Positions 1 through 64,000 of a stretch of DNA of 64,000 bases are shown here, piece by piece. The position numbers and the translations under genes were made by a program. The notes under the pieces were generated by a model. That model saw only the letters and a list, made by a program, of their open reading frames with translations. It had not been told where the DNA came from and searched no databases. Each line of letters begins with the position of its first letter. Position 1 is the first letter of the stretch. Source of the DNA: an uncultured Erysipelotrichaceae bacterium (GTDB lineage Bacteria > Bacillota_I > Bacilli_A > Erysipelotrichales > Erysipelotrichaceae). Location: assembly GCA_902775735.1 (NCBI GenBank), contig CACYNH010000004.1:1-64000 (forward strand). Reading direction: 5' to 3'.

Positions 1-33
1 TTTTTTTACTCTCCAGGTCATTTTTCTACTGGT

Positions 34-100
34 CCCCCATGAGGTCACCCATCAAATCCCCCATGAAATTTGACTAGCCCCCACGAAGTTTGGTTACCCT
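34..100. repeat. Imperfect direct repeats, possible IS21-like element end
   Basis: Three short imperfect direct repeats starting CCCCCAY-GARRTYN occur at 34, 58 and 78, about 20-24 bases apart, in a stretch with no coding potential that runs to the left edge of the window. Multiple short terminal repeats of this kind are typical of IS21-family (istA/istB) element ends, but no transposase is inside the window, so the assignment is an inference. Confidence 0.4.
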
Positions 101-130
101 CTGTTTCTGTAAGTCTTAAGAATGAAGGGA

Positions 131-1675
131 TTATTCTTTTTCGCCAAGCGCTTCGCTCTGGGGGACAAGAACTTTTTCATTATAGCATTCGAACGCTTCT
201 TCCACGACTTTCGCGTCAGGCTTGGGCGTGAAGGCGGAGATGATGGGGACAATGATCAGACCCGCGATCATGCAGAAGGCGCCGGCGTTGATCGGTGACT
301 GCAGCAGAACGGGGAATGAGCCTCTTACCAGCATGTTCGCCAGCATGACCACAGTTGAGAAGATGAAGCTGCACCAGACGGAGATTCTGGAAGCGCCTTT
401 CCAGTAGAGGCCATAGAGGAACGGTGCCAGGAAAGCGCCGGCCAGCGCGCCCCAGGAGACACCCATCAGCTGGGCGATGAAGGTGATGTTGGACTTGTAC
501 TGGACAATCGCGATCACAACCGAGATGGCGATAAAGACAACGATCAGGCTCCTCATGATCAATACCTGCTTCTTTTCATCCATATCCTTGATGACATGAT
601 CCTTGAGCAGATCCAGTGTCATTGTCGAAGAGGATGTTAAGACCAGCGAGGAAAGGGTGGACATGGAAGCGGAAAGAACCAGGATGACGACAATGGCGAT
701 CAGGAAATCAGGAAGTCCGCTTAACATGGTCGGGATGATGGAGTCATAGCCGCCGGCCGCGATGTCGATCTGAGAAGAGAACAGTCTGCCGAAGCCGCCC
801 AGGAAGTAGCAGCCTCCGGCGACGATAATGGCGAATGCGGTGGAGACGATGGTGCCGGTGGAAATGGACTTTTCAGACTTGATCGCGTAGAACTTCTGGA
901 CCATCTGCGGCAGGCCCCATGTGCCTAATGACGTCAGGATGACAACGCCGAGCAGGTTGAGGGGATCGGGTCCGAAGAAGGAATTGAAGACACCGGGGGT
1001 TGAAGAGACGGAAGGATCACTGATCTTTCCAAGTCCGTCAAGCGCCGCCAGGAAGCCGCCCTGTGATTTGAGAACCGCCCATATAACCGCCGTAATTCCA
1101 AACAGCATGATAATACCCTGGATGAAGTCATTGATCGCGGTTGCCATGTACCCTCCGGCAATGACATAGACGCCGGTCAGGACCGCCATGACAATGACGC
1201 AGATGGAGTAGTCGATATTGAACGCCATTCCGAACAGACGTGACAAACCGTTGTAAAGGGATGCTGTGTAGGGGATTAAGAAGATGAAGGTGATGATGGA
1301 AGCGGCGATCTTGAGGGCGGTGCTTCCGAATCTTGCCTCAAAGAACTGGGGCATGGTGGCGGAGTTGAGGTGCTGGGTCATGATTCTTGTTCTTCTGCCG
1401 AGAATCACCCAGGCCATCAGGGAACCGATCAGGGCGTTGCCGATGCCGATCCATGTCGAAGCGATGCCGTATTTCCAGCCGAACTGTCCGGCGTAGCCGA
1501 CGAAGATGACCGCGGAGAAATAGGAAGTACCGTAGGCGAAAGCAGTGACCCAGGGGCCGACCGAGCGGCCGCCGAGAACGAATCCGCTGACATCGGCGGA
1601 ACTCTTGCGGTACATGAATCCGATTCCGATCATGACAGCGAAGAACAGAACAAGCAGTGCGATTTTGAAGAACAT
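131..1675 (-). CDS. Sodium:solute symporter (SSS/SSF family)
   Basis: A 514-residue integral membrane protein with about 13 hydrophobic segments, the usual size for the SSS family of sodium-coupled transporters (proline, pantothenate, acetate, sugar and other substrates). The family-like stretch GGYMATAINDFIQGIIML lies near residues 170-190, and the N-terminus MFFKIALLVLFFAVMIG is the first membrane helix. The start is supported by AGGAGGT eight bases upstream. The substrate cannot be told from sequence. It is divergent from a TrpR-like regulator gene across 150 bases that carry a good promoter and palindromic operator, so regulation by that neighbour is plausible but inferred. Confidence 0.9.
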   Translation of the reverse strand: MFFKIALLVLFFAVMIGIGFMYRKSSADVSGFVLGGRSVGPWVTAFAYGTSYFSAVIFVGYAGQFGWKYGIASTWIGIGNALIGSLMAWVILGRRTRIMTQHLNSATMPQFFEARFGSTALKIAASIITFIFLIPYTASLYNGLSRLFGMAFNIDYSICVIVMAVLTGVYVIAGGYMATAINDFIQGIIMLFGITAVIWAVLKSQGGFLAALDGLGKISDPSVSSTPGVFNSFFGPDPLNLLGVVILTSLGTWGLPQMVQKFYAIKSEKSISTGTIVSTAFAIIVAGGCYFLGGFGRLFSSQIDIAAGGYDSIIPTMLSGLPDFLIAIVVILVLSASMSTLSSLVLTSSSTMTLDLLKDHVIKDMDEKKQVLIMRSLIVVFIAISVVIAIVQYKSNITFIAQLMGVSWGALAGAFLAPFLYGLYWKGASRISVWCSFIFSTVVMLANMLVRGSFPVLLQSPINAGAFCMIAGLIIVPIISAFTPKPDAKVVEEAFECYNEKVLVPQSEALGEKE

Positions 1676-1709
1676 GGTGAATACCTCCTATTGAAATGCT
1701 TTTAACGAT

Positions 1710-1766
1710 TTAACGCATTAAAGCGTTAACAATTTAAAGTATACACATGCATGCCTGCGATGGCAA
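1710..1766 (-). promoter_or_regulatory. Promoter and operator of the SSS symporter gene
   Basis: Read on the minus strand: -35 TTGCCA (1766-1761), a 17-bp spacer, -10 TATACT (1743-1738). Just downstream, at about +2 to +21, lies the perfect inverted repeat TTAACGC-N6-GCGTTAA (1710-1729), placed where a repressor would block transcription. The decamer AATTTAAAGT also recurs 60 bases apart (1731 and 1791). Confidence 0.7.
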
Positions 1767-1826
1767 GCGGAAAGTGCAATTGAATTCATGAATTTAAAGT
1801 GTTAAACTGATGGTGGAGATAAACTA

Positions 1827-2123
1827 ATGAAAAACAATCTTGATACATTTGAAGTGGAACAGCTGTTCGAGGCGATTCTCAGCCTTGAAAACACCGCCGA
1901 ATGCCGCAAATTCTTCAAAGATATATGCACGGTCAATGAACTGCTGACCTTTGCCCAGCGGTTCGACGTCGGCATCCGTCTGCTTGAGGGAAGCACCTAC
2001 CAGGAGGTCTCCCGTGAGACCGGCGCCTCCACCGCGACGATCAGCCGGGTCAGAAGGCTGCTCGCCGATGATGAGGATGGCCTGGAGATGGCCGCTTCAA
2101 GACTGAAGAAGGAAAACAGTTAA
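1827..2123 (+). CDS. YerC/YecD-family TrpR-related DNA-binding protein
   Basis: A 98-residue protein matching the YerC/YecD branch of the TrpR superfamily. The segment CTVNELLTFAQRFDVGIRLL and the helix-turn-helix GSTYQEVSRETGASTATISR followed by VRRLL are the family hallmarks. TrpR controls tryptophan biosynthesis in enterobacteria; the Bacillota YerC proteins have no settled role. The start follows GGTGGAG with a seven-base spacer. The gene diverges from the symporter, and the palindrome between them is a candidate target. A weak hairpin with a T-run follows the stop. Confidence 0.88.
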   Translation: MKNNLDTFEVEQLFEAILSLENTAECRKFFKDICTVNELLTFAQRFDVGIRLLEGSTYQEVSRETGASTATISRVRRLLADDEDGLEMAASRLKKENS

Positions 2124-2150
2124 GAGAAGCCGGGGCACCGGTTTTTCTCT
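2124..2150 (+). terminator. Probable intrinsic terminator after yerC-like gene
   Basis: GAGAA-G-CCGG, loop GGCA, CCGG then TTTTTCTC directly after the stop codon; the stem is short with a small bulge. Confidence 0.5.
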
Positions 2151-2167
2151 TTCAGAGGGGGTTGTGT

Positions 2168-2869
2168 ATGGATCTTGATTTCTATATCCGCGAAAAACAG
2201 GATATTATCGATGCAATCGATTATTTCGGCTTCCTGCCGTTTTTTTCAGGTGAGATCCCCGGTTTCTCCGTTGAGGAACACTGCGATCCCTCCGTCTATT
2301 TCTCCGATCAGCCCGGCGTCTGGGAATGGAAGGGACCGATCATCCAGGAGACAAGAGCCGCATATGGCAAATTCTTCGGGAAAAAGGCCGGCTGGATCAA
2401 AAAAGAATGGTTTTATGACTTCGCCAACTACAGAAGGGACGGCTATGATTTCGACGCCCGCTTCGAGGACGGCCTTGCGACCTATGACGATCAGTATCTT
2501 TATAACCTGATCGCATCCCGCCACTCGGCGCTTTCCAAAGACCTCAAGGCGATCGGCGGCTATGTGAAGCCAAGAACGAAAACGCCCGATTCCTGGGAGC
2601 CGCGCAAAGGCTTTGACACGAAGATCACCCGCCTGCAGATGCAGTGCTATGTCGTGACCACCGACTTTGAATATGAAGTGGATAAAAACGGAAACTTCTA
2701 CGGCTGGGGTATCGCCCGCTACGCCACGCCGGAGGAATTCTACGGGAAGAAGTGGATTGAGAAAGTCTATAAGCGGACGCCGGAAGAATCATATAAACGG
2801 ATTATCCGCCACATGAAAAAAGTTCTCCTGGGCGTGCCGGAAGAACAGATTGAGAAGCTGATCGGTTAA
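2168..2869 (+). CDS. Conserved hypothetical protein (AlkZ-related-like)
   Basis: A 233-residue soluble protein rich in aromatic and charged residues, without signal peptide or membrane segment. The pattern IQETRAAYGKFFGKKAGWIK followed by WFYDFANYRRDGYDFDARFE resembles proteins labelled 'AlkZ-related' in Clostridia, that is, distant to the YcaQ/AlkZ DNA glycosylase group; this is from memory and not certain. The ATG at 2168 is preferred over a TTG two codons upstream because AGAGGGGG sits seven bases before it. It may be transcribed together with the regulator upstream. Confidence 0.7.
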   Translation: MDLDFYIREKQDIIDAIDYFGFLPFFSGEIPGFSVEEHCDPSVYFSDQPGVWEWKGPIIQETRAAYGKFFGKKAGWIKKEWFYDFANYRRDGYDFDARFEDGLATYDDQYLYNLIASRHSALSKDLKAIGGYVKPRTKTPDSWEPRKGFDTKITRLQMQCYVVTTDFEYEVDKNGNFYGWGIARYATPEEFYGKKWIEKVYKRTPEESYKRIIRHMKKVLLGVPEEQIEKLIG

Positions 2870-2898
2870 CGGTCGCTTTTTTCTTTATGGGCAGAGGC

Positions 2899-4269
2899 TT
2901 ACCGTGCCGGGACGGAGGCTCTGTCTTTCCATCTGCCCGAAAGCAGATAGGTGCCCCCGATAAAGAAGGGAACCAGGCCGGAAAGAGCGTTTCCGTACCA
3001 GAAGCCTTTGATGCCCCAGTTCAGCACGACGCCAAGCAATAACGCCAGGCCGATGCGGCAGACGATGCCGTCGAGCAGCGCGACCGCCAGGTTGAGCTTG
3101 GAGTTGCCTGAGCCGTTGATCAGGGCGAAGTTGGCCGGTCTGAGTGTGGCGCCGAGATACTGCACCATGGCGACCGGGATATAGGTGATGGCCATTTCCA
3201 GAACCGAAGGATCGCTGGAGAAAAGCCCGAAAAGCCATTCCGGTTTGAAAGCTGTGATAACCGCGAAGACGGAAGAAGGAACCGCGACAATCCAGAGGGC
3301 GTTGAAGACAACAGAGGGAACCCGGCCGGTTTTTCCCGCGCCAAGCGCCTGGGCGATCATCGCGCCGCCGGCGGAGGAGATGGACTGGGAAACGATCGAG
3401 ATCATCGACTCAAGCTTTCTGGCCACGCCGGTGACCGCCACCGCGGTGGTGCCGTAGGTGTTGATATAGGAATTGACAAACAGCATCGAGAAGGTGATCG
3501 CGGCTGACTGGATCGCCATCGGCACGCCGAGGGAAATCAATTGCGGGAAGACGGATTTATAGATCCGGAAGTGTTCCGGTTTGAAATCAAAGTTGAACTG
3601 TTCACGCTTGCGGTAGAGCAGCATGATCGCGAAGATGAAGCTGACCGCCTGGCCGATGACTGTCGCAAGAGCCGCGCCGAAGGGACCCCAGCGGAAGACG
3701 GCGACAAACAGCAGGTCGAGGATGACATTGACCACGGAAGCGATGGCGATGAACATGAACGGATGTTTCGAGTCGCCCATACCTCTTAAGATCGCCGAAA
3801 CAAGGTTGTAGCCGTAAATGAAGACGACGCCGTAGACGCAGGTGACGCTGTACTGTCTTGTCATCTCAAAGATTTCATCCGGCGTGTTGAGCCAGGCGAT
3901 GATGCCTCTGTAGCTGAACAGGAAGATGATCATGATCACGACGGCCGCGGAGAACAGGAAGGTGAACAGGGTGCCGATCATTTCGCCGACCCTGTCTTTT
4001 CTGTTTTCGCCGACAAAGCGGGAGATCAGGATCTGCCCGGCGTTGGAGAAGCCCATCGCGAAGAATGTCAGCAGCTGCAGCACCTCGCCGCCGATCGATA
4101 CCGCCGAAAGACCGCCGGTGCCGACAAAGCGGCCGACCACGATCATATCGACCATATTGTAGAAGGTCTGCAGCAGACCGGAAAGGAACAGAGGCATCGC
4201 GAATGTTAACAAAGTGACAGGAACACTGCCTGTCGTCAGGTCACGGATCAGTTCTTTTTTCTCACTCAT
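2899..4269 (-). CDS. MATE-family multidrug/flavin efflux transporter
   Basis: A membrane protein of 456 residues with twelve predicted helices in two homologous halves, the normal length for MATE exporters (NorM/DinF type), which expel cationic compounds using sodium or proton gradients. The N-terminal segment VTLLTFAMPLFLSGLLQTFYN with NMVDMIVVGRFVG is the family signature. The ATG at 4269 is chosen over the one two codons upstream because GGAGGA is seven bases before it. It stands alone, convergent with the preceding gene and divergent from the MoxR operon. Substrate unknown. A second, broken MATE gene lies at 7608. Confidence 0.9.
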   Translation of the reverse strand: MSEKKELIRDLTTGSVPVTLLTFAMPLFLSGLLQTFYNMVDMIVVGRFVGTGGLSAVSIGGEVLQLLTFFAMGFSNAGQILISRFVGENRKDRVGEMIGTLFTFLFSAAVVIMIIFLFSYRGIIAWLNTPDEIFEMTRQYSVTCVYGVVFIYGYNLVSAILRGMGDSKHPFMFIAIASVVNVILDLLFVAVFRWGPFGAALATVIGQAVSFIFAIMLLYRKREQFNFDFKPEHFRIYKSVFPQLISLGVPMAIQSAAITFSMLFVNSYINTYGTTAVAVTGVARKLESMISIVSQSISSAGGAMIAQALGAGKTGRVPSVVFNALWIVAVPSSVFAVITAFKPEWLFGLFSSDPSVLEMAITYIPVAMVQYLGATLRPANFALINGSGNSKLNLAVALLDGIVCRIGLALLLGVVLNWGIKGFWYGNALSGLVPFFIGGTYLLSGRWKDRASVPAR

Positions 4270-4313
4270 TGTCATTCCTCCGCTTTTTCACTTCCTTAAT
4301 GATAGCAGATTTA

Positions 4314-4356
4314 AGCTCCTCAGTCAGTGCGTCAGGAGCTCATCACGTAGTATAAT
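4314..4356 (+). promoter_or_regulatory. Promoter of the MoxR operon with inverted repeat
   Basis: A perfect -10 hexamer TATAAT at 4351-4356 lies 27 bases before the ATG. Upstream, AGCTCCT (4314-4320) and AGGAGCT (4334-4340) form a 7-bp inverted repeat overlapping the -35 region, which itself is poor; this suggests an operator. Confidence 0.55.
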
Positions 4357-4383
4357 CATGGCATTAAAGGTGAGGAAAATCAC

Positions 4384-5328
4384 ATGAACCTGACAGAATA
4401 CAGAAACCGGATTGTCAACTGCTGCAGAGGGATTATCCGCGGCAAGGACGATATTATTGAAAACGTGCTGATCTGCTGGCTGTGCGGCGGCCACATTCTT
4501 CTTGAAGATGTCCCCGGCACCGGCAAGACCATTCTTTTACGCTCTTTCGCCAAAGCGACCGGCGGCTCTTTCCGCAGAATCCAGTTCACCCCGGACCTGC
4601 TGCCGTCGGACCTGACCGGCCTCAACATCTTTGATCAGAAGACGTCCGAATTCGTCTTCCGGCCCGGTCCTCTGTTTGCCAACATGGTCCTGGCCGATGA
4701 AATCAACCGCGCCACCCCGCGCACCCAGTCCGCTCTTCTTGAAGCGATGGCGGAAAAACAGGTGAGCGTGGACGGCGACACATACCCGATGGCGGACCTG
4801 TTTATGATCATGGCGACCGAAAACCCGCTCGAATCCTTCGGCACTTTCGCTCTGCCGGAAGCACAGACCGACCGTTTTCTCATGCGCCTTTCCATGGGCT
4901 ACATGAAAAGGGAAGAGGAGATGGAAGTCATCCGCGGCACCGACACATCCATCGCTGTCGAAAAGCTTGAGCCTGTCATCACCCCCGAAGACACCATCGC
5001 GGCAAGAAAGCAGGCGGAAGACATTGAAATGAGTTCCGACGTGCTGGATTATCTGATGAAAATTGTTGAGGAAACCCGCGTCGACGCCCGCATCCGGGCC
5101 GGCGTCTCCACCAGAGGCGCGATCGCTCTTTACCGCGCGTCCTGCGCAAGGGCGGGCATCAATGGCCGCACCTATGTGCTGCCCGAGGACATCAAAGCTC
5201 TGGCAGTGCCGGTTCTTGCCCACCGTCTTTCTCTTTCGGCATCCTCGAACCGCTCCTCACAGGAGGAGATGATCGCCGGCATTCTGGAAAGAATTCCGGT
5301 TCCGCTTGAGGAGAGCGTTTTTGCATGA
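4384..5328 (+). CDS. MoxR-family AAA+ ATPase
   Basis: A 314-residue AAA+ ATPase of the MoxR/RavA clade. Walker A is DVPGTGKTILL near residues 46-56, Walker B is VLADEINRATPRTQSALLEA near 102-121, and ATENPLESFGTFALPEAQTDR carries sensor 1 and the arginine region. MoxR ATPases act as chaperones that mature or assemble enzyme complexes, usually with a von Willebrand (DUF58 or VWA) partner. The next gene, DUF58, overlaps by four bases (ATGA), so the two are translationally coupled. It is the first gene of a three-gene operon with the classical order MoxR-DUF58-transglutaminase/DUF4129-like. Confidence 0.93.
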   Translation: MNLTEYRNRIVNCCRGIIRGKDDIIENVLICWLCGGHILLEDVPGTGKTILLRSFAKATGGSFRRIQFTPDLLPSDLTGLNIFDQKTSEFVFRPGPLFANMVLADEINRATPRTQSALLEAMAEKQVSVDGDTYPMADLFMIMATENPLESFGTFALPEAQTDRFLMRLSMGYMKREEEMEVIRGTDTSIAVEKLEPVITPEDTIAARKQAEDIEMSSDVLDYLMKIVEETRVDARIRAGVSTRGAIALYRASCARAGINGRTYVLPEDIKALAVPVLAHRLSLSASSNRSSQEEMIAGILERIPVPLEESVFA

Positions 5329-6380
5329 TTGTCTTTCTGCTCATCTTAGTGGCCGTATCCCTGATCATCGAGGTGATCTCCCTGGACACCTCTTTTGAGA
5401 ATATAAAATTTGAATTCAGGACCGACCGCCGCTCAACCGAGCCGGATGAGCCTTTTCAGATTATCCACCAGCTGTCCAATACCGACTGGGCGCCGGTCAC
5501 CTTCCTCAAGACAAGAATCCTGTTCCCCCGCGGCACCCTGACCTCAAGAAACGCGGCCGTATATATCAACAGCTTTGAAAGAAAAACCGACCAGCATTAC
5601 TTCCTGTTCGGCCACCGCCGCCTGACCAGAAAAGTGCCTGCCGTTCTTCACGAAAGGGGCTTCTACTGGTTTGAGGACGCGACGATGGAGCGGGGAGATT
5701 TCCTTGGTTTGAAGACAAGCGTGACCCATGCCTGGGGCTATTCCGGCATCGTTGTCTATCCGGCCCGCATCACCGATTCCCGCAGCGTTGAAACACTCTC
5801 CGGCATCGTCGGCGATTATCTTTCCCAGCCTTTCTTAATGCGCGATCCGATCCTGACCATCGGCGTGCGCGGCTATACGGGAAGCGAGCCGATGAAGACA
5901 ATCAGCTGGAAAAAAACAGCGGCCAGAGGATCATTGATGGTCAGGGAGTTCGATTATACAAGAGAGCGCTCCTGTTCTCTGATTGTCTGCGGCAGCACCG
6001 ACGCCTCCGATGAACAGATGGACGCCTGCGCAAGAATCGCAAGAACCGCCGGGGAAATGTTAATGGAGCAGGGCGTGCAGCTCCGTTTCTTCACAAACTC
6101 CTATCTGCAGGCCTGCCGTCCCTTTGAAATCTATAAATCCGAAGCCTCCAGAACAAGTGAGGAAATGTTTCTGGACCAGCTGGCAAGACTCCGTCCGGGC
6201 GCCGTGGCATCCCGGGACCGTCTGATCGATGAGCTGGCCGCCTCGAAAGCCGAGCAGTGCATCCTGATCGCGCCGGTGCGTGAGGAAAGCGCTGAACAGC
6301 TGGCACAGAGTATCTCCGCTCTTACCCGCAGCAGCACTTCGGTCATTTACGCGGACGATTTCGCGGAGGTGAAATCATGA
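5325..6380 (+). CDS. DUF58 domain-containing protein
   Basis: A 351-residue protein with one N-terminal membrane helix (residues 1-15, starting MIVFLLILVAVSLIIEVISL), then a beta-rich region. The DUF58 core has YTGSEPMKTISWKKTAARG near residues 183-201 followed by VREFDYTRE, the conserved stretch of the family. DUF58 proteins are the invariable partners of MoxR ATPases and carry a VWA-like fold in the C-terminal part. It overlaps MoxR by four bases upstream and the next gene by four bases downstream. The biochemical role is not known. Confidence 0.9.
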   Translation: MIVFLLILVAVSLIIEVISLDTSFENIKFEFRTDRRSTEPDEPFQIIHQLSNTDWAPVTFLKTRILFPRGTLTSRNAAVYINSFERKTDQHYFLFGHRRLTRKVPAVLHERGFYWFEDATMERGDFLGLKTSVTHAWGYSGIVVYPARITDSRSVETLSGIVGDYLSQPFLMRDPILTIGVRGYTGSEPMKTISWKKTAARGSLMVREFDYTRERSCSLIVCGSTDASDEQMDACARIARTAGEMLMEQGVQLRFFTNSYLQACRPFEIYKSEASRTSEEMFLDQLARLRPGAVASRDRLIDELAASKAEQCILIAPVREESAEQLAQSISALTRSSTSVIYADDFAEVKS

Positions 6381-7555
6381 GCGCATTCTTTACCCTGAAT
6401 TTTGATCTAGCGGTCTATTACACCATCCTCATGTACCTGGCGGATGTGATCATTATGATTCCCCGTTTCGCCCCGGGCTATGTGTTTCTGGTGCTGATGA
6501 TCTCTCTTTACTCACTGCGCATCACCTATCTTCAGGAAAGAACAGGGCTGAATGTGCTCTGCGCCTTTGTGCCGTTTCTTTCGCTGCTTTTCAGGCCCAC
6601 GCTTCTGCAGGCCGGGCTGATGGCGCCGGTATGGATCTGGCTGGTGATCCGGATGTACCGGATGGACTATGACCATGGCTACAGCCAGTTCAAAAACCTT
6701 TGCGGCAATGTGCTGATCACTGAATTCATCCTGTCCCTTGTTCTCTTCTATCTGACCAGAACCGGCAATGCCCTGATCAGTTCGATTCCTTATCTTGCCA
6801 TTGAACTGTGCGTGATGGTATGCACGCTGCGCTATCTGCGTCAGGAACGCACCGGCGGGATGATTTCTCTTGCTATGACCGGCAGCGTCATGGTGCTTTC
6901 GCTTCTTGCCTCTTTGACCGGATTTCTTTCCCGTGTCTTCCGTCTGCTGGGAAGGATTTATCTCACCCTTGTCTCAAAGCTGTTTTCATCCGCGCTTCCG
7001 GATCAGCTTCCTCAGATTGATACGGATATTGAGCTTCCCGACGCCCTGATTGTCGATACCGGCGGGTCCCCGATGGAAAGCACAGGCAATGTTGTGATCA
7101 ATGTGATCGCGGCAGTGAAGGAAATGTCGCTGCTGGAAAAGATCCTCATCATCGCCGTGCTTGTGCTCATCGTGCTTGCTGTTGCCGGTGTGATTCTTTA
7201 CAGCCTCAAAGGCCACCGCTATTACAGGCGGAAAAAGAACGAGGACATCACCGAAAAGATTGAAGGGAAAAAGAGGAACAGAATGCCGCTGTTTGCGCCT
7301 GCGGACCACCGCGAGGCGGTGCGCTGGTATTACGCCCGCTATATGAAGGAATGCCGTAAAAAAGGCATCCTGATCACACCGCAGATGAACAGCGCGGAAA
7401 TCGAGGCGGCCGATGATCTTCTCGATCCCTCCAGCAAACGCGCATTCCGCGATCTGTATATCCGCTGCCGCTATTCTTCCTATGAAGCGGACAGTGAGGA
7501 TGTGAAAAAAGCGAAGCAGTTTTATAAGAATGCCAGAAATGCCGCCCGGGCTTAA
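6377..7555 (+). CDS. Multi-pass membrane protein with DUF4129-like C-terminus
   Basis: The third gene of the MoxR-DUF58 operon encodes 392 residues. It has about six N-terminal helices in the first 200 residues, an extracytoplasmic segment near 205-245, another helix near 255-275 (ILIIAVLVLIVLAVAGVILY) and a cytoplasmic tail. The tail pattern REAVRWYYARYMKECRKKG followed by a run ending RCRYSS resembles the DUF4129 tail found after transglutaminase domains in this operon type. No transglutaminase Cys-His-Asp core is visible, so this is a shortened version of the usual partner. The gene overlaps DUF58 by four bases. Confidence 0.75.
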   Translation: MSAFFTLNFDLAVYYTILMYLADVIIMIPRFAPGYVFLVLMISLYSLRITYLQERTGLNVLCAFVPFLSLLFRPTLLQAGLMAPVWIWLVIRMYRMDYDHGYSQFKNLCGNVLITEFILSLVLFYLTRTGNALISSIPYLAIELCVMVCTLRYLRQERTGGMISLAMTGSVMVLSLLASLTGFLSRVFRLLGRIYLTLVSKLFSSALPDQLPQIDTDIELPDALIVDTGGSPMESTGNVVINVIAAVKEMSLLEKILIIAVLVLIVLAVAGVILYSLKGHRYYRRKKNEDITEKIEGKKRNRMPLFAPADHREAVRWYYARYMKECRKKGILITPQMNSAEIEAADDLLDPSSKRAFRDLYIRCRYSSYEADSEDVKKAKQFYKNARNAARA

Positions 7556-7607
7556 TGTTCAACACAGCCCGGCAATGATAGAATAAAATTCCGGAAGGAG
7601 GAAGCTT

Positions 7608-8965
7608 ATGCAGAATGATTTCGGTACCGGGAAAATCTGGAAGATCATCCTGGCCCAGTCGGTGCCGCTGATGTTCGCCCAGCTTGTGCATCTTCTGTAC
7701 AACGTGGTGGACAGAATTTATATCGGCCACCTGGAAGGCATCGGCTCCCTGGCTCTGACCGGCATCGGCCTGGCCTTTCCTCTGACCACGCTCATCGCGG
7801 CTTTTACAAACCTGTTCGCGACCGGCGGGGCGCCGTTATTCGCGATCGCAAGAGGCGAGGGCAATGAAGAAAGGGCAGGGACGATTCTCTCCCAGGTCTT
7901 CGGGGATCTGCTTTTCACAAGCGTGATCCTGTTCCTGCTCAGCTGGTTTTTCCGCAAGCCGATTACGCCTTCGGCGCATCCGACACGTCCTATGTCTACG
8001 CTGACCAGTATCTGAGAATCTATCTCTGGGGAACGCTGGCGGCGATGCTGGCGACGGGACTCAACGGCTTCATCAACGCTTCCGGCTATCCGAAGATCGG
8101 CATGATGACCGTGTTCCTGGGCGCTTTTCTGAATCTGATCCTGGATCCGGTCTTCATCTTCGTGTTCCATATGAATGTGGCCGGGGCGGCGCTTGCGACC
8201 GTCATTTCCCAGATCGCTTCGGCCGTCTGGGCGGTCAGTTTCTTCACCGGCACTAACGCGGTCTACCGGATCGACTTCACAAAGATTCTTCCCGATTTCG
8301 GGCTGTTAAGGGAAATCATCCCGATCGGTCTGGCCGGCTTTGTCGTCCAGGGCACCAACGCCACCGTTCAGATTGTATGCAACCGTGTGCTGAGACAGTA
8401 CGGCGGCGATCTCTATGTCGGCATCATGACCGTCATCAACTCCGTCCGTGAGATCCTCTCACTGCCGGTCCAGTCGCTCTCCAACGGCACCCAGCCGGTG
8501 CTCTCCTATAACTACGGCGCGAAGAAATACAGCCGCATCAAAGAAGGCATCCGCGTTTCGACAATCGCCGGATTTATCTATACGGCGCTTGCCTGGGCGG
8601 CAGTGCTGCTGTTCCCGCGTCAGCTCTTCAGCATCTTTACAAGCTCAGAGGAAATGATCGAGGCCGGCACCCCGGCGCTCAACATGTACTTCTTCGGCTT
8701 TATCTTCATGACCTTCCAGTTCTCCGGCCAGTCGGCCTTCACGGCCCTCAAGTGCTCCAAACGGGCGGTCTTCTTCTCGATCTTCCGCAAGGTCATTATC
8801 GTCGTTCCCCTGACCATTCTTCTGCCGAAGATGGGATACGGGGTCAACGGCGTCTGGATGGCGGAGCCGGTATCCAACCTGATCGGAGGGCTGGCCGCAT
8901 TCACCACAATGTATCTGACCCTTTACAGAAAACTCCCCGCCGACGGGGAAACCGCCCACATTTGA
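7608..8965 (+). pseudogene. MATE-family efflux transporter, frameshifted
   Basis: Two reading frames together give one MATE protein of about 452 residues. The first frame (7608-8015) encodes the N-terminus from MQNDFGTGKIWKIILAQSVP through LSWFFRKPI, then runs into unrelated residues. The family sequence continues in another frame from about 7961 as DYAFGASDTSYVYADQYLR and on to 8965. A gain of one base or loss of two near 7959-7966 explains it. RBS GGAAGGAGG precedes the ATG. Codon usage and conservation on both sides look intact, so the event is recent or is a sequencing error. Confidence 0.85.
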
Positions 8966-8985
8966 AAAAGGAGGAACTCTTCCGC

Positions 8986-9612
8986 ATGAACAAAAAAGCG
9001 ATTCTGCCGGCATGCATGCTCATCTTCGCCTCCGGCTGCAACTCCATCCGCCAGCAGGCCAACGACTGGAACGGGCACATTTCCGGCAACACCTATACCA
9101 TCGACACCTTCGACAACTACGGCACAAAGGTTCTGACCACCCATGGCGAAAGAATCGACGTCTCCGGCAATGTCGTCCAGGAGGAAACCTATCTCGATGA
9201 CACCGGCCAGACCGGCTATGTCAATACGCTGAGTTCGGTCATCACCCTGGACATCGACGGCTCGCAGATGCTGACATGCGGCGATACCTGCATCTTCTAT
9301 GAGAAGGGTCTGACGCCGGATTATGACTTCCATGTCGACACCATCGATTCCGAATCCGAATCCATTGCCGACGCACCGATCGTTTCCGGCCTGGTCAACC
9401 AGGTCAAAAACAAGTTCGGCAAGCCGGTGGTCGTGATCATCAAATCGCAGACCGGCGTTCCGATCTACGCCTTCTCCGGCCGCAAGGTCACCTGGTCCAT
9501 TCCGGCTGATCTGCCCAAATTCACAAAGCTGATGGTCGACGGCAAGGCGCTCTATCTGCACCGCGCCAATTTCCAGATTATCGATAAAGATCTGATCGAT
9601 GAGGCGAATTGA
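8986..9612 (+). CDS. Lipoprotein, DUF5052-like
   Basis: A 208-residue secreted lipoprotein. The signal peptide MNKKAILPACMLIFASGC ends in a lipobox (ASGC), giving lipidation at Cys18. The mature part is beta-rich with the stretch TIDTFDNYGTKVLTTHGERI, recalling DUF5052 proteins of Bacillota, although I hold that family name only loosely. The ATG at 8986 follows AAGGAGGAA and is far downstream of the longest open frame start, which overlaps the preceding gene. Its stop overlaps the next start (TGATG), so the two are coupled. Confidence 0.75.
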   Translation: MNKKAILPACMLIFASGCNSIRQQANDWNGHISGNTYTIDTFDNYGTKVLTTHGERIDVSGNVVQEETYLDDTGQTGYVNTLSSVITLDIDGSQMLTCGDTCIFYEKGLTPDYDFHVDTIDSESESIADAPIVSGLVNQVKNKFGKPVVVIIKSQTGVPIYAFSGRKVTWSIPADLPKFTKLMVDGKALYLHRANFQIIDKDLIDEAN

Positions 9613-10103
9613 TGAAAGTCATACTTGTTTCCGACAGCCATGGCGACCGCGCCTGTCTTGACTGGCTGCGCAGAACCTATCCCGAAGCGGACGCCTTTGT
9701 TCATTGCGGCGACCTGCAGATCCCCTCTGAAGAAGTGAAGGATTTCCTGTGCGTGCGCGGCAATACCGATTTCGATCCCTCTTATCCATGGAAAAGGATT
9801 GAGGAATTCGAAGGCCATAAAGTGCTGATCTGCCATGGTCATGCCTACATCGACCCGTTTGACCCCTCCGACCCGCTCGGACTTGTGAATGCCGCAAAGC
9901 GGGCGGGATGCGAAGCCGTTTTCTTCGGCCACACCCACGTGACATGCGATATTGAATACGGCGGCGTGCGTCTGCTCAACCCCGGCTCGATCAGAAGACC
10001 CAAGGATTTCCGCTTTCCCTATCCCACCTACATGGTTCTGGACATCACAGAAGAGGGAATTGAGGCGGAAAGAATGATTTACAACCCGAACCTGCAGGAA
10101 TAG
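9612..10103 (+). CDS. YfcE/MJ0936-family metallophosphodiesterase
   Basis: A small calcineurin-like phosphoesterase of 163 residues. All metal-binding blocks are visible: VSDSHGD (residues 5-11), HCGD (31-34), VRGNTD (49-54), ICHGH (74-78) and GHTH (103-106), in the order D-x-H, GD, GN-D, GH, GHxH. Members hydrolyse phosphodiester bonds with Mn or Ni in vitro; physiological substrates are mostly unknown. The ATG at 9612 overlaps the stop of the lipoprotein gene. Confidence 0.92.
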   Translation: MKVILVSDSHGDRACLDWLRRTYPEADAFVHCGDLQIPSEEVKDFLCVRGNTDFDPSYPWKRIEEFEGHKVLICHGHAYIDPFDPSDPLGLVNAAKRAGCEAVFFGHTHVTCDIEYGGVRLLNPGSIRRPKDFRFPYPTYMVLDITEEGIEAERMIYNPNLQE

Positions 10104-10106
10104 TTC

Positions 10107-10135
10107 TTGTGAAAAGCGCCCTGAATTTTTAAAAT
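10107..10135 (+). promoter_or_regulatory. Promoter of the acidic repeat protein gene
   Basis: -35 TTGTGA (10107-10112), 17-bp spacer, -10 TAAAAT (10130-10135), 28 bases before the ATG at 10163. Confidence 0.6.
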
Positions 10136-10162
10136 AGAATCAGATAAGCTGAAAAAAAGGGG

Positions 10163-10597
10163 ATGTTTATGTTTGAATTCATAAAGAAACTGTTCAGACG
10201 TTCAAAAGACAAAGAGGAAACAGCCATGGAAGACAACAGCAGAAAAATAGAAATCACAGCCCTGACGCCGGATAAGAGCAGCGAGGAAATTGAAATGCCT
10301 GCCAGCCGGTATACAGAAGAATATGCCGAATTCAATCAGCAGCAGCTTGACCAAGCCGCCGCCGAATCCGCCGCCGAATCCGCCGAAAGAACAGCGCCCG
10401 TGCCTGAAGAGGAAAGCCTTGAGGAAGAGATGCTGGCGGATCCGTTCGCTGATGTCGCCGCCCAGGACGCGGATGTCGAAGTTCCGCCGGTACAGAAACC
10501 TGAGCCTGAAGTGAGCGAAGAAGAGATTCCCACCGGGGAAGAAATGCTCGCCGATCCGTTTGCCGATGTGGCGGCCCAGGACGAAGATCCCGAATAG
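10163..10597 (+). CDS. Acidic protein with duplicated DPFAD motif, unknown function
   Basis: A 144-residue, strongly acidic protein that I cannot assign to a family. It starts with a short basic/hydrophobic patch (MFMFEFIKKLFRRSK) that could be an amphipathic membrane anchor, followed by a low-complexity region of Glu, Ala and Pro. The 15-mer EEMLADPFADVAAQD occurs twice without change, at residues 88-102 and 126-140, separated by a Pro/Glu linker, and the second copy is nearly the C-terminus. This looks like a pair of short linear docking motifs on a disordered tail. It has its own promoter and terminator. Confidence 0.7.
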   Translation: MFMFEFIKKLFRRSKDKEETAMEDNSRKIEITALTPDKSSEEIEMPASRYTEEYAEFNQQQLDQAAAESAAESAERTAPVPEEESLEEEMLADPFADVAAQDADVEVPPVQKPEPEVSEEEIPTGEEMLADPFADVAAQDEDPE

Positions 10598-10615
10598 GAA
10601 ATTCACGCAGTCTGT

Positions 10616-10638
10616 AAAAGCAGGCTGCTTTTCTTTTT
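10616..10638 (+). terminator. Intrinsic terminator
   Basis: AAAAGCA, loop GGC, TGCTTTT followed by CTTTTT, shortly after the acidic protein gene. Confidence 0.7.
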
Positions 10639-10672
10639 GCAAAAAGGGAGTGAAAGGAGTAATATTCCTGTG

Positions 10673-10688
10673 GTTAGAATAAACTAAC
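10673..10688 (+). promoter_or_regulatory. Inverted repeat overlapping promoter of the Feo-like pair
   Basis: GTTAG-N6-CTAAC overlaps a -10-like TAGAAT (10675-10680) and ends two bases before the RBS region of the gene at 10699. Given the iron-transport-associated gene downstream, a metal-responsive (DtxR/Fur-type) repressor is conceivable, but the repeat does not match a consensus closely. Confidence 0.4.
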
Positions 10689-10698
10689 AGGAGGGACT

Positions 10699-10920
10699 GT
10701 GCAGGGTCTGATTATGTGTATTCTCAGCGTACTCACGCTGATTGTGCTGCTGAGCTTTCTGGCGCCGCGCAACGCGGACGGACGGTTCTGGAAATTGGTG
10801 ATGAAGGGCAGGGAGAGTCTTGACCTGCTTTCGTACTGGCTGATTAACATCATCGCTGTCTGCTCATTCGGCTCTGCGATCGTGCTCACACTTTTCTGTC
10901 TCTTCAAAGGAGGAGCTTAA
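10699..10920 (+). CDS. Small two-helix membrane protein
   Basis: A 73-residue protein with hydrophobic segments near residues 3-22 and 43-68. It starts at GTG after AGGAGGG; an ATG five codons later is an alternative start. Its stop overlaps the start of the next gene (TAATG), so it is coupled to the cysteine-rich FeoB-associated protein. No family recognised. A role in the same iron-related membrane process is suggested only by the coupling. Confidence 0.65.
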   Translation: MQGLIMCILSVLTLIVLLSFLAPRNADGRFWKLVMKGRESLDLLSYWLINIIAVCSFGSAIVLTLFCLFKGGA

Positions 10921-11087
10921 TGGGAACCCTGATCACCGGACTGCTCATCATACTGGCGGTGTTCTTCTGTGTCCGCTCAATTGTGCTTGAAAAGAAAAGA
11001 GGGGAACTCTGCGAGTGCCCCGGCGACTGCTCTGTATGTAAAATCCAGTGCCGCAGTTCGGAAAAGTATTATGGGAAACAGCGCTGA
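10920..11087 (+). CDS. FeoB-associated Cys-rich membrane protein
   Basis: A 55-residue protein. One N-terminal helix (MGTLITGLLIILAVFFCV) is followed by a short basic linker and a cysteine cluster CECPGDCSVCKIQC (residues 31-44). This single helix plus Cys cluster is the hallmark of the small proteins normally encoded directly after feoB in Bacillota, where they are thought to assist ferrous iron uptake. Here no feoA or feoB is nearby, so it is an orphan. The ATG overlaps the stop of the preceding gene by one base, and a strong terminator starts within its last codons. Confidence 0.8.
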   Translation: MGTLITGLLIILAVFFCVRSIVLEKKRGELCECPGDCSVCKIQCRSSEKYYGKQR

Positions 11088-11102
11088 TCTGTTTCCTTTT
11101 TT
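11074..11102 (+). terminator. Intrinsic terminator of the Feo-like pair
   Basis: GGAAACAG, seven-base loop, CTGTTTCC, then TTTTTT; it overlaps the last codons of the Cys-rich protein gene. Confidence 0.85.
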
Positions 11103-11111
11103 CCTGCCCAG

Positions 11112-11139
11112 AAAAGAAAACCGGAAATGAGTCCGGGTT
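11112..11139 (-). terminator. Intrinsic terminator on minus strand
   Basis: On the minus strand AACCCGGA, short loop, TCCGGTT then TTCTTTT, directly after the decayed phosphatase gene; the terminator has outlived the gene's frame. Confidence 0.65.
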
Positions 11140-12248
11140 TCAGTCCTGAATGAGGATTGTGCTTTCCAGCAGTGACAGATCAAATGCGCTCATTCCGCCG
11201 GAAAGAAGATACGCCCGGGCGTACGGGACAAGATCTGCATTCTTCAGATCAATTGATTCATCGGTGACAATGCAGCGGATCAGCTGGATGAAGTTGTTGT
11301 CTTCAATGGTTTTGTATTTCTCAGGATCGCTTTTTTCCGTGATGCGGTAGAAACTTTCGTACGTCCGCATATAATCCTCCAGCATTTCCTGATACGCAGC
11401 GCCTGCCAGCATTTCCAGCAGAAGGCTCACAAAGCCCGACCTGTCCTTTCCTAAAGAGCAGTGAAGAAGATAAGGTCCCTCATACCGGATCATTTCGTTC
11501 AGAGAGCGGGCGATCTTTGTCTGAATCTCAGGCGTTTCAAAGCGATGGATATTTCAGGAAAGAGAACCTTTCCTTCCTCATAAAGCTTTTTGTAACATGG
11601 AGAATCCGATGTTTCCAGAAGCTCCTGAAGTTTCTCTTCAGAATCTGCCAGGTTCACAATACAGCGGATGCCGTATTTCTCACAGAGCTCGTCCGCGTAC
11701 TTTGCCCGCTGCCATGTATTGTCTATGGGAGAGGAGGAGCGGAACAGAAGATTCTCTTTGAGACTTCCTCCTTTCAAAGGGCGGAAGGAGGCGAAGATCT
11801 CATCGTTTTCAAAAGCGTCCCTGTCATTGAGCGGATTCAGGTTTCTTTCCTTTTTCTTCGAGGGAGACGGACGCGGTGTCTTCCTCACTGAGATCATATA
11901 TGACCCAGATGTCGTCATCGCTGTTTCTGACCGCCTTGATATAAGGATAGTCCGGATAGCCGATCAGCAGCGGTTCGCCCCTGGCAACGTAATAGCATTG
12001 AAAAAAGGAAGATCCTCCAGAACCGTGCCGTTGGAGAATTCCACCCGGACAGAGTCGCCGAACGCATAGCCTTTTCCGGAAAATCATCAATGGAGATATG
12101 CAGATACGCGCCGCCGAATTCTGTTTCGTGTTCAATGCTGAGGCCTGTAAGTGCCGCCGCCTCTTCATGCGCGCAGGCGGACATGCAGAGGACGGTGGAC
12201 GCCACAGAAAACCCCGGTGATGATGTGTTTAATCATTTTCATGTTCAT
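11140..12248 (-). pseudogene. Secreted tyrosine-protein phosphatase, decayed by multiple frameshifts
   Basis: Fragments in several frames, in the right order on the minus strand, make up one exported tyrosine/dual-specificity phosphatase. They are a signal-peptide start MNMKMIKHIITGVFCG (12248), a frame-shifted cysteine site SACAHEE, the N-terminal beta domain with GEPLLIGYPDYPYIKA and EEDTASVSLEEKGK, then the phosphatase domain with ENDEIFASFRPLKGG, NLLFRSSSPIDN and GIRCIVNLADSEEK, and the P-loop HCSLGKDRSGF (C-x5-R intact). At least four frame changes are needed (near 12200, 12030-12080, 11840 and 11520-11550). The catalytic loop is intact but cannot be made as one protein. Confidence 0.88.
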
Positions 12249-12363
12249 GCAGAAATAACATATACCAAACTCTGAACTTACTCAATGGCGAAACATGCAC
12301 ACATGCGACCGCGCCGCGGGTAAAATTCACAGTCTGCCTGAAGCAGGCATCTTTGAGGAGCGA

Positions 12364-12388
12364 AAGAAAAAACCGGCGTTTCAGCCGG
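12364..12388 (-). terminator. Intrinsic terminator of proB
   Basis: On the minus strand GCCGGC, TGAAAC loop, GCCGGT then TTTTTTCTTTC; it overlaps the proB stop. Confidence 0.8.
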
Positions 12389-13175
12389 CAATGAATCTTG
12401 TTCCGACGGATTTTCCTTCCATCAGGTCATAAAGAAGAGTGGGATTGGATCCGTTGATGACATATGTGTCGATGCCCTGGGCAGTGGCGAGGTCCGCCGC
12501 CTGCAGCTTGGTGCGCATGCCGCCGGTGCCTCTGCGGCTGCCGGCGCCTCCGGCCAGCTCATAGGTTTCATCGGTGATTTCCCTGATCTCGCCGATCAGC
12601 TTCGCGTTTTTGTAAAGGCGGGGGTCGCGGTCATAGAAACCGTCGATATCGGAAAGGATGATCAGTCTGTCGGCTCTGCACAGGATGGAGACAACCGCGC
12701 TTAACATGTCGTTGTCGCCGAACAGTTTCTCTTCGGATTCGATTTCGGTATAGCTGACCGAGTCGTTTTCATTGACGATCGGGATCACGCTCTGCTCCAG
12801 CAAAGCCTCGAATGTATTGGCAAGGTTTTCTTTTTTGACTTCCTGGCGGATGTCTTCCGCGTTAAGAAGGATCTGGGCCACGGTCTTGCCGTATTCGCCG
12901 AAGAATTTGTCATACAGGAACATGTTTTCACACTGGCCGACCGCCGCCGCTGCCTGCTTCATGCGCATTTCAGTCGGTTTGCCGGGCAGATGCATTTTAT
13001 TGGCGCCGACCGCGATGGCGCCGGAAGAGACGAGGATAACCTCGTTTCCCATGTTCTGGATATCCGCGAGAACCCGGGCCAGGATTTCAATCCGGCGCAG
13101 GTTTGAACAGCCGTTTTCATTTGTCAGTGTGGATGTGCCGACTTTGACGACAATCCTGTTTTTCCGCTGGGACAT
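12381..13175 (-). CDS. proB: Glutamate 5-kinase
   Basis: Phosphorylates glutamate to gamma-glutamyl phosphate, the first step of proline synthesis, in the cytoplasm. The 264 residues cover only the amino-acid kinase domain: VVKVGTSTLT near the N-terminus, VSSGAIAVGANKM, the glutamate-site NENDSVSYTEI, FGDNDMLSAVV and the phosphate-binding GTGGMRTKLQAA. The C-terminal PUA domain of longer ProB proteins (about 370 residues) is absent, as in several short Bacillota versions. It stands alone: proA is not in view. GAGGT lies nine bases before the ATG. Confidence 0.95.
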   Translation of the reverse strand: MSQRKNRIVVKVGTSTLTNENGCSNLRRIEILARVLADIQNMGNEVILVSSGAIAVGANKMHLPGKPTEMRMKQAAAAVGQCENMFLYDKFFGEYGKTVAQILLNAEDIRQEVKKENLANTFEALLEQSVIPIVNENDSVSYTEIESEEKLFGDNDMLSAVVSILCRADRLIILSDIDGFYDRDPRLYKNAKLIGEIREITDETYELAGGAGSRRGTGGMRTKLQAADLATAQGIDTYVINGSNPTLLYDLMEGKSVGTRFIAG

Positions 13176-13252
13176 AATACAGTACCTCGTTCACATTGCT
13201 TAGATTTTAGCATACTCACAGGCCTTAAACGTAACAAATGAGCCGGTCATGG

Positions 13253-13264
13253 TAAGATAGTGGC
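13253..13264 (+). promoter_or_regulatory. Extended -10 box six bases before the start codon
   Basis: TGG-TAAGAT (extended -10, hexamer 13253-13258) is followed by only six bases (AGTGGC) and the ATG at 13265, with no Shine-Dalgarno sequence. Transcription from it would begin at or next to the ATG. Confidence 0.5.
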
Positions 13265-14323
13265 ATGCGTAAAATACTCTATGCGATACATTTTAACCAC
13301 GGCGGCGATACCGCGCTGTACATGAACACTTTTAAAGAAAGGGGCTGGACAGTTGTCACGGCTGCCAGTGAACAGCTGCTTTTAAGGGCGGACGCGGTTC
13401 TTTTATACGCGGATGAATATCTTCTCACCGAAGAGGAAAAACAGTTTCTGACCACAGCTTCACAGCGCAGGATCCCGGTGGCCGTCATCCATTACCCGCT
13501 TCTGGATGAGGAAGTCAAAGGCATCCTTGAAGCGGCGGAAGTGATCCGCTGTGATGAAATCAGCTTTGAACAGCTGGACACCCTGATCCGTGAGCGCCAG
13601 CAGGACATCTATGTCAGAAAAGAAGAGCCGGTGAAGAGCCCGGGATGGATCAACGCTCTGTTTCTGATTGTTTCCGCATTCTTACTGTGCTTTATTCTCT
13701 GGAAGCTCTATGACATCTCCAGGGACAGAGCGGTTCATGAGCAGAGTGAAACGGAAGTTCTTGAGGAAAAGGTCAGACAGGCGGTGGTGAAGGTCTATTC
13801 GCTGAGCTCATTCGGCACCGAGGCCTGGCGGGGCAGCGGATTTGCGGTGAGCACGGAGGGCTACATTGTCACCAACGCCCATGTCGTCGAGCACGCCTCC
13901 GTCAGCTACCGTGTGGTTTACCGTGAACAGACTTACGACGCGGAAGTGGTTTCAGTTTCGGAAACACAGGACATCGCTCTGATCAAAGTGAACCAGCCGC
14001 TCAGGAACATTCTTGTTTTTGAGGAGGAAAAACCGCAGGAAGGGGAAACGGTCTGGGCACTCGGCTATCCGGGCGATCAGAAACTCACAATGCTGGAAGG
14101 AACCTACAACGGCGTGCAGGCGGTCTACACAGGCGGCCTGACATATACCGGGATCACGATGCCTTTAAGGCAGGGCATCTCAGGTTCGCCTGTGGTCAAT
14201 GCGAAAGGGAAGGTGGTCGGCATCGCTTCGGCGGTTTCTCTGACTGATGAAAACAAAGCCTGGATGGTGGACAGCGCCACCGCCCTGCAGTTTCTGAAGG
14301 ACTGGCTGTTCCTTCAGAAATAA
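13265..14323 (+). CDS. Membrane-anchored trypsin-like (HtrA/S1C) protease with Rossmann/TIR-like N-terminus
   Basis: A 352-residue fusion. Residues 1-115 look like an alpha/beta domain with the alternating pattern RADAVLLYADEYLLTEEEKQ and RIPVAVIHYPLLDEE, similar in layout to TIR or flavodoxin-like domains. A membrane helix follows near 130-148 (ALFLIVSAFLLCFILWKL). The C-terminal protease domain (165-350) carries the triad: His in VTNAHVVEH, Asp in TQDIALIKV and Ser in QGISGSPVV. No PDZ domain is present. The topology implied is a cytoplasmic N-terminal domain and an external protease. The usual Ser loop GNSGGP is here GISGSP. No RBS is seen; a -10 box lies six bases upstream, suggesting a leaderless mRNA. 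Confidence 0.8.
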   Translation: MRKILYAIHFNHGGDTALYMNTFKERGWTVVTAASEQLLLRADAVLLYADEYLLTEEEKQFLTTASQRRIPVAVIHYPLLDEEVKGILEAAEVIRCDEISFEQLDTLIRERQQDIYVRKEEPVKSPGWINALFLIVSAFLLCFILWKLYDISRDRAVHEQSETEVLEEKVRQAVVKVYSLSSFGTEAWRGSGFAVSTEGYIVTNAHVVEHASVSYRVVYREQTYDAEVVSVSETQDIALIKVNQPLRNILVFEEEKPQEGETVWALGYPGDQKLTMLEGTYNGVQAVYTGGLTYTGITMPLRQGISGSPVVNAKGKVVGIASAVSLTDENKAWMVDSATALQFLKDWLFLQK

Positions 14324-14380
14324 TTCTCTTGTAATCTGAGCTGAAAGCGAGTAACGTTAATTTTCAGAAAGAGGTTTCAT

Positions 14381-15421
14381 ATGGAAATGAAAATGGAAAT
14401 GATCCGTGAGCTTCCCAATCCGGACGCTTTGAAATCACTGTTCCCCCTCAGCAATGAAGTCAAAGAGCTTAAAGAAAAAAGAGATCAGCAGATCGAGGCA
14501 ATCTTTAAAGGCGAAGATAAGAGGCTGCTGCTGGTGATCGGTCCCTGTTCGGCCGACCGCGAGGACGCTGTTCTTGAATATATGGAGCGCTTAGCGGGTT
14601 TGCAGGAAAAGGTGAAGGACCGTCTGTTCTTCATTCCCCGCGTCTATACCAACAAGCCGAGAACCAAAGGCACCGGGTATAAGGGTATGCTGCACCAGCC
14701 GGATCCCAGCAAGGGTGAGGATATGCTGGCAGGGATTATCGCGATCCGCCAGCTCCATACCGATGTGGCGGTCAAGACCGGCTTCACATGCGCGGAGGAA
14801 ATGCTGTATCCGGAAAACCACGCCTATCTCTCCGATCTGCTGAGCTATGTGGCGGTCGGGGCCAGAAGCGTCGAGGACCAGCAGCACCGCATCACCGCCA
14901 GCGGCATCGGCATTCCGGCCGGCATGAAGAATCCGACCGGCGGCGATCTTTCGGTCATGATGAACGCCATCACCGCGGCCCAGTCACCCCAGAAGTTTGT
15001 TTACAGGGGATGGGAAGTGCGCACGCCCGGCAATCCGCTGGCCCACGCGATCTTAAGAGGCTACGTCGACAAATTCAACAACTCGATGCCCAACTACCAC
15101 TATGAGGACCTCAGGCATTTATACGATATCTACTCCGAAACAAAGCTGGCCAACCCGGCGGTCATCGTCGACTGCAACCACGCCAATTCCGGCAAGCGTT
15201 ACAACGAGCAGATCCGCATCGCCCGTGATGTTCTCTACAGCTGCCGCTGCAGCAGCGAGGTCAGATCGCTGGTCAAAGGCCTGATGATTGAAAGCTATCT
15301 GGTCGACGGAAACCAGGCGCCCGGCGGCGGCTGCTACGGCCAGTCGATCACCGATCCCTGCCTGGGCTGGGAGAAAACAGAACAGCTTTGTCTGGAACTG
15401 GCGGAACTGGTGGAAATGTAA
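14381..15421 (+). CDS. 3-deoxy-7-phosphoheptulonate (DAHP) synthase, AroG/F type
   Basis: Condenses phosphoenolpyruvate with erythrose 4-phosphate, the first step of the shikimate pathway. The 346 residues match the type I-alpha class (AroF/AroG/AroH of Escherichia coli). Visible signatures are VIGPCSADRED, RVYTNKPRTKGTGYKG, GARSVEDQQHR, the metal-site region VDCNHANSGK and ESYLVDGNQ. There is no regulatory ACT or chorismate mutase domain; feedback would be through the alpha-type N-terminal extension. The other aro genes are not in the window. A strong terminator follows. Confidence 0.95.
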   Translation: MEMKMEMIRELPNPDALKSLFPLSNEVKELKEKRDQQIEAIFKGEDKRLLLVIGPCSADREDAVLEYMERLAGLQEKVKDRLFFIPRVYTNKPRTKGTGYKGMLHQPDPSKGEDMLAGIIAIRQLHTDVAVKTGFTCAEEMLYPENHAYLSDLLSYVAVGARSVEDQQHRITASGIGIPAGMKNPTGGDLSVMMNAITAAQSPQKFVYRGWEVRTPGNPLAHAILRGYVDKFNNSMPNYHYEDLRHLYDIYSETKLANPAVIVDCNHANSGKRYNEQIRIARDVLYSCRCSSEVRSLVKGLMIESYLVDGNQAPGGGCYGQSITDPCLGWEKTEQLCLELAELVEM

Positions 15422-15425
15422 GCAG

Positions 15426-15456
15426 ACATGCGTCAGCACATGACGCATGTTTTTTT
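15426..15456 (+). terminator. Intrinsic terminator of the DAHP synthase gene
   Basis: Perfect 10-bp stem ACATGCGTCA / TGACGCATGT with a five-base loop, then TTTTTT. Confidence 0.92.
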
Positions 15457-15482
15457 GAAGAAAAGCGTTTCAAATGTATAAT
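15455..15482 (+). promoter_or_regulatory. Promoter of the DAC-domain gene
   Basis: -35 TTGAAG (15455-15460), 16-bp spacer, -10 TATAAT (15477-15482). It overlaps the preceding terminator's T-run and shows that the upstream ATG at 15474 cannot be the start, so translation begins at 15510. Confidence 0.75.
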
Positions 15483-15509
15483 GATGTTGACAGGAAAGAG
15501 AAAAACCAT

Positions 15510-16847
15510 ATGGAAAATAATTACTGGATCACTCTGGCGCAGGATGAAACGTCAGCGCCCGAAGACACGTTTCTGCGCATCAGAGAGCTTTACAATAACC
15601 TGCTGAAACATCTCTATGACAATCCCCGCGACATCCCGGATTTCAGGATCCATTTTTCGACGGTTCAGATGAGCGAGGAGGAGGGGCTCAACAACGGCTA
15701 CCATGTCGCGACCCTGACAAGACGCTCCCGGGAAATCGCCGAAAGCGTCATCCACAATGTCACTGAAATTCCCAATTTCGAAAATTCCTACACCTGGTAT
15801 CAGGACAACATCTTCGTGATCTTCGACTACTGCGGATCGGGAATCAATCCTCTGCAGTTTGTCACAAGAGCCTTCTGGGAAGAGGTCTACAAGCAGCTGT
15901 ACTTCTACGGCATCCGCCGGGTTTCCATCGGCCACATGTATGACCTGATCATTTCCGGCGGAATGGTCGAATTCTTCTATGGCTTCTATCATCTCGACCT
16001 CAATTTCCTGCAGAACCTCTCCGCCGAAACCTATGAAAAGAAATACGCCGACTCCCGCGTCATCGTTCCCCGCAACGGCACCAGAGCCGGCAAGCGGACA
16101 CTCAAGCAGGGACTGCAGGTCGCCTTCAGCGAACCGGTTGCCTTCGCACCGGAAAACCACCGGCAGATCCGCAAGCTGCTTGAGCTTTCCAACGACACGC
16201 TGGCGCTGATCGTCGATGAAACCGGCAAGGTCAGGGGCTTAAGCGACAAGCGCGCCTTCCCCAACGAATGCGAAATCAAGATCAAGGGACACCTTTCCTG
16301 GCGCATCGCCTATGAAGGAGACAGGAAGCTTTCCTACCACAACGCCCGCTACCACATCAATGTCGAGAGAAAGGCGGACGTCGATGTGTCGGATATCATG
16401 AAATCGGTCGACCCGATGCTGTCGCCGGTCGAACTGAGCAGAATCTCAAATCTCATCATTGACGCTTCCCGTCAGAAATACGGAACCATTCTGATCTTCG
16501 GAAAGAATGAGGATATCGCCGCCGAAACCGAACGGCTAACTTCGGCGAAAGTCGGCATCGGCATTTCCCCGATTTCCCTGGATCATCATAAAGAGATGCT
16601 GCCGAGCTTTGTCTCGATTGACGGAGCGCTGCTCGTGGACACCCGCTGCAGCTGCCTTTGCATCGGGGCAATTCTGGACGGCGACGCGTTAAAAGGCACC
16701 ACCGCAAGAGGCGCGCGCTTCAATTCCTCCCTCAACTACATCAGAAGAAGGGCGGAACTGGGCCAGAAGCTCACCGCCATCGTCATTTCCGAAGACGGCA
16801 CCACCGACGCCATCTATGGCGACAAGGTCACAAGGCTCAACGTCTGA
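15510..16847 (+). CDS. DisA_N/DAC-domain protein (diadenylate cyclase-like) with N-terminal sensor region
   Basis: A 445-residue cytoplasmic protein. The C-terminal third has the layout of the DisA_N (DAC) nucleotidyl-cyclase domain that makes cyclic di-AMP from two ATP: VSIDGALLVDT near residue 371 (the DGA motif) and TARGARFNSSLNYIRRRAEL near 398 (position of the RHR motif). Here the latter reads R-F-N rather than R-H-R, as in the wider DAC family with large N-terminal sensors. The first 300 residues are a mixed alpha/beta region, likely sensory, that I do not recognise. It is not CdaA (no membrane helices) nor DisA (no helix-hairpin-helix). Cyclase activity is therefore inferred, not shown. 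A weak RBS (AGGAAAG) precedes the ATG. Confidence 0.75.
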   Translation: MENNYWITLAQDETSAPEDTFLRIRELYNNLLKHLYDNPRDIPDFRIHFSTVQMSEEEGLNNGYHVATLTRRSREIAESVIHNVTEIPNFENSYTWYQDNIFVIFDYCGSGINPLQFVTRAFWEEVYKQLYFYGIRRVSIGHMYDLIISGGMVEFFYGFYHLDLNFLQNLSAETYEKKYADSRVIVPRNGTRAGKRTLKQGLQVAFSEPVAFAPENHRQIRKLLELSNDTLALIVDETGKVRGLSDKRAFPNECEIKIKGHLSWRIAYEGDRKLSYHNARYHINVERKADVDVSDIMKSVDPMLSPVELSRISNLIIDASRQKYGTILIFGKNEDIAAETERLTSAKVGIGISPISLDHHKEMLPSFVSIDGALLVDTRCSCLCIGAILDGDALKGTTARGARFNSSLNYIRRRAELGQKLTAIVISEDGTTDAIYGDKVTRLNV

Positions 16848-16869
16848 GCGCTTCACCAGTCCACACCCG

Positions 16870-16894
16870 AAGGCATGTCCGCATGCCTTTTTTT
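16870..16894 (+). terminator. Intrinsic terminator
   Basis: AGGCATG, TCCG loop, CATGCCT followed by TTTTTT, after the DAC-domain gene. Confidence 0.9.
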
Positions 16895-16900
16895 GTGGAA

Positions 16901-16929
16901 TTGAAAAAGAAAAGGCGCTGTTGTATATT
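16901..16929 (+). promoter_or_regulatory. Promoter
   Basis: -35 TTGAAA (16901-16906), 17-bp spacer, -10 TATATT (16924-16929), 34 bases before the ATG at 16964. Confidence 0.7.
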
Positions 16930-16963
16930 TCAGTTAGTTCAGAATAACCGAAAGGAGAGAACC

Positions 16964-17464
16964 ATGACCTTCATTCTCACGCTTGCCGGCTGCGCGCTGC
17001 TGTTTTTCTCCATCCGGGGTCTTACCCTGACCATGCCGGACAGAAGGCTGGCTTCCTTTTTTCCTGAGGATGTGCAGGAAAAACTGGAGCCGCGGCTCAG
17101 GAAGATTGACGAAGCGCCGATGAACCTGAAGCGAATCTGCGGATATGTCATTTTCATTCTGCTGATTGCCGGCTATGCGGGGATCTTTATTTACGCAGGT
17201 CTGGATGGAATGAAAAGGGGATTCACATTTACTTCTTTCGCTCTCCGTTTTCTGACCATCGGTCTTGGCATCAAGGCGTTCGACATCATCTGCCTTGACT
17301 GGTTCCTGCTGACAAAGACACATTTCTTCCAGCATTGCTTTCCGGAAACGGAAGGATGTGAAGGGTGGAGGAATTTCGGATACAACCGCGTCCAGCAGAT
17401 CAGGCAGATCATCATGACCGTCGCCGGCAGTCTGCTTTGCGCATGGCTGTGCACACTTCTTTGA
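16964..17464 (+). CDS. Hypothetical four-helix membrane protein
   Basis: A 166-residue protein with hydrophobic segments near residues 2-20, 58-80, 90-112 and 145-165. It is not recognised as any family. AAAGGAGAG precedes the ATG at 16964, which is preferred over far-upstream starts that overlap the DAC gene. The alpha/beta hydrolase gene starts 13 bases downstream, so the two form an operon. Confidence 0.75.
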   Translation: MTFILTLAGCALLFFSIRGLTLTMPDRRLASFFPEDVQEKLEPRLRKIDEAPMNLKRICGYVIFILLIAGYAGIFIYAGLDGMKRGFTFTSFALRFLTIGLGIKAFDIICLDWFLLTKTHFFQHCFPETEGCEGWRNFGYNRVQQIRQIIMTVAGSLLCAWLCTLL

Positions 17465-17477
17465 GGAGGGAAAAGAT

Positions 17478-18383
17478 ATGAGCGTTTCAGGAAATCTTGC
17501 CATGGCGCTTTTACGAGCCATAAAGCCGGGAAGAGGATCTTTCGCTGATTATGAAGCCTGCCGTAAGCGGGCTGATCAGGAAAACAGCAGCTTCCGTTTT
17601 TCGATGCCCCGCAGCTCCAAAGCGGATTTTCTTCATGCCCCGGGCACTGAAAGGCCCTGTCTGATCATCCGTCCCCGTCATCTTCAGAGCCACAGTAAAG
17701 CGGTTCTTTACCTGTACGGAGGCGTCACCAACAGCTGGCGCACGCAGCGTGGGATGGCGGTGAAGTACGCCCTGGACACAGGTCTTGAAACCTGGTATCC
17801 GGTTTATCCTGCCTGTACTGAAGTTCCGCTTCAGGAAACCGTGGCATATCTCACGGACATCTATGAACGTATGCTTGAACATTTTGAAGCGGATCAGATC
17901 GCCATATCCGGCGTTTCCATGGGCGGATACCACGCGCTTGAAATTATCTCCTGTATCAATCATGAAAAGCTGAACATCCCGCTGCCCGGCCTTGTCATTG
18001 CCCACTCGCCCGGCGGGACCCCGGACAATGAGGCAGACTGGGAGGAAATGCGGAAGTACGCGCAAAAGGATCCGCTGTTTTCGGAAGCGGATCTCAGGAT
18101 GACAGAAAAACTGATACCGCAGGGGGAAAGCGCGCCATCGTGGCTGCTCACACCGGCTTGCTTTGACTTTTCAAAAGCCCCGGAAACATACATCTTCTAT
18201 GGTGAGGAGATGCTGGCGGGCAACGCCGTCACTTACAGAAGAGCGTTCGCAAAAGCCGGAAATGAACAGAAACTGCATCTGGAAATTGAGAAAAACATGA
18301 TGCACGGATATTCATGCCTGCCGGTTTTCCCCGAAAGCAGAAAAGCGTACAGGAAGACGCTTGAGCTGATCAGGCGGATGTGA
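17478..18383 (+). CDS. Alpha/beta hydrolase
   Basis: A 301-residue serine hydrolase. The oxyanion region AVLYLYGGVTNSW lies near residue 75, the nucleophile elbow is SGVSMGGYHALE (Gly-x-Ser-x-Gly, Ser near residue 144), the acid is probably in TYIFYGEEMLAG, and the His is in NMMHGYSCLP close to the C-terminus. The pattern fits esterase/lipase-like enzymes that act on small esters, perhaps acyl groups, since acyl-CoA ligase and acyltransferase genes follow. It has no signal peptide. GGAGGGAAAAG precedes the ATG. Confidence 0.85.
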   Translation: MSVSGNLAMALLRAIKPGRGSFADYEACRKRADQENSSFRFSMPRSSKADFLHAPGTERPCLIIRPRHLQSHSKAVLYLYGGVTNSWRTQRGMAVKYALDTGLETWYPVYPACTEVPLQETVAYLTDIYERMLEHFEADQIAISGVSMGGYHALEIISCINHEKLNIPLPGLVIAHSPGGTPDNEADWEEMRKYAQKDPLFSEADLRMTEKLIPQGESAPSWLLTPACFDFSKAPETYIFYGEEMLAGNAVTYRRAFAKAGNEQKLHLEIEKNMMHGYSCLPVFPESRKAYRKTLELIRRM

Positions 18384-18400
18384 ACAGCATTTCCCGCATA

Positions 18401-18462
18401 CATTTGCATGATGGACAGGGCGGTGCGCTTTTGCGATTGTGCAAATGAAACTGTGGTAAAAT
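18401..18462 (+). promoter_or_regulatory. Promoter/operator of acyl-CoA ligase 1
   Basis: CATTTGCA (18401) and GTGCAAATG (18439-18447) form an interrupted inverted repeat. The extended -10 TGG-TAAAAT (hexamer 18457-18462) is only eight bases before the ATG at 18471 and no Shine-Dalgarno is present. The nonamer GTGCAAATG recurs, inverted, upstream of the second acyl-CoA ligase (33229-33237). Confidence 0.5.
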
Positions 18463-18470
18463 AACCGGGT

Positions 18471-20159
18471 ATGGTCAATGAGCAGACACACACAGAGAAT
18501 CACGGCGGTACCGTGCTGACATATCCTGAAATCACCATGTACCAGCTGGTGTCAAAGACGGCTTCGCAGTATCCCCGTGAGCCCGCTTACGAGTTCTATG
18601 GTAGAACCGTCACCTACACGCAGCTGATGGCCAGGATTTCAAGAGCGGCGGCCGCTTTTGTCTCTCTCGGCGTAAAGCCGGGGGACGCGGTGACAGTCTG
18701 TATGCCCAACCTGCCCCAGACAGTCGACGCTTTCTATGCTTTGAGCAGAATCGGCGCTGTTGCCAACATGATCCATCCCTTATCGGCGCAGAAGGAGATC
18801 ACATATTATCTCAACCTTGCCCAAAGCCGGTTTATTCTGGTTCCCGACATGTTCTATGAAAAGGTGAAGGCAGCGATCAAAGAAGCGGACCATGAGGTGC
18901 TTGTGCTGTGCGCCAGAATCCAGGATGAGCTGCCGCTGCATCTGAAGATTGCCTATATCGCCAAAGCGGGCAGGCCTTTTCTGAAATATCCTCTTGAAGG
19001 GGATGTCAGATGGCAGAAATATCTTGAGGAAGACCATCCGGTGAAGCTGCCGGAAGTGAAGTTTGATAAAAACAGAACCGCGGTCATTCTTTACAGCGGC
19101 GGCACCACCGGCAAACCCAAAGGGGTGTGTCTTTCGGATTATAACTTCAACGCTCTTTCAGTCTCGGCCATTGAATATCTGCAGGTCAGCTTTAAGCCGG
19201 GCCTGAGCATGCTGGCGTGCATGCCGATGTTCCACGGCTTCGGGCTTGGCGTCAATATCCACTGCATCCTGACCCATGGCGCCAGATGTATCCTGATGCC
19301 GACGTTCAATATCAAGACCTATACCGAAACGCTTTTAAAAAGAAAACCGAACTATATCGCCGGCGTTCCGACCATCTTCGAGGCGCTGCTGCATGCGGAA
19401 GGTCTGAAGAACAGAGATCTTTCCTTCCTGCTTGGAATGTTCTGCGGCGGCGATTCGCTGAGCGTGGAGCTCAAGCGCAGAATCGATGGTTTCCTGCATG
19501 AACACGGCGCAATGATCCAGGTGCGGGAAGGCTATGGCCTGACTGAATGCGTCACCGCCTCCTGCCTGACGCCCAAAGACACTTACCGGGAACATTCCAT
19601 CGGACTCGCGTTCCCTGATATCACCTACGACATCGTGAAACCCGGCACCGATGAGACTTTGCCCAGAGGTGAAGAAGGGGAAATCGTCCTCAAGGGCCCC
19701 ACACTCATGCTCGGCTATCTTCACAATGAAGAAGAAACAGCCAAAGCACTGCGGAAAAGAGGCGATGGGGACACATGGCTTTACACAGGCGACGTTGGCT
19801 ATATGGACGAAGATGACTATATCTATTTCTGCCGCCGCATGAAGCGGATGATCATCACCAACGGCTACAATGTCTATCCCGAAATCATCGAGGAGGAGAT
19901 CGACAAAGTCGAAGGTGTGCTGATCTGCTGCGTCATCGGCGTCAGGGACGAAAGAAGAGGGCAGAAGGTCATGGCCTATGTCGTCCTTGAGGACGGTCTT
20001 GAACCCTCAGAGGAAAAGAAGAAGGAAATCATGGATCATCTCAAAACATCAGTCGCGGCCTACGCGCTGCCCAAAGAGATAGTCTTCCGTGATGATCTGC
20101 CCAAAACCCTTGTCGGCAAAGTGGCCTATCACGTGCTTGAGGAAGAAGAAAACGCGTGA
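18471..20159 (+). CDS. AMP-forming acyl-CoA ligase (ANL superfamily), copy 1
   Basis: Activates a carboxylic acid, probably a fatty acid, with ATP to an acyl-adenylate and then to acyl-CoA. The 562 residues show the full ANL set: P-loop YSGGTTGKPKGV near residue 206, the aromatic/His motif MPMFHGFGLG, REGYGLTECV, the hinge aspartate in YTGDVGYMDEDDYIYFCRR, and the C-terminal lysine in PKTLVGKVAY. It is a close relative of the ligase at 31378. It is followed by an acyltransferase gene. The start lacks an RBS and may be leaderless. Confidence 0.92.
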   Translation: MVNEQTHTENHGGTVLTYPEITMYQLVSKTASQYPREPAYEFYGRTVTYTQLMARISRAAAAFVSLGVKPGDAVTVCMPNLPQTVDAFYALSRIGAVANMIHPLSAQKEITYYLNLAQSRFILVPDMFYEKVKAAIKEADHEVLVLCARIQDELPLHLKIAYIAKAGRPFLKYPLEGDVRWQKYLEEDHPVKLPEVKFDKNRTAVILYSGGTTGKPKGVCLSDYNFNALSVSAIEYLQVSFKPGLSMLACMPMFHGFGLGVNIHCILTHGARCILMPTFNIKTYTETLLKRKPNYIAGVPTIFEALLHAEGLKNRDLSFLLGMFCGGDSLSVELKRRIDGFLHEHGAMIQVREGYGLTECVTASCLTPKDTYREHSIGLAFPDITYDIVKPGTDETLPRGEEGEIVLKGPTLMLGYLHNEEETAKALRKRGDGDTWLYTGDVGYMDEDDYIYFCRRMKRMIITNGYNVYPEIIEEEIDKVEGVLICCVIGVRDERRGQKVMAYVVLEDGLEPSEEKKKEIMDHLKTSVAAYALPKEIVFRDDLPKTLVGKVAYHVLEEEENA

Positions 20160-20249
20160 CAAAGATCACTGCAGAATCCAGCCAGAAAATCCGCGGAGCG
20201 CCGCGGCGTGACGGTTCCCGCTGAACCGCCGCAACCGGAGGAAAATAAG

Positions 20250-21137
20250 ATGAAGAATGCGAAAAGAGTTGCCTGGGGCGACAGAAAAGACGGAAAGAAA
20301 GTCAACGCGCCGGGACTGCAGACAGTCATGACGGCACTGATGCCGAAACGGACAGAAGCCGAAGTTTACCTGAACGACACCATTGACGCCACCAACCTGA
20401 TGGCGTGGCTGGCAAAGCAGAACGAGGGGAAAACAGAAGGAAAGATCACAATCTTCCACTGCGCCATCACCGCCCTTGCCAGAATGGTCCGGGAAAGACC
20501 GCTCATGAACCGGTTCATCCAGGGCTACCGCATTTACGAAAGAAATGAGATTTCACTCTCATTTGTCGCGAAAAGAAGATTCGCCGACAGCGCCGAGGAA
20601 GCGCTCATGTTCCTGGTGCCGGGCGATACCGATACTGTTTTTGATGTTTCAAAGAAGATCATCGGCGATGTGTCCGAGGCAAGAAAGAGCGAACACGCCA
20701 CCGGCGGCGTCGATGAACTGCTCGACAAGTTCGCCGCCCTGCCGCGTCCTCTTCTGGCCGGCAGCGTCCGCCTGATCCGCTATCTGGATTTCTGGGGCAA
20801 GAACCCTGATTTCATCACCGAAGGCGATCCGAACTATTCGACCATCCTGGTTTCCAACCTCGGCTCGATCAAGTGTCCGGCGGTTTACCACCACCTCAAC
20901 AACTATGGCACCAACTCGATCATGGTCACGATCGGCACCCTGCACAAAGAGGAAATCCTCATGGAGGACGGTCATAAGGAAATCCGCGATGTCATCGATA
21001 TCGGCGCGACCCTGGACGAAAGAATCGCCGACGGCTTCTATTTCGCCAGAAGCCTCAAGCTGATCCGCCATATTTTCGAAAATCCCGAACTGCTGGAAAA
21101 GCCGCTCAACGAGCCCAGCGGATTCGATTACAAATGA
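20250..21137 (+). CDS. CoA-dependent acyltransferase (2-oxoacid dehydrogenase E2 catalytic-domain family)
   Basis: A 295-residue protein corresponding to the catalytic domain of E2 acyltransferases (and chloramphenicol acetyltransferase fold), with no lipoyl or peripheral-subunit-binding domain. DGF close to the C-terminus in ATLDERIADGFYFARS is the family's DG motif, although the catalytic His of HxxxDG is replaced by Asp (TLDERIADG). FHCAITALARMVRERP and TILVSNLGSIKCPAVYHHL are other family regions. It lies 90 bases after an acyl-CoA ligase, so it probably moves the activated acyl group to an unknown acceptor. GGAGGAAAA precedes the ATG. Confidence 0.82.
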   Translation: MKNAKRVAWGDRKDGKKVNAPGLQTVMTALMPKRTEAEVYLNDTIDATNLMAWLAKQNEGKTEGKITIFHCAITALARMVRERPLMNRFIQGYRIYERNEISLSFVAKRRFADSAEEALMFLVPGDTDTVFDVSKKIIGDVSEARKSEHATGGVDELLDKFAALPRPLLAGSVRLIRYLDFWGKNPDFITEGDPNYSTILVSNLGSIKCPAVYHHLNNYGTNSIMVTIGTLHKEEILMEDGHKEIRDVIDIGATLDERIADGFYFARSLKLIRHIFENPELLEKPLNEPSGFDYK

Positions 21138-21146
21138 GAAATGATA

Positions 21147-21171
21147 CAGCAGCCATCATGACTGCTGTTTT
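21147..21171 (+). terminator. Intrinsic terminator
   Basis: CAGCAG, nine-base loop, CTGCTG then TTTTC after the acyltransferase gene. Confidence 0.6.
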
Positions 21172-21180
21172 CATTTCAAA

Positions 21181-21202
21181 AGAAAAAAGCGCACATGGCG
21201 CT
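21181..21202 (-). terminator. Intrinsic terminator (minus strand)
   Basis: On the minus strand AGCGC, CATGT, GCGCT followed by TTTTTTCT, after the small membrane protein gene. Confidence 0.7.
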
Positions 21203-21211
21203 TCGTCAGTA

Positions 21212-21541
21212 TTAATGGAACCACTTAGAGAGGGCGCCGACCACTTTCGAGAAATCGGTGATCGCGCTGTTCAGTGTGTCAAAGTCAATCTTGTCAACTT
21301 CCGTCAGTGAGGTTTCAATCTCCGCCGCAAGTTTGTCCACGGTTTCCATTGAGGTGTTTATGCTGTTCAGGGATTGAATCATCCGCGGCACCATGATCAC
21401 CGCGGTAATGATCACCGCCGCAAGGGCGATGACGCCCAGCACCAGCATAATCATATTCATTGTCTGTTTCTTCCGGTTCATTTCCACCAGTTCCGCAAGA
21501 AGCTCATGGTCACTCATCATTTCAGTATTTTTTTCGCTCAT
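21212..21541 (-). CDS. Small single-helix membrane protein, DUF948/chemoreceptor-like
   Basis: A 109-residue protein with a cytoplasmic N-terminus, one membrane helix near residues 30-52 (MLVLGVIALAAVIITAVIMV) and a C-terminal helical segment (SLNSINTSMETVDKLAAEIE) with heptad pattern, like DUF948 or truncated methyl-accepting coiled coils. The function is unknown. It is alone on the minus strand with its own terminator. Confidence 0.7.
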   Translation of the reverse strand: MSEKNTEMMSDHELLAELVEMNRKKQTMNMIMLVLGVIALAAVIITAVIMVPRMIQSLNSINTSMETVDKLAAEIETSLTEVDKIDFDTLNSAITDFSKVVGALSKWFH

Positions 21542-21643
21542 GTTCAGTACCTTCCGCTATCATTTTACATTTACGGTATTTTTTTTGAAGACTGTGCAAT
21601 AAAAAAATCATCCCGCGCATTGTATGGGTGAAAGGAGGAAGTC

Positions 21644-22111
21644 ATGATGAAACATGTGATACTGCTCGGCACAGCGCTCAGTGCCGCCTTAAGTCTTCTG
21701 GTTTTCGCCCTCAGTGAAAAAGAGGCGGAAGAAGCCGGCCGCACAATAGTACCGGAAGAATACGCCCTGATTGAAAATGAGGAAGAGGACGGGGAGAGGG
21801 AACTGGAATACCGCTCACAGGAAGGAAAGATCGAAGTCACATTCAATGAGGACGGCAGTCTCAGAGAGTATGAATATGAACGCCTTCAGGAAGTCCATGA
21901 AAAGGAATTCAAACTCAAAGAAGAGGAAGTGATTCAGCTGCTGAAGAAAGAATTCCCTGAGGCTGAAAACATCAAAGTCACCCGGAAAACAAAAAAGAAA
22001 GAATCATATTACAAGGTGAAGTTCACTCTTGAAGACGCAAAAGGGGAGGCGGAATTCTCCGCGTCTTCCGGAACCCTCAATGAATATGAACTCGAATACG
22101 GAAGCAGGTAA
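21644..22111 (+). CDS. Secreted PepSY-like protein
   Basis: A 155-residue protein with an N-terminal signal or anchor segment (MMKHVILLGTALSAALSLLV) followed by a very acidic region and then a domain resembling PepSY: KEEEVIQLLKKEFPEAENIK followed by YYKVKFTLEDAKGEAEFSAS. PepSY domains are often extracellular modulators of peptidases. GAAAGGAGG lies six bases before the ATG. The terminator just after it also covers the RBS of the next gene. Confidence 0.75.
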   Translation: MMKHVILLGTALSAALSLLVFALSEKEAEEAGRTIVPEEYALIENEEEDGERELEYRSQEGKIEVTFNEDGSLREYEYERLQEVHEKEFKLKEEEVIQLLKKEFPEAENIKVTRKTKKKESYYKVKFTLEDAKGEAEFSASSGTLNEYELEYGSR

Positions 22112-22124
22112 TCCCACCTGAAGA

Positions 22125-22159
22125 CTCCTTTGGCTTATACTGATGCCAAAGGAGTTTTT
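22125..22159 (+). promoter_or_regulatory. Terminator hairpin that also sequesters the RBS of the next gene
   Basis: Perfect 10-bp stem CTCCTTTGGC (22125-22134) / GCCAAAGGAG (22145-22154) followed by TTTTT, then the ATG at 22165. The 3' arm contains AAAGGAG, the only RBS for the nitroreductase. The loop contains TATACT (22136-22141), a possible -10 box. Confidence 0.75.
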
Positions 22160-22164
22160 CTCTT

Positions 22165-22836
22165 ATGACAATGACACTGAACGAAGCAATGGAGGCCAGA
22201 CACTCTGTGCGCTCCTATCTTGAAAAGCCTTTAAGCAAAGAAGCTTATGAGGAACTGACAAAGGAAATCGAAGACATCAACCTCAGCACCGGTCTGCATC
22301 TGCAGCTGGTCACAAACGAGCCCAAAGCGTTCAGCGGCGCCCTTGCCCGCTACGGCAGCTTTTCCGGTGTGAGCAATTACATCGCCCTGATCGGCCCGAA
22401 AGGAAAAGATCTCGCTGAAAAGTGCGGCTACTATGGCGAAAAGCTTGTGCTCAAAGCACAGCAGCTCGGACTGAACACCTGCTGGGTGGCGCTGACTTTT
22501 AAAAAGATTCCCGAAGCTTTTGTGATTGAAAAGGGAGAGAAGCTGGTCATGGTGATCGCCCTCGGCTATGGAAAGACTCAGGGAACAGCGCACAAGGGAA
22601 AGAAACTCGGCGAACTTTACAAAGCGGAAGGAAATGTGCCCAGATGGTTCACGGACGGCGTTTACGCGGCGTCCCTGGCTCCGACGGCAATGAACCAGCA
22701 GAAATTCACATTCCTTTACAAAGACGGCAATGTGGAGGTGAAGACCGGTTTTGGCGTGCACACGGACACGGATCTCGGCATTGTGAAATACCACTTCGAG
22801 GCAGGCGCTGAACTGCCCGGTTTCTTCGGCCTCTGA
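22165..22836 (+). CDS. Nitroreductase-family protein
   Basis: A 223-residue FMN-dependent oxidoreductase-like protein. EAMEARHSVRSYLEKPLSKE is the typical N-terminal flavin-binding region (xxRxSxRxY/F), GYYGEKLVLKAQQLGLNTCW is the core helix, and LAPTAMNQQKFTF is the later conserved segment. It is of the longer TM1586/NAD-binding type of putative nitroreductases rather than the compact NfsA/NfsB type. Substrate unknown. Its RBS lies within the 3' arm of the preceding terminator, so readthrough mRNA would be poorly translated. Confidence 0.85.
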   Translation: MTMTLNEAMEARHSVRSYLEKPLSKEAYEELTKEIEDINLSTGLHLQLVTNEPKAFSGALARYGSFSGVSNYIALIGPKGKDLAEKCGYYGEKLVLKAQQLGLNTCWVALTFKKIPEAFVIEKGEKLVMVIALGYGKTQGTAHKGKKLGELYKAEGNVPRWFTDGVYAASLAPTAMNQQKFTFLYKDGNVEVKTGFGVHTDTDLGIVKYHFEAGAELPGFFGL

Positions 22837-22842
22837 GCATAT

Positions 22843-22864
22843 ACGCGGATACTCCGCGTTTTTT
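22843..22864 (+). terminator. Intrinsic terminator
   Basis: ACGCGGA, TAC loop, TCCGCGT followed by TTTTT after the nitroreductase gene. Confidence 0.85.
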
Positions 22865-22890
22865 CATCCGGGGATTGCGCATTCCCACTG

Positions 22891-22896
22891 TATAAT
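22891..22896 (+). promoter_or_regulatory. -10 box of the EIIB-ROK operon
   Basis: Perfect TATAAT 22 bases before the ATG at 22919; no convincing -35 at the right distance. Confidence 0.5.
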
Positions 22897-22918
22897 GTAA
22901 TCAGCAGCGGAGTTATTT

Positions 22919-24334
22919 ATGAACAGCAGAGAATATACAGAATGGATCCTTTCGCAGCAGCGGGAGGACTGCGCCATTTCGCAGGAGAATGAGGATCATG
23001 TCATCATTTCTTCAGAATGCAGCGACGGCGAAGTGCAGATCTACCACCTTGAGTGCGATATCGCGGAACTGCGGCTGGCGGATCATGAAACCCACGAGAA
23101 TTACTTTTTCCTGCATTTTGAACTGAAAGAGGAAGAACACGCCAAAGGGCTGTTTCAGGAGATGATGGACGCCTTGAAGAAACACACAGGCAGAACGTCC
23201 GTCAATATTCTTCTCAGCTGCACCAGCGGCTTCACCACAAGCTTCTTCGCGGAAAAGCTCAATGAGGCGGCTTCAACGCTTTCCCTGGATTATACGTTCA
23301 GCGCCACGGCTTTTTCAGAAATCCACAAGCACGGTTTTGACGCCGACGTGATTCTTCTGGCGCCTCAGATTGCCTGGCAGCTGAAGAAGGCGAAGGAAGT
23401 GTTTGAACCCCGTCTTGTCCTTGCCATTCCGGCAGCGGCCTTCGCGTCCTATGACGCCGGAGCGGTCATTCAGTTTGTGCAGGCGGAGCTTGCGAAGAAA
23501 CAGACCACAAAGGAAGAGATCGCGATCGCGAAACTCATGCGCGACATCGACACCAGCGCCGTCATGTTTGTCATCAATATGGTTCATGACCGTGACAGCA
23601 CCCGCTATTACCAGCGTCTTTATGAAGCCGGCAATGTGATCTTCACCGAGGAAGTCATCAAGGAACAGAATTCCCGCCAGGATATTATCGATATTCTCGA
23701 CACCCAGTTAAGAGCCATCCGTCAGAAATTCAGAGTGGACGCTGTCTCCATTTCCGTGCCCGGTATTCTGACCGGGGAATCCGAAGTGAAACGGGTGGAT
23801 TATGAGGAGCTTTCCCAAAGCCTCAGTGAACACTGCGGCTTGCCGGTCTATGTCTTCCATAACACGGTGGCCGTGGCCTATGGCTATTATGCCCAGCAGG
23901 GAAAGTATGACATTGTCTGCTACCACTCGCAGCCGGCCGGTACGATGGGCGGAGGAACCGGAACCGTCTACCGCGGCATGCCGGTCAACGGCAGAAACCA
24001 GATGGCAGGCGAACTGGATCCGATCTTCAGAATGCAGTTTCCCGAATTCGCGGACTCATTCAGTGAAGTGACGCCGGCGGACGTGAAAAGGGCGGTGGTC
24101 TTCTATCTGGCCGCGGCGATCTCTGAATTCGCGCCGGAAGTGATCCTGGTGCGCAGCGCGCTGACGCCGGATATGGATGAGCTGAAGGAAGAGCTGAAGA
24201 AGTATATGAAAGAAAAGGACATCCCCGACCTGATTCATGTCAGGGATATCGGCGAATACGCATTATTGGGAACCATGCTGTATGGAATGCACAGATTCAA
24301 GGGCGGGGTTTCTTCCGCGGCCCTTGTGAAATAA
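22919..24334 (+). CDS. PTS EIIB (lactose/cellobiose-like)-ROK domain fusion protein
   Basis: A 471-residue protein with three parts. Residues 1-90 are an unassigned N-terminal region. Residues 95-165 read like a PTS lactose/cellobiose-type EIIB domain: VNILLSCTSGFTTSFFAEKL keeps the phosphorylatable Cys after the first strand, and DADVILLAPQIAWQLKK matches the second conserved block. Residues 195-471 resemble the ROK (actin-like ATPase) fold: VSISVPGILTGE, then TMGGGTGTVYRGMPVNG and MAGELDPIF, though the ROK zinc motif is not seen. EIIB relays phosphate to sugar; ROK proteins are sugar kinases or repressors. The combination suggests a sugar-phosphorylation sensor, an inference. RBS GCGGAG. 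Confidence 0.72.
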   Translation: MNSREYTEWILSQQREDCAISQENEDHVIISSECSDGEVQIYHLECDIAELRLADHETHENYFFLHFELKEEEHAKGLFQEMMDALKKHTGRTSVNILLSCTSGFTTSFFAEKLNEAASTLSLDYTFSATAFSEIHKHGFDADVILLAPQIAWQLKKAKEVFEPRLVLAIPAAAFASYDAGAVIQFVQAELAKKQTTKEEIAIAKLMRDIDTSAVMFVINMVHDRDSTRYYQRLYEAGNVIFTEEVIKEQNSRQDIIDILDTQLRAIRQKFRVDAVSISVPGILTGESEVKRVDYEELSQSLSEHCGLPVYVFHNTVAVAYGYYAQQGKYDIVCYHSQPAGTMGGGTGTVYRGMPVNGRNQMAGELDPIFRMQFPEFADSFSEVTPADVKRAVVFYLAAAISEFAPEVILVRSALTPDMDELKEELKKYMKEKDIPDLIHVRDIGEYALLGTMLYGMHRFKGGVSSAALVK

Positions 24335-24356
24335 ACACAGGAAGGAGAGCTGAAAT

Positions 24357-25385
24357 ATGAGTGACAAATTAAGAATCGGATTTATCGGCAACGGCAAAAG
24401 CACCAACCGCTACCACGCGCCTTTTATCCTGACAAGAAGGGACACCATCGAAATCAGAAAGATCTGGGCAAGAAACCTGAACAAGAAGGACTGGGCAAGA
24501 ATTGAGGGCGTCACCTATACCGACAATCTGGATGATGTTCTTTATGATCCCGAAATCGATGTGATCGTCATCACCCTTCCCCATAACCTGCACTATGACT
24601 ACATCAGGAAGGTTCTCGAAGCCGGAAAGAACTGCGTCTGCGAAAAGCCTTTCGTCGAAACAAGTGAGCAGGCAAAGGAACTGTTTGCCCTGGCGGATGA
24701 AAAGGGACTCATGCTGCAGTGCTATCAGAACAGAAGATTCGATTCCGATTTCCTGACCGTGCAGAAGGTCATTGAATCGGGAAAACTGGGCGATCTTCTT
24801 GAACTGGAAATGCATTTCGACTATTACCGTCCCGAAATTCCTGAATCCGTGAAGGAGTTCCATCCCGCCTTCAGCTACCTCTACGGACACGGCTGCCATA
24901 CGCTTGATCAGGTTATCTCCTATTTCGGCAAACCGGATCATGTCCACTATGACGTCAGACAGCTTTTAGGCGAAGGAAGAATGAACGATTACTTTGATCT
25001 GGACCTTTACTACGGCATCCTCAAGGTTTCCGTCAAGTCCTCCTACTTCCGCGTCAAAGAAAGACCTTCCTTCATTGTCTATGGCAAAAAGGGCATGTTT
25101 GAGAAGTATTACAAAGACAGACAGGAAGCCGACCTCAAGAAGTTCTACCTGCCCGAAGGCCATTCCGACTTCGGCGTCGACACGCCCGATCAGTACGGCA
25201 CGCTGAGATATTATGACGAAGACGGCTTCCATGAGGAAAAGGTCGTTTCCGTCAAAGGCGACTACGGATATTACTATGACGCTCTGTATGAAACAATCAG
25301 AAACGGAAAGCCGCAGCTGGTCACCCATGAGCAGACATTATGGCAGCTGGAGATGCTGGAGACAGGCGTCAGAGACCTCAGATAA
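24357..25385 (+). CDS. Gfo/Idh/MocA-family oxidoreductase (YhhX-like)
   Basis: A 342-residue NAD(P)-dependent sugar or inositol-type dehydrogenase. The N-terminal Rossmann fold opens with IGFIGNGKSTNRYHAPFIL, close to E. coli YhhX, which starts FIGFGKSTTRYHLPYVL. The cofactor/catalytic motif EKPF is in NCVCEKPFVETSEQAKELF near residue 95, and the C-terminal domain contains HFDYYRPE and GHGCHTLDQVISYFG with the catalytic-type His. It follows the EIIB-ROK gene by 22 bases with GGAAGGAGAG, so the two form one operon, presumably in carbohydrate use. Confidence 0.9.
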   Translation: MSDKLRIGFIGNGKSTNRYHAPFILTRRDTIEIRKIWARNLNKKDWARIEGVTYTDNLDDVLYDPEIDVIVITLPHNLHYDYIRKVLEAGKNCVCEKPFVETSEQAKELFALADEKGLMLQCYQNRRFDSDFLTVQKVIESGKLGDLLELEMHFDYYRPEIPESVKEFHPAFSYLYGHGCHTLDQVISYFGKPDHVHYDVRQLLGEGRMNDYFDLDLYYGILKVSVKSSYFRVKERPSFIVYGKKGMFEKYYKDRQEADLKKFYLPEGHSDFGVDTPDQYGTLRYYDEDGFHEEKVVSVKGDYGYYYDALYETIRNGKPQLVTHEQTLWQLEMLETGVRDLR

Positions 25386-25396
25386 GACAGAAGAAT

Positions 25397-25415
25397 AGAA
25401 CCTGCGGGTTCTTTT
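25397..25415. terminator. Intrinsic terminator between convergent genes
   Basis: AGAACC, TGC, GGGTTCT then TTTTC; short but placed between the convergent oxidoreductase and aldo/keto reductase genes. Confidence 0.6.
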
Positions 25416-25423
25416 CGTTATGC

Positions 25424-26263
25424 TCAGATTTTGTCCAGAGGCTCCGCTTTGGAAGGAGGCGGGAACTCACGGTCGATGGCGTCCATGTAAGGCATGATGT
25501 CAAAGTCCGCGAAAGCCAGATTTGTTTTTAAATGCGAAAGCGATGAAGTTGAGAAAAGGGCAGGGCAGTCATTGAACCTTGTCACAAACCCCAGCATGAG
25601 CGCCTGGCGGGTGATGCCGTTTTCCTCACAGATTTTCTGAATCACCGGATTTTTTCTAACGCTGGCGTCAGAGCGGTAAGCCGAGCCAAGGGAAGAATAG
25701 GCCATCGGCATGATTCCATGCTCTCTTAAAAACGGAAGAAGATCATATTCCGGACCTCTGGTCATGAGGTTGTAGAGGATCTGATCGCAGAAGCAGTTTT
25801 CGCCTCCCGGTATTGCCAGCAGATCCTTCATGTCATGGATATCGAAATTGGACACGCCCCATTCCCTGATCAGGCCTTCTCTGCGGATTTCTTCAATCTC
25901 ATCCACAAACTCTTCAAGGTTCACGTCTTCACGCCAGTGCAGAAGGTAGAGATCGAAATAATCCGTTCGCATTCTTTGCAGCGAATCCGTCACGCTTTTC
26001 CTCAGGCGGTGTTTCATGACGCTTTCGGGATGGACTTTATCAAGCAGATAATATGAATCGCGGGGAATGTCCCGCAGAGCTTTTTCCAGACGTTTTTCGC
26101 ACATGCCGCACGCGTACATTTCGGCGGTATCGATTAATGTCAGACCATAGCTGCCGAGCGCCTCACGCACACAGGAAAGAGCTTCCGGCGGAGCGGAAGA
26201 CCAGAACTGGGTGGTGCCGAGACCCGCCAGTGAGATTTTCTGGTAATCTTTTTGATATCGCAT
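25424..26263 (-). CDS. Aldo/keto reductase
   Basis: A 279-residue NADPH-dependent aldo/keto reductase. The barrel motifs are LIDTAEMYACGMCEKRLEKA (catalytic Asp and Tyr), LLDKVHPESV (the Lys) and YLLHWREDVN (catalytic His of the LH-W motif), followed by EWGVSNFDIHDMKDLL. No C-terminal ferredoxin domain is present. The start has no Shine-Dalgarno. TGC-CATAAT on the minus strand (26275-26270) ends six bases before the ATG, suggesting a leaderless mRNA. It is divergent from the metallophosphoesterase gene. Confidence 0.9.
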   Translation of the reverse strand: MRYQKDYQKISLAGLGTTQFWSSAPPEALSCVREALGSYGLTLIDTAEMYACGMCEKRLEKALRDIPRDSYYLLDKVHPESVMKHRLRKSVTDSLQRMRTDYFDLYLLHWREDVNLEEFVDEIEEIRREGLIREWGVSNFDIHDMKDLLAIPGGENCFCDQILYNLMTRGPEYDLLPFLREHGIMPMAYSSLGSAYRSDASVRKNPVIQKICEENGITRQALMLGFVTRFNDCPALFSTSSLSHLKTNLAFADFDIMPYMDAIDREFPPPSKAEPLDKI

Positions 26264-26269
26264 GGATTC

Positions 26270-26333
26270 ATTATGGCATGAATCCCGGAGATCAGGGCAT
26301 AAAATGCCTGCGTGGTGATTTTTGGCTTATAAT
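26270..26333. promoter_or_regulatory. Divergent promoters close to both start codons
   Basis: Minus strand: CATAAT (26275-26270) with upstream TGC, six bases before the ATG at 26263. Plus strand: TATAAT (26328-26333), six bases before the ATG at 26340. Neither gene has an obvious RBS at that start. Confidence 0.5.
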
Positions 26334-26339
26334 GGGTAC

Positions 26340-27581
26340 ATGTTTTCCCGGGGAGAGTTTAAAAACAGAATGATACAGACACTCATGTGCGCGCTGGCCT
26401 TCTGCGCTGTTTCAGGCTGCGCCGCCCATGAAAGAGAGGAGAGTGAACCGGTGAATACGAAAGAGGAAGTCAGACTGATGGCCGCCACCGACCTTCATCA
26501 TTTATCTGAAACGCTTTATGATTCTTCATCTGAAATCTTCGCGAAGCTGATGGCAACCAATGACGGCAAGCTGTTTGAGGAAAGCACAGCCATTCTCGAA
26601 GCGCTCAAAGAAAGAGCCATAGAAGAAAAACCGGACGCTTTACTGCTGGCCGGTGACCTGACATTCAATGGCGAACTGGTGTCGCTGAAGGAAATCGCGC
26701 AGGTGCTTGCGCAGGTGGAAGCGGCAGGCATTCCTGTTTATGTGATTCCCGGCAACCATGACATCAATTACGCTTACGCCTGTGAATACTTCGGCAATGA
26801 GGCAAAACCGGTGGAGCAGATTTCTCCGCAGGCTTTTGCGGAAGTGATGGGACCTTATGGCTATGAGGATGCTTTATACCGCGATGGCGCCTCGCTTTCC
26901 TATATCGCGTCTCTGGCGGATGATCTCTGGCTTTTGACACTGGACGCCAATGTGCCGGAAGAAAGAGGATACATTCCAGCGGAGACACTGACATGGGCAG
27001 AACCTCTTCTGGCAAAAGCGCAGGAAGAGCGAATCCGGGTTGTGGTGATGAGCCATCAGAACGTGCTGGTTCAGAACTCGATGATGTACAACGGCTATGT
27101 CATCAACAACCATGAGGCGGTTGAGCATATGCTGAAGAAATACGGGGTTACCCTGGTCATGAGCGGCCACTCGCATCTGGAACATACTGCCGTATCGGAC
27201 GGCCTTACGGATATTTGTTCAGAATCTCTTGCCGTATATCCGCTGCAGTATGGTATGATAACTCTCGCCGCGTCTGAAACTGATTTCATCTATGAGAAGA
27301 AAAAGCTCGGCATCAAAGAACAGGAATCATTCGACCGCTTCGCTGAAACGGTGGAGAGGATGGTCGTCTCCATTGTGAGTGAAGCCACGCAGGATGAAAC
27401 CGAGCGGGCCTGCATGACGGAATTCGCCATCGCCTTAAACGCCGCCTGCTTCTCAGGCGACAGACAGAGTGCCGAAGATCTCGCTGATGAGGCGGGCAGA
27501 AGGCTCTGGAGGCAGAAGGCAGGGGACACTTTCTGGGGATATTATATTGAAAATATCTTTGCGGAAATGGGACTGAACTGA
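26340..27581 (+). CDS. Metallophosphoesterase lipoprotein
   Basis: A 413-residue calcineurin-like phosphoesterase exported as a lipoprotein. The signal segment has basic residues then LMCALAFCAVSGC with a lipobox Cys. The metal-site motifs are MAATDLHHL (D-x-H), LLAGDLTFNG, VIPGNHDINY, VMSHQNVL and MSGHSHLEH in the standard order. Substrates of such surface enzymes are phosphate esters or nucleotides. The ATG at 26340 lies six bases after a perfect TATAAT and gives a well-charged signal peptide; the ATG at 26370 after GGGGAG is the alternative start. Confidence 0.85.
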   Translation: MFSRGEFKNRMIQTLMCALAFCAVSGCAAHEREESEPVNTKEEVRLMAATDLHHLSETLYDSSSEIFAKLMATNDGKLFEESTAILEALKERAIEEKPDALLLAGDLTFNGELVSLKEIAQVLAQVEAAGIPVYVIPGNHDINYAYACEYFGNEAKPVEQISPQAFAEVMGPYGYEDALYRDGASLSYIASLADDLWLLTLDANVPEERGYIPAETLTWAEPLLAKAQEERIRVVVMSHQNVLVQNSMMYNGYVINNHEAVEHMLKKYGVTLVMSGHSHLEHTAVSDGLTDICSESLAVYPLQYGMITLAASETDFIYEKKKLGIKEQESFDRFAETVERMVVSIVSEATQDETERACMTEFAIALNAACFSGDRQSAEDLADEAGRRLWRQKAGDTFWGYYIENIFAEMGLN

Positions 27582-27672
27582 GGTCAGTTGTGCGATCTTT
27601 CGCAATGTTTCAGTGTTTTTCAGGAAGAAAAAACTTTCATGAATTTTCACCGGAATTTTTGATTCAAAGCAC

Positions 27673-27737
27673 TTGCGAAGCAATGTGAAATACTATAATC
27701 TTGGTATTGTTAAGAAAGGTTGGAAATCCAACCTTTC
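27673..27737 (+). promoter_or_regulatory. nrdD promoter and leader hairpin
   Basis: TTGCGA (27673-27678) and TATAAT (27694-27699) form a promoter with a 15-bp spacer. About 15 bases downstream the perfect 10-bp inverted repeat GAAAGGTTGG-AAAT-CCAACCTTTC (27714-27737) would form near the 5' end of the mRNA. It has no T-run, so it is not a simple terminator. Confidence 0.65.
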
Positions 27738-27759
27738 TGAATGTAAGGGGTGTTTTAAT

Positions 27760-29964
27760 ATGCAAGTAATCAAAAGAAGCGGTGAGGAAGTCACCTTCGA
27801 TTCATTCAAAATCGAGAACGCGGTCCGCAAGGCAAACGCGGCCACAGAACCTGCAAAGCGCACAGACGAAGAAGAAATTGCCAGAATCACAAAGGCAGTT
27901 GTCGATAAATGCATGAACCTCGGCAGAGCCGTATCCGTCGAGGAAATCCAGGACATGGTTGAAAATGAGCTCATGGCAGCCAGAATCTATCAGGTCGCCC
28001 ATAACTACATCACATACCGTTATGAAAGAGCTCTTGTCCGCAAGGCCAACACAACCGACAAGCAGATCCTGACCCTGATCGGCCGCACCAATGAAGAGGC
28101 CAAGCAGGAAAACTCAAACAAGAACCCGACCGTCAACTCCACCCAGCGTGACTATATGGCCGGTGAGGTTTCCAAGGATATCACCCGCAGATTCCTTCTG
28201 CCGCCGGAAATCTGGGAAGCCCACACAAAGGGAATCATCCATTTCCATGATGCCGACTACTTTGCCCAGCCGATGTACAACTGCTGCCTGATCAACCTCG
28301 AGGACATGCTGCAGAACGGAACGGTCATTTCCGAAACCGCGATTGAAAAGCCGCACAGCTTCGCGACCGCCTGCAATATCGCCACCCAGATCATTGCCCA
28401 GGTCGCTTCCAACCAGTACGGCGGCCAGACGGTTTCCCTGACCCACCTGGCACCGTTCGTTGAGGTTTCCAGACAGAAGCACAGAAGAGCGGTCGCCGAG
28501 GAACTCGCGGCTGCCGGCATCGACGTCGACAACGAAAAGGTCAATATCATCGCCGAAAAGAGAGTCCGCAAGGAAATCGAAACCGGCGTGCAGACAATCC
28601 AGTATCAGATCATCACTCTCATGACCACCAACGGCCAGGCTCCGTTCGTCACAGTCTTCATGTATCTTGATGAAGCGGAAGAAGGCCAGACAAGAGATGA
28701 CCTGGCCCTCATCATTGAGGAAATGCTGAAGCAGAGAATGCTCGGCGTCAAGAACGAGAAGGGCGTCTACATCACACCGGCCTTCCCGAAGCTGATCTAT
28801 GTTCTTGATGAGGACAACATCCACGAGGATTCCAAATACTGGTATCTGACAAAGCTCTCGGCTGAATGCACAGCCAAGAGAATGGTTCCGGACTACATCT
28901 CCGCGAAGATGATGAAGGAATACAAGGGCGACGTCTATGGCTGCATGGGCTGCCGTTCCTTCCTGACTCCGGACAGATTCACAGACACCGGCACATTCGG
29001 CAATCCCGAACACGCCGGCAACTATGATCCTTCAAAGCACAAGTATTACGGACGATTCAACCAGGGCGTCGTTACCCTCAACCTGGTCGATATCGCCTGC
29101 TCCTCAGGCAGGGATATGGACAAGTTCTGGCAGATCTTCGATGAAAGACTCGACCTCTGCTATGACGCTCTCATGATCCGTCACAACCGTCTCAAGGGCA
29201 CACCGAGCGACGTCGCTCCGATTCTCTGGCAGAACGGCGCCATCGCCAGACTGCAGAAGGGCGAAGTCATCGACCCGCTGCTCTATAACGGCTATTCCAC
29301 CATTTCCCTGGGATATGGCGGTCTGTGCGAGTGCGTGAAGTATATGACAGGCCTTTCCCACACAACGCCGGAAGGCGAAAAGTTCGGCCTGGAAGTCATG
29401 CAGCACATGAACGACGCCTGCGCGAAGTGGAAGGCTGCCACAAACATCGACTTCTCCGTTTACGGCACACCGATGGAATCCACAACCTACAAGTTCGCCA
29501 AGTGCCTGCAGGAAAGATTCGGCATCATCGAAGGCGTCACTGACAAGAACTACATCACAAACTCCTATCACATTCATGTGACAGAGAACATCAACGCCTT
29601 TGACAAGCTCACCAAGGAAGCACGCTTCCAGAAGCTTTCCCCGGGCGGAGCGATCTCCTATGTCGAAGTTCCCAACATGCAGAACAACATCCAGGCAGTC
29701 CTGGCGATCATGAAGCACATCTACAAGACAATCATGTACGCCGAGCTCAACACCAAGAGCGACTACTGCCAGGTGTGCGGATATGACGGTGAAATCCAGA
29801 TCAAAGAGGATGAGCACCACAAGCTGATCTGGACCTGCCCGAACTGCGGCAACACCGACCAGAACAAGATGAACGTCGCAAGACGCACCTGCGGCTACAT
29901 CGGCACCCAGTACTGGAACCAGGGCAGAACCCAGGAAATCAAGGAAAGAGTTCTCCACCTGTAA
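27760..29964 (+). CDS. nrdD: Anaerobic ribonucleoside-triphosphate reductase (class III)
   Basis: Makes deoxynucleotides without oxygen using a glycyl radical. The 734 residues comprise an ATP-cone (residues 1-90, MQVIKRSGEEVTFDSFKIEN and YRYERALVRKAN), a ten-stranded barrel catalytic domain (IIHFHDADYFAQPMYNCCLI, catalytic Cys in the SCLI-like loop) and a C-terminal zinc site CQVCGYDGE...CPNCGN followed by the radical loop RTCGYIGTQYWNQGR, whose Gly in GYIG is the radical site. The ATG at 27760 is preferred over an in-frame upstream start because AAGGGGTG is 10 bases before it and the leader hairpin lies upstream. The activase NrdG is 11 kb away. Confidence 0.96.
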   Translation: MQVIKRSGEEVTFDSFKIENAVRKANAATEPAKRTDEEEIARITKAVVDKCMNLGRAVSVEEIQDMVENELMAARIYQVAHNYITYRYERALVRKANTTDKQILTLIGRTNEEAKQENSNKNPTVNSTQRDYMAGEVSKDITRRFLLPPEIWEAHTKGIIHFHDADYFAQPMYNCCLINLEDMLQNGTVISETAIEKPHSFATACNIATQIIAQVASNQYGGQTVSLTHLAPFVEVSRQKHRRAVAEELAAAGIDVDNEKVNIIAEKRVRKEIETGVQTIQYQIITLMTTNGQAPFVTVFMYLDEAEEGQTRDDLALIIEEMLKQRMLGVKNEKGVYITPAFPKLIYVLDEDNIHEDSKYWYLTKLSAECTAKRMVPDYISAKMMKEYKGDVYGCMGCRSFLTPDRFTDTGTFGNPEHAGNYDPSKHKYYGRFNQGVVTLNLVDIACSSGRDMDKFWQIFDERLDLCYDALMIRHNRLKGTPSDVAPILWQNGAIARLQKGEVIDPLLYNGYSTISLGYGGLCECVKYMTGLSHTTPEGEKFGLEVMQHMNDACAKWKAATNIDFSVYGTPMESTTYKFAKCLQERFGIIEGVTDKNYITNSYHIHVTENINAFDKLTKEARFQKLSPGGAISYVEVPNMQNNIQAVLAIMKHIYKTIMYAELNTKSDYCQVCGYDGEIQIKEDEHHKLIWTCPNCGNTDQNKMNVARRTCGYIGTQYWNQGRTQEIKERVLHL

Positions 29965-30000
29965 TACCGGATTCATAACAGAATCAGATTGCCAAAGATG

Positions 30001-30034
30001 AAAACCCTCGCAAGATTTGTGAGGGTTTTGTTTT
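30001..30034 (+). terminator. Intrinsic terminator of nrdD
   Basis: AAAACCCTCGCAA / TTTGTGAGGGTTTT (one G-T wobble) then GTTTTC. Confidence 0.8.
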
Positions 30035-30051
30035 CGGCCGGTGTTCCGTCA

Positions 30052-30074
30052 GAAAAACACCGGCTGTGCCGGTG
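30052..30074 (-). terminator. Intrinsic terminator of the truncated aldo/keto reductase
   Basis: On the minus strand CACCGGC, ACA, GCCGGTG followed by TTTTT; it outlives the gene fragment upstream of it. Confidence 0.8.
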
Positions 30075-30099
30075 CTTCAGAAATGATACACAGGATTGC

Positions 30100-30285
30100 T
30101 TACTGTTCAAATTCAGCCGTGACTCTGGTGAGCAGCTCACAGATCGGCAGATGCTGGGGACAGACTCTTTCACACTTGCCGCATTTAATGCAGTCGGAAG
30201 GCTTTCCGTTTTCCGCCACCGCTCTTTCGTAATAGAGATTGACGTTCCAGTCTTTTTTGACCTGGGCGCCCTTGACGCGCGCGGG
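30100..30285 (-). pseudogene. Aldo/keto reductase, C-terminal ferredoxin-domain fragment
   Basis: Only the last 60 or so codons of a ferredoxin-type aldo/keto reductase survive. The diagnostic 4Fe-4S tail CIKCGKCERVCPQHLPICEL is present, preceded by NVNLYYERAVAENGKPSD; the barrel is missing. The fragment's 5' break (near 30285-30300) abuts the break of a hydrolase fragment on the other strand. It still ends at a good terminator. Confidence 0.75.
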
Positions 30286-30606
30286 ATGGACACAGAATAT
30301 TACGGTTTCTTCTACAACCGTGTTTTTGAGGAAAGGGCGAATCATGATATTTCCCTTGCGCTCTCATCACCGGATGAACTGAAGGGCCTGATGCCGACTG
30401 ATATCATCACCGCCGGTCAGGATAACCTGAAGCCGGAAGCAGAAAGATATTATGAACTGCTGCAGACCGCAGGTGTTGAGACGACATACCGCTGCTTTGA
30501 AAACAGCCGCCACGGTTTTCTCGTAAACCTTTATGATGAATGGCAGGAAGGCGAAGATTACGTTTCTTCTCTTGTCCTGAAGCATCTGGCTGCTCATAAC
30601 GGCTGA
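30286..30606 (+). pseudogene. Alpha/beta hydrolase, C-terminal fragment
   Basis: About 105 codons of the C-terminal part of an esterase/lipase-type hydrolase remain: SLALSSPDELKGLMPTDIIT with AGQDNLKPEAERYYELLQTA (catalytic Asp region) and ENSRHGFLVN with the catalytic His. The nucleophile half is missing. A long open frame continues upstream only because it reads the antisense of the aldo/keto reductase fragment. It has no start signals. Confidence 0.75.
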
Positions 30607-30742
30607 TCATATTGCACAGACAGTACTGAATAATGCATGCAGGAGCTTCCCGTTAACGGGAGGCTCTTTTCGCTGTGCCGAAACGCAAAATGAGAATGAG
30701 TCATACGCAAAGCCCTGTGTATTGTGAGACAATACAGGCAGA

Positions 30743-31030
30743 ATGAATACAATAAATGAAATGATTGCATACTGCGGCGTGGACTGCGGTGAATGCGCTG
30801 ATTTAAAAACGGGAAAATGCCCCGGCTGCCGCAGGAGCGTCTGGCCTGAGGGCAATGAATGTCCGCCGGTTTCCTGCTGCAGAAGAAAAGGGATTATCTG
30901 CTGCGGGGACTGCGAACGGTTTCCATGTAAGATGATGAAGGAATTCTATGAGGAAAACCGGGCGCATTACGAAGCATATGAACGCATGGAAGAATACAGA
31001 GCAAACAAAAGGGGAGAGATCACATGGTGA
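30743..31030 (+). CDS. DUF3795-like cysteine-rich protein
   Basis: A 95-residue protein with eleven cysteines, beginning MIAYCGVDCGECADLKTGKC and continuing with PGC, CCRRKGIICCGDCERFPC. This is the DUF3795 pattern, a small family in anaerobes with likely metal-binding (Fe-S or zinc) cysteines and no known function. An -AATAC- region precedes the ATG and no clear RBS is seen. The next gene overlaps its end by seven bases. Confidence 0.82.
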   Translation: MNTINEMIAYCGVDCGECADLKTGKCPGCRRSVWPEGNECPPVSCCRRKGIICCGDCERFPCKMMKEFYEENRAHYEAYERMEEYRANKRGEITW

Positions 31031-31341
31031 CAGGATACAGGGCTGAACTGATTTCATTTACAGGCAATCCTTCCAGAAAAGTCAATGGAATGAAAGGCCA
31101 TAAGGGCGTTCTGATTGAAGCCAGGACAGGAGAAGGACTGTTTCTTTTCTGGGTGGCGGATCTTAACTCCGAAGACGCTTATACCTTAAGGACCTCAACC
31201 GTCCTGTCAGTTGAAAACAGTCAGGAAGACCTCTATACCTACAGAACCGCCAACTCCGTTTATACCTTCCGGATTGAAGGTGAAACTTCAAAGGATGAAC
31301 TGGCGGAAGCGGCGATGATGGTTGGATATTATGAAGTTTAA
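31024..31341 (+). CDS. Hypothetical protein coupled to DUF3795
   Basis: A 105-residue beta-rich protein (GHKGVLIEARTGEGLFLFWV; SVENSQEDLYTYRTANSVYT) that I do not recognise. It overlaps the DUF3795 gene by seven bases and AGGGGAGAG lies six bases before the ATG, so the pair is translated together. No signal or membrane segment. It is convergent with acyl-CoA ligase 2 across a shared terminator. Confidence 0.65.
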   Translation: MVTGYRAELISFTGNPSRKVNGMKGHKGVLIEARTGEGLFLFWVADLNSEDAYTLRTSTVLSVENSQEDLYTYRTANSVYTFRIEGETSKDELAEAAMMVGYYEV

Positions 31342-31345
31342 AAAA

Positions 31346-31378
31346 TCCGGATCAGGTAACTGATCCGGAATGCTTTTT
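31346..31378. terminator. Bidirectional intrinsic terminator
   Basis: Perfect 10-bp stem TCCGGATCAG / CTGATCCGGA, GTAA loop, with A-run on one side and T-run on the other; serves both convergent genes and overlaps the ligase stop. Confidence 0.9.
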
Positions 31379-33141
31379 TATTCAGCTGCGGAGGCTTCCG
31401 CTTCCTTTGCTTTGGCAGCTTCTTCGGCTGCTTTTATTTTTGCGAGTTCCTCTTCTTCAAGCTGTCTGTAGGCAACCTTGCCGACAAGCGTCTTGGGAAG
31501 CTCCTCACGGAATTCGATGTCACGCGGCATTGCGTATTTTGCGATGTGGTGCTTGCAGTAATCCATCAGTTCCTGCTTTGTGGCGTCGTTTGCGGGGACG
31601 CCCGGCTTTAACATGACGAAGGCTTTGACTGCCTGGATGCGGTAAGGATCGGGGATGCCGATGACGCAGCTCATCTGGACCTTTTCATGGGCGTCGAGAA
31701 TGTTTTCAAGCTGGGCGGGATAGATGTTGTATCCGGAGGAGATGATCATTCTCTTGGCGCGGCCTCTGAAGTAGATGAAGCCTTCATCATCCATCACGCC
31801 GAGGTCGCCTGTGTAAACCCATGTCAGACCGTCGTCATGGACGCGCAGGGTCTGGGCTGTTTCGACGGGATTGTTCATATAGCCCTTCATGACAGTAGGG
31901 CCGGCCAGAAGGATTTCGCCTTCCTCGCCATAAGGCAGTTCCTCATAGGTGCCCGGCTTGACAATCTTGATGTATGTGTCCGGGAAGGGAAGGCCGATGG
32001 AGCCTTCTTTATATCTGTCCCTCGGGGTCAGGCAGCAGGCGGTAACGGTTTCGGTTGTGCCGTATCCTTCTCTGACCTGGATTGCCGCCTTGTGGTCGGC
32101 TAAGAATTTATCGAACTTCTTCTTGAGCTCAATGGACAGCGAGTCGCCGCCGGAGAAGACGCCTTTAAGACTTGAGAGGTCAGCATTCTCCATGGAAGGC
32201 AGTCTCAGCAGCGCTTCGTAGAGTGTCGGCACGCCGGCAATGAAGTTGCACTTGTATTTGGTGATCAGCTTCGCATAGCTTTTGGCGGTGAAGCGGGGAA
32301 CCAGAATGCAGCGGCCGCCCTGCGACAGCATTGTGTGCACGCAGACGCCAAGGCCGAAGCCATGGAATAAAGGCATCGCCGCCAGCATCTTGTCGCCGGG
32401 ACGGAACATCGGGTTCGCCGCGATGACCTGCTGGCCCAGGGCGTTGAAGTTCTTGTTTGTCAACATGATGCCCTTGGTGGTTCCGGTTGTGCCGCCGGAA
32501 TACAGGATGACAGCGGTATCGTCCGCTCCGGTCTTCACTTTATAATTCCAGAAGCACGCCTTGCCGAGGTTCATGAACTGCTTCCAGCGGATGACCGGCG
32601 CGTCAGCGGGGATCTTCTGGATCTTTCTGCCTTCGGTAAGCATGTAGCCGGTTCTTAAAGGCTGGGAGAGTTCATCCTTGACGGAAGCGATGATGATATT
32701 GACGATCTTTGTGTTGGCCCTGATCTTTTCGAACTTGTGGTAGAACTGATCAAGGGTGATTGCGGTGACGCTTTCGGAGGCGTTGAGGTAGAATTCAATC
32801 TCCTTTTCCGCGGAAAGCGGGTGGATCATGTTGGCGATGGCGCCGATTTCGTTGACGGCGTAGAACATGAAGATTGCCTGCGGGCAGTTGGGCATCGCGA
32901 TGGTGACTCTGTCGCCCTGGCGGACGCCGATGGTGCGCAGGGATCTGGCGCAGCGGTTGATCTCGTCGATCATCCGTCTGTAGGTGGTTGAGCGGCCCAT
33001 GAAATCAAAAGCGATGCTGTTGGGGTACTCATTTGCAATCTTTTCGACTGCCTCATACATGGATCCTTCAAAATAGTCCAGGTGGCTGGGAATGTCGCCC
33101 AGATGTTCGATCCACGGGGTTTTGACTTGTTTTGCGGTCAT
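31378..33141 (-). CDS. AMP-forming acyl-CoA ligase (ANL superfamily), copy 2
   Basis: A 587-residue paralogue of the ligase at 18471, with the same order of motifs: YSGGTTGTTKGIMLTN (P-loop), MPLFHGFGLGVC, VREGYGTTETV, YTGDLGVMDDEGFIYFRGR and PKTLVGKVAYR with the C-terminal Lys. A unique Lys/Glu/Ala-rich tail (AKIKAAEEAAKAKEAEASAA) closes the protein. The ATG at 33141 is chosen because GGAG lies seven bases upstream of it; the ATG four codons earlier contains that RBS. Divergent from the amino-acid symporter. The natural acid substrate is unknown, likely a fatty acid. Confidence 0.92.
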   Translation of the reverse strand: MTAKQVKTPWIEHLGDIPSHLDYFEGSMYEAVEKIANEYPNSIAFDFMGRSTTYRRMIDEINRCARSLRTIGVRQGDRVTIAMPNCPQAIFMFYAVNEIGAIANMIHPLSAEKEIEFYLNASESVTAITLDQFYHKFEKIRANTKIVNIIIASVKDELSQPLRTGYMLTEGRKIQKIPADAPVIRWKQFMNLGKACFWNYKVKTGADDTAVILYSGGTTGTTKGIMLTNKNFNALGQQVIAANPMFRPGDKMLAAMPLFHGFGLGVCVHTMLSQGGRCILVPRFTAKSYAKLITKYKCNFIAGVPTLYEALLRLPSMENADLSSLKGVFSGGDSLSIELKKKFDKFLADHKAAIQVREGYGTTETVTACCLTPRDRYKEGSIGLPFPDTYIKIVKPGTYEELPYGEEGEILLAGPTVMKGYMNNPVETAQTLRVHDDGLTWVYTGDLGVMDDEGFIYFRGRAKRMIISSGYNIYPAQLENILDAHEKVQMSCVIGIPDPYRIQAVKAFVMLKPGVPANDATKQELMDYCKHHIAKYAMPRDIEFREELPKTLVGKVAYRQLEEEELAKIKAAEEAAKAKEAEASAAE

Positions 33142-33166
33142 AGTTTTCTCCATTTAACAATAGATT

Positions 33167-33248
33167 ATTATACTACTCTTTTCACGTCATAAGCGTGATT
33201 TATATCACCGGAGGATATGCGGAGTTTACATTTGCACGGATTTGTAAA
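33167..33248 (-). promoter_or_regulatory. Promoter/operator region of acyl-CoA ligase 2
   Basis: -10 TATAAT on the minus strand (33172-33167). Upstream are two dyads: TCACG-N7-CGTGA (33182-33198), and the 24-bp stretch 33225-33248 with arms TTTACA / TGTAAA enclosing CATTTGCAC, which is shared in inverted form with ligase 1 promoter. Confidence 0.55.
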
Positions 33249-33332
33249 GGCGGCTTGGCCGGGAAAAAGAAAATATTTTCATAAATCTGCAAAATTGCAT
33301 GCACGAATTTACATTTTTTGAAACAGTTTCAC

Positions 33333-33386
33333 TTGCCTTGGGAATTGCGTTGTTTTTATAATACTTTTGGCTGTTTTTTTTCAGCC
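33333..33386 (+). promoter_or_regulatory. Promoter and leader hairpin of the AGCS symporter
   Basis: -35 TTGCCT (33333-33338), 18-bp spacer, -10 TATAAT (33357-33362), then a hairpin GGCTG-T8-CAGCC just before the GGGGGAGAG RBS. The rest of the 260-base intergenic region holds the ligase operators described separately. Confidence 0.65.
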
Positions 33387-33403
33387 GGGGGAGAGAGTGA
33401 AAC

Positions 33404-34906
33404 ATGGTTGAGACAATCACGAAATTCAACGATACACTGAACGGCCTGATCTGGGGATGGCCGGCGCTGGCGCTGCTCGGGTTTACCGGTGTGCTGATGA
33501 CATGTCTGACCGGGTTCTTCCAGGTCACCCACTTCAGCTACTGGTGGAAACATACGATCGGCGCCATTTTTAAAGAGGAGCACATCACCCAGCACACCAA
33601 GGACAGAACGATTTCCCAGTTCCAGTCTCTGTGCACGGCTCTTGCGGCAACAGTCGGCACCGGCAATATCGTCGGCGTCGCCGGCGCGATCGCCACAGGC
33701 GGTCCGGGCGCTGTCTTCTGGATGATCCTGATTGCCTTCTTCGGCATGATGACCAACTATTCCGAAAACGTCCTGGGTATCCTCTACCGGAGAAAGAATA
33801 CGGAAGATGAATGGTGCGGCGGCGCCATGTATTACCTTAAGGACGGTCTTGGGGCGAAGCCCGGCATGAAGGGCGTCGGGGCGGCGCTGGCGGTGCTGTT
33901 CTCCATCTTCTGCGTCATCGCTTCCTTCGGCATCGGCAACATGTCGCAGGTCAACTCGATGGTTTCCAACGTTTATACAGCCTTCGGCATTCCCCGCATC
34001 GCGACAGGCATCTTCCTGTTCATCGCGGTCGGTGCGGTCATTGTCGGCGGTTTAAAAAGAGTCGCAGCTTTCACGGAACGTCTTGTCCCGTTCATGGTCA
34101 TTCTTTATCTTCTCGGCGCGCTCATTATTGTACTGACACATGTCACCGCCATTCCGGCTGCCCTTGTGTCGATCTTCAAAGGCGCTTTCGCCATGAAGTC
34201 GGTCGCCGGCGGCGTGGTCGGCGCGGGCATCGCGATGGCGATGAAGATGGGCATGAAGAGAGGCGTCTTCTCCAACGAGGCGGGTCTTGGCTCCTCGGTC
34301 ATGGTCCATTCCAGCTCCAACGTCAGAGAGCCGGTCAGACAGGGCATGTGGGGTATCTTCGAAGTCTTCGCCGATACCGTTATCGTCTGCACACTGACTT
34401 CGATGGTCATCCTGACCAGCGGCGCGGTCAATCTGGAAACAGGCGCGCTTACTGCGGAAGCCGAAGCGGTCGGTTCCTCATCACTGGTTTCCTGGGCCTT
34501 CTCCAGCCAGTTCGGCCAGCTTGGCGCCGCGTTTGTGGCGCTGGCGATCCTGCTGTTTGCCTACTCCACGGTTCTGGGATGGAGCCACTACGGATCCAAG
34601 GCGTTTGAGTATCTCTTCGGCACAAAAGCGATCATGGTCTACCGGGTTGTGTTCGCTGTCATCGTTCTTGCCGGTTCGGTTGTCGAAGCCAAGCTGGCGT
34701 GGGATATCTCCGATACCTTCAACGGTCTGATGATGTTACCCAACCTGATCGGCGTTGTGATTCTTTCGCCGCAGGTCAGACAGTGCACAAAGAATTACGT
34801 CGACAGAAAACTGCACGGCATGGATCTCGAGCCGATGCTGTCGATGATTCCCGAAATCCAGGCAGTGCAGGAAAAAGAACTCGAAGCCGCGGGCGGCGAG
34901 GACTGA
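33404..34906 (+). CDS. Sodium:alanine/glycine symporter (AGCS family)
   Basis: A 500-residue, roughly eleven-helix transporter of the AGCS family, which imports alanine or glycine with sodium. Family stretches include LCTALAATVGTGNIVGVAGA, GGPGAVFWMILIAFFGM, YSENVLGILYRRK and GMKRGVFSNEAGLGSS. Length equals that of the usual AlsT/DagA/YrbD members (450-540). GGGGGAGAG lies nine bases before the ATG. It is monocistronic with a terminator. No glycine riboswitch is visible upstream. Confidence 0.94.
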   Translation: MVETITKFNDTLNGLIWGWPALALLGFTGVLMTCLTGFFQVTHFSYWWKHTIGAIFKEEHITQHTKDRTISQFQSLCTALAATVGTGNIVGVAGAIATGGPGAVFWMILIAFFGMMTNYSENVLGILYRRKNTEDEWCGGAMYYLKDGLGAKPGMKGVGAALAVLFSIFCVIASFGIGNMSQVNSMVSNVYTAFGIPRIATGIFLFIAVGAVIVGGLKRVAAFTERLVPFMVILYLLGALIIVLTHVTAIPAALVSIFKGAFAMKSVAGGVVGAGIAMAMKMGMKRGVFSNEAGLGSSVMVHSSSNVREPVRQGMWGIFEVFADTVIVCTLTSMVILTSGAVNLETGALTAEAEAVGSSSLVSWAFSSQFGQLGAAFVALAILLFAYSTVLGWSHYGSKAFEYLFGTKAIMVYRVVFAVIVLAGSVVEAKLAWDISDTFNGLMMLPNLIGVVILSPQVRQCTKNYVDRKLHGMDLEPMLSMIPEIQAVQEKELEAAGGED

Positions 34907-34924
34907 TCCATTCTTAAGATTCAG

Positions 34925-34957
34925 ACAGGCTGTACTTATGTGCGGCCTGTTTTTTTG
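34925..34957 (+). terminator. Intrinsic terminator of the AGCS gene
   Basis: ACAGGC, twelve-base loop with internal pairing, GCCTGT followed by TTTTTTT. Confidence 0.85.
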
Positions 34958-34973
34958 ACTTTTCCGGAAAACT

Positions 34974-35000
34974 GCGCAACCATAACGGTAAGGATTGCGC
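34974..35000 (+). promoter_or_regulatory. Inverted repeat upstream of the ECF sigma gene
   Basis: GCGCAA / TTGCGC arms with 15 bases between. GCAACC (34977-34982) inside it resembles ECF -35 elements, so autoregulation is possible. Confidence 0.35.
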
Positions 35001-35026
35001 TTATAAGGGTGAAGGGAGAAAGAGTC

Positions 35027-35587
35027 ATGGAAGATTCTGAAATTGTTGACCTTTATCTGAAAAGAGATGAATCCGCGATCAGAGAAACCTCAGCCAGGTA
35101 TGGCTCAAAGCTGAGAAGCCTGGCGGACAGGATCCTTGAAAATGACGCCTCCGCCATGGAATGCGAAAACGACACCTATCTCAAAGCCTGGCACTCCATT
35201 CCGCCTTATGAGCCGCGCACATGGCTGTTTCCGTTTCTCGGCCGGATCATCCGCCATCTTGCGATTGATGAGTGCAGAAGGAAAAACGCGGAAAAAAGAA
35301 AAGGCGTTTACTTTGAGCTGACAAAGGAAATGGAGGAATGCGTTCCGGCCAAAGGCGGACCGGAAGAAGATCTGAACGCCGATCTTCTGGCACAGACAAT
35401 CAGCGCTTATCTTGACACTCTTGGCGATGAGCCAAGGAACATCTTTGTGCGCCGCTACTGGTTCTTTGAGTCTGTTTCAGAGATTTCAAAGCGGTACGGC
35501 TTCAGTGAGTCAAAAGTCAAATCAGCTCTTTTCCGCACAAGGGAAGGGCTCAGAAAACATCTCGAAAAGGAGGGGTACAGTGTATGA
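35027..35587 (+). CDS. ECF-type RNA polymerase sigma factor
   Basis: A 186-residue sigma-70 family factor. Region 2 includes ECENDTYLKAWHSIPPYEPR and FLGRIIRHLAIDECRRKNAE; region 4 includes EPRNIFVRRYWFFESVSEIS followed by SKVKSALFRTREGLRKHLEK. It lacks the C-terminal extensions of long ECFs. The ATG at 35027 follows GAAGGGAG; an ATG 29 codons upstream reads through the promoter region. Its stop overlaps the start of the next gene by four bases, the standard arrangement for a cognate anti-sigma factor. Confidence 0.9.
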   Translation: MEDSEIVDLYLKRDESAIRETSARYGSKLRSLADRILENDASAMECENDTYLKAWHSIPPYEPRTWLFPFLGRIIRHLAIDECRRKNAEKRKGVYFELTKEMEECVPAKGGPEEDLNADLLAQTISAYLDTLGDEPRNIFVRRYWFFESVSEISKRYGFSESKVKSALFRTREGLRKHLEKEGYSV

Positions 35588-36468
35588 AACCGGAAGAGAT
35601 TCTCGACTCCGTCGGCAAAATCGAGCCGCGGATCGTGCAGGCTTCGCAGGTGACCGAAAAGAAGAACGGAAAATGGCAGTTCAGAGCACTGGCTGTCCTT
35701 GGCGCCCTTTGCCTGGCGGCAGTGCTTCTTTTCCCGAATATTTTCAAAAAGGACCAGCCATCGGATGCGGTGATTGACGAGCCGGTTCCCTTTGAACTCG
35801 ACGGCCGTCTCTACCAGGTTCTGGAAGAACCGTCACAATGGACAAAGTACGGCATCCCGGAAATCCTTTCACAGGGCTATGCCGGTGAGCACCGCGCATG
35901 GCTGAACCATGAGGAAGGGGATGTTTACTCACTCAGCGACACTGAAACGGAAACCGAAATGCTGGAATACGCGCCCTGCGTCTGTCCGGCTGTGTATCTG
36001 GTCAAAGAAAACGGAACTTTCAAAGCTGCCGTCTTCTGCAATGACATCCACAAGCAGACAAACATCAGCGCCCCGATGGCGCAGCAGTTTGAAACATGGG
36101 GAATTCTCTCATCCGATGACATCGCTGAGATTGCCGAAACTGACTGGAACAGAAACAGCGTCACAGGCGCCGTGATTGAAGACAGGGAAACACTGAATGA
36201 ATTCTATGATCTGGCAATGGATCTTGATCCCTATGGCAATGATGATTTCCAGGCGGAAGTCTTTGACGGCATCGATGAGGCACAGCAGGCGGAAGCCCAT
36301 AATGCCTTCGCCGATGATCTGCGGACGATCCGTGTGCGCAACAGCGCAGGTCTCTGCTTCTGGATGGACGTCCATCCTTCCTATGGCTGGATCTACGGGC
36401 ATGGCACAATGACCTATTACCGGATCAATGATGATATGGCCGGGTGGATTCAGAATAATCTGAAATAA
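35584..36468 (+). CDS. Membrane protein coupled to the ECF sigma factor (anti-sigma candidate)
   Basis: A 294-residue protein with a cytoplasmic N-terminus of about 30 residues, a single membrane helix near 33-52 (LAVLGALCLAAVLLFP) and a 240-residue external domain (CVCPAVYLVKENGTFKAAVF; FDGIDEAQQAEAHNAF). No zinc-binding anti-sigma (ZAS) motif is visible and the cytoplasmic part is shorter than usual. Overlap with the sigma gene (ATGA) makes an anti-sigma or sensor role the best guess. Similar sigma/membrane-protein pairs occur in gut Bacillota. The external domain is unassigned. Confidence 0.72.
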   Translation: MKPEEILDSVGKIEPRIVQASQVTEKKNGKWQFRALAVLGALCLAAVLLFPNIFKKDQPSDAVIDEPVPFELDGRLYQVLEEPSQWTKYGIPEILSQGYAGEHRAWLNHEEGDVYSLSDTETETEMLEYAPCVCPAVYLVKENGTFKAAVFCNDIHKQTNISAPMAQQFETWGILSSDDIAEIAETDWNRNSVTGAVIEDRETLNEFYDLAMDLDPYGNDDFQAEVFDGIDEAQQAEAHNAFADDLRTIRVRNSAGLCFWMDVHPSYGWIYGHGTMTYYRINDDMAGWIQNNLK

Positions 36469-36501
36469 ACAAAACCTTAAACCATGCTGTATGCCATTTC
36501 A

Positions 36502-36531
36502 TTGACAAATGGGGAAAAATCATCCTTTAAT
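36502..36531 (+). promoter_or_regulatory. Promoter of the DUF1232 gene
   Basis: -35 TTGACA (36502-36507), 18-bp spacer, -10 TTTAAT (36526-36531), 21 bases before the ATG. Confidence 0.7.
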
Positions 36532-36551
36532 AAATCAAGGAGGGTTGTCTA

Positions 36552-36953
36552 ATGGCAAACGAAATCAATCTCGAAAAAGCAAAAGAAGTTCTCGATTCCG
36601 GTCTTGAGGAAGCGAAGGAACTGATCCAGGATCCGTCCAAAATCACCGATCTGCTCGCACAGGTGGAAGAAAAGATCAAAGAAGTTCCGGTCATCGGAAC
36701 AGGTCTTGCCAATGTGCCGACAATGATCTCCCTGGTCAAGAGCTACATCACAAAAGAATATGACGCTGTTTCCCCGAAGGTCATCGTCTCCGGCGTCAGC
36801 GCGCTTCTTTACCTGGTCAAGAAAAAGGATCTGATTCCCGATAATATTCCGATCCTGGGCCAGGCTGACGATATCGCCGTCATCGGCGTCGCCATGAAGG
36901 TGATTGAGCCCGAGCTTAACGCCTACAAAGAGTGGAAGGAATCACAGGCCTGA
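36552..36953 (+). CDS. DUF1232 (YkvA-like) protein
   Basis: A 133-residue protein. The first 60 residues are helical and charged; the second half is the DUF1232 core, a short amphipathic/membrane region: YITKEYDAVSPKVIVSGVSA, LLYLVKKKDLIPDNIPILGQ and ADDIAVIG, with its pattern of D-x-IPD-x-IP-x-xGxxDD. YkvA-type proteins are small membrane-associated proteins with no settled function. AAGGAGGG is six bases before the ATG. Confidence 0.88.
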   Translation: MANEINLEKAKEVLDSGLEEAKELIQDPSKITDLLAQVEEKIKEVPVIGTGLANVPTMISLVKSYITKEYDAVSPKVIVSGVSALLYLVKKKDLIPDNIPILGQADDIAVIGVAMKVIEPELNAYKEWKESQA

Positions 36954-36962
36954 TCTCACCGC

Positions 36963-36987
36963 AAACTGCCTCCGGGCAGTTTTTTTC
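36963..36987 (+). terminator. Intrinsic terminator
   Basis: AAACTGCC, TCC loop, GGCAGTTT followed by TTTT after the DUF1232 gene. Confidence 0.9.
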
Positions 36988-36997
36988 TGACCCTTTA

Positions 36998-37051
36998 TGA
37001 ACGTGTTCAGAAAGAATCCGTTATAATATCAATGTATCTGAACGCGTTCAG
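36998..37051 (+). promoter_or_regulatory. Twin TetR-type operators flanking a -10 box
   Basis: TGAACGTGTTCA (36998-37009) and the perfect palindrome CTGAACGCGTTCAG (37038-37051) are 40 bp apart, centre to centre, with TATAAT at 37022-37027 between them. The first covers the -35 position and the second the start of the transcript. The gene that follows encodes a TetR regulator, so autorepression is likely. Confidence 0.82.
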
Positions 37052-37066
37052 AAAAAGGAGGACGCA

Positions 37067-37609
37067 ATGCCGAAAATCATTCCGGATCTTAAAAAAAAAA
37101 TTCTCGACGCCGCAAGAGAGAGAATCAAAGCGGGTGAAGAGATCGGCTTTTCGATGCGCTCCATCGCTGCCGAGTGCGGAATCTCACCCGGTTCCATCTA
37201 CAACTACCACAAAGACAAGGTTTCCCTGATCGCCGCCGTCATGATGGATGACTGGGGCAGAACTCTTGAACAGATGAACCTTTCCGCCCGCACTGCCGTT
37301 TCTTTTGCCAAAGGCATGGAAGAACTGAGAGTCACTCTGCAGAATTTCATCGGCCGCTACCGCAAGGTATGGCATACCTTCGACAACGGGGCGGGTACCG
37401 TGGAATCGCAGAACAGCCGCCACAGGGAGATGATGGCGGAAATCAGAAAGCCGGTGACCGCGCTGCTCGGACGCTTTGGAAAAGCGGAGGATGAGAGGAT
37501 TGCCGGACTGCTTGGCGAAATGGTTCTTTCCGCCGCTCTGCACAGTGACATCAGTCCCCGCGAGCTTGAACTGCTGTGCGGATATATTGTGAAGGAGAGT
37601 AAAAAATGA
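37067..37609 (+). CDS. TetR/AcrR-family transcriptional regulator
   Basis: A 180-residue regulator. The N-terminal helix-turn-helix has FSMRSIAAECGISPGSIYNY followed by HKDKVSLIAAVMMD, the standard TetR pattern; the C-terminal ligand domain is helical. It is the first gene of an operon with a flavin reductase-like protein (overlapping four bases), an NAD(P)-binding protein and a membrane protein. Two TGAAC-N2-GTTCA operators surround its promoter. The inducer is unknown, and the operon's redox content hints at an electrophile or flavin-related signal. Confidence 0.93.
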   Translation: MPKIIPDLKKKILDAARERIKAGEEIGFSMRSIAAECGISPGSIYNYHKDKVSLIAAVMMDDWGRTLEQMNLSARTAVSFAKGMEELRVTLQNFIGRYRKVWHTFDNGAGTVESQNSRHREMMAEIRKPVTALLGRFGKAEDERIAGLLGEMVLSAALHSDISPRELELLCGYIVKESKK

Positions 37610-38541
37610 GCAGTTTTGAAGATCTGAGGATCGTCGATAATTTTTATCAGACAAGCCTGTTTTTTCCGATGCCGGTGGTTCTGATCAGCACTCTTGATGA
37701 AAACGGAAAGACCACCGTCGGTCCCTATTCCCTTGTGCAGCCGTTCTATATTGCCGGCAAGGACTATTACGCGATGATGCTGTGCTGCCGCAATTCCAGC
37801 AACACGGCGCAGAACCTGATCCGCTCGAAAAAGTGCGTCCTGAATTTCCTGCCGGACAAAAAGAAGTATTTCAAAGAAACCGTCCGTCTTGGCTGGCCGG
37901 GCGACAGGCCTGAAGAAAAGATGAAGGATTTTAAATTCCATCTTGAACCGGGCCTGATGGCGGAGAAACACCCGGGCGAAAGATATCCGATGGTCATTAA
38001 GGAAGCCTTCCAGGCGATGGAGTGCACATGGGTCGACACGCTTGAAAACAGTCAGGACACAAGACTGCTGAACGAAGGGGAAGACCATTATGAACAGGAT
38101 TCCTATCATGACTTCAACGGCATCACCTCGCCGTTCGGCGCCCACTTTGTTCTGAGGGTCGACAAAATCCTCATGAAGAAAAAGTATTCGCAGGCCATCA
38201 TCGACGGCGTGAAGGCAAAAGACTTCCCGCACTGCCCGGTTGACTACGGCTACCGCGATTCCAAAAACTTCTGGTACCACAGAAGGGCAAGGATGATCCC
38301 CGAACTCCTGCCGGTCAGAAAGACGACAATCCAGTCGGTCCGCTATGCCGCCGACCGCATCGATCCGTCCGTCACATTCACTGACGCCGCCTGTGAAAGA
38401 CTGACCAATGTGCCGCGCGTCTTCCTGCCGGCCGCCATCAAGGGCTGCATCAAATGGGCGAAGGAAAACAATGTCACGGTACTGGATGAGGCGGAAATGA
38501 TCATCATCAACGACAAACGTTCGAAAGAAAAGAAAAAATAA
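37606..38541 (+). CDS. Flavin reductase-like protein with PCP_red-like C-terminus
   Basis: A 311-residue protein. Residues 15-200 are a flavin reductase-like (FMN-binding split barrel) domain: FPMPVVLISTLDENGKTTVG, LCCRNSSNTAQNLIRSKKCV and VNFLP-type LNFLPDKKKYF. The final 65 residues, VTFTDAACERLTNVPRVFLP and AAIKGCIKWAKENNVTVLDE, resemble the PCP_red helical domain found in protochlorophyllide reductase subunits and many anaerobe proteins. It overlaps tetR by four bases. The reaction is not known. Confidence 0.78.
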   Translation: MSSFEDLRIVDNFYQTSLFFPMPVVLISTLDENGKTTVGPYSLVQPFYIAGKDYYAMMLCCRNSSNTAQNLIRSKKCVLNFLPDKKKYFKETVRLGWPGDRPEEKMKDFKFHLEPGLMAEKHPGERYPMVIKEAFQAMECTWVDTLENSQDTRLLNEGEDHYEQDSYHDFNGITSPFGAHFVLRVDKILMKKKYSQAIIDGVKAKDFPHCPVDYGYRDSKNFWYHRRARMIPELLPVRKTTIQSVRYAADRIDPSVTFTDAACERLTNVPRVFLPAAIKGCIKWAKENNVTVLDEAEMIIINDKRSKEKKK

Positions 38542-38559
38542 AAGAAGGAGAGCAAAACC

Positions 38560-39420
38560 ATGAAAGTGCTGTTATGCGGCGCCTATGGCAAACTTGGCAC
38601 CGACATCCTCAAAGAGCTTGTGAAGCAGGGCCATGAAGTCCTGGCGGCTGACCTGAAAACACGTGAGATCGAAGGAATCGAAGGACAGTATGAAAAAGTG
38701 TCCGTCGACGTTACAAGACCCGACACCCTGAGAGGAATCTGCGAAGGAAAGGACGCCGTCATCACAACCGTCGGCCTGACCGGCTCCTCACAGACCGTCA
38801 CTGCCTATGACATCGACTATCAGGGCAACCTGAACCTGCTCAATGCCGCAAAAAGAGCGGGCGTGAAGCACTTTGCCTATGTGTCCGTGCTCAAAGCCGA
38901 CAATCCCAGAGCGGCGAAAGTCCCGATGCTTGACGCCAAGGCAAAAATGGAGAAGGAACTGAAGAACAGCGGCATCTCCTATACCATCTACAGGCCGACC
39001 GGCTATTTCTATGACATCGTCAAGGTGTTCAAGCCGATGGTGCAGAAGGGCAAGGTCACGCTGCTTGGCAAAGACGACATCTCCTGCAATGTCATCGACA
39101 CGCCTGATCTTGCGGAATTCATCGTGAGCCATATGACGGAAAACAACCAGACATACAACATCGGCGGCACGGAAACCTACACCTACCAGGAAATCGCCGG
39201 AATGATGTTCAAAGTCAACGGCAAAGAGCCGCAGATCTCAAGAGCGCCGGCCGTGCTGTTTGACGTTCTCGCTTTTGTGAACAAAGTGAAGAAAACCGGC
39301 AAGGAGGGCGTGCTGCGCTTCTCCAAGTGGACGCTTTCCGAATCAATGGTGGCCGATATTCACTATGGCAAAGGCTCCTTAAAAAAGTACATTGAAGAAA
39401 ACGGAAAGGCTGGCGCCTGA
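38560..39420 (+). CDS. NAD(P)-binding (NmrA/atypical SDR) protein
   Basis: A 286-residue protein with a Rossmann fold: the dinucleotide loop is VLLCGAYGKLGTDILKELV (G-x-x-G-x-x-G), then DAVITTVGLTGSS and YVSVLKADN, with a Tyr-free active site like the NmrA and UDP-sugar epimerase-like SDR group. Members often sense or reduce quinones or act as redox sensors. It belongs to the TetR operon, 18 bases after the flavin reductase gene with AAGGAGAG. Confidence 0.85.
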   Translation: MKVLLCGAYGKLGTDILKELVKQGHEVLAADLKTREIEGIEGQYEKVSVDVTRPDTLRGICEGKDAVITTVGLTGSSQTVTAYDIDYQGNLNLLNAAKRAGVKHFAYVSVLKADNPRAAKVPMLDAKAKMEKELKNSGISYTIYRPTGYFYDIVKVFKPMVQKGKVTLLGKDDISCNVIDTPDLAEFIVSHMTENNQTYNIGGTETYTYQEIAGMMFKVNGKEPQISRAPAVLFDVLAFVNKVKKTGKEGVLRFSKWTLSESMVADIHYGKGSLKKYIEENGKAGA

Positions 39421-39422
39421 GC

Positions 39423-40217
39423 ATGGGCTTTGAATAGTTCTGGATTCTCATCCTGGTATGCTTTCTTGCGTGTTCGGTCGGGTTTAAAAAGTTTATCTGG
39501 TTCATGTCGGTCGGCTACGGTCTTGCGATCGCGTGTGCCGGCGTGACACTGCTGGTGATGTTCATCCCGTCGCTTTCCGCTGTCACAATCATCCAGTGCG
39601 CGGTTCTTGTCTTCTACGGACTGCGTCTGGCTTCATTCCTGCTCAGACGTGAAATGAAATCCGCCGCCTACCGCAGGGTTCTTTCTTCCGCCGGAGGCAC
39701 AGCCGATGTGCCGCTGCCGGTCAAGGTATGCATGTGGCTGTTCATGGGCGTTCTTTATGCCATTCAGGTATCGCCTGTCTTCTACCGCCTTTACAACGGC
39801 AGCACCGACACAGCCGTGCCGCTCATCGGCGCGGCTATCTCACTTGCCGGAGCTCTGATTGAAATGATCGCGGACATCCAGAAGAGCGAACAGAAGAAAG
39901 CCAATCCCGACAGAGTCGCGATGGAAGGCCTGTATAAGATCTGCCGCTGTCCCAACTACTTCGGCGAACTGCTGATGTGGACAGGCGTCACACTCGGCGG
40001 TATCACGGCATATCACGGCATCGGCCAGTGGCTGTTTGCGGCAATCGGCTTCATCGCCATCTGCGTCATCATGTTCGACGGGGCAAAGAGGCTTGAAAAG
40101 CGGCAGATGAAACGCTGCGGCAATGATCCGGAATACATTCATTACTGCGACACGACGCCGATCATCATTCCCGGCGTTCCGGTTTACCATTTAGTCAGAA
40201 AAGAAGACGTTCAGTGA
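39423..40217 (+). pseudogene. Membrane methyltransferase/steroid 5-alpha-reductase-like (DUF1295) gene with in-frame TAG
   Basis: An open frame from 39504 encodes 237 residues of a multi-helix membrane protein with the conserved C-terminal motif CRCPNYFGELLMWTGV of the DUF1295/ICMT-like family. The same frame extends upstream to an ATG at 39423, encoding MGFE, then TAG (39435-39437), then FWILILVCFLACSVGFKKFI, a proper first helix. TAG therefore interrupts codon 5. No in-frame ATG, GTG or TTG lies between the stop and 39504, and 39504 has no RBS. TAG is an ordinary stop elsewhere in the window. The gene is probably inactive or poorly expressed. It is the last gene of the TetR operon. Confidence 0.65.
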
Positions 40218-40270
40218 GTGTGCCTGCGCGTAAGCGCAGAGCAGGTCATGAACCATCTGAAGTGAAGTGA

Positions 40271-40299
40271 GAAAGAGGAAGATCTCCTCTTTCTTTTTT
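40271..40299 (+). terminator. Intrinsic terminator of the TetR operon
   Basis: Perfect GAAAGAGGA / TCCTCTTTC stem with AGATC loop followed by TTTTTT; a second hairpin CTGCGC-GTAA-GCGCAG precedes it at about 40224. Confidence 0.92.
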
Positions 40300-40353
40300 C
40301 GCTTTAGGGCCTTGTATGGTATCCTTTAGGCATAAAGCGGGAAGGTGAAGAAA

Positions 40354-41286
40354 ATGGGAATTGTCGTATTCGGAGCAGTGTTCGTTGATATCAAGGGCTA
40401 TCCAGTTGACAAGTATATCGCCGGCGGCAGGAATGTCGGCTATGTGGTGCAGACCCATGGCGGCGTCAGCCGCAACGTGGCGGAGGATATCGCCAATGTG
40501 GAACTGCGGCCGACCTTTGTCTCGGTCGTTGACCACAGCGGCACATCCACGGATGTTCTGAAAAAGCTTGAGCGCCATAAGATCAATACAAAGTACATTG
40601 TCAGAAAAGACGGAGGCCTTGGCACCTGGCTGGCTGTTTTTGACAACAGCGGCGACGTGACCGCGTCAATCTCCCAGCGTCCGGATCTTTCTCCGATCGG
40701 ACTGGTTCTCAAAGAACACGGCGATGAGATATTCAGCACTGCCGATTCCATCGCGGTTGAAATCGACATCGACCAGAAGATCCTCAAGCACATATTCTCC
40801 TTAGCGGCAAAATACGGCAAAAAGGTTTACGCCGTCGTCTCCAACATGTCGCTGGCGATGGAAAGAAGAGACCTGCTCAGAAAGTGCGACTGCATCATCT
40901 GCAATGAGCAGGAGGCGGGCATGCTGTTCAGCGTGGAATACGAAAACAGAACGCCGCAGGATTTCCTCGACCTTCTTAAGCACAGCATCTTCACCGCCGG
41001 TTTCCGCCGCATGGTTGTGACGCTTGGCTCGCAGGGAGCTGTCTACGCCTCCCAGGATGGCGAATCCGGCTATACGCCGCCCCAGAAAGTGGACGTCATC
41101 GATACCACCGGCGCCGGCGACGCGTTCTTTGCCGGCTGCGCCATCGGCCTGACCTATGGCAAGACACTGGCCCAGTCATGCGAAATCGGCACCAGACTGG
41201 CGGCTTCGGTCATCTGCACCAAAGAGAGCGTCTGCCCGCGTTTCAACCCGCAGGAATTCGACCTGCAGATCGCCCCGGAGGAATGA
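40354..41286 (+). CDS. PfkB-family carbohydrate/nucleoside kinase
   Basis: A 310-residue ribokinase-like kinase. The PfkB signature 2 is visible as DTTGAGDAFFAGCAIGL near residue 250, with the catalytic Asp in GAGD; the N-terminal substrate region has GGRNVGYVVQTHGGVSRNVAE. The closest known types are pseudouridine/ribokinase-like proteins. The ATG at 40354 is preferred over GTG at 40345 because GGAAGG is at better spacing. nrdG begins five bases after it, so the two are an operon, perhaps linking nucleoside salvage with reduction. Confidence 0.88.
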   Translation: MGIVVFGAVFVDIKGYPVDKYIAGGRNVGYVVQTHGGVSRNVAEDIANVELRPTFVSVVDHSGTSTDVLKKLERHKINTKYIVRKDGGLGTWLAVFDNSGDVTASISQRPDLSPIGLVLKEHGDEIFSTADSIAVEIDIDQKILKHIFSLAAKYGKKVYAVVSNMSLAMERRDLLRKCDCIICNEQEAGMLFSVEYENRTPQDFLDLLKHSIFTAGFRRMVVTLGSQGAVYASQDGESGYTPPQKVDVIDTTGAGDAFFAGCAIGLTYGKTLAQSCEIGTRLAASVICTKESVCPRFNPQEFDLQIAPEE

Positions 41287-41290
41287 TTGC

Positions 41291-41812
41291 ATGCATTACG
41301 GAAATATCAAACAGTACGACATCGCCGACGGCCCGGGCTGCCGGACGACCCTGTTCGTCTCGGGCTGCACAAACCATTGCAAAAACTGCTTCCAGCCGGA
41401 AACATGGGATTTTAACTTCGGTGAACCTTATACGGAAGAAACCGAAAACAGGATCATGGAACTGCTGGCGGATGAAAACATCCAGGGACTCACGCTTCTT
41501 GGCGGCGAGCCGTTTGAGCCGGAAAATCAGCGGGTACTGGTTACACTGCTGAGGCGTGTGAGCAAAGAACTGCCGGAAAAGGACATCTGGAGCTATACTG
41601 GTTTCATCTATGACAGGGACCTTCTCAAAGGGCAGAGAAAGCATTGCGAAGTGACGGATGAAATGCTGTCGCTGATTGATGTGCTGGTCGACGGTCCGTT
41701 TATCGAGGAACTGAAAAAAATCACCCTGAAGTTCAGGGGTTCCGAAAACCAGCGCCTGATTGATATGAAGAAGACACTCGCCTCAAAAGAGGTCGTCCTG
41801 TACGCCGATTAG
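41291..41812 (+). CDS. nrdG: Anaerobic ribonucleotide reductase activating protein
   Basis: A 173-residue radical-SAM activase that installs the glycyl radical on NrdD. The radical-SAM cluster CTNHCKNCFQ (C-x3-C-x2-C) near residue 26 and the S-adenosylmethionine motif TLLGGEPFEPEN near residue 70 are intact; length is normal. The ATG follows the PfkB stop by four bases. Its partner nrdD lies at 27760, 11 kb away on the same strand and separately transcribed, which is unusual since nrdDG are normally adjacent. Confidence 0.95.
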   Translation: MHYGNIKQYDIADGPGCRTTLFVSGCTNHCKNCFQPETWDFNFGEPYTEETENRIMELLADENIQGLTLLGGEPFEPENQRVLVTLLRRVSKELPEKDIWSYTGFIYDRDLLKGQRKHCEVTDEMLSLIDVLVDGPFIEELKKITLKFRGSENQRLIDMKKTLASKEVVLYAD

Positions 41813-41825
41813 AAAAGAGGAGAAT

Positions 41826-42344
41826 ATGGCAGAACTGAACACAGTCATCAGAAACAGAAGAAGCGTCCGTAAGTATACAGAAGAAAAAGTCAGTCAGGAC
41901 AAGGTTGATGAAATTATCGAAGCGGGTTTGTGGGCCGCCTCCGGCATGGGCAAGCAGGCACCGGTCATTCTGCAGGTCGATGACAGAGAGACAAGAGATC
42001 AGATCGCCAAGCTCAACGCGGCAGTCATGGGCCGTGACATGGATCCGTTTTACGGCGCCCCGCAGGTGCTGATTGTCTTAGCCGACCGCAGTGTTCCGAC
42101 ATATCTTTATGACGGCGCCCTGACAATGGGCAACATGATGCTGAAGGCGTATGATCTCGGCGTTTCCTCCTGCTGGATTCACCGGGCAAAGGAAGTCTTC
42201 AATACCGAAGAGGGAAAGGCCATTCTTGCCAGGGCCGGCATTGAAGGCGATTATGAAGGCATCGGCAATCTGATCATCGGGTATTGCGATGGCGAACTGC
42301 CGCCTGCGCGTGAGCGGAATCAGGGCAGAGTCTACAAAATCTGA
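41826..42344 (+). CDS. Nitroreductase-family FMN protein
   Basis: A compact 172-residue flavin oxidoreductase. The N-terminus TVIRNRRSVRKYTEEKVSQD has the RxSxRxY/F FMN-phosphate loop, AASGMGKQAPVILQV is the second FMN region, and DLGVSSCWIHRAKEVF is the core helix. It is 14 bases after nrdG with AAAGAGGAG and shares that operon. Substrate unknown. Confidence 0.92.
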   Translation: MAELNTVIRNRRSVRKYTEEKVSQDKVDEIIEAGLWAASGMGKQAPVILQVDDRETRDQIAKLNAAVMGRDMDPFYGAPQVLIVLADRSVPTYLYDGALTMGNMMLKAYDLGVSSCWIHRAKEVFNTEEGKAILARAGIEGDYEGIGNLIIGYCDGELPPARERNQGRVYKI

Positions 42345-42358
42345 GTTAAGAATGAACT

Positions 42359-42380
42359 GAGGCGGAAACGCCTCTTTTTT
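42359..42380 (+). terminator. Intrinsic terminator of the PfkB-nrdG-nitroreductase operon
   Basis: GAGGCG, GAAA tetraloop, CGCCTC followed by TTTTTT. Confidence 0.92.
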
Positions 42381-42392
42381 GTGTCCGGAAAT

Positions 42393-42420
42393 AAAAAAAG
42401 ACCAGGCGGTTAAGCCTGAT
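42393..42420 (-). terminator. Intrinsic terminator of the polysaccharide deacetylase gene
   Basis: On the minus strand CAGGC, six-base loop, GCCTG then GTCTTTTTTT, overlapping the stop. Confidence 0.75.
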
Positions 42421-43901
42421 CAGTTGTTGACGCCATGGTGCGGCGCGTAGGAGCCGGGGGTGAGGGCGGCGAATGTATAGCCGTTTTCAAGACCCCATTC
42501 AATGATGCTCGCGACTGCCGCGACGGAATATCCTTTCGTGTCGTGCTGCAGAACAACAGCCGGGACGCCCGCTCTTGCGCAGGCGGCGATGCCGTTGACC
42601 ACATTGGAGTAGACAACCGATGTGTCGGTGGTTTCACCGGCGTCACCGGAGGAAACGTTCCAGTCGAAGTACTGGTAGCCGTAATTTGCGGCCTGCTGGG
42701 TCAGTCTGGACATGATGCCGGAGTTGTAGCTGCGGCTGACGGTATTGGAGCTGCCGCCCGGGAAGCGGAACATGGTGGAATAGATGCCGGTCTGTTCGGC
42801 GATGACGGCGTTCTGTCTGTTGAAGTCCGCCCAGTAGGCGTCTTCACTTGAATAGACATAGGCGTAATCATGTGTGGCTGTATGGACAGCGACGGTATGG
42901 CCGGCTGCCGCTTCCTTGGCCATGCAGTAGGCATAGCCCGGATATGCCGAGGTGGTGAAGAATGTCGCCTTGACATTGTACTGGTCGAGAATTCCGAGCA
43001 GCTGTTCGGTATACTGGCTGGGACCGTCGTCGAATGTCAGATAGACGGTTGTGGCGCCTTCGCCTGCGGGCGGGTCGCTGTTTTTCGGCTTTTCCTTGAC
43101 GGTGACGGTTTTGGTCGCGACGGACTCGTTGCCGTGGCTGTCGCTGATTGTGTAGGTGACGGTGTATTCACCGGGTTTGGATGTGTCGACATCGGAAGTG
43201 ATTTTGACGTCTTCGGAAAGATCGCCGTCAACGTCGTCTTCAGCGAACCATTCATGGGAGAATTTGTCGCCGACATAGACTGTGACCGAGTCGCCGCCGC
43301 TCAGGGTGATGACGGGTCCCTTGCGGTCATCGTAATTGATGGTTCTGACAACGCTGGCTGTATTGCCGGAGGAGTCGGAAACGGTGTAATAGACCTTGCC
43401 GTCTTTTTCTTCCGCTTTGACTTTCTCACTCAGATCCCCGTCGTAATTGTCCTCGGCTTTGAAGCCTTCCTCCTCATACTCATGGTTGTAGGGAGTATAG
43501 GAATCAGGATCGCTTTCCAGAACAATGCGGGGAGGCTGTGTGTCCTCGATGATGACGGTTCTTATCATTTCAGCGTGCTCGTTTTTATAATCCGCTGTAT
43601 AAGTCAGTGTGTAGGTTCCGGTCTTTGTGTCATCGACAGATCCGGTTTCAGTGACCTCCACTTCATCCCTGATGAACGGCAGCCATGTGCCGGTATAGAC
43701 GCAGGTCGCGCCTTCCTCTTTATAGGAAGTGCCGTATTCCAGATGCATGATGTCAGCGCCGTTGAGCTTCATCGCCAGTTCCCATTTATTCATTAACAGG
43801 ATGACCGTCGCGCTGAGCGCCAGGACGGCGAAGACGATGGCCGCGATGGCCAGGCCCGAGACTTTGGGCAGTTTCTTCTTCTTTATATCCTTGTTTGTCA
43901 T
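42420..43901 (-). CDS. Membrane-anchored polysaccharide deacetylase with Ig-like repeats
   Basis: A 493-residue surface enzyme. One membrane helix lies near residues 14-36 (LAIAAIVFAVLALSATVILL), followed by three Ig-like/DUF5011-type beta domains (about residues 45-270; each has GxYTVTYT or VxYTVSDSxGN strands). The C-terminal NodB deacetylase domain shows YLTFDDGPSQYTE (metal Asp pair), HTATHDYAY (H-x3-H) and FRFPGGSSN (R-F-P-G). NodB enzymes remove acetyl groups from peptidoglycan or other cell-wall polymers. GGGGGA is 12 bases before the ATG at 43901. Confidence 0.9.
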   Translation of the reverse strand: MTNKDIKKKKLPKVSGLAIAAIVFAVLALSATVILLMNKWELAMKLNGADIMHLEYGTSYKEEGATCVYTGTWLPFIRDEVEVTETGSVDDTKTGTYTLTYTADYKNEHAEMIRTVIIEDTQPPRIVLESDPDSYTPYNHEYEEEGFKAEDNYDGDLSEKVKAEEKDGKVYYTVSDSSGNTASVVRTINYDDRKGPVITLSGGDSVTVYVGDKFSHEWFAEDDVDGDLSEDVKITSDVDTSKPGEYTVTYTISDSHGNESVATKTVTVKEKPKNSDPPAGEGATTVYLTFDDGPSQYTEQLLGILDQYNVKATFFTTSAYPGYAYCMAKEAAAGHTVAVHTATHDYAYVYSSEDAYWADFNRQNAVIAEQTGIYSTMFRFPGGSSNTVSRSYNSGIMSRLTQQAANYGYQYFDWNVSSGDAGETTDTSVVYSNVVNGIAACARAGVPAVVLQHDTKGYSVAAVASIIEWGLENGYTFAALTPGSYAPHHGVNN

Positions 43902-44106
43902 AGATGTAGTAATCCCCCACAAAATTATAGTGAATTTTTTATGAATGGTTATACTTAACGAACAGGATTTTGCAAAAAATTAAAGATTCACACATTCACG
44001 CATGTTTTGCACCCCTGCAGGTGAGGTACAAACAGCTTTTTCAGAGTAATATCCTTTACTTTTCCATGATTCATTCCATACAATCGACAGTGGAGAAGAA
44101 AACAAT

Positions 44107-45873
44107 ATGCATATCATCGGATGGATATTCACAGGGCTGATCAGCCTTCTTGGCGCGGCGGTCCTTGAACTTAACAGAAACACATTAACCGGATGGCTGC
44201 TGCTCATCATTGCGGCCTGCGGCATGATTTACGCCGGCGTCAGACCGCTCAGACCGGTTCCCTGGTGGGGAAGGGGACTGAGCGTGCTGGGATATCTTGC
44301 CCTTTGCGTCTGCATTGTCATGATCACCTGGCCGCCGATAAAACAAGTGCCCGCTTCAAAAGAAAAGAATCCGGAAAAAACAGAAACAGTCGCGACGCAG
44401 TATGGCGATGTGCGCGGCGTTGTGCTGAATGACAGCGCTGAACTGTTTGCCGGCATTCCTTACGAGGCACCGCCTGTGGATGAACTCAGATGGAAGGAAC
44501 CGCAGGACGCACAGCCATGGTCAGGAATCAGGGAATGCGATACCTTCGCCCCGATGTCGATGCAGGTTCAGAACCTGCCCATCTACAGTTCGCTCGCGCA
44601 GATCATCGGCTATCATGACTACTCTGTTTCACTGGATGACAATTATGTGGAAGCCGCTTCCGAAGACAGCCTGTATCTCAATATCTGGAGACCCCGGGAA
44701 AGAACGGAGAAAGCTCCTGTCATCGTCTACATCCATGGCGGCTCGCTGCAGACCGGACAGCCCTGGTATGCCGATTACAGCGGCGAAGGGTTTGCGAAGG
44801 ACGGGGTGATCTGCGTCAATATGGGCTACCGGCTGGGCGTGTTCGGTTTCCTGGCTTCACAGGAACTTGCACAGGAATCCCCAAACGGCACAGCGGGAAA
44901 CTATGGTCTGCTGGATCAGATCAAAGCGCTTGAATGGGTGCAGAACAACATTGAACAGTTCGGAGGCGATCCGGACAATGTGACGCTCATCGGCGAATCG
45001 GCCGGGGCGGTCTGCGTTGACGCGCTCTGTGTTTCGCCGCTGGCAAAAGGATTGTTCAAAAGAGCGGTTCTTGAAAGCTCCACAGTCTCTTCAAAAGAAC
45101 CTCCGCATTCTTACCGGCTTTTTGATGAGGCGATTGAATCGGGAAAAGAACTGATGAAGAAATACGGCTGTTCTTCCGTTAATGAACTCAGAAACCTTCC
45201 TGCCGAAAAAATCGTGGGCGAGCAGGAAACCCAGCATCACATCACCATCGACGGCTATGTGCTTCCCGATACGCCTTATAACCTCAGAAAGCAGGGCTTC
45301 CACAATGAAGAAGCTCTCCTTCATGGATACAACAGTGAGGAAAGCGGTCCCTTCATCATCTTCTCCCACGCGAAATTAAAGGATTACGAAAGCCGGATCA
45401 GAAGATGGTTCAATGAATACGCGGATGAGGTGCTTGCGTTATACAATCCTTCAACCGATGAAGAGGCGGATGAATACTGGGCGAAGATCTACGGGGCCAT
45501 CTTCTTCAATTATTCCCATTACTGTCTGAACCGCATGGAAACAGAAAACAATGTGCCTGCCTGGGAATATCTTTTCACCAAAACAAACGGGAGGCTTGGC
45601 TGCTGGCACAGCGGCGAACTTGTCTATGCCTTCGGCGTCATTCCCAAAAACTCAAAGCTTTATACAGAAGAGGACAGAGAACTTTCAAAGACCATGCACG
45701 GGTACTGGGTGAACTTCGCGGAAACCGGCAATCCCAACGGAAACGGCCTGAACGGGTTTGAGCAGTCAGGGGATTCTTCAAAGGTGATGGAACTGGGAGA
45801 ACATACAGGCATGATTGATGAGCCTCTTTTAAAGCTGTATGACATCCTTGACAGGATGTATGGCTGGCAGTGA
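44107..45873 (+). CDS. Type-B carboxylesterase with N-terminal membrane segments
   Basis: A 588-residue protein. Three hydrophobic segments fill residues 3-85, then the type-B carboxylesterase domain follows: VIVYIHGGSLQTGQ (oxyanion HGG), LIGESAGAVCVDAL (nucleophile Ser in GESAG), an acid in the 310-360 region, and a His in LGCWHSGELVYAF. The family hydrolyses carboxylic esters; here the domain would be held outside the membrane. The start follows TGGAG by ten bases. Divergent from the deacetylase across 205 bases. Confidence 0.9.
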   Translation: MHIIGWIFTGLISLLGAAVLELNRNTLTGWLLLIIAACGMIYAGVRPLRPVPWWGRGLSVLGYLALCVCIVMITWPPIKQVPASKEKNPEKTETVATQYGDVRGVVLNDSAELFAGIPYEAPPVDELRWKEPQDAQPWSGIRECDTFAPMSMQVQNLPIYSSLAQIIGYHDYSVSLDDNYVEAASEDSLYLNIWRPRERTEKAPVIVYIHGGSLQTGQPWYADYSGEGFAKDGVICVNMGYRLGVFGFLASQELAQESPNGTAGNYGLLDQIKALEWVQNNIEQFGGDPDNVTLIGESAGAVCVDALCVSPLAKGLFKRAVLESSTVSSKEPPHSYRLFDEAIESGKELMKKYGCSSVNELRNLPAEKIVGEQETQHHITIDGYVLPDTPYNLRKQGFHNEEALLHGYNSEESGPFIIFSHAKLKDYESRIRRWFNEYADEVLALYNPSTDEEADEYWAKIYGAIFFNYSHYCLNRMETENNVPAWEYLFTKTNGRLGCWHSGELVYAFGVIPKNSKLYTEEDRELSKTMHGYWVNFAETGNPNGNGLNGFEQSGDSSKVMELGEHTGMIDEPLLKLYDILDRMYGWQ

Positions 45874-45897
45874 ATCCTCATTTCAGATGACCATATT

Positions 45898-45922
45898 AAA
45901 AGCCATCGGGTGATGGCTTTTT
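45898..45922. terminator. Bidirectional intrinsic terminator
   Basis: AAAAGCCATC, GGGT loop, GATGGCTTTTT between convergent genes. Confidence 0.88.
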
Positions 45923-45928
45923 GAATGC

Positions 45929-47374
45929 TTATTCCGGACTTCCGCCGAGGATGAATGTGCGGATATCCTGACTTAATTCTTTTGTGTTTTCTTCACCGAT
46001 ATAGATCATGTGGCCTGACTTGTAGCCTTTGACAAAGACCCTGTCTTTGGGCAGACCGGCATGGTCAAGGGTGTAATACACATGGCCGAACTCGGTGCAC
46101 AGGTCATACCAGCCGTTGGCGAAGAAGGTTCGCATGCCCGGTCTTCTGGTCATCGCGTTTCTGAGATGTTCCCCGGTGGTGCCGAACTGGACGTCCTTGT
46201 TCCAGTCTTTGTAATACATGGTCATGTTCACATAGGTGCGCTCCAGTGAAACGTTGAGGTAAGGAAGAATGTCGCCGGTCAGTGCCGCGTAGAAGTAGGT
46301 GTCATAGCGGTCGGCGGTGGCGTCATCCCATAAAGCCTTTTTCTCTTCATCCTTCCAGGGACTTAAGAGAGGTCTTGTGATTCTGCCGTCATAGCGGGAA
46401 ACCGCCTTGCCGTCTTTCTTCAGGACTTCCTGTCTGTAGTCATTGTCGTCAATCTTCAGGCCATGGGCGATGAGATATTCTTTGGAAACGCCTGTATAGT
46501 AAGAAACCTTTTTCATGATTTCTTCTCTCTTTTCTTCCGACAGTGCTTCGCCTTTATATAAGGCAAGCAGATAATCCTCATCCGCGAACGCCTTGGCTTC
46601 CTTCACAAACTCTTCAACGCTCTGATCTGAAGGATGATTGTGATACCAGTTGACACCAGCGTAGGTGGGGAAGCCGATGACGCTTTCTTCGACCGGAACA
46701 TTCCTGCCGAAATATTCACCGACAGTGACGGTGTTGCCGATCATGACGATGCCGTCGAAAGCCACGCCATAGGCTCTGTCCTTTCCGTTGACCGCGGCGA
46801 TGCCGGCGGCGGTGGCACTTCTTGTGCAGCCATAGCTTTCGCCGATCAGGTATTTGGGGGAAAGGCCTCTTTTGTATCGTAAGCACCAGGCTTCGATAAA
46901 GTTGAGCAGTGCTTCGGCGTCGGCTTCAATGCCGAGGAAATTGTCCTTTTCCTCTTCATCCAGCAATAAGCCATATCCGGTTCCGACCGGGTCGATCAGA
47001 ACCAGATCAGCGATGTCCAGAAGGCAGTCGGGATTGTCGATGACTTCATAGGGACCAAAGGCGCTTGGTCTGTCCGGTTCGCCGTAGGAGACTCTTCTTG
47101 TGCCGAAGAAGCCGGCGTGGACATAGATGGAGGAGGATCCCGGACCGCCGTTATAGGCAAAGATCACAGGTCTTGAGGAGACGTCCTTCACATCGGTTCT
47201 GAAATAGGAATAGGAGAAGATGGAAGCGACCGGCTTGCCGTCTTTGTTATAGAAGACATTGTCTTCACTGACGGTTTTATAGGGGATGGTTTCCCCTCTC
47301 AGTTCAAAGGTATGTTCGCTTTCAAATCTTGCCGGTGTGAATTCATCCGGCTTTATGCGTTCTGTTCTGTACAT
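45929..47374 (-). CDS. Serine carboxypeptidase-like peptidase (S10 family)
   Basis: A 481-residue alpha/beta hydrolase resembling S10 serine carboxypeptidases. The S10 signature FAYNGGPGSSSIYVHAGFFG is near residue 75, the nucleophile is GESYGCTRSA near residue 165, and the distal acid and His lie in FANGWYDLCTEFGHVYY and KGYKSGHMIYIG. No signal peptide is seen, so it may be cytoplasmic, which is common for bacterial S10-like proteins. The ATG at 47374 is used since AGAGGTG lies seven bases before it; GTG at 47383 is the alternative. Confidence 0.88.
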   Translation of the reverse strand: MYRTERIKPDEFTPARFESEHTFELRGETIPYKTVSEDNVFYNKDGKPVASIFSYSYFRTDVKDVSSRPVIFAYNGGPGSSSIYVHAGFFGTRRVSYGEPDRPSAFGPYEVIDNPDCLLDIADLVLIDPVGTGYGLLLDEEEKDNFLGIEADAEALLNFIEAWCLRYKRGLSPKYLIGESYGCTRSATAAGIAAVNGKDRAYGVAFDGIVMIGNTVTVGEYFGRNVPVEESVIGFPTYAGVNWYHNHPSDQSVEEFVKEAKAFADEDYLLALYKGEALSEEKREEIMKKVSYYTGVSKEYLIAHGLKIDDNDYRQEVLKKDGKAVSRYDGRITRPLLSPWKDEEKKALWDDATADRYDTYFYAALTGDILPYLNVSLERTYVNMTMYYKDWNKDVQFGTTGEHLRNAMTRRPGMRTFFANGWYDLCTEFGHVYYTLDHAGLPKDRVFVKGYKSGHMIYIGEENTKELSQDIRTFILGGSPE

Positions 47375-47469
47375 GTGTTTCACCTCTGACTGTAATCATA
47401 CCAATCCTTTGAGAAAAAGAAACTGACATTGCCCGTACATGGAAATCATTTCAATTGAAAAAATCCCGC

Positions 47470-47874
47470 ATGGAAACTACCATACAGGATATGAGTACAC
47501 AGGGACACTTTCACGCATTGCTCGGACTGGCCGGGCTTGCCTTGTTCATTTATGCCATCCTGACGGCTGCCGGGAAGATTCCGGTGCCGTATCTGATCCC
47601 GCCGAAGACCGAAAAGGACAGGCAGAAGCAGATGCGTTTCTACGCCATCAGCTATGGCGGCATGGGGATGATGGCCATGATGGAGATGCTGGACTTCTAT
47701 ACCGACTGGCAGTGGGTGATTACACTCAACGCCTGCGTCAGGATTGTCGTGGTTCTCTATATTATGAGGCATCTGATCTTCAAGCCTTACATCCCGGGCT
47801 ATGTGCCCGGCGATACAGCCGACAGGGCTGAGAAAATGGCGGAACTCGAGAGTAAAATGCGGACTGACGGCTGA
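47470..47874 (+). CDS. Hypothetical membrane protein
   Basis: A protein of about 134 residues with two or three helices (ALLGLAGLALFIYAILTAAG; YAISYGGMGMMAMMEMLDFY; WVITLNACVRIVVVLYIM). No family is recognised. The start is uncertain: TTG at 47455, ATG at 47470 and ATG at 47491 are all in frame and none has a good RBS. Its last codons form the terminator shared with the BrkB-like gene. Confidence 0.6.
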   Translation: METTIQDMSTQGHFHALLGLAGLALFIYAILTAAGKIPVPYLIPPKTEKDRQKQMRFYAISYGGMGMMAMMEMLDFYTDWQWVITLNACVRIVVVLYIMRHLIFKPYIPGYVPGDTADRAEKMAELESKMRTDG

Positions 47875-47891
47875 AGAGACCGTCAGTTTTT
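47863..47891. terminator. Bidirectional intrinsic terminator inside the gene end
   Basis: ACTGACGG, nine-base loop, CCGTCAGT followed by TTTT; it contains the stop codon of the plus-strand gene and lies at the end of the minus-strand gene. Confidence 0.82.
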
Positions 47892-48725
47892 ATTATTCTC
47901 AAGCGCCTTGTTCAGCGAAGCGCCGTAGAAAAGAATCGTAATGACAAATTTGAGCCACATGGCGACCAGGAAGATCGCCGCCAGGGAACCGTAGATGGAG
48001 GAAGCCTTCCAGAAGTTGCCCATGAAGAAGCCAAATGCCAGGGTAAAGACAGCAGTGGCGATGGAAGTGAACAGGGCGCCGGGAAGCTGCGCTTTGAAAT
48101 CCGGTTTTTTACCTGCCGGCAGCCATGCGTAGCAAAGCACAAACAAGGCGATCATCGCGGCTAAAGCAACCGGGCCGGAACTCTCCAGGATCTTCTTCAG
48201 TAATGCCGGCAATGTTTCAAGGGGAAGGGCGGCCATTAATGAATCAATCAGGTCAATAAGCGGCTGCTTCAATAACTGCGAAACAAGCAGTGCCGGCACC
48301 AGCAGGATGAACAGAATCGTGAACAGCAGCGCTTTCGGCTTTCCTTTCAGGCCTGATTTGGGCTGACCGGAAATCTGTTCAAGACCTGTCTGGATCGCGG
48401 AGACGCCGTTGGAGGCTGACCACAGTGTGGTAATTGCAGATACGGAAGCGATCAGACCTCCCGACTGGGCGTTGAGATTGTGGATCACCCCGTCCAGCAT
48501 GGCCTGCACGGAAGGCAGATCTTTGAGGAACTGACTCAGCCAGGCACTGAAGTCAGCGGCGCTGAAGCCGGGCATGACATTGATGATGGCAATCACCAGC
48601 ATCAATAACGGGATCATTGCCATCAGGATGTACAGGGTAGCGTAGCCGGAATAGACGGACATCTCATTTTCGGAAAAGATACGAAGGGTATCTTTGATGA
48701 TCCGTACAAATCTATTATTTTTCAT
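47883..48725 (-). CDS. YihY/BrkB-family inner membrane protein
   Basis: A 280-residue protein with about six helices. It opens KDTLRIFSENEMSVYSGYAT followed by YILMAMIPLLMLVIAI, and carries ASNGVSAIQTGLEQI, the layout of the YihY/BrkB family once linked (wrongly, for RNase BN) to tRNA processing; these proteins are of uncertain function in envelope or serum resistance. Length is typical (270-320). GGAG is ten bases upstream of the ATG. Confidence 0.9.
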   Translation of the reverse strand: MKNNRFVRIIKDTLRIFSENEMSVYSGYATLYILMAMIPLLMLVIAIINVMPGFSAADFSAWLSQFLKDLPSVQAMLDGVIHNLNAQSGGLIASVSAITTLWSASNGVSAIQTGLEQISGQPKSGLKGKPKALLFTILFILLVPALLVSQLLKQPLIDLIDSLMAALPLETLPALLKKILESSGPVALAAMIALFVLCYAWLPAGKKPDFKAQLPGALFTSIATAVFTLAFGFFMGNFWKASSIYGSLAAIFLVAMWLKFVITILFYGASLNKALENNKN

Positions 48726-48903
48726 GTTGGATTGTCTCCGTTCTGTGATTCAATCATACTATTTTTCACCGCGATTGACACCGCAATCCGTCAGGTCAGG
48801 CGCTGAAAAGTTCAGATCGCATCAGAGAAAATGATGTTTCACTCCCTTTGAGCATGCAATAATGGAAACAGAAAATTGTATGAATCATTACATGGAGGCG
48901 ATT

Positions 48904-51423
48904 ATGAAGCTGATCACAAAAGTCATGACGGCGTTTCTCTTTTCCGTTTTCTGCATGTTTCTCTGCACACGCCTGGAAGTGAACGCGCAGGAGATTGCCG
49001 GAACAGAATTAAAGACAGAACAGGATTCACGTTCTTCAGAAGGAAACGCCTATGCGGTTCTGACTTCAGAAGGAGAACTGATCTTTTTCAGAAGCACGGA
49101 AACTTACGCCGACAAGTCAGAGCGGACCGTGAAAGACATTCTCGGAAACACATACACCGGAACCGTATTTGCGGGAGTGGAATCACTGGTGATTGATGAC
49201 GACTGGGGCACAGCCTGGTATCCCGATTATTCACGGTCCATTAAGAGCGCCCATGTGGCGTCAGGGCAGACGATCCGTCCTGCCTCAATGCACAGCTGGT
49301 TCAAAAAATGCAGCTGCCTGACTTCCTTTGACGCCGAAGGCTTTGACACATCTCTGACGAAGGATATGAGCAGTATGTTCGCTATGGATTATGAAGAAGG
49401 CTCAGTTCTTGAAGAACTTGACCTCAGCAGCTTTGACACATCATCCGTGACTGATATGAGCAGAATGTTCGAAGAAGCGCGGAAACTGAAGAAACTTGAC
49501 ATAAGTTCCTTCAATACATCCAATGTGGAGAATATGTGCGGGATGTTCAGCGACTGCATAAGCCTGGAATCTCTTGACGTTACAGGCTTCAATACCTCAA
49601 AAGTCAGAGATATGTCGGCCATGTTCTGCAGTCTGTACAATGTCACTTCACTCGATGTCAGCCATATGGACCTGTCCGGCTGCACTACGATCCGGGGAAT
49701 GTTCTCTGCATGCGGGGCTTCCTCATTTGACTTCAGTGCGTGGGACACTTCAAATGTTGAGGACATGAGGGCTCTGTTTAAAGGTTGCAGGAATTTCGTG
49801 AATCCTGATCTGAGCGGCCTTGATACTTCGAATGTGAATGATATGGAGGAAATGTTTGCCGGCTGTGAGAATCTTGAATCCCTCGACCTCAGCAGCTGGA
49901 ATACAGAAAACCTGATCTACGGCGACAGTATGTTTGAGCGCTGCGGAAAGCTGAAGAGCCTGAACATCAGTACATGGAACACGCAGGTGCTCGGCTACAC
50001 AAAATTCATGTTTATGGACTGCGTCAGCCTGAAAGAGATCGACCTCAGCCGCTGGCACGCTCCTGAGCTGAGAGAACTCAACGGAATGTTCGAGAACTGC
50101 CGGTCCCTTGAAAGCATGGATCTGAGCAGTCTGAAGCCGGAAAGAATCTGGACGATGCCCTGGATGTTCCTGGGCTGTGTGAATCTTAAGAAAGCCGATA
50201 TCTCCGGATTCAAGGCAGGTGAAATCGCGAATTTCGGCATGGTTTTCGCCGACTGCCCCAGTCTTAAAGAACTGAACATGTCTGACTTCACAATGGAAAG
50301 CGCAGAACATATGTACAGCATGTTCGAAAACTGCGAAAGCCTTGAAACGCTGGATCTCAGCAATTTCAGAATCAATGACAGTACGTACTGCGAAGGCATG
50401 TTCAGTCATATGACCGCCCTTAAAACAGTTAAGCTCGGTCCGGAGTTAAAAGTCTGGAAGGATACATACCTTCTGCCGGAAGGCCAGTGGACAAACAAAG
50501 CGAAAAACATCACGCTCTCCGAAACCCAGCTTGCGAAGCAGTATCCTGCCAACGCAAATGCGTGGGCAGGCACATGGGAAAGAACGTCCGTGCGGATCGT
50601 GCCGGTTGAAAAGCTGCGGCTGTATGATGAAGAATTCTGGATCCGCGTCGGAGACTGCGGCTCTTTCGGGGTGAAAGTCGTTCCTGAAAACGCCACCGAT
50701 GATTATCTGGTATGGTCAATTGCCAATCCCGCCATTGCGGAAGTGGATGTGCTGGATCTGAAAGGGCATGATACCGACATCACCGGAAAGAGGGCCGGCA
50801 GAACAACACTGACAGTCAGCACCCGCGATGGAAAGATAAAAGAAACGGTCCAGATCCGGGTTCTCTTCCAGGATGTAAGCAATATGTATGAACAGTATTA
50901 TTTCAATCCTGTTTACTGGGCGGTCGACAAAGGCATCACCAACGGCTATACCGGAGCCAATGGCCTGGCGGCATATTTCAGACCGCAGAACAACTGCACA
51001 AGGGAAGCGGTCGTGACCTTCCTGTGGAGACTGGCAGGCAGACCTGAACCAAAATCCATGACTTCGAAATTCAAAGATGTGCAGGATTCTTCAAAGTATT
51101 ACTACAAAGCTGTCTTATGGGCGGCGGAAAAGGGAATCGCAGGCGGCTACAGCGACGGAACCTTCCGCCCGGATGACACCTGCCTGAGAGAACATGTCGT
51201 CACATTCCTGTGGAGATATGCAGGAAAGCCGAACCCGGGCATTACAAAGAATCCGTTCAATGATGTGAAATCCTCAGACTATTATTACAGAGCTGCCTTA
51301 TGGGCAAACGCCAAAGGAATCGCCAAAGGATATACCACCGGTCAGTACGCCGGCGGCTTCGGACCCAAGCTTGACTGTTTAAGGGAGCACGTCGTCACAT
51401 TCCTTTACAGATACGCGAAATAG
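48904..51423 (+). CDS. BspA-type (DUF285) repeat surface protein with SLH domains
   Basis: An 839-residue exported protein. A signal peptide (LITKVMTAFLFSVFCMFLC) is followed by about fifteen DUF285 units of roughly 24 residues with the pattern LDLSSFDTSSVTDMSRMF (residues 140-500), the BspA-like surface repeats that bind host or bacterial proteins in oral and gut anaerobes. A Big-like domain follows near 600-660, and then three SLH domains (residues 660-839) each with a WA-KGI-GY core and CxREHVVTFL. SLH domains attach to pyruvylated cell-wall polymers. The ATG at 48904 has GGAGG five bases upstream and starts the signal peptide; an ATG at 48862 is too close to an upstream -10-like box. Confidence 0.9.
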   Translation: MKLITKVMTAFLFSVFCMFLCTRLEVNAQEIAGTELKTEQDSRSSEGNAYAVLTSEGELIFFRSTETYADKSERTVKDILGNTYTGTVFAGVESLVIDDDWGTAWYPDYSRSIKSAHVASGQTIRPASMHSWFKKCSCLTSFDAEGFDTSLTKDMSSMFAMDYEEGSVLEELDLSSFDTSSVTDMSRMFEEARKLKKLDISSFNTSNVENMCGMFSDCISLESLDVTGFNTSKVRDMSAMFCSLYNVTSLDVSHMDLSGCTTIRGMFSACGASSFDFSAWDTSNVEDMRALFKGCRNFVNPDLSGLDTSNVNDMEEMFAGCENLESLDLSSWNTENLIYGDSMFERCGKLKSLNISTWNTQVLGYTKFMFMDCVSLKEIDLSRWHAPELRELNGMFENCRSLESMDLSSLKPERIWTMPWMFLGCVNLKKADISGFKAGEIANFGMVFADCPSLKELNMSDFTMESAEHMYSMFENCESLETLDLSNFRINDSTYCEGMFSHMTALKTVKLGPELKVWKDTYLLPEGQWTNKAKNITLSETQLAKQYPANANAWAGTWERTSVRIVPVEKLRLYDEEFWIRVGDCGSFGVKVVPENATDDYLVWSIANPAIAEVDVLDLKGHDTDITGKRAGRTTLTVSTRDGKIKETVQIRVLFQDVSNMYEQYYFNPVYWAVDKGITNGYTGANGLAAYFRPQNNCTREAVVTFLWRLAGRPEPKSMTSKFKDVQDSSKYYYKAVLWAAEKGIAGGYSDGTFRPDDTCLREHVVTFLWRYAGKPNPGITKNPFNDVKSSDYYYRAALWANAKGIAKGYTTGQYAGGFGPKLDCLREHVVTFLYRYAK

Positions 51424-51442
51424 AAAACACATTGATCAGAAC

Positions 51443-51478
51443 ACAGGCCGGCAGGCTGAACTGCCGGTCTGTCTTTTT
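51443..51478 (+). terminator. Intrinsic terminator of the BspA-like gene
   Basis: ACAGGCCGGCAG / CTGCCGGTCTGT, six-base loop, one mismatch, then TTTTT. Confidence 0.9.
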
Positions 51479-51541
51479 GAAAAGCAGGCGCTTTTTTTGA
51501 ACGCTGTGTACAATTGAATAGAGGCGTAAGGAGGATTTGTC

Positions 51542-52549
51542 ATGCCTAATGAACTCCGCTATGGCTATGTCACACAGCTTTATTACGAAATTCTCGGGAT
51601 TGAAACGCCCAGGCAGCTTGACCTTCTGGATGAATGGTTTTCTGATCTTCTGATCAAAGAGGAAGAGTCCGATGGCAATACAAAGATTCCGCCGTTCTTT
51701 TCAGAACAGGATTCTCGGATCCACGCGGTCAGATACCATGGCCGTTTATATTCAGGCGCGGATGAGATCATCGCCCAGCTGACCGGCAGGCTCATCGGCA
51801 CAGCGAAGGGCAACCGGGAAAAGCAGAGAAGAAATGCGGTTGTTATGTGCAAGCACATCACCAGGGTTCTCTGCGAAAACTGGAGCCGCTTTGAGGCGTT
51901 CCTCAATCATACGGGTGAAATGATTCTGCGGATGGATGAGGATCAGCTCAATGAATTCCTCAATAAACTTCTGGACTTTGTGAAAGAGATTGCCCTGGCC
52001 AGAAATGAAATGAGCGAAAGCGAAAGGGATGGCGAGCCGTTTCCGATGGACGATGAAATCTTTGACGCCGCTGTCTATAACGCAGCTTACCAGCTGAACC
52101 TGTGCACAGTTGACGGTCTGGTGCAGGGCTATGCCTGGCTGCTGCTGGGGTCATTGCTGAGAAATGAGTGCGGCAGGATCACAAGAAGATTCGATTCCTC
52201 CTTCAATGAGGTCAACCGCATGCCCTCGGAAGAGCCTGACCTGATTTCAAAGCTCGACTGCCTCTTCTTTCCGGAAGACTATGAATATACCTATGACGGC
52301 GATGATTTTGAATCAAAGTATCCCGACATTCACTGGCAGTGCGATCAGTGCGGAACATCTCTGAATTCACAGGAAGGCTTCACCGACCGCTATGGCAAGT
52401 GGCAGTGCCGCTTATGCGGATATGTCAATGACATAGATGAAGAGCACATCTTTGAAAACAATGAGGACGCGGAAAACAGGCGCAATCATATGGACGCTCA
52501 AAAGATCAGGGAAGCCATCGAAAGAAGAAAAACGCAATTATCTGAATAA
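51542..52549 (+). CDS. Hypothetical protein with C-terminal zinc ribbon
   Basis: A 335-residue soluble protein. The first 230 residues are helical and not assigned. Near residue 265 a treble-clef/zinc-ribbon reads WQCDQCGTSLNSQEGFTDRY followed by WQCRLCGYVN (C-x2-C ... C-x2-C). The last 40 residues are charged helix. No operon partner is certain, though the cyclohydrolase gene begins 61 bases after it through a hairpin. Function unknown; the ribbon may bind nucleic acid or protein. Confidence 0.72.
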   Translation: MPNELRYGYVTQLYYEILGIETPRQLDLLDEWFSDLLIKEEESDGNTKIPPFFSEQDSRIHAVRYHGRLYSGADEIIAQLTGRLIGTAKGNREKQRRNAVVMCKHITRVLCENWSRFEAFLNHTGEMILRMDEDQLNEFLNKLLDFVKEIALARNEMSESERDGEPFPMDDEIFDAAVYNAAYQLNLCTVDGLVQGYAWLLLGSLLRNECGRITRRFDSSFNEVNRMPSEEPDLISKLDCLFFPEDYEYTYDGDDFESKYPDIHWQCDQCGTSLNSQEGFTDRYGKWQCRLCGYVNDIDEEHIFENNEDAENRRNHMDAQKIREAIERRKTQLSE

Positions 52550-52565
52550 ACCATATACAAAAAGG

Positions 52566-52609
52566 AAATGCTTCCATGTATTCTAAAGGTAGAAGAAGGA
52601 GGCATTTTT
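52566..52609 (+). promoter_or_regulatory. Hairpin covering the RBS of the cyclohydrolase gene
   Basis: AAATGCTTCC (52566-52575) pairs with GGAGGCATTT (52598-52607, one wobble) and is followed by TTTTT, then ATG at 52611. The 3' arm carries AAGGAGG, the RBS, so the hairpin is both a terminator and an RBS lock. The loop contains TATTCT. Confidence 0.75.
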
Positions 52610-52610
52610 C

Positions 52611-53240
52611 ATGTCCCAGGATTTTTACAATTGGAATATAGATGAGTTTACCGCCGCTTCCGCTTCAAAAGAACCGGTCCCCGGCGGCGGGGGCGTCAGC
52701 GCCTTATGCGGTTCTCTTGCCGCAAGCCTTGCGGAAATGGTGACCAACCTCACCATCGGCAAAAAGAAATTTCTTGATTATACGGAAGAGCTTGAACAGA
52801 TCAAAAGCACTGCCGAAGATCTGAGAAAAGACCTGCTTGCCTGCATCGCAAGGGACGCCGAAGCCTTTGCGCCGCTCGCCAAAGCGTACAGCCTGCCCAA
52901 GGAGACGCCGGGCTATCAGGAACTCATGGAACAGTGCTTACGGGTGGCGGCTGAACCGCCTTACGCGATTCTCAAAGACTGCGTCAAGATCATCGAACTG
53001 GACGAAAGACTGCAGGAAATCGGCTCAAAGCTGGCCATTTCCGACGCCGCGACTTCGGTCATGCTGGCGCACGGGGCGATGTATGGCGCCTATATGAATG
53101 TCATCGTCAACACAAGGCTGATGAAGGACACAGACTACGCTTCATCTTTCGCGAAGCAGGCAAAGGATCTGCTTGATGAATACGCTCCAAGAGCTTTGAA
53201 GGTTTATGACAACATTGCCGGGAGGCTGCTCAATGGCTGA
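52611..53240 (+). CDS. fchA: Cyclodeaminase/cyclohydrolase-family protein (FchA-like)
   Basis: A 209-residue helical protein of the FTCD_C family: formimidoyltetrahydrofolate cyclodeaminase or methenyl-THF cyclohydrolase. The opening IDEFTAASASKEPVPGGGGV, then SALCGSLAASLAEMVTNLTI with GKKK, is the folate-binding hallmark. The next gene, folD, overlaps by eight bases, so together they interconvert C1-tetrahydrofolate species. The ATG follows AAGGAGG inside a terminator-type hairpin, so expression may be controlled by that structure. Confidence 0.92.
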   Translation: MSQDFYNWNIDEFTAASASKEPVPGGGGVSALCGSLAASLAEMVTNLTIGKKKFLDYTEELEQIKSTAEDLRKDLLACIARDAEAFAPLAKAYSLPKETPGYQELMEQCLRVAAEPPYAILKDCVKIIELDERLQEIGSKLAISDAATSVMLAHGAMYGAYMNVIVNTRLMKDTDYASSFAKQAKDLLDEYAPRALKVYDNIAGRLLNG

Positions 53241-54087
53241 ATTATTAAAAGGAAAACCCGTCGCGGAAGCGCTTCTTGAAAAGTGCAGAACGCAGAGTGA
53301 AGAACTGAAGGAAAGGGGAATCACGCCGACCCTTGCCATCGTCAGATGCGGCGAGGATCCCGCTGATCTTTCCTATGAAAAAGGCGCGATGAAGCGCTGC
53401 GAAGCGGCAGGCGTTGCGGTAAAGAATATCGTCATGCCGGTGGATGTGGACGCTGAGACATTCTACAGAACAATCGACGAAACAAATAAAGATGCCTCCA
53501 TCCACGGCATTCTCATGTTCCGCCCCGTTCCGAAGCATCTTGGCAAGGAGAAGTCGAGAAACGCGATCGCCCCTGAAAAGGATGTCGACGGCTGCACGGA
53601 CGGCTCCCTGGCCGGAATCTTCACCAATACCGAAACCGGCTTTGCGCCATGCACGGCCCAGGCGGTCATTGAAATCTTCGACTACTACGGCATTGATCTG
53701 AAAGGAAAGAATGTCGCTCTCATCGGCCGCTCGCTGGTTGTCGGTAAGCCGCTGGCGATGATGCTGATGAACAGAAACGCGACCGTTACCGTCTGTCATA
53801 CCAGAACAATTGACGTTCCTTCCATCACCAGAAAAGCGGATATCGTTGTCCTGGCTGCCGGCGTGAAGGAAATGGCGGACGCTTCCTATTTCTCAGAAGG
53901 ACAGACTGTCGCGGACGTCGGCATCAACTGGAATGAGGAGAAGGGGAAGCTGTGCGGCGACGCATTGTTTGAAGAGGCGGAACCCATCGTTGCAAAGATC
54001 ACCCCGGTGCCCGGCGGCGTCGGTTCGGTCACAACAGCTGTGCTCGTTTCCCATGTCGTGGAGGCGGCCATCCGTCAGAACAGATAA
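53233..54087 (+). CDS. folD: Methylenetetrahydrofolate dehydrogenase/methenyl-THF cyclohydrolase
   Basis: Interconverts 5,10-methylene-, methenyl- and 10-formyl-THF, supplying one-carbon units to purines and, in acetogens or gut anaerobes, to C1 metabolism. The 284 residues show family motifs PTLAIVRCGEDPADLSYEKG (with the catalytic Lys region), HGILMFRPVP and APEKDVDGCT, and the NAD(P)-binding LIGRSLVVGKPLAMMLMNRN with VTVCHTRT, plus GVGSVTTAVLVSHVVEAA. The start ATG overlaps the fchA stop by eight bases. A terminator follows. Confidence 0.95.
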   Translation: MAELLKGKPVAEALLEKCRTQSEELKERGITPTLAIVRCGEDPADLSYEKGAMKRCEAAGVAVKNIVMPVDVDAETFYRTIDETNKDASIHGILMFRPVPKHLGKEKSRNAIAPEKDVDGCTDGSLAGIFTNTETGFAPCTAQAVIEIFDYYGIDLKGKNVALIGRSLVVGKPLAMMLMNRNATVTVCHTRTIDVPSITRKADIVVLAAGVKEMADASYFSEGQTVADVGINWNEEKGKLCGDALFEEAEPIVAKITPVPGGVGSVTTAVLVSHVVEAAIRQNR

Positions 54088-54092
54088 AACAG

Positions 54093-54115
54093 ACCCGCAA
54101 TTCCTGCGGGTTTTT
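54093..54115 (+). terminator. Intrinsic terminator of fchA-folD
   Basis: ACCCGCA, TTCC loop, TGCGGGT followed by TTTT. Confidence 0.92.
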
Positions 54116-54150
54116 GAGTGCGCATTCATGCACGTTTCTGTGCGCTGTGC

Positions 54151-54220
54151 TATAATTCTTCACGGCATCGGACCCGCGTTTCCAACCTGAATAAAAGCGT
54201 AGAGGTCCGGTGCCGTTTTC
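54151..54220 (+). ncRNA. Candidate small RNA with promoter and terminator stem
   Basis: A perfect -10 TATAAT (54151-54156) is followed, at the expected +1 distance, by a 12-bp stem (CGGCATCGGACC 54163-54174 / GGTCCGGTGCCG 54204-54215, one G-T wobble) closing a 29-base loop and ending in TTTTC. The predicted RNA (about 54163-54220) is roughly 58 nt and does not overlap any gene. The -35 region is weak and no Rfam class is recognised. Confidence 0.5.
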
Positions 54221-54226
54221 ATTTCA

Positions 54227-54259
54227 TAAAAAAGACAGGCGCTTTCTTCCGGCGCCTGT
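54227..54259 (-). terminator. Intrinsic terminator of the DJ-1/PfpI gene
   Basis: On the minus strand ACAGGCGC, loop, GCGCCTGT followed by CTTTTTTAT. Confidence 0.85.
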
Positions 54260-54266
54260 TCTTATA

Positions 54267-54863
54267 TTATGCGTTTCTGATGCTGTCGCAGAGAGCGTTA
54301 TACAGCATGCCCTGCTTCACCTGCTCAACATTGCCTTCAAGCACTTCAGCAAGCCTGAAAGCGAAGGGGAATGTGGTGGCCGGGCCTCTGGATGTGATGA
54401 GATTGCCGTCAGTCACAACCATGGATTCCATCTGGCTGTTGTCATCGATGTAATTCGCGTCGGCGAACATGGCGCGGTATTTGTCAGCCGGGTAGGAAGT
54501 CAGTGTTCTGCCGGTGCTGACGCCTGCTTCTTTGAGGACCATCGGGCCTGCGCAGATCGCGGCGACATATTTGTTTTCATCCATGAACTGTCTGACCCAG
54601 GCGAGAACCGGTTCGCTCTTTGCCAGGTTGGCGGCGCCGGGCATTCCGCCGGGAATGATGACCATGTCATAGTCGTTATAATCAATATCTGTGATCAGTC
54701 TGTCCGCTTTGACATACATGTCATGGCATCCTCTGACCATTTCTTCCTCGATGGAGACTGTATCGCAGGCAACGCCTGTTCTTCTCAGGATATCCGCCAG
54801 GAATAAGGATTCGCCTTCTTCATAGCCGTCGGCGAGTAAGACTGCTGCTTTTTTATCACTCAT
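54267..54863 (-). CDS. DJ-1/PfpI-family protein
   Basis: A 198-residue class I glutamine-amidotransferase-like protein. The fold is marked by AAVLLADGYEEGESLFLADI, YDMVIIPGGMPGAANLAKSE and the nucleophile elbow VAAICAGPMVLKEAG (Cys near residue 106), then NLITSRGPATTFPFAFRLAE. It belongs to the DJ-1/YajL/ThiJ branch (protein deglycase or chaperone activities are debated). The ATG at 54863 follows GAGGTG by six bases; GTG at 54872 is an alternative. It stands alone, convergent with the small RNA candidate. Confidence 0.92.
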   Translation of the reverse strand: MSDKKAAVLLADGYEEGESLFLADILRRTGVACDTVSIEEEMVRGCHDMYVKADRLITDIDYNDYDMVIIPGGMPGAANLAKSEPVLAWVRQFMDENKYVAAICAGPMVLKEAGVSTGRTLTSYPADKYRAMFADANYIDDNSQMESMVVTDGNLITSRGPATTFPFAFRLAEVLEGNVEQVKQGMLYNALCDSIRNA

Positions 54864-55098
54864 GTTTTTCACCTCACAACTGCATCATAATCAGAAACAG
54901 ATTCTTCACCAAGGCTTTTCCAGATTATGGAAAATTCTGTCTGACACAGGAGCTCCGAAGTCAGCCATCCGCCCTTGTGAGCGTAAGAGGAAGTATACAA
55001 ATCACAGCAGATTAGTTTAATGTTGGCTCACAATCAGGCAGGGACTTTCAATTTGTGGCAAAATAGACTTGTAGAAAAACATAAGGAGGAAACAGAAC

Positions 55099-56175
55099 AT
55101 GACATATTACAGGGACACGACATTCAGGGCCGTTTACCGCTGTTTTCTTCTGTACCAGAGAGAAGCCTTCGCGGATCTTCTTTCCAAAAATGATCTGTAC
55201 GCCAGACACAGCCATGTGCTTGTTTACGGCTTCGCGGATCATATACGGGGACTTATGGTCACGATCCTGGGTTTCGCGGATATCACCGATGACGGCAGGG
55301 TGGAGGTCACAAGGCTTCCCGAAGGCAGAGTCAATAAACTGTTTTCCGATCTTGAACCGTTTGAATTCTGGCTGTTAGATGCGCAGTCGATGGGCATGGC
55401 TGACAGTTACAAGGAACTGATCTCCCATTATGATTCCATCGTTCCTGATCAGTTGCGGGCGATACGTGATCTGAACGCGCTGGATGAATGCCGCGACCGC
55501 TATAACATCGATGATGTGGCTGTTTATGTGAAAAACCGGAAGATATGGGTGCGCCTGGAAGGGATCAGAGACCATGTGTTTACCGGCGCTTCCCTGAATG
55601 AATCGGAAGGAATTCAAAAGGGAGATGAAATCCTCATCTCATTAAAAATGTTCAATGAGCATTTCTACTGCTCCGGCCAGCCTGCAGGCACAGCAGGCGG
55701 AACAACCCCGGCGGAGCGGGCGCTGTTAAAATACAGAAACTCGAAAGACAAAAGAGACGGCAGGGCGGCGATGGACACACTTGTCGAATCGGAAATCTTC
55801 GTGCCCCTGAACGTTCATAACATGAGCGACACGGAAAAGCAGCAGCTTGAAAAAGAACTCAGCGAAGGAAACTCACAGCGCTTTACAGCCTCCTCGCTCA
55901 TGCGTCCCTTCTCTTCCGCCGCCAACGGAAAGAAAAGCTATTTTCCTGTCTTTACCTCCAAACAGCATCTCAAGCAGGCGATGCCCCAGGCGGTGGCGCT
56001 CAAAAAGCCTCTTTCCGAAATTATTACCGCATTGATGGACACCGATACCGGCACCGGCGGCGTGGCGGTCAATCCGGACGACAAACCTGTTTTCCTGATT
56101 CCTTCCACAATCTTCCCTTATCTCAAAATAAAAAAGACCGGGGAGGTCATCCCCGATCCTGAAAAGATGAATTAG
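55099..56175 (+). CDS. Hypothetical protein with SseB-like C-terminal domain
   Basis: A 358-residue protein. The C-terminal half (about residues 225-350) reads VESEIFVPLNVHNMSDTEKQ and YFPVFTSKQHLKQAMP, the pattern of the SseB N-terminal domain, a small alpha/beta domain in many bacterial proteins of unknown role. The first 200 residues are mixed alpha/beta and unassigned. TAAGGAGGAAAC precedes the ATG. It is convergent with glutathione peroxidase and the ends overlap by four bases. Confidence 0.7.
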   Translation: MTYYRDTTFRAVYRCFLLYQREAFADLLSKNDLYARHSHVLVYGFADHIRGLMVTILGFADITDDGRVEVTRLPEGRVNKLFSDLEPFEFWLLDAQSMGMADSYKELISHYDSIVPDQLRAIRDLNALDECRDRYNIDDVAVYVKNRKIWVRLEGIRDHVFTGASLNESEGIQKGDEILISLKMFNEHFYCSGQPAGTAGGTTPAERALLKYRNSKDKRDGRAAMDTLVESEIFVPLNVHNMSDTEKQQLEKELSEGNSQRFTASSLMRPFSSAANGKKSYFPVFTSKQHLKQAMPQAVALKKPLSEIITALMDTDTGTGGVAVNPDDKPVFLIPSTIFPYLKIKKTGEVIPDPEKMN

Positions 56176-56711
56176 AGAAGGGAAGCGACGCAGGCTTCAA
56201 CTTCAGCCATGTCCGCGGTCGGCTCAAATCTTGCGACGACATTGCCTTCACGGTCAACGACGAACTTTGTGAAGTTCCACTTGATCTGCGGGTTGTTCAT
56301 GAAGTCAGGGTCGATGTTTGCCAGATGCTTGTTCATGAATTCAGCGGCCTGGCCGGTGAATCCTTCAAAGCCTTTCCGACTCTTGAGGAAGGTGTAAAGA
56401 GGCAGTTCGTTTTCTCCGTTGACATCGGACTTGTGCATCTGCGGGAACTGTGTCTTGTAGTTCATTGTGCAGAATTCAGTGATTTCCTCGTCTGTGCCCG
56501 GAGTCTGGTGGCCGAACTGGTTGCAGGGGATATCGAGGACTTCAAATCCCTTTTCATTGTACTTTTCGTACATTTCTTCAATCGGAGCGTAGTGTGGGGT
56601 GAAACCGCAGCCTGTGGCTGTGTTGACGACAAGAACGACCTTGCCTTCAAAATTCTTCATCGGCACTTCATTGCCTTTTCTGTCAGTGACAGAGTAATCA
56701 TAAAATCCCAT
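56172..56711 (-). CDS. Glutathione peroxidase-family protein (Cys type)
   Basis: A 179-residue thiol peroxidase of the Gpx family that reduces peroxides in the cytoplasm. The peroxidatic site VVLVVNTATGCGFTPHY contains Cys, not selenocysteine, and the later Gln and Trp-Asn sites are in EVLDIPCNQFGHQTPG and IKWNFTKFVVD. In bacteria the reductant is usually thioredoxin. AGGAG lies ten bases before the ATG at 56711 (56717 is too close). A near-palindrome upstream (56753-56768) may be a peroxide operator. Confidence 0.94.
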   Translation of the reverse strand: MGFYDYSVTDRKGNEVPMKNFEGKVVLVVNTATGCGFTPHYAPIEEMYEKYNEKGFEVLDIPCNQFGHQTPGTDEEITEFCTMNYKTQFPQMHKSDVNGENELPLYTFLKSRKGFEGFTGQAAEFMNKHLANIDPDFMNNPQIKWNFTKFVVDREGNVVARFEPTADMAEVEACVASLL

Positions 56712-56741
56712 GGTCATTTTCTCCTTCTGCTGTTACCTGAA

Positions 56742-56768
56742 GTTTAGCAGACTTTGAGAATTCTAAAA
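56742..56768 (-). promoter_or_regulatory. Near-palindrome upstream of glutathione peroxidase
   Basis: TTTGAGAATTCTAAAA (56753-56768) is a 16-bp AT-rich palindrome with one mismatch pair, just upstream of a -10-like TAAACT on the minus strand. PerR/Fur-type boxes look like this; the match to consensus is only partial. The rest of 56712-57038 is AT-rich with short inverted repeats, no gene, and the palindromic promoter listed next. Confidence 0.35.
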
Positions 56769-56967
56769 ACCCATATGCAATCAGCCTGTTCACAGCCGTT
56801 TCCGTCCTGTGATTTTTTTATGCCTTTTTTAAAGAACAGGCAGGTTTTTTGCATGCTGTTTGTGCATCCGGCTGTCTTTACAAAACCTTGGAAATTTTTT
56901 GGGCATGTTAACAAACCTGCGGCTTCCCTATATTGAGGACAGCAGCAGGTTCCTCTTATCTTTTGGC

Positions 56968-56998
56968 TTGATTGTTCCGTGGGGAACCGCTGTATCGT
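56968..56998 (+). promoter_or_regulatory. MerR-type promoter with palindrome GTTCC-N4-GGAAC (site 1)
   Basis: -35 TTGATT (56968-56973), 19-bp spacer, -10 TATCGT (56993-56998). The palindrome GTTCCGTGGGGAAC (56974-56987) lies flush against the -35, inside the long spacer, the layout of MerR-activated promoters. It heads the transcription unit of the gene at 57039. Confidence 0.65.
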
Positions 56999-57038
56999 GA
57001 AAAAAACTGATCGTGTATTAGAAAGTGAGGAAATGCCA

Positions 57039-58247
57039 ATGAGTGAATACATCCGGCGGATCGATGAAGCGGACAAAGCCGTCAGAGAAGCGAAAAAAGC
57101 TCTGAGCCAGGTGGAAAAGAACCGCGAAAAGAAGCTGAAGCAGCTGAACAGGGAAATCAGGGATAACGAGGATTACATCGCAAAGCCCAGAAAAACCTAT
57201 GCCGGCATCAGCCTTTACATCGACCATCTTGAATACGAAAAACACAACTACGTATTAAACGAAAACACATGGGCGGAAGTGATCACCTCCGGCCAGATCA
57301 CAACCGCGGTCTCCACAAAATCAGGCAACGGCTTATCCGTAGGCGGCGCTCTGCTCGGGGGAGCCGTGGCAGGACCGCTGGGCGCGGTGGCCGGCGGCGT
57401 CAAACACAAGACAAAAGTCACAACCGAGGAAGTGGATCACAGAAAGCTCTACATCCATGTCAGCGGTGATGAAGGCGACTTCACCGCGGAAACAAAACCT
57501 GACGATGAAACAAAGGCAAGACAGTTCGCCAACGACATCAACAATTTCGCGAAGAAAGCGGAGGATGAAGTGCAGCGGGCCCAGAACAACCTGGATTATT
57601 CCAGGGAAAAGCTCCGTCTTGCGGAAGCGGATTTCACTGAAATCAACGAAGCCCAGTACGCTCTTGAGGAAAAGCAGCAGGCTAAAAGAGCCATCGAGGC
57701 CAGCTCCTCTCTTGAAGAAAGGGAACAGCTCACCGCCAGAAACAAAAAGAGGCAGAAAATGATCCTTATCGCTGCCGCCGTCGTTCTTCTCGCCTTTGCC
57801 GGATTCCTGTTCTCCAGACCGAAAACGCCGAAGCAGAACAATGAACCTGTGGCTGCCGTGACGCCCACTCCGACTCCCACTCCAAAGCCTACACCCACAC
57901 CGACTCCGGAACCCACACCTGAGCCTACTCCCGAGCCTACTCCCGAACCTACTCCCGAACCAACGCCGGAAGCGGAGAAGTCCTCCGGCATCAGACCTGA
58001 ATTCAAAGAATCCATGGAAGCTTATGAAGCATTCTTTGATGAATATGTCTCCTTCATGAAGAGCATCGATGAAGACAATCTGGGTCTGGATCAGATGACA
58101 AGATATCTGGAATTCCTGAACAAATACAATGACGCGATGGAGGCTCTTGACGCCATTGATGAATCCACCCTCACACCGGAAGAGGACAAACTCTATACGG
58201 AAACACTGCTCAGGATCGACCAGAAGCTTCTTGAGGCCATTGACTAG
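57039..58247 (+). CDS. Coiled-coil/Gly-zipper membrane protein with Pro-rich linker
   Basis: A 402-residue protein in five parts: an N-terminal coiled coil (residues 1-45, IDEADKAVREAKKALSQVEK); a beta-like segment to about 90; a glycine zipper at 100-121 (GGALLGGAVAGPLGAVAGGV); a charged helix to 235; one membrane helix near 240-258; a (T/E)P repeat at about 275-305 (TPTPTPTPKPTPTP, then TPEP units); and a C-terminal helical domain (315-402) such as is found after Pro-rich linkers in gut Bacillota. The likely role is envelope structure or sensing; no enzyme motif. The ATG at 57039 follows GAGGAA by seven bases; one two codons upstream is too close to it. It is under the MerR-type promoter site 1. 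Confidence 0.72.
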   Translation: MSEYIRRIDEADKAVREAKKALSQVEKNREKKLKQLNREIRDNEDYIAKPRKTYAGISLYIDHLEYEKHNYVLNENTWAEVITSGQITTAVSTKSGNGLSVGGALLGGAVAGPLGAVAGGVKHKTKVTTEEVDHRKLYIHVSGDEGDFTAETKPDDETKARQFANDINNFAKKAEDEVQRAQNNLDYSREKLRLAEADFTEINEAQYALEEKQQAKRAIEASSSLEEREQLTARNKKRQKMILIAAAVVLLAFAGFLFSRPKTPKQNNEPVAAVTPTPTPTPKPTPTPTPEPTPEPTPEPTPEPTPEPTPEAEKSSGIRPEFKESMEAYEAFFDEYVSFMKSIDEDNLGLDQMTRYLEFLNKYNDAMEALDAIDESTLTPEEDKLYTETLLRIDQKLLEAID

Positions 58248-58263
58248 GAAGGAAGTGCCGGGT

Positions 58264-58446
58264 TTGAAAAACAGATACAGAACAAAGGCAATCCGGATTA
58301 TGATCCTGTGCGAAATCCTGATTATGGTATTTCTGGCGTACCGCATCAGCGGCGTGCAGACATGGAACGGGATCGCCTTCATCCGTGACGGGGCGATGTT
58401 TACGGCAGGACTGATCGCGGGGCCGCTGGTCTTAAAAGAAATATGA
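58264..58446 (+). CDS. Small two-helix membrane protein
   Basis: A 60-residue protein with helices IMILCEILIMVFLAYRISGV and AMFTAGLIAGPLVL. It starts at TTG (58264), nine bases after AAGGAAG; the longer frame upstream overlaps the preceding gene and is not credible. It lies 16 bases after that gene and its stop overlaps the MerR start by four bases, so it joins the two in one operon. No family recognised. Confidence 0.55.
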   Translation: MKNRYRTKAIRIMILCEILIMVFLAYRISGVQTWNGIAFIRDGAMFTAGLIAGPLVLKEI

Positions 58447-58790
58447 ACAGCAAGGTGACTTATTATACCGTGGGGGAAATCTGCGTACTGACCGGGGTGA
58501 CAAGAAAGACGCTGTTCTACTATGACCGGATTGATCTGCTCAAGCCGGTCAGAAGAACAGGCGCGCAGAAACACAAGCTTTATGATTCGGGCTGCCTGGA
58601 GCGGTTAAGGCAGATCCTCGAATACCGGGAGGCAGGGCTGCAGATCGCGGAAATCAGGGAACTGGTCAATGACCCTGACTGCGACGCGCAGGCAATCCTG
58701 GAAAAGGCGCTGGCCAGAATCATTGAGCAGAAAAACGAAAAAGAAGCAGAAATACGCAAATTGCAGGACATGATCACAAGACTGCGGTAA
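58443..58790 (+). CDS. MerR-family transcriptional regulator
   Basis: A 115-residue regulator. The winged helix-turn-helix YTVGEICVLTGVTRKTLFYY followed by DRIDLLKPVRR is the MerR signature; YDSGCLERLRQILEYREAG and a C-terminal coiled coil (IEQKNEKEAEIRKLQDMI) support dimerisation. No ligand or metal domain follows, so the signal is unknown; it resembles the short BmrR/CueR-like forms. It is the third gene of an operon that begins at palindrome site 1, and a further site lies just after it, consistent with auto- and neighbour regulation by this protein. Confidence 0.9.
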   Translation: MNSKVTYYTVGEICVLTGVTRKTLFYYDRIDLLKPVRRTGAQKHKLYDSGCLERLRQILEYREAGLQIAEIRELVNDPDCDAQAILEKALARIIEQKNEKEAEIRKLQDMITRLR

Positions 58791-58823
58791 TGAGTATCAT
58801 TGCCACTCTTGTCTGCACTCATT

Positions 58824-58837
58824 GTTCCGCAGGGAAC
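58824..58837 (+). promoter_or_regulatory. Palindrome GTTCC-N4-GGAAC (site 2)
   Basis: GTTCCGCAGGGAAC lies 30 bases before the DUF4230 start. The flanking hexamers at MerR spacing (CTCATT and TGCACA) are poor, so the promoter is not clear at this site. Confidence 0.6.
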
Positions 58838-58866
58838 AGTCCTGCACAAAGAAAGGATAAGAAAAC

Positions 58867-59457
58867 ATGTTCAAGAAAATCATCACATTTGCGGCCGGTA
58901 TCGCGGTAGGGATCCTGGGTGTGTTCACCTATGATACCTTCAAGCCGAAGGACAGAAGCACGCCGCCTGTCGTGATCACTGATGACATTGAATACCGCAT
59001 TCAGCAGATCGGCGAACTGGCCACAGCTGAATTTGTTTACACCATTACCCAGACTGCCGACAAGAAAGCTTTCGAAGTCTTCAATATCTCCATCCCGTTC
59101 ACTTCCAGCCGGATTGTGTACAGTTATTCCGGAACGATCAAAGCAGGAATTGACTTCTCTGAAATCAAAGCCGTCACTGAAGGGGAAACCATACACATCA
59201 CACTGCCTCAAAGCACGATACTTTCCAATGATCTCGACCATGACAGCCTGACTGTCTATGACGAAAAGAACAGCATCTTCAACCGCTTCTCCTTCTCTGA
59301 CATGAACGCCTCCCAGGCGGATTTAAAGAAAACAGCGGAAGAAACCGCAGCTGAAAAGGGACTGCTTGAAACGGCGGACGCCAACGCCAGGGAGATCATC
59401 GAAAAAACAATCAGCTCCATGTACGGAAACGGGGAGTATACCGTCGTCTTTGACTGA
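58867..59457 (+). CDS. DUF4230-domain membrane-anchored protein
   Basis: A 196-residue protein with one N-terminal membrane helix (IITFAAGIAVGILGVFTY) and a DUF4230 domain outside: SSRIVYSYSGTIKAGIDFSE and ITLPQSTILSNDLDHDSLTV, with the conserved Lys/Asp pattern. The DUF4230 family is widespread in Bacillota and of unknown function. AGAAAGGATAAG lies about ten bases before the ATG. It is the gene next to MerR and has palindrome site 2 upstream. Confidence 0.85.
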   Translation: MFKKIITFAAGIAVGILGVFTYDTFKPKDRSTPPVVITDDIEYRIQQIGELATAEFVYTITQTADKKAFEVFNISIPFTSSRIVYSYSGTIKAGIDFSEIKAVTEGETIHITLPQSTILSNDLDHDSLTVYDEKNSIFNRFSFSDMNASQADLKKTAEETAAEKGLLETADANAREIIEKTISSMYGNGEYTVVFD

Positions 59458-59544
59458 TCAGCCTCAAAGCCGCGCAGCGATGTGTGGTTTTGTTTTCACT
59501 CAGCCCGGGATATGGTATTGTCTGTCTGAAGGAGGGATCTTCCC

Positions 59545-59946
59545 ATGATCAAAGGCATCCACCACATTTCAATGAAAACAGACAGTCCGGAAGTATTCAC
59601 AAAAACAAAGCAGTTCTACACAGAAGTTTTAGGCCTTTCCATTGCCCGTGAGTGGGAAAGCGGAATCATGGTCGAAACCGGAAACTGCTGGCTGGAGATC
59701 AATAACGACAAACCGGGAATCAGGGAACTCGGCGCGATCCGCCACATGGCTTTCTATTGCGATGATGTCGATGAGCAGGTGAAGAAAGTGAAAGAAGCAG
59801 GCTATGAGGTTTTCATTGAACCCAAAGACATCTGCCTTCACTCCGAACCGCCCATCCCGGCAAGAATCGCCTTCTGCTATGGTCCTCTTGGCGAACAGAT
59901 TGAATTCTTTCATGATCAGTCGGTAAACGGGCAGCGGTATCAGTGA
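59545..59946 (+). CDS. VOC/glyoxalase-family protein
   Basis: A 133-residue vicinal-oxygen-chelate protein made of two beta-alpha-beta-beta-beta modules. Metal-site positions appear as IHHISMKT (His6 region), WLEINNDK (Glu), AIRHMAFYCD (His) and GEQIEFFHD (Glu), as in glyoxalase I-like enzymes; the substrate is unknown. GAAGGAGGG precedes the ATG. It stands alone with its own terminator. Confidence 0.92.
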   Translation: MIKGIHHISMKTDSPEVFTKTKQFYTEVLGLSIAREWESGIMVETGNCWLEINNDKPGIRELGAIRHMAFYCDDVDEQVKKVKEAGYEVFIEPKDICLHSEPPIPARIAFCYGPLGEQIEFFHDQSVNGQRYQ

Positions 59947-59966
59947 ACAGAAAAGTGTATTGAAAT

Positions 59967-59993
59967 CCGGAACTTTATGGAGTTCCGGTTTTT
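59967..59993 (+). terminator. Intrinsic terminator
   Basis: CCGGAACT, six-base loop, AGTTCCGG then TTTTT after the VOC gene. Confidence 0.92.
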
Positions 59994-60056
59994 AATCAGC
60001 AGTTCTGCTTATGGTGCGCTTCAGAAAACCGAATGGTTCCTATTTGAAGGGAAAGC

Positions 60057-60062
60057 TATAAT
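60057..60062 (+). promoter_or_regulatory. -10 box of the flavodoxin lipoprotein gene
   Basis: Perfect TATAAT 33 bases before the ATG at 60096; -35 (TGGTTC) is weak. Confidence 0.5.
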
Positions 60063-60095
60063 ACACGCGTCAACAGTCCACAGGAGGAACCGGAA

Positions 60096-60788
60096 ATGAA
60101 AACTTACGCAAAAGCATTCCTTGCGGCTTTCATGGCATTATCCATGATGGCCTGTGCCTCTTCTGAAAAAACTCAGGAAGAGGAAACTGCCGTAAAGGAA
60201 GAAACAGAGAATACTGAAGCTGAAGTGCCTGAAGAAACACCCGCAGAAGAACACAGCAGCGATTCCCTGATCATTGTCTTTTCAAGAACAGGCGAACAGT
60301 ACAATGTCGGCGAAATCGAAAAGGGCAATACGATGATTGTGGCCGAAATGATTCAGAATCATACCGGAGCGGATCTCTTTGAGATTCTGCCTGAGGATGA
60401 TTATTATCCTTACACTTACAATGAACTGACCGAGGTCGCAAAACAGGAACAGCAGGATCAGGCAAGACCCGCGTACAAAGGAGATCTTCCCGATCTTTCT
60501 CAATACAGCACAGTCTTCATCGGCTCGCCGGTCTGGTGGGGCGATTATCCGATGTTAATGTACACGGTCCTGGAGAACAATGACTTCCACAGCAGAAAGC
60601 TTGTGCCCTTCGCCACAAGCGAAGGCAGCGGCCTTGCCGGCATGGATGAAAAGCTGAAGAGCCTTTTCCCTGACAGCGAAGTCACAGAAGGGCTTGCCAT
60701 CCGCGGCACCGACGCCCAGCAGAACCGGGAAGAAACCGAAGCCAAAGTCAGCGGATGGCTTGAACAGCTCGGCTTTGCGCACCGGTAA
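60096..60788 (+). CDS. Flavodoxin-like lipoprotein
   Basis: A 230-residue flavodoxin made as a surface lipoprotein. The signal MKTYAKAFLAAFMALSMMAC ends in a lipobox Cys; an acidic linker (about residues 25-55) leads to the flavodoxin fold: SLIIVFSRTGEQYNVGE (FMN phosphate loop), VFIGSPVWWGDYPMLMYTVL (aromatic loop) and FATSEGSGLAGMDEKLKSL. Such extracellular flavodoxins are known in gut Bacillota and Bacteroidota and may feed extracellular electron transfer. ACAGGAGGAAC precedes the ATG. Confidence 0.9.
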   Translation: MKTYAKAFLAAFMALSMMACASSEKTQEEETAVKEETENTEAEVPEETPAEEHSSDSLIIVFSRTGEQYNVGEIEKGNTMIVAEMIQNHTGADLFEILPEDDYYPYTYNELTEVAKQEQQDQARPAYKGDLPDLSQYSTVFIGSPVWWGDYPMLMYTVLENNDFHSRKLVPFATSEGSGLAGMDEKLKSLFPDSEVTEGLAIRGTDAQQNREETEAKVSGWLEQLGFAHR

Positions 60789-60813
60789 AAACGAAAATTC
60801 AAAACCATCTGAA

Positions 60814-60841
60814 CGGGGGAAGAAAATTCTCCCGCTTTTTT
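60814..60841 (+). terminator. Intrinsic terminator
   Basis: CGGGGGAA / TTCTCCCG stem then CTTTTTT after the flavodoxin gene. Confidence 0.8.
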
Positions 60842-60854
60842 GTGTTTCACCTTA

Positions 60855-60919
60855 TTGAAAACGCTTTCCCTGCATGGCATAATGGGTTTCCTTTCGTAAA
60901 GTTCTTTGAAAACTGAATA
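60855..60919 (+). promoter_or_regulatory. Promoter with cre site and rrn-like boxA leader
   Basis: -35 TTGAAA (60855-60860), 17-bp spacer, -10 CATAAT (60878-60883). TGAAAACGCTTTCC (60856-60869) matches the CcpA cre consensus TGWAANCGNTNWCA at 13 of 14 positions and covers the -35 and spacer. Downstream the leader contains GTTCTTTGAAAACTGAATA (60901-60919), the sequence normally found at rRNA boxA/processing sites of Bacillota. Confidence 0.65.
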
Positions 60920-61027
60920 TCTGAATACGGCAGCCCGAGACGGCCGGATCAGTTTGCATCTGGATTAAATTACCGCGGCACCCGTAAAAATGTTTGGATG
61001 TGTTTTTGTGTCAAGTTGGAGGTTACT

Positions 61028-62572
61028 ATGCAGTTTGGAAACAGGACTTTCTTCATTTCTGAAAACGTCAGCGATCACTACGCCAGAAGATTCGCCAGGG
61101 AGATTTCACTCCGCAGCGGAAAGACGACGGCAGATCCCGGCGTTCATGCGGACTACATCATTTACGATGCGGAAAAAGACATTGCGGAACTGGAAGAGCT
61201 GGATCATTCGGCTGTGAAAATCACAGTGAATGAGATGGTGAGCATCATCGACTCCGCCCAGCTTCCGGACAATGACGGGTTCTGCGTCATCGGCAGTGTG
61301 CTGGTGAAGTGGATCCCGGAAGAATCAGACAGAAATACCCTGAGAATCCCCAATGGCGTCACCAGAATCAAAGGCGACGCGTTCCAGCCCGTCTTCTCAT
61401 GCCAGGAGGCTGTATTCAAAAAGAAACGAAACGGAATCATCCGGATTCAGTTCCCGAAAACACTGAGGGTCATTGAACCTGACGCGTTTAAGGGATTTGA
61501 AAGTCTGGAATCCGTTCAGTTCCAGGAAGGACTTCAGGAGCTCGGCGGTTTCCGCGGCTGCGTCCATCTGGACAATGTGGCAATCCCGAAAAGCTGCACG
61601 AAAATCAGCGATCACGCTTTTGAAGGCGGCAGGTTTCTGTCCCAGATTCTCTGGAATGAAAACGTCACTGAAATCGGCAGGAACGCTTTCAAAGGCACAT
61701 GGCTCATGGCTTTCACCTCATGGGACAGTTTAAAAACAATCGGCGAAGAAGCCTTTGCCGGCTGTGATCTGCTTTCCGAAGTGAATCTCAGCGGAACTGA
61801 AATCGAATGCGGGAAGTACTGTTTTAAAGGCTCCGCGGTTCAGAAACTCACAGTCAGCGCCGGTTCATGTGTTCTGAAAAACTGCTGTTTCTCCGCCTGC
61901 ACAAAACTCAGGCAGATTGAAATTGAAAAAGGCAGAGTCACAATCACATCAACGACCTTCCCTGTGGAAACAGTCAGCAGCAGACTGAAAGCCATAAAAC
62001 AGGGGACATGCCCGGATGCTGAACGTGACATGTGGACGGATATGATGAGGACGTATAAAAAGAGATTCATGAACAGACTTCCGGTGGACGATTATATTAA
62101 ATACGCACCAATGTGCGCTGAAATCATGGGAATCAAAGATTTCAGAATTGACCGTCAGGAACTCGTGCAGAGAGAAGCACTTTACAGAATTTCATGGCTG
62201 ATCAGGAATCTCGGTCTGAATCCCAATGTCCGCAAATACTACCGTGAAGGAAAACTATATTACTCCTATATGACGGCAGGCGGATTCATGGGCTCCATCG
62301 ATACCATCAATTACAATCCCCGCTATGCGGAAATTGTAAAGAAAGCGGAAGAGACATACGGCATCAAAGTCTACCATGCCATCGAGGGACAGGGAATGTT
62401 CGGACCGGAACTTGTGCTGCTGTGTATTGAGAGTTTATACAGCGACTGGCCTTACAGCAGGCCCGACAGCAGCTGGATGATGGCGTATGTGCACAATATT
62501 GAACTTGACGAAGGGGAATTCGGCGATGTGGAACTCGACTCCTATCAGGGAGCGCTTTACAGAGTCGGATAA
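61028..62572 (+). CDS. BRCT-like plus leucine-rich-repeat (LRR_5/BspA) protein
   Basis: A 514-residue protein without a signal peptide. Residues 1-75 look BRCT-like: RTFFISENVSDHYARRFARE, SGKTTADPGVHADYIIYD and AVKITVNEMVSIID, a pattern of G-K and ADY/hydrophobic strand typical of BRCT domains. Residues 100-315 hold LRR_5 units (RIPNGVTRIKGDAFQPVFSC; LNISTW-like cores such as FPKTLRVIEPDAFKGFESLE). The C-terminal third is unassigned. GGAGG lies five bases before the ATG. It is preceded by a catabolite-type promoter and boxA-like leader. Function unknown; probably cytoplasmic. Confidence 0.75.
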   Translation: MQFGNRTFFISENVSDHYARRFAREISLRSGKTTADPGVHADYIIYDAEKDIAELEELDHSAVKITVNEMVSIIDSAQLPDNDGFCVIGSVLVKWIPEESDRNTLRIPNGVTRIKGDAFQPVFSCQEAVFKKKRNGIIRIQFPKTLRVIEPDAFKGFESLESVQFQEGLQELGGFRGCVHLDNVAIPKSCTKISDHAFEGGRFLSQILWNENVTEIGRNAFKGTWLMAFTSWDSLKTIGEEAFAGCDLLSEVNLSGTEIECGKYCFKGSAVQKLTVSAGSCVLKNCCFSACTKLRQIEIEKGRVTITSTTFPVETVSSRLKAIKQGTCPDAERDMWTDMMRTYKKRFMNRLPVDDYIKYAPMCAEIMGIKDFRIDRQELVQREALYRISWLIRNLGLNPNVRKYYREGKLYYSYMTAGGFMGSIDTINYNPRYAEIVKKAEETYGIKVYHAIEGQGMFGPELVLLCIESLYSDWPYSRPDSSWMMAYVHNIELDEGEFGDVELDSYQGALYRVG

Positions 62573-62599
62573 CAGCTGAACAGTTACAGATACAAATGA

Positions 62600-62642
62600 A
62601 GACAGGTGAACAGAGAACAATCTCTGAACACCTGTCTTTTTC
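62600..62642 (+). terminator. Intrinsic terminator with extended hairpin
   Basis: AGACAGGTG / CACCTGTCT outer stem with inner AGAGA / TCTCT stem, followed by TTTT. Confidence 0.9.
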
Positions 62643-62652
62643 TGTTCTTCTG

Positions 62653-62683
62653 TTGACCGTTCCGCGGGGAACAGAAGTAGCGT
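62653..62683 (+). promoter_or_regulatory. MerR-type promoter with palindrome GTTCC-N4-GGAAC (site 3)
   Basis: -35 TTGACC (62653-62658), 19-bp spacer, -10 TAGCGT (62678-62683), with GTTCCGCGGGGAAC (62659-62672) flush against the -35, exactly as at site 1. The remaining 135 bases to the ATG at 62819 carry short hairpins and no gene. Confidence 0.65.
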
Positions 62684-62818
62684 TAAAGAGGCTCCGCGGA
62701 TCATCTTGGCGGGGTGTGCAGAAAAATGTACAGGTACGAATCGTATGATGATTCTGCGAAGGCAGAGTGCAGGCACTGATTTCTGCCGGAGTGAGATGAA
62801 GAAGGAGGGTTAACGATT

Positions 62819-63502
62819 ATGAAACTGATCGCGGTGAAATGTCCCAATTGCGGGGCAGACCTTGAATATGAAGAAGGAATGAGCAAAATGTTCTGCCGAT
62901 ACTGCGGCACACCGGTCATCCTTGATGATGAGTCGGTGAAGATCAATATAACAAACAGGATTGTCGATGAGGCGGAACTTGAAAAGGTGAAGCTGCAGCG
63001 GGCACAGTATGAGCACAGACACGAAAGAGAACTGGAGCAGGAAAAGGATCTTGCCGAAAAGGAACGGGCGTGGAAGCAGCTGTTAATGGAATACCTTGGC
63101 GGAGTGGGAATTACACTGTTTATTGCAATGGCATTCCAGAATACGGCATCCGGTTTTCTGAACGATCTCATTACAGGCCTGTGCGGTGCGGTATGGTTCA
63201 TCGGCGGAATCGCGGTGTGGGTCATGAAACCCAAAACAAACAGAATGCCTGAACAGGATTACAGCCGTTCAGGAAGGAACGTTTACCGCTATGATGACAG
63301 ATCTGACCGCAGTCAGGTGATTGCGCTGCTCATCTGTATCTTTGCCGGATACTTCGGAGCGCATTATTTCTATGTCCGCAGACATGCGATGGGAATTGTC
63401 TATCTGTTCACGGTTGGACTTTTCGGGTTTGGTTGGCTCTACGATTGTTTTAGAATAGCAATGGGGAAATTCCCGGATGACAATGGCAGAGTCCTTCGCT
63501 GA
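62819..63502 (+). CDS. Zinc-ribbon and TM2-domain membrane protein
   Basis: A 227-residue protein. The N-terminus is a zinc ribbon: VKCPNCGADLEYEEGMSKMF followed by CRYCGTPVIL. A charged coiled coil (ERELEQEKDLAEKERAW) leads to two helices, then the TM2 domain near residues 160-215: VIALLICIFAGYFGAHYFYV and GIVYLFTVGLFGFGWLYDCF. TM2 proteins are common membrane proteins of unknown function; zinc-ribbon fusions are frequent in Bacillota. GAAGGAGGG is seven bases before the ATG. It is preceded by palindrome site 3. Confidence 0.85.
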   Translation: MKLIAVKCPNCGADLEYEEGMSKMFCRYCGTPVILDDESVKINITNRIVDEAELEKVKLQRAQYEHRHERELEQEKDLAEKERAWKQLLMEYLGGVGITLFIAMAFQNTASGFLNDLITGLCGAVWFIGGIAVWVMKPKTNRMPEQDYSRSGRNVYRYDDRSDRSQVIALLICIFAGYFGAHYFYVRRHAMGIVYLFTVGLFGFGWLYDCFRIAMGKFPDDNGRVLR

Positions 63503-63544
63503 CATTGAAGAATGATCCGGAACAAACGGATCAATAAAGAGCAG

Positions 63545-64000
63545 ATGAAAAGGATTATAAAAACACTTCTTGCACTGCCGCTTTGTTTCTCTCTGCTTTC
63601 ATGCAGAAGTGAAACAGCAGGCGTACAGGAGAATGCAGAACAGGAACAGGTGATTGAAAATACCGTTGTGCCGTTATTCGATACAGCGGTCTTTCACTAT
63701 GAGCAGCTGCCTGTATACCAGGGACAGCCTTATATTGAAGTCAATGACAATCATTCCTTTGAACCTCTGGAGGACACCATTGAATTCATCCGTGTCAGCC
63801 AACAGGATGAGCTTGGCAGATGCGGTGAAGTTGAAGCGGTCATCGGCCCGGACACACTTCCCGATACAAAGAGGGGATCAATCGGCGGGATCCGTCCGAC
63901 CGGCTGGCATACAATCCGCTACGATGATCTGATTGATGGAAGCTATCTTTACAACCGCTGTCATCTCATTGCCTATGAAATCAGCGGCATCAACGCTGAT
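63545..64000 (+). CDS. DNA/RNA non-specific endonuclease lipoprotein, partial
   Basis: The gene runs off the right edge; 152 residues are visible. A signal peptide with lipobox (KTLLALPLCFSLLSC) is followed by an acidic linker and the start of a non-specific endonuclease (EndA/NUC1-type) domain: RPTGWHTIRYDDLIDGSYLY followed by NRCHLIAYEISG, where the catalytic His of the DRGH-type motif is in NRCH. Extracellular nucleases of this type degrade DNA for nutrition or competence. An in-frame ATG at 63512 is an alternative start but a hairpin and poor RBS make 63545 more likely. Confidence 0.85.
   Translation, partial: MKRIIKTLLALPLCFSLLSCRSETAGVQENAEQEQVIENTVVPLFDTAVFHYEQLPVYQGQPYIEVNDNHSFEPLEDTIEFIRVSQQDELGRCGEVEAVIGPDTLPDTKRGSIGGIRPTGWHTIRYDDLIDGSYLYNRCHLIAYEISGINAD

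What the first reader, a model, noticed from the sequence alone, without database searches (positions are those of the whole stretch)
13265..14323. Rossmann/TIR-like domain fused through the membrane to a trypsin-like protease
A cytoplasmic alpha/beta domain with the strand-helix spacing of TIR or flavodoxin folds is followed by one helix and an outside serine protease with an intact triad. If TIR-like, an inside nucleotide signal would control an outside protease, as in some predicted immune or stress-signalling proteins. The next genes do not look like a defence island, so the role remains open.
Basis: inference. Interest (0 to 1): 0.5.

Follow-up and report, generated by a model that had tools for sequence, protein, structure and literature searches.

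The report
Membrane protease with an inside signal-like domain
A bacterium related to the gut family Erysipelotrichaceae carries a membrane-anchored protease of the HtrA/MarP sort, with its cutting half probably outside the cell and a small inside domain shaped like signalling domains but lacking their known working residues; it is a real, conserved protein with unknown target, not a demonstrated immune system.

Summary
Window 13265-14323 (+) encodes 352 aa: a flavodoxin-like alpha/beta domain (1-115), one transmembrane helix (about 129-148) and a MarP/HtrA-type serine protease without PDZ (His206/Asp236/Ser306). I found 17 full-length members, all in one Erysipelotrichaceae genus (17 of 70 genomes); triad and architecture are kept in 17 of 17. 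The inside domain predicts confidently (pLDDT 86) and resembles receivers, nucleoside deoxyribosyltransferases and TIR domains about equally. No TIR catalytic Glu or receiver Asp is conserved, so "TIR" is a shape resemblance, not membership. No gene neighbour is kept in all loci and no defence island was recognised. Two unexpected features: an extended -10 box lies exactly 6 nt before ATG in 11 of 17 members, predicting a leaderless mRNA; and the protein evolves about six times faster (dN/dS) than its neighbour, yet under purifying selection. A gene for a DACNH-sensor, diadenylate-cyclase-like protein lies downstream in 5 of 6 syntenic loci and occurs in 17 of 17 member genomes (7 of 53 others), but shared ancestry can explain this. 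Best reading: envelope protease with a cytoplasmic interaction/sensor domain; a new variant of a known kind.

The parts
13250..13258 (+). extended -10 promoter box TGGTAAGAT, ending exactly 6 nt before the ATG; predicts transcription start at the A of ATG (leaderless mRNA)
   Evidence: TGnTAnnnT at 6 nt in 11 of 17 members, at 8 or 9 nt in 2 more; no SD-like word from the script's list in those 13
13265..14323 (+). complete gene, 352 aa, membrane-anchored serine protease with cytoplasmic flavodoxin-like domain
13265..13609 (+). residues 1-115: flavodoxin-like (receiver/TIR/NDT-shaped) alpha/beta domain without recognised conserved catalytic residues; invariant Gly27 and Arg68
13649..13708 (+). 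transmembrane helix, residues 129-148, N-in/C-out by the positive-inside rule
13820..14320 (+). residues 186-352: MarP/HtrA-like protease domain, no PDZ
13880..13882 (+). catalytic His206 codon
   Evidence: invariant 17 of 17
13970..13972 (+). catalytic Asp236 codon
   Evidence: invariant 17 of 17
14180..14182 (+). catalytic Ser306 codon (GISGSP)
   Evidence: invariant 17 of 17
12381..13175 (-). divergent neighbour, amino-acid kinase family (ProB-like, name by eye); syntenic in 6 genomes, used as the rate comparison; not part of the system
15474..16847 (+). downstream gene: DACNH sensor domain plus a C-terminal part with diadenylate-cyclase-like motifs; possible but unproven functional partner

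Best explanation
A single-pass (type II) membrane protein. The outside domain is an active HtrA/MarP-type serine protease without PDZ that cuts cell-envelope or surface proteins. The inside domain is a flavodoxin-like module that has no recognisable catalysis of its own and works as an interaction, dimerisation or ligand-sensing domain which tunes the protease through the membrane helix. The gene stands alone and is translated from a leaderless mRNA. Shown: architecture, predicted fold class, triad, conservation, synteny and promoter-box position. Inferred: topology, leaderless transcription, activity. Guessed: that the inside domain regulates the outside one, and the envelope target.
For: Protease: Trypsin_2 1.2e-24, NCBIfam MarP 1.3e-25 although below that model's cut-off, best Foldseek match Rv3671c/MarP 3k6y E 6e-17, VIA Z 27.7 to HtrA1 and 26.5 to MarP; triad 17 of 17. 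Inside domain: confident model, receiver/TIR/NDT-like fold, most conserved positions Phe23, Gly27, Leu40, Arg68, Pro71. Selection: dN/dS about 0.26 (window-L036), 0.20 (L039-L040) and 0.08 (L042-L043) for the gene against 0.04 and 0.03 for the kinase gene in the first two pairs (ratios of the values); in those three pairs the inside domain too has dN well below dS. No gene cluster other than the protease is present in all 17 loci.
Against: No activity, topology or expression data. pTM of the full model is 0.54, so no coupling between domains can be read from it. The inside domain is the less conserved half (20-29% identity to the window protein in the 11 distant members against 38-45% for the protease), which would also fit a mere anchor or cap. 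4 of 17 members lack the extended -10 box near ATG, and the 11 that have it at 6 nt include close relatives (L042/L043, L039/L040), so they are not 11 independent cases.
Confidence: 0.5

Rival explanations
1. The inside domain is only a folded cap that sets topology or promotes oligomerisation; the protease is a constitutive envelope housekeeping enzyme and nothing is signalled across the membrane.
For: Lower conservation of the inside domain and of the linkers; only Met1, Gly27 and Arg68 are invariant in the domain; no partner gene kept in all loci.
Against: The domain is kept in 17 of 17 members with dN below dS, and has an invariant Arg68 that need not be structural.
Confidence: 0.3
2. The inside domain is a true TIR or TIR-derived nucleotide sensor, and the protein is an immune effector in which a nucleotide signal made inside switches on an outside protease.
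For: TIR_2 profile aligns in register over 76 columns with 35% probability, above the TIR-receiver (11.5%) and TIR-GTPase (2.1%) controls; acidic position 15 in 15 of 17; SARM1 TIR at Z 9.3; fast evolution; a nucleotide-cyclase-like gene downstream whose NCBIfam match is called anti-phage, far below its cut-off.
Against: No conserved Glu in the domain; no TIR hit in Pfam for the window protein or any of 17 inside domains, none in PADLOC for the window's inside domain; no defence genes recognised among the 9 neighbouring window proteins scanned with Pfam; a GTPase fragment scores higher than TIR.
Confidence: 0.1
3. The gene works with the downstream DACNH / diadenylate-cyclase-like protein: that enzyme makes a nucleotide that the inside domain binds.
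For: Same strand and next gene in L037, L039 and L040 (gap 71 nt in L037 and 98 nt in L040 from the ORF starts), one gene further in the window and L038; present in 17 of 17 member genomes versus 7 of 53 others, Fisher p 4e-11 ignoring ancestry; DGA-type and ARGARxNS-type motifs kept.
Against: On an rpoB tree only 3 supported independent pairs exist and the sign test cannot reach significance; the kinase-gene control behaves alike there (2.1 against 2.2 of 3 pairs), and its simple count is also skewed (16 of 17 against 25 of 53, p 5e-4). In 14 further stretches around the cyclase-like gene, 7 from genomes without and 7 from genomes with the protease gene, no protease lies beside it (some stretches are only 3 kb).
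Confidence: 0.07

Closest known systems
MarP (Rv3671c), membrane serine protease of Mycobacterium tuberculosis
   Same: closest NCBIfam model and closest Foldseek structure for the protease half; trypsin-like domain on a membrane anchor and without PDZ (MarP anatomy recalled)
   Different: MarP has several N-terminal transmembrane helices (recalled); here a soluble inside domain plus one helix; 90 bits against a cut-off of 250
HtrA/DegS/HtrA1 family
   Same: protease fold (VIA Z 25-28 in the 50 rows shown) and triad; membrane-tethered like DegS (recalled)
   Different: no PDZ domain, the protein ends with the protease domain; no such inside domain in DegS (recalled)
TIR domains (SARM1, TIR_2)
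   Same: strand-helix order, size, 'ADAVLLY...R.IP' pattern; VIA Z 9.3, rmsd 3.0 over 102
   Different: no conserved Glu, no family-level match
Receiver and pseudo-receiver domains (FlrA FleQ domain, CheY-like)
   Same: best VIA match Z 11.3, rmsd 2.8 over 108
   Different: no conserved Asp after strand 3; profile probability 4.5%

Membership tests
Trypsin-like serine protease (PF13365, HtrA/MarP-like) | family profile match above curated cut-off | tested here: met
   Trypsin_2 88.2 bits against cut-off 27.6
Trypsin-like serine protease (PF13365, HtrA/MarP-like) | His-Asp-Ser triad intact and conserved | tested here: met
   H206, D236, S306 in 17 of 17
HtrA family proper | C-terminal PDZ domain(s) (recalled) | tested here: not met
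   protease domain runs to residue 349 of 352 in the fold match; no PDZ hit up to E 1
MarP family | NCBIfam NF033740 score at or above cut-off | tested here: not met
   90.2 bits against 250
MarP family | multi-pass N-terminal membrane domain (recalled) | tested here: not met
   one hydrophobic helix after a soluble domain
TIR domain | TIR fold | tested here: inconclusive
   SARM1 TIR Z 9.3, close to receivers and NDTs
TIR domain | conserved catalytic Glu (recalled) | tested here: not met
   no Glu column is invariant or at least 90% conserved in the domain; residue 57 is Glu in 11 of 17 but lies at the helix start; judged on alignment columns, a structural superposition was not available
TIR domain | sequence-profile match to a TIR family | tested here: not met
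   no TIR model among Pfam hits up to E 10 for 17 members, with HMMER's filters on; hhalign 35%
Phospho-receiver domain | conserved phospho-accepting Asp after strand 3 (recalled) | tested here: not met
   position 50 is D/N/E/S/A/R across members
Phospho-receiver domain | acidic pair right after strand 1 (recalled) | tested here: not met
   no acidic column at residues 9-11; acidic residues are common a little later, position 12 in 11 of 17 and position 15 in 15 of 17
P-loop GTPase | Walker A / P-loop (recalled) | tested here: not met
   none in any of the 17 rows, read by eye; only a 42-column fragment aligns
Anti-phage defence system | location among defence genes, or a defence-family match of the distinguishing part | tested here: inconclusive
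   window inside domain 0 PADLOC hits; the protease hits (RT-Protease_XI, LmuA, Avs1b) cover the shared trypsin part; neighbours scanned with Pfam show none, but the downstream gene has a sub-cut-off match to an NCBIfam 'anti-phage protein' model

The most novel reading that the evidence does not exclude
An inside-out signalling pair: the DACNH/diadenylate-cyclase-like protein makes a nucleotide in response to a stress or phage cue, the flavodoxin-like inside domain binds it, and the signal passes through one helix to open an outside serine protease. It would be a nucleotide-gated surface protease.
Probability: 0.06. Interest if true: 0.8.

Novelty: new variant of a known kind. Interest (0 to 1): 0.4.

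Why it matters
The protease half is ordinary; the join to this inside domain is not one that I could match to a curated family model. If the inside domain regulates the outside protease, it would be a compact inside-to-outside switch, the reverse of DegS-type sensing (recalled). The predicted, largely conserved leaderless start in a Firmicute is a second, easily testable point. If the inside domain is only a cap, it is a minor architectural variant.

Tried and rejected
TIR membership: rejected on the missing conserved Glu and missing profile match, while the fold resemblance stays open. Receiver: rejected on the missing phospho-site. GTPase remnant: one hit to a HydF-like G domain (L147, E 1.2e-5) among the 24 of 395 class genomes with any hit, and 67% probability over 42 columns; not followed because the P-loop half is absent. 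GSH-S_N (0.007) and UPF0180 (0.01) Pfam hits are weak and each seen in 1 of 17 members. Inside domain outside the genus: the single-sequence search of 315 order genomes gave 41 genomes at E up to 0.1; the 16 matches below 0.01 were all known members, and the 17th member (G043) scored 0.05 among chance hits. Of the 23 non-own profile hits I opened 10; none was a protease (names by eye: HydF, aminotransferase, IspG, LacI-type regulator, RNA methyltransferase, SHMT three times, PurN, GroEL). The first scan of genome contigs with one sequence found nothing.

Neighbours: the one family seen in more than one context is a MATE-type transporter (name by eye), in 10 of 17 loci (6 syntenic ones and L042, L043, L045, L048), at different positions and about 33% identical between the contexts; I take it as chance in a large family, but did not test that.

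Co-occurrence with the cyclase-like gene: strong by simple count, not significant once ancestry is allowed for. My first rpoB tree was wrong: 8 rows had been translated in a wrong frame; it is discarded, and only the two Fisher tests, which do not use the tree, are quoted. 57 of 70 genomes are in the tree; member genomes G043, G055, G060 and G078 are not, for lack of a full rpoB stretch. The cyclase-like count of 24 leaves out G039, whose match (E 8e-4) I judged spurious (25 of 70). Many genomes are incomplete, so absences are uncertain.

Papers: searches on MarP, leaderless, pseudoreceiver proteases, TIR/trypsin conflict systems, HtrA anchors, DACNH (no listed paper held that word), DS2/DisA and trypsin/Rossmann (0 papers). 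None described this architecture in the listings that I saw, or in the passages that I read of PMC5397173, PMC6431027 and PMC7159879.

Full report
What is there. Window 13265-14323 (+) is an intact gene of 352 residues. Residues 190-320 match Trypsin_2 (1.2e-24); the nearest NCBIfam model is MarP (1.3e-25, but 90 bits against a cut-off of 250). Residues 1-120, predicted alone from a 17-row alignment, give a confident alpha/beta model (pLDDT 86.2, pTM 0.79) with five strands and alternating helices. The full model has one long helix (127-157), a short one (162-171), and then the protease (pLDDT 85.1, pTM 0.54), so the relative placement of the domains is not determined. The protease half is closest to MarP in Foldseek (3k6y, E 6e-17) and to HtrA proteases in VIA-align (Z 27.7).

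How real and how wide. A search of 272 genomes of the family gave 236 genomes with any match, but only 17 matches of full length, window included; all 17 lie in the window's genus, and the other matches in the (capped, best-first) list start at residue 139 or later, that is, cover only the protease side. The genus set holds 70 genomes. Named copies of the 16 other members are Erysipelotrichaceae or Solobacterium records, three of whose titles name goat ileum, sheep jejunum and sheep rumen. In the alignment of 17, His206, Asp236, Ser306, His210, Gly27 and Arg68 are invariant. K+R on the N side of the helix exceed the C side in 16 of 17. Identity to the window protein is 20-50% in the inside domain and 38-66% in the protease.

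The inside domain. Foldseek puts receivers first (E 3e-4); VIA-align puts the FlrA FleQ domain first (Z 11.3, rmsd 2.8, 108 aligned), then 7m5h 10.6, a HemD-like protein 10.4, DNPH1 10.3, a CMP N-glycosidase 10.3, receivers 10.0, NDT 9.8 and SARM1 TIR 9.3. These differ little, and the tool warns that middling Z is common; the safe statement is a flavodoxin-like fold. Profile-profile comparison with segments taken from related genomes (29 GTPase, 29 receiver and 28 TIR segments, each out of 30 loci) gave probabilities of 67% (42 columns), 4.5% and 35% (76 columns); the three sets against each other gave 2.1, 0.5 and 11.5%. The TIR catalytic Glu, the receiver Asp and a P-loop (all recalled as motifs) are absent as conserved columns; an acidic residue at position 15 in 15 of 17 members does fit the TIR-like pattern.

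Setting. Six genomes (window, L036-L040) share the locus beside the amino-acid kinase (ProB-like) gene; the kinase is 88-95% identical to the window's while the protease is 43-56%. The kinase search found a match in 41 of 70 genomes; all 6 genomes with a kinase at 88% or more carry the protease gene next to it. dN/dS (NG86; ratios computed from the printed values) is about 0.26 and 0.20 for the gene against 0.04 and 0.03 for the kinase gene in the same two pairs; for the close pair L042-L043 it is 0.08 (dS of 1.5 in the window-L036 pair is near saturation). The other 11 members lie at other places, four sharing one context (L042, L043, L045, L048) and two another (L044, L049); no cluster other than the protease itself is in all 17 loci. 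A MATE-type transporter family is in 10 of 17, at different positions and about 33% identical between the two contexts. The window neighbours scanned with Pfam are metabolic or unrelated, apart from the DACNH gene below. No defence island was recognised.

Leaderless start. TGnTAnnnT ends exactly 6 nt before ATG in 11 of 17 members and 8 or 9 nt before it in 2 more, with no SD-like word from the script's list in these 13; L044, L046, L049 and L050 lack it, and L044 and L046 have an SD-like word instead. L046 also lacks an ATG at this point (TTG assumed). Some of the 11 are close relatives. In the window this motif plus ATG at 6 nt occurs once, at this gene; in the 218,101 bases of L036-L051 it occurs at 10 members, at 4 other ORFs of 80 residues or more, and 5 times without such an ORF. 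Across the genome it occurs 45 times against 18 for the reversed control pattern; of the 29 places that my script printed (30 of the 45 had loci), 20, this gene included, open a frame of 130 residues or more. So leaderless starts look like a regular minor mode in this organism, and this family mostly keeps one. In the six syntenic loci TGnTAnnAT and the ATG are invariant within a diverged spacer. In streptococci about 9% of mRNAs are leaderless, and many are so in more than one species (PMC6431027, passages).

The downstream gene. Window 15474-16847 has a DACNH domain (2.4e-7), a sub-cut-off match to NCBIfam NF053872 'anti-phage protein' (3.9e-36, 124.5 bits against 630), and a C-terminal end with conserved IDGA (IDGG in L040) and ARGARxNS-type motifs that I read, from memory, as diadenylate-cyclase-like; Pfam gives no cyclase hit. 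It is the next gene after the protease in L037, L039 and L040 and one gene further in the window and L038; L036 ends too early. It occurs in 17 of 17 member genomes and 7 of 53 others (G039 dropped as spurious), Fisher p 4e-11 without regard to ancestry; the kinase gene as control gives 16 of 17 against 25 of 53, p 5e-4. On an rpoB tree of 57 genomes the protease needs 5 changes and the cyclase-like gene 8; only 3 supported independent pairs exist, the cyclase-like gene goes the same way in 2.2 of 3 on average and the kinase control in 2.1 of 3, so no link is demonstrated. In 14 further stretches around cyclase-like genes no protease of this family lies nearby.

How it most likely works. An outward HtrA/MarP-type protease held by one helix, with an inside domain that binds a partner or ligand. 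The regulatory link is a guess. Rivals are a passive cap, a TIR-derived sensor, and a cyclase-gated protease. Verdict: real, conserved, new variant of a known kind; moderate interest.

Noticed in passing
window 15474-16847 (+): DACNH-domain protein with a C-terminal diadenylate-cyclase-like end (IDGA, ARGARxNS), matching an NCBIfam 'anti-phage protein' model far below its cut-off; 24 of 70 genus genomes carry it (one weak hit dropped) and G000 has a second copy (C16).
   Followed up: partly
genome-wide; e.g. window 13250-13267 and loci L118, L120, L125, L126, L128, L129, L131, L132: ORFs that start exactly 6 nt after an extended -10 box (45 sites against 18 control; 20 of 29 printed sites open a long frame), including a thymidylate-kinase-like and a DEAD-box-helicase-like gene (by eye): a set of predicted leaderless genes in a Firmicute.
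   Followed up: partly
window 7608-8965 (+): MATE-type transporter gene (name by eye) is in two frames (135 and 306 aa) where five relatives have one ORF of 453-467 aa: broken gene or assembly error.
   Followed up: no
window 11140-12205 (-): Tyrosine-phosphatase-family gene (PF13350 match on 11140-11490) appears split over several frames; no match in L036-L051 by tblastn at 1e-8.
   Followed up: no
window 13176-13264: Back-to-back divergent promoters: a second conserved block (AGATT.TA.CA, an extended -10 on the minus strand by eye) faces the kinase gene.
   Followed up: partly
L052-L054, L058, L061: Lysinibacillus and Mesobacillus carry short membrane-anchored trypsin-like proteases, by eye without PDZ and with a short charged tail instead of the folded inside domain: a possible plainer relative.
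   Followed up: no
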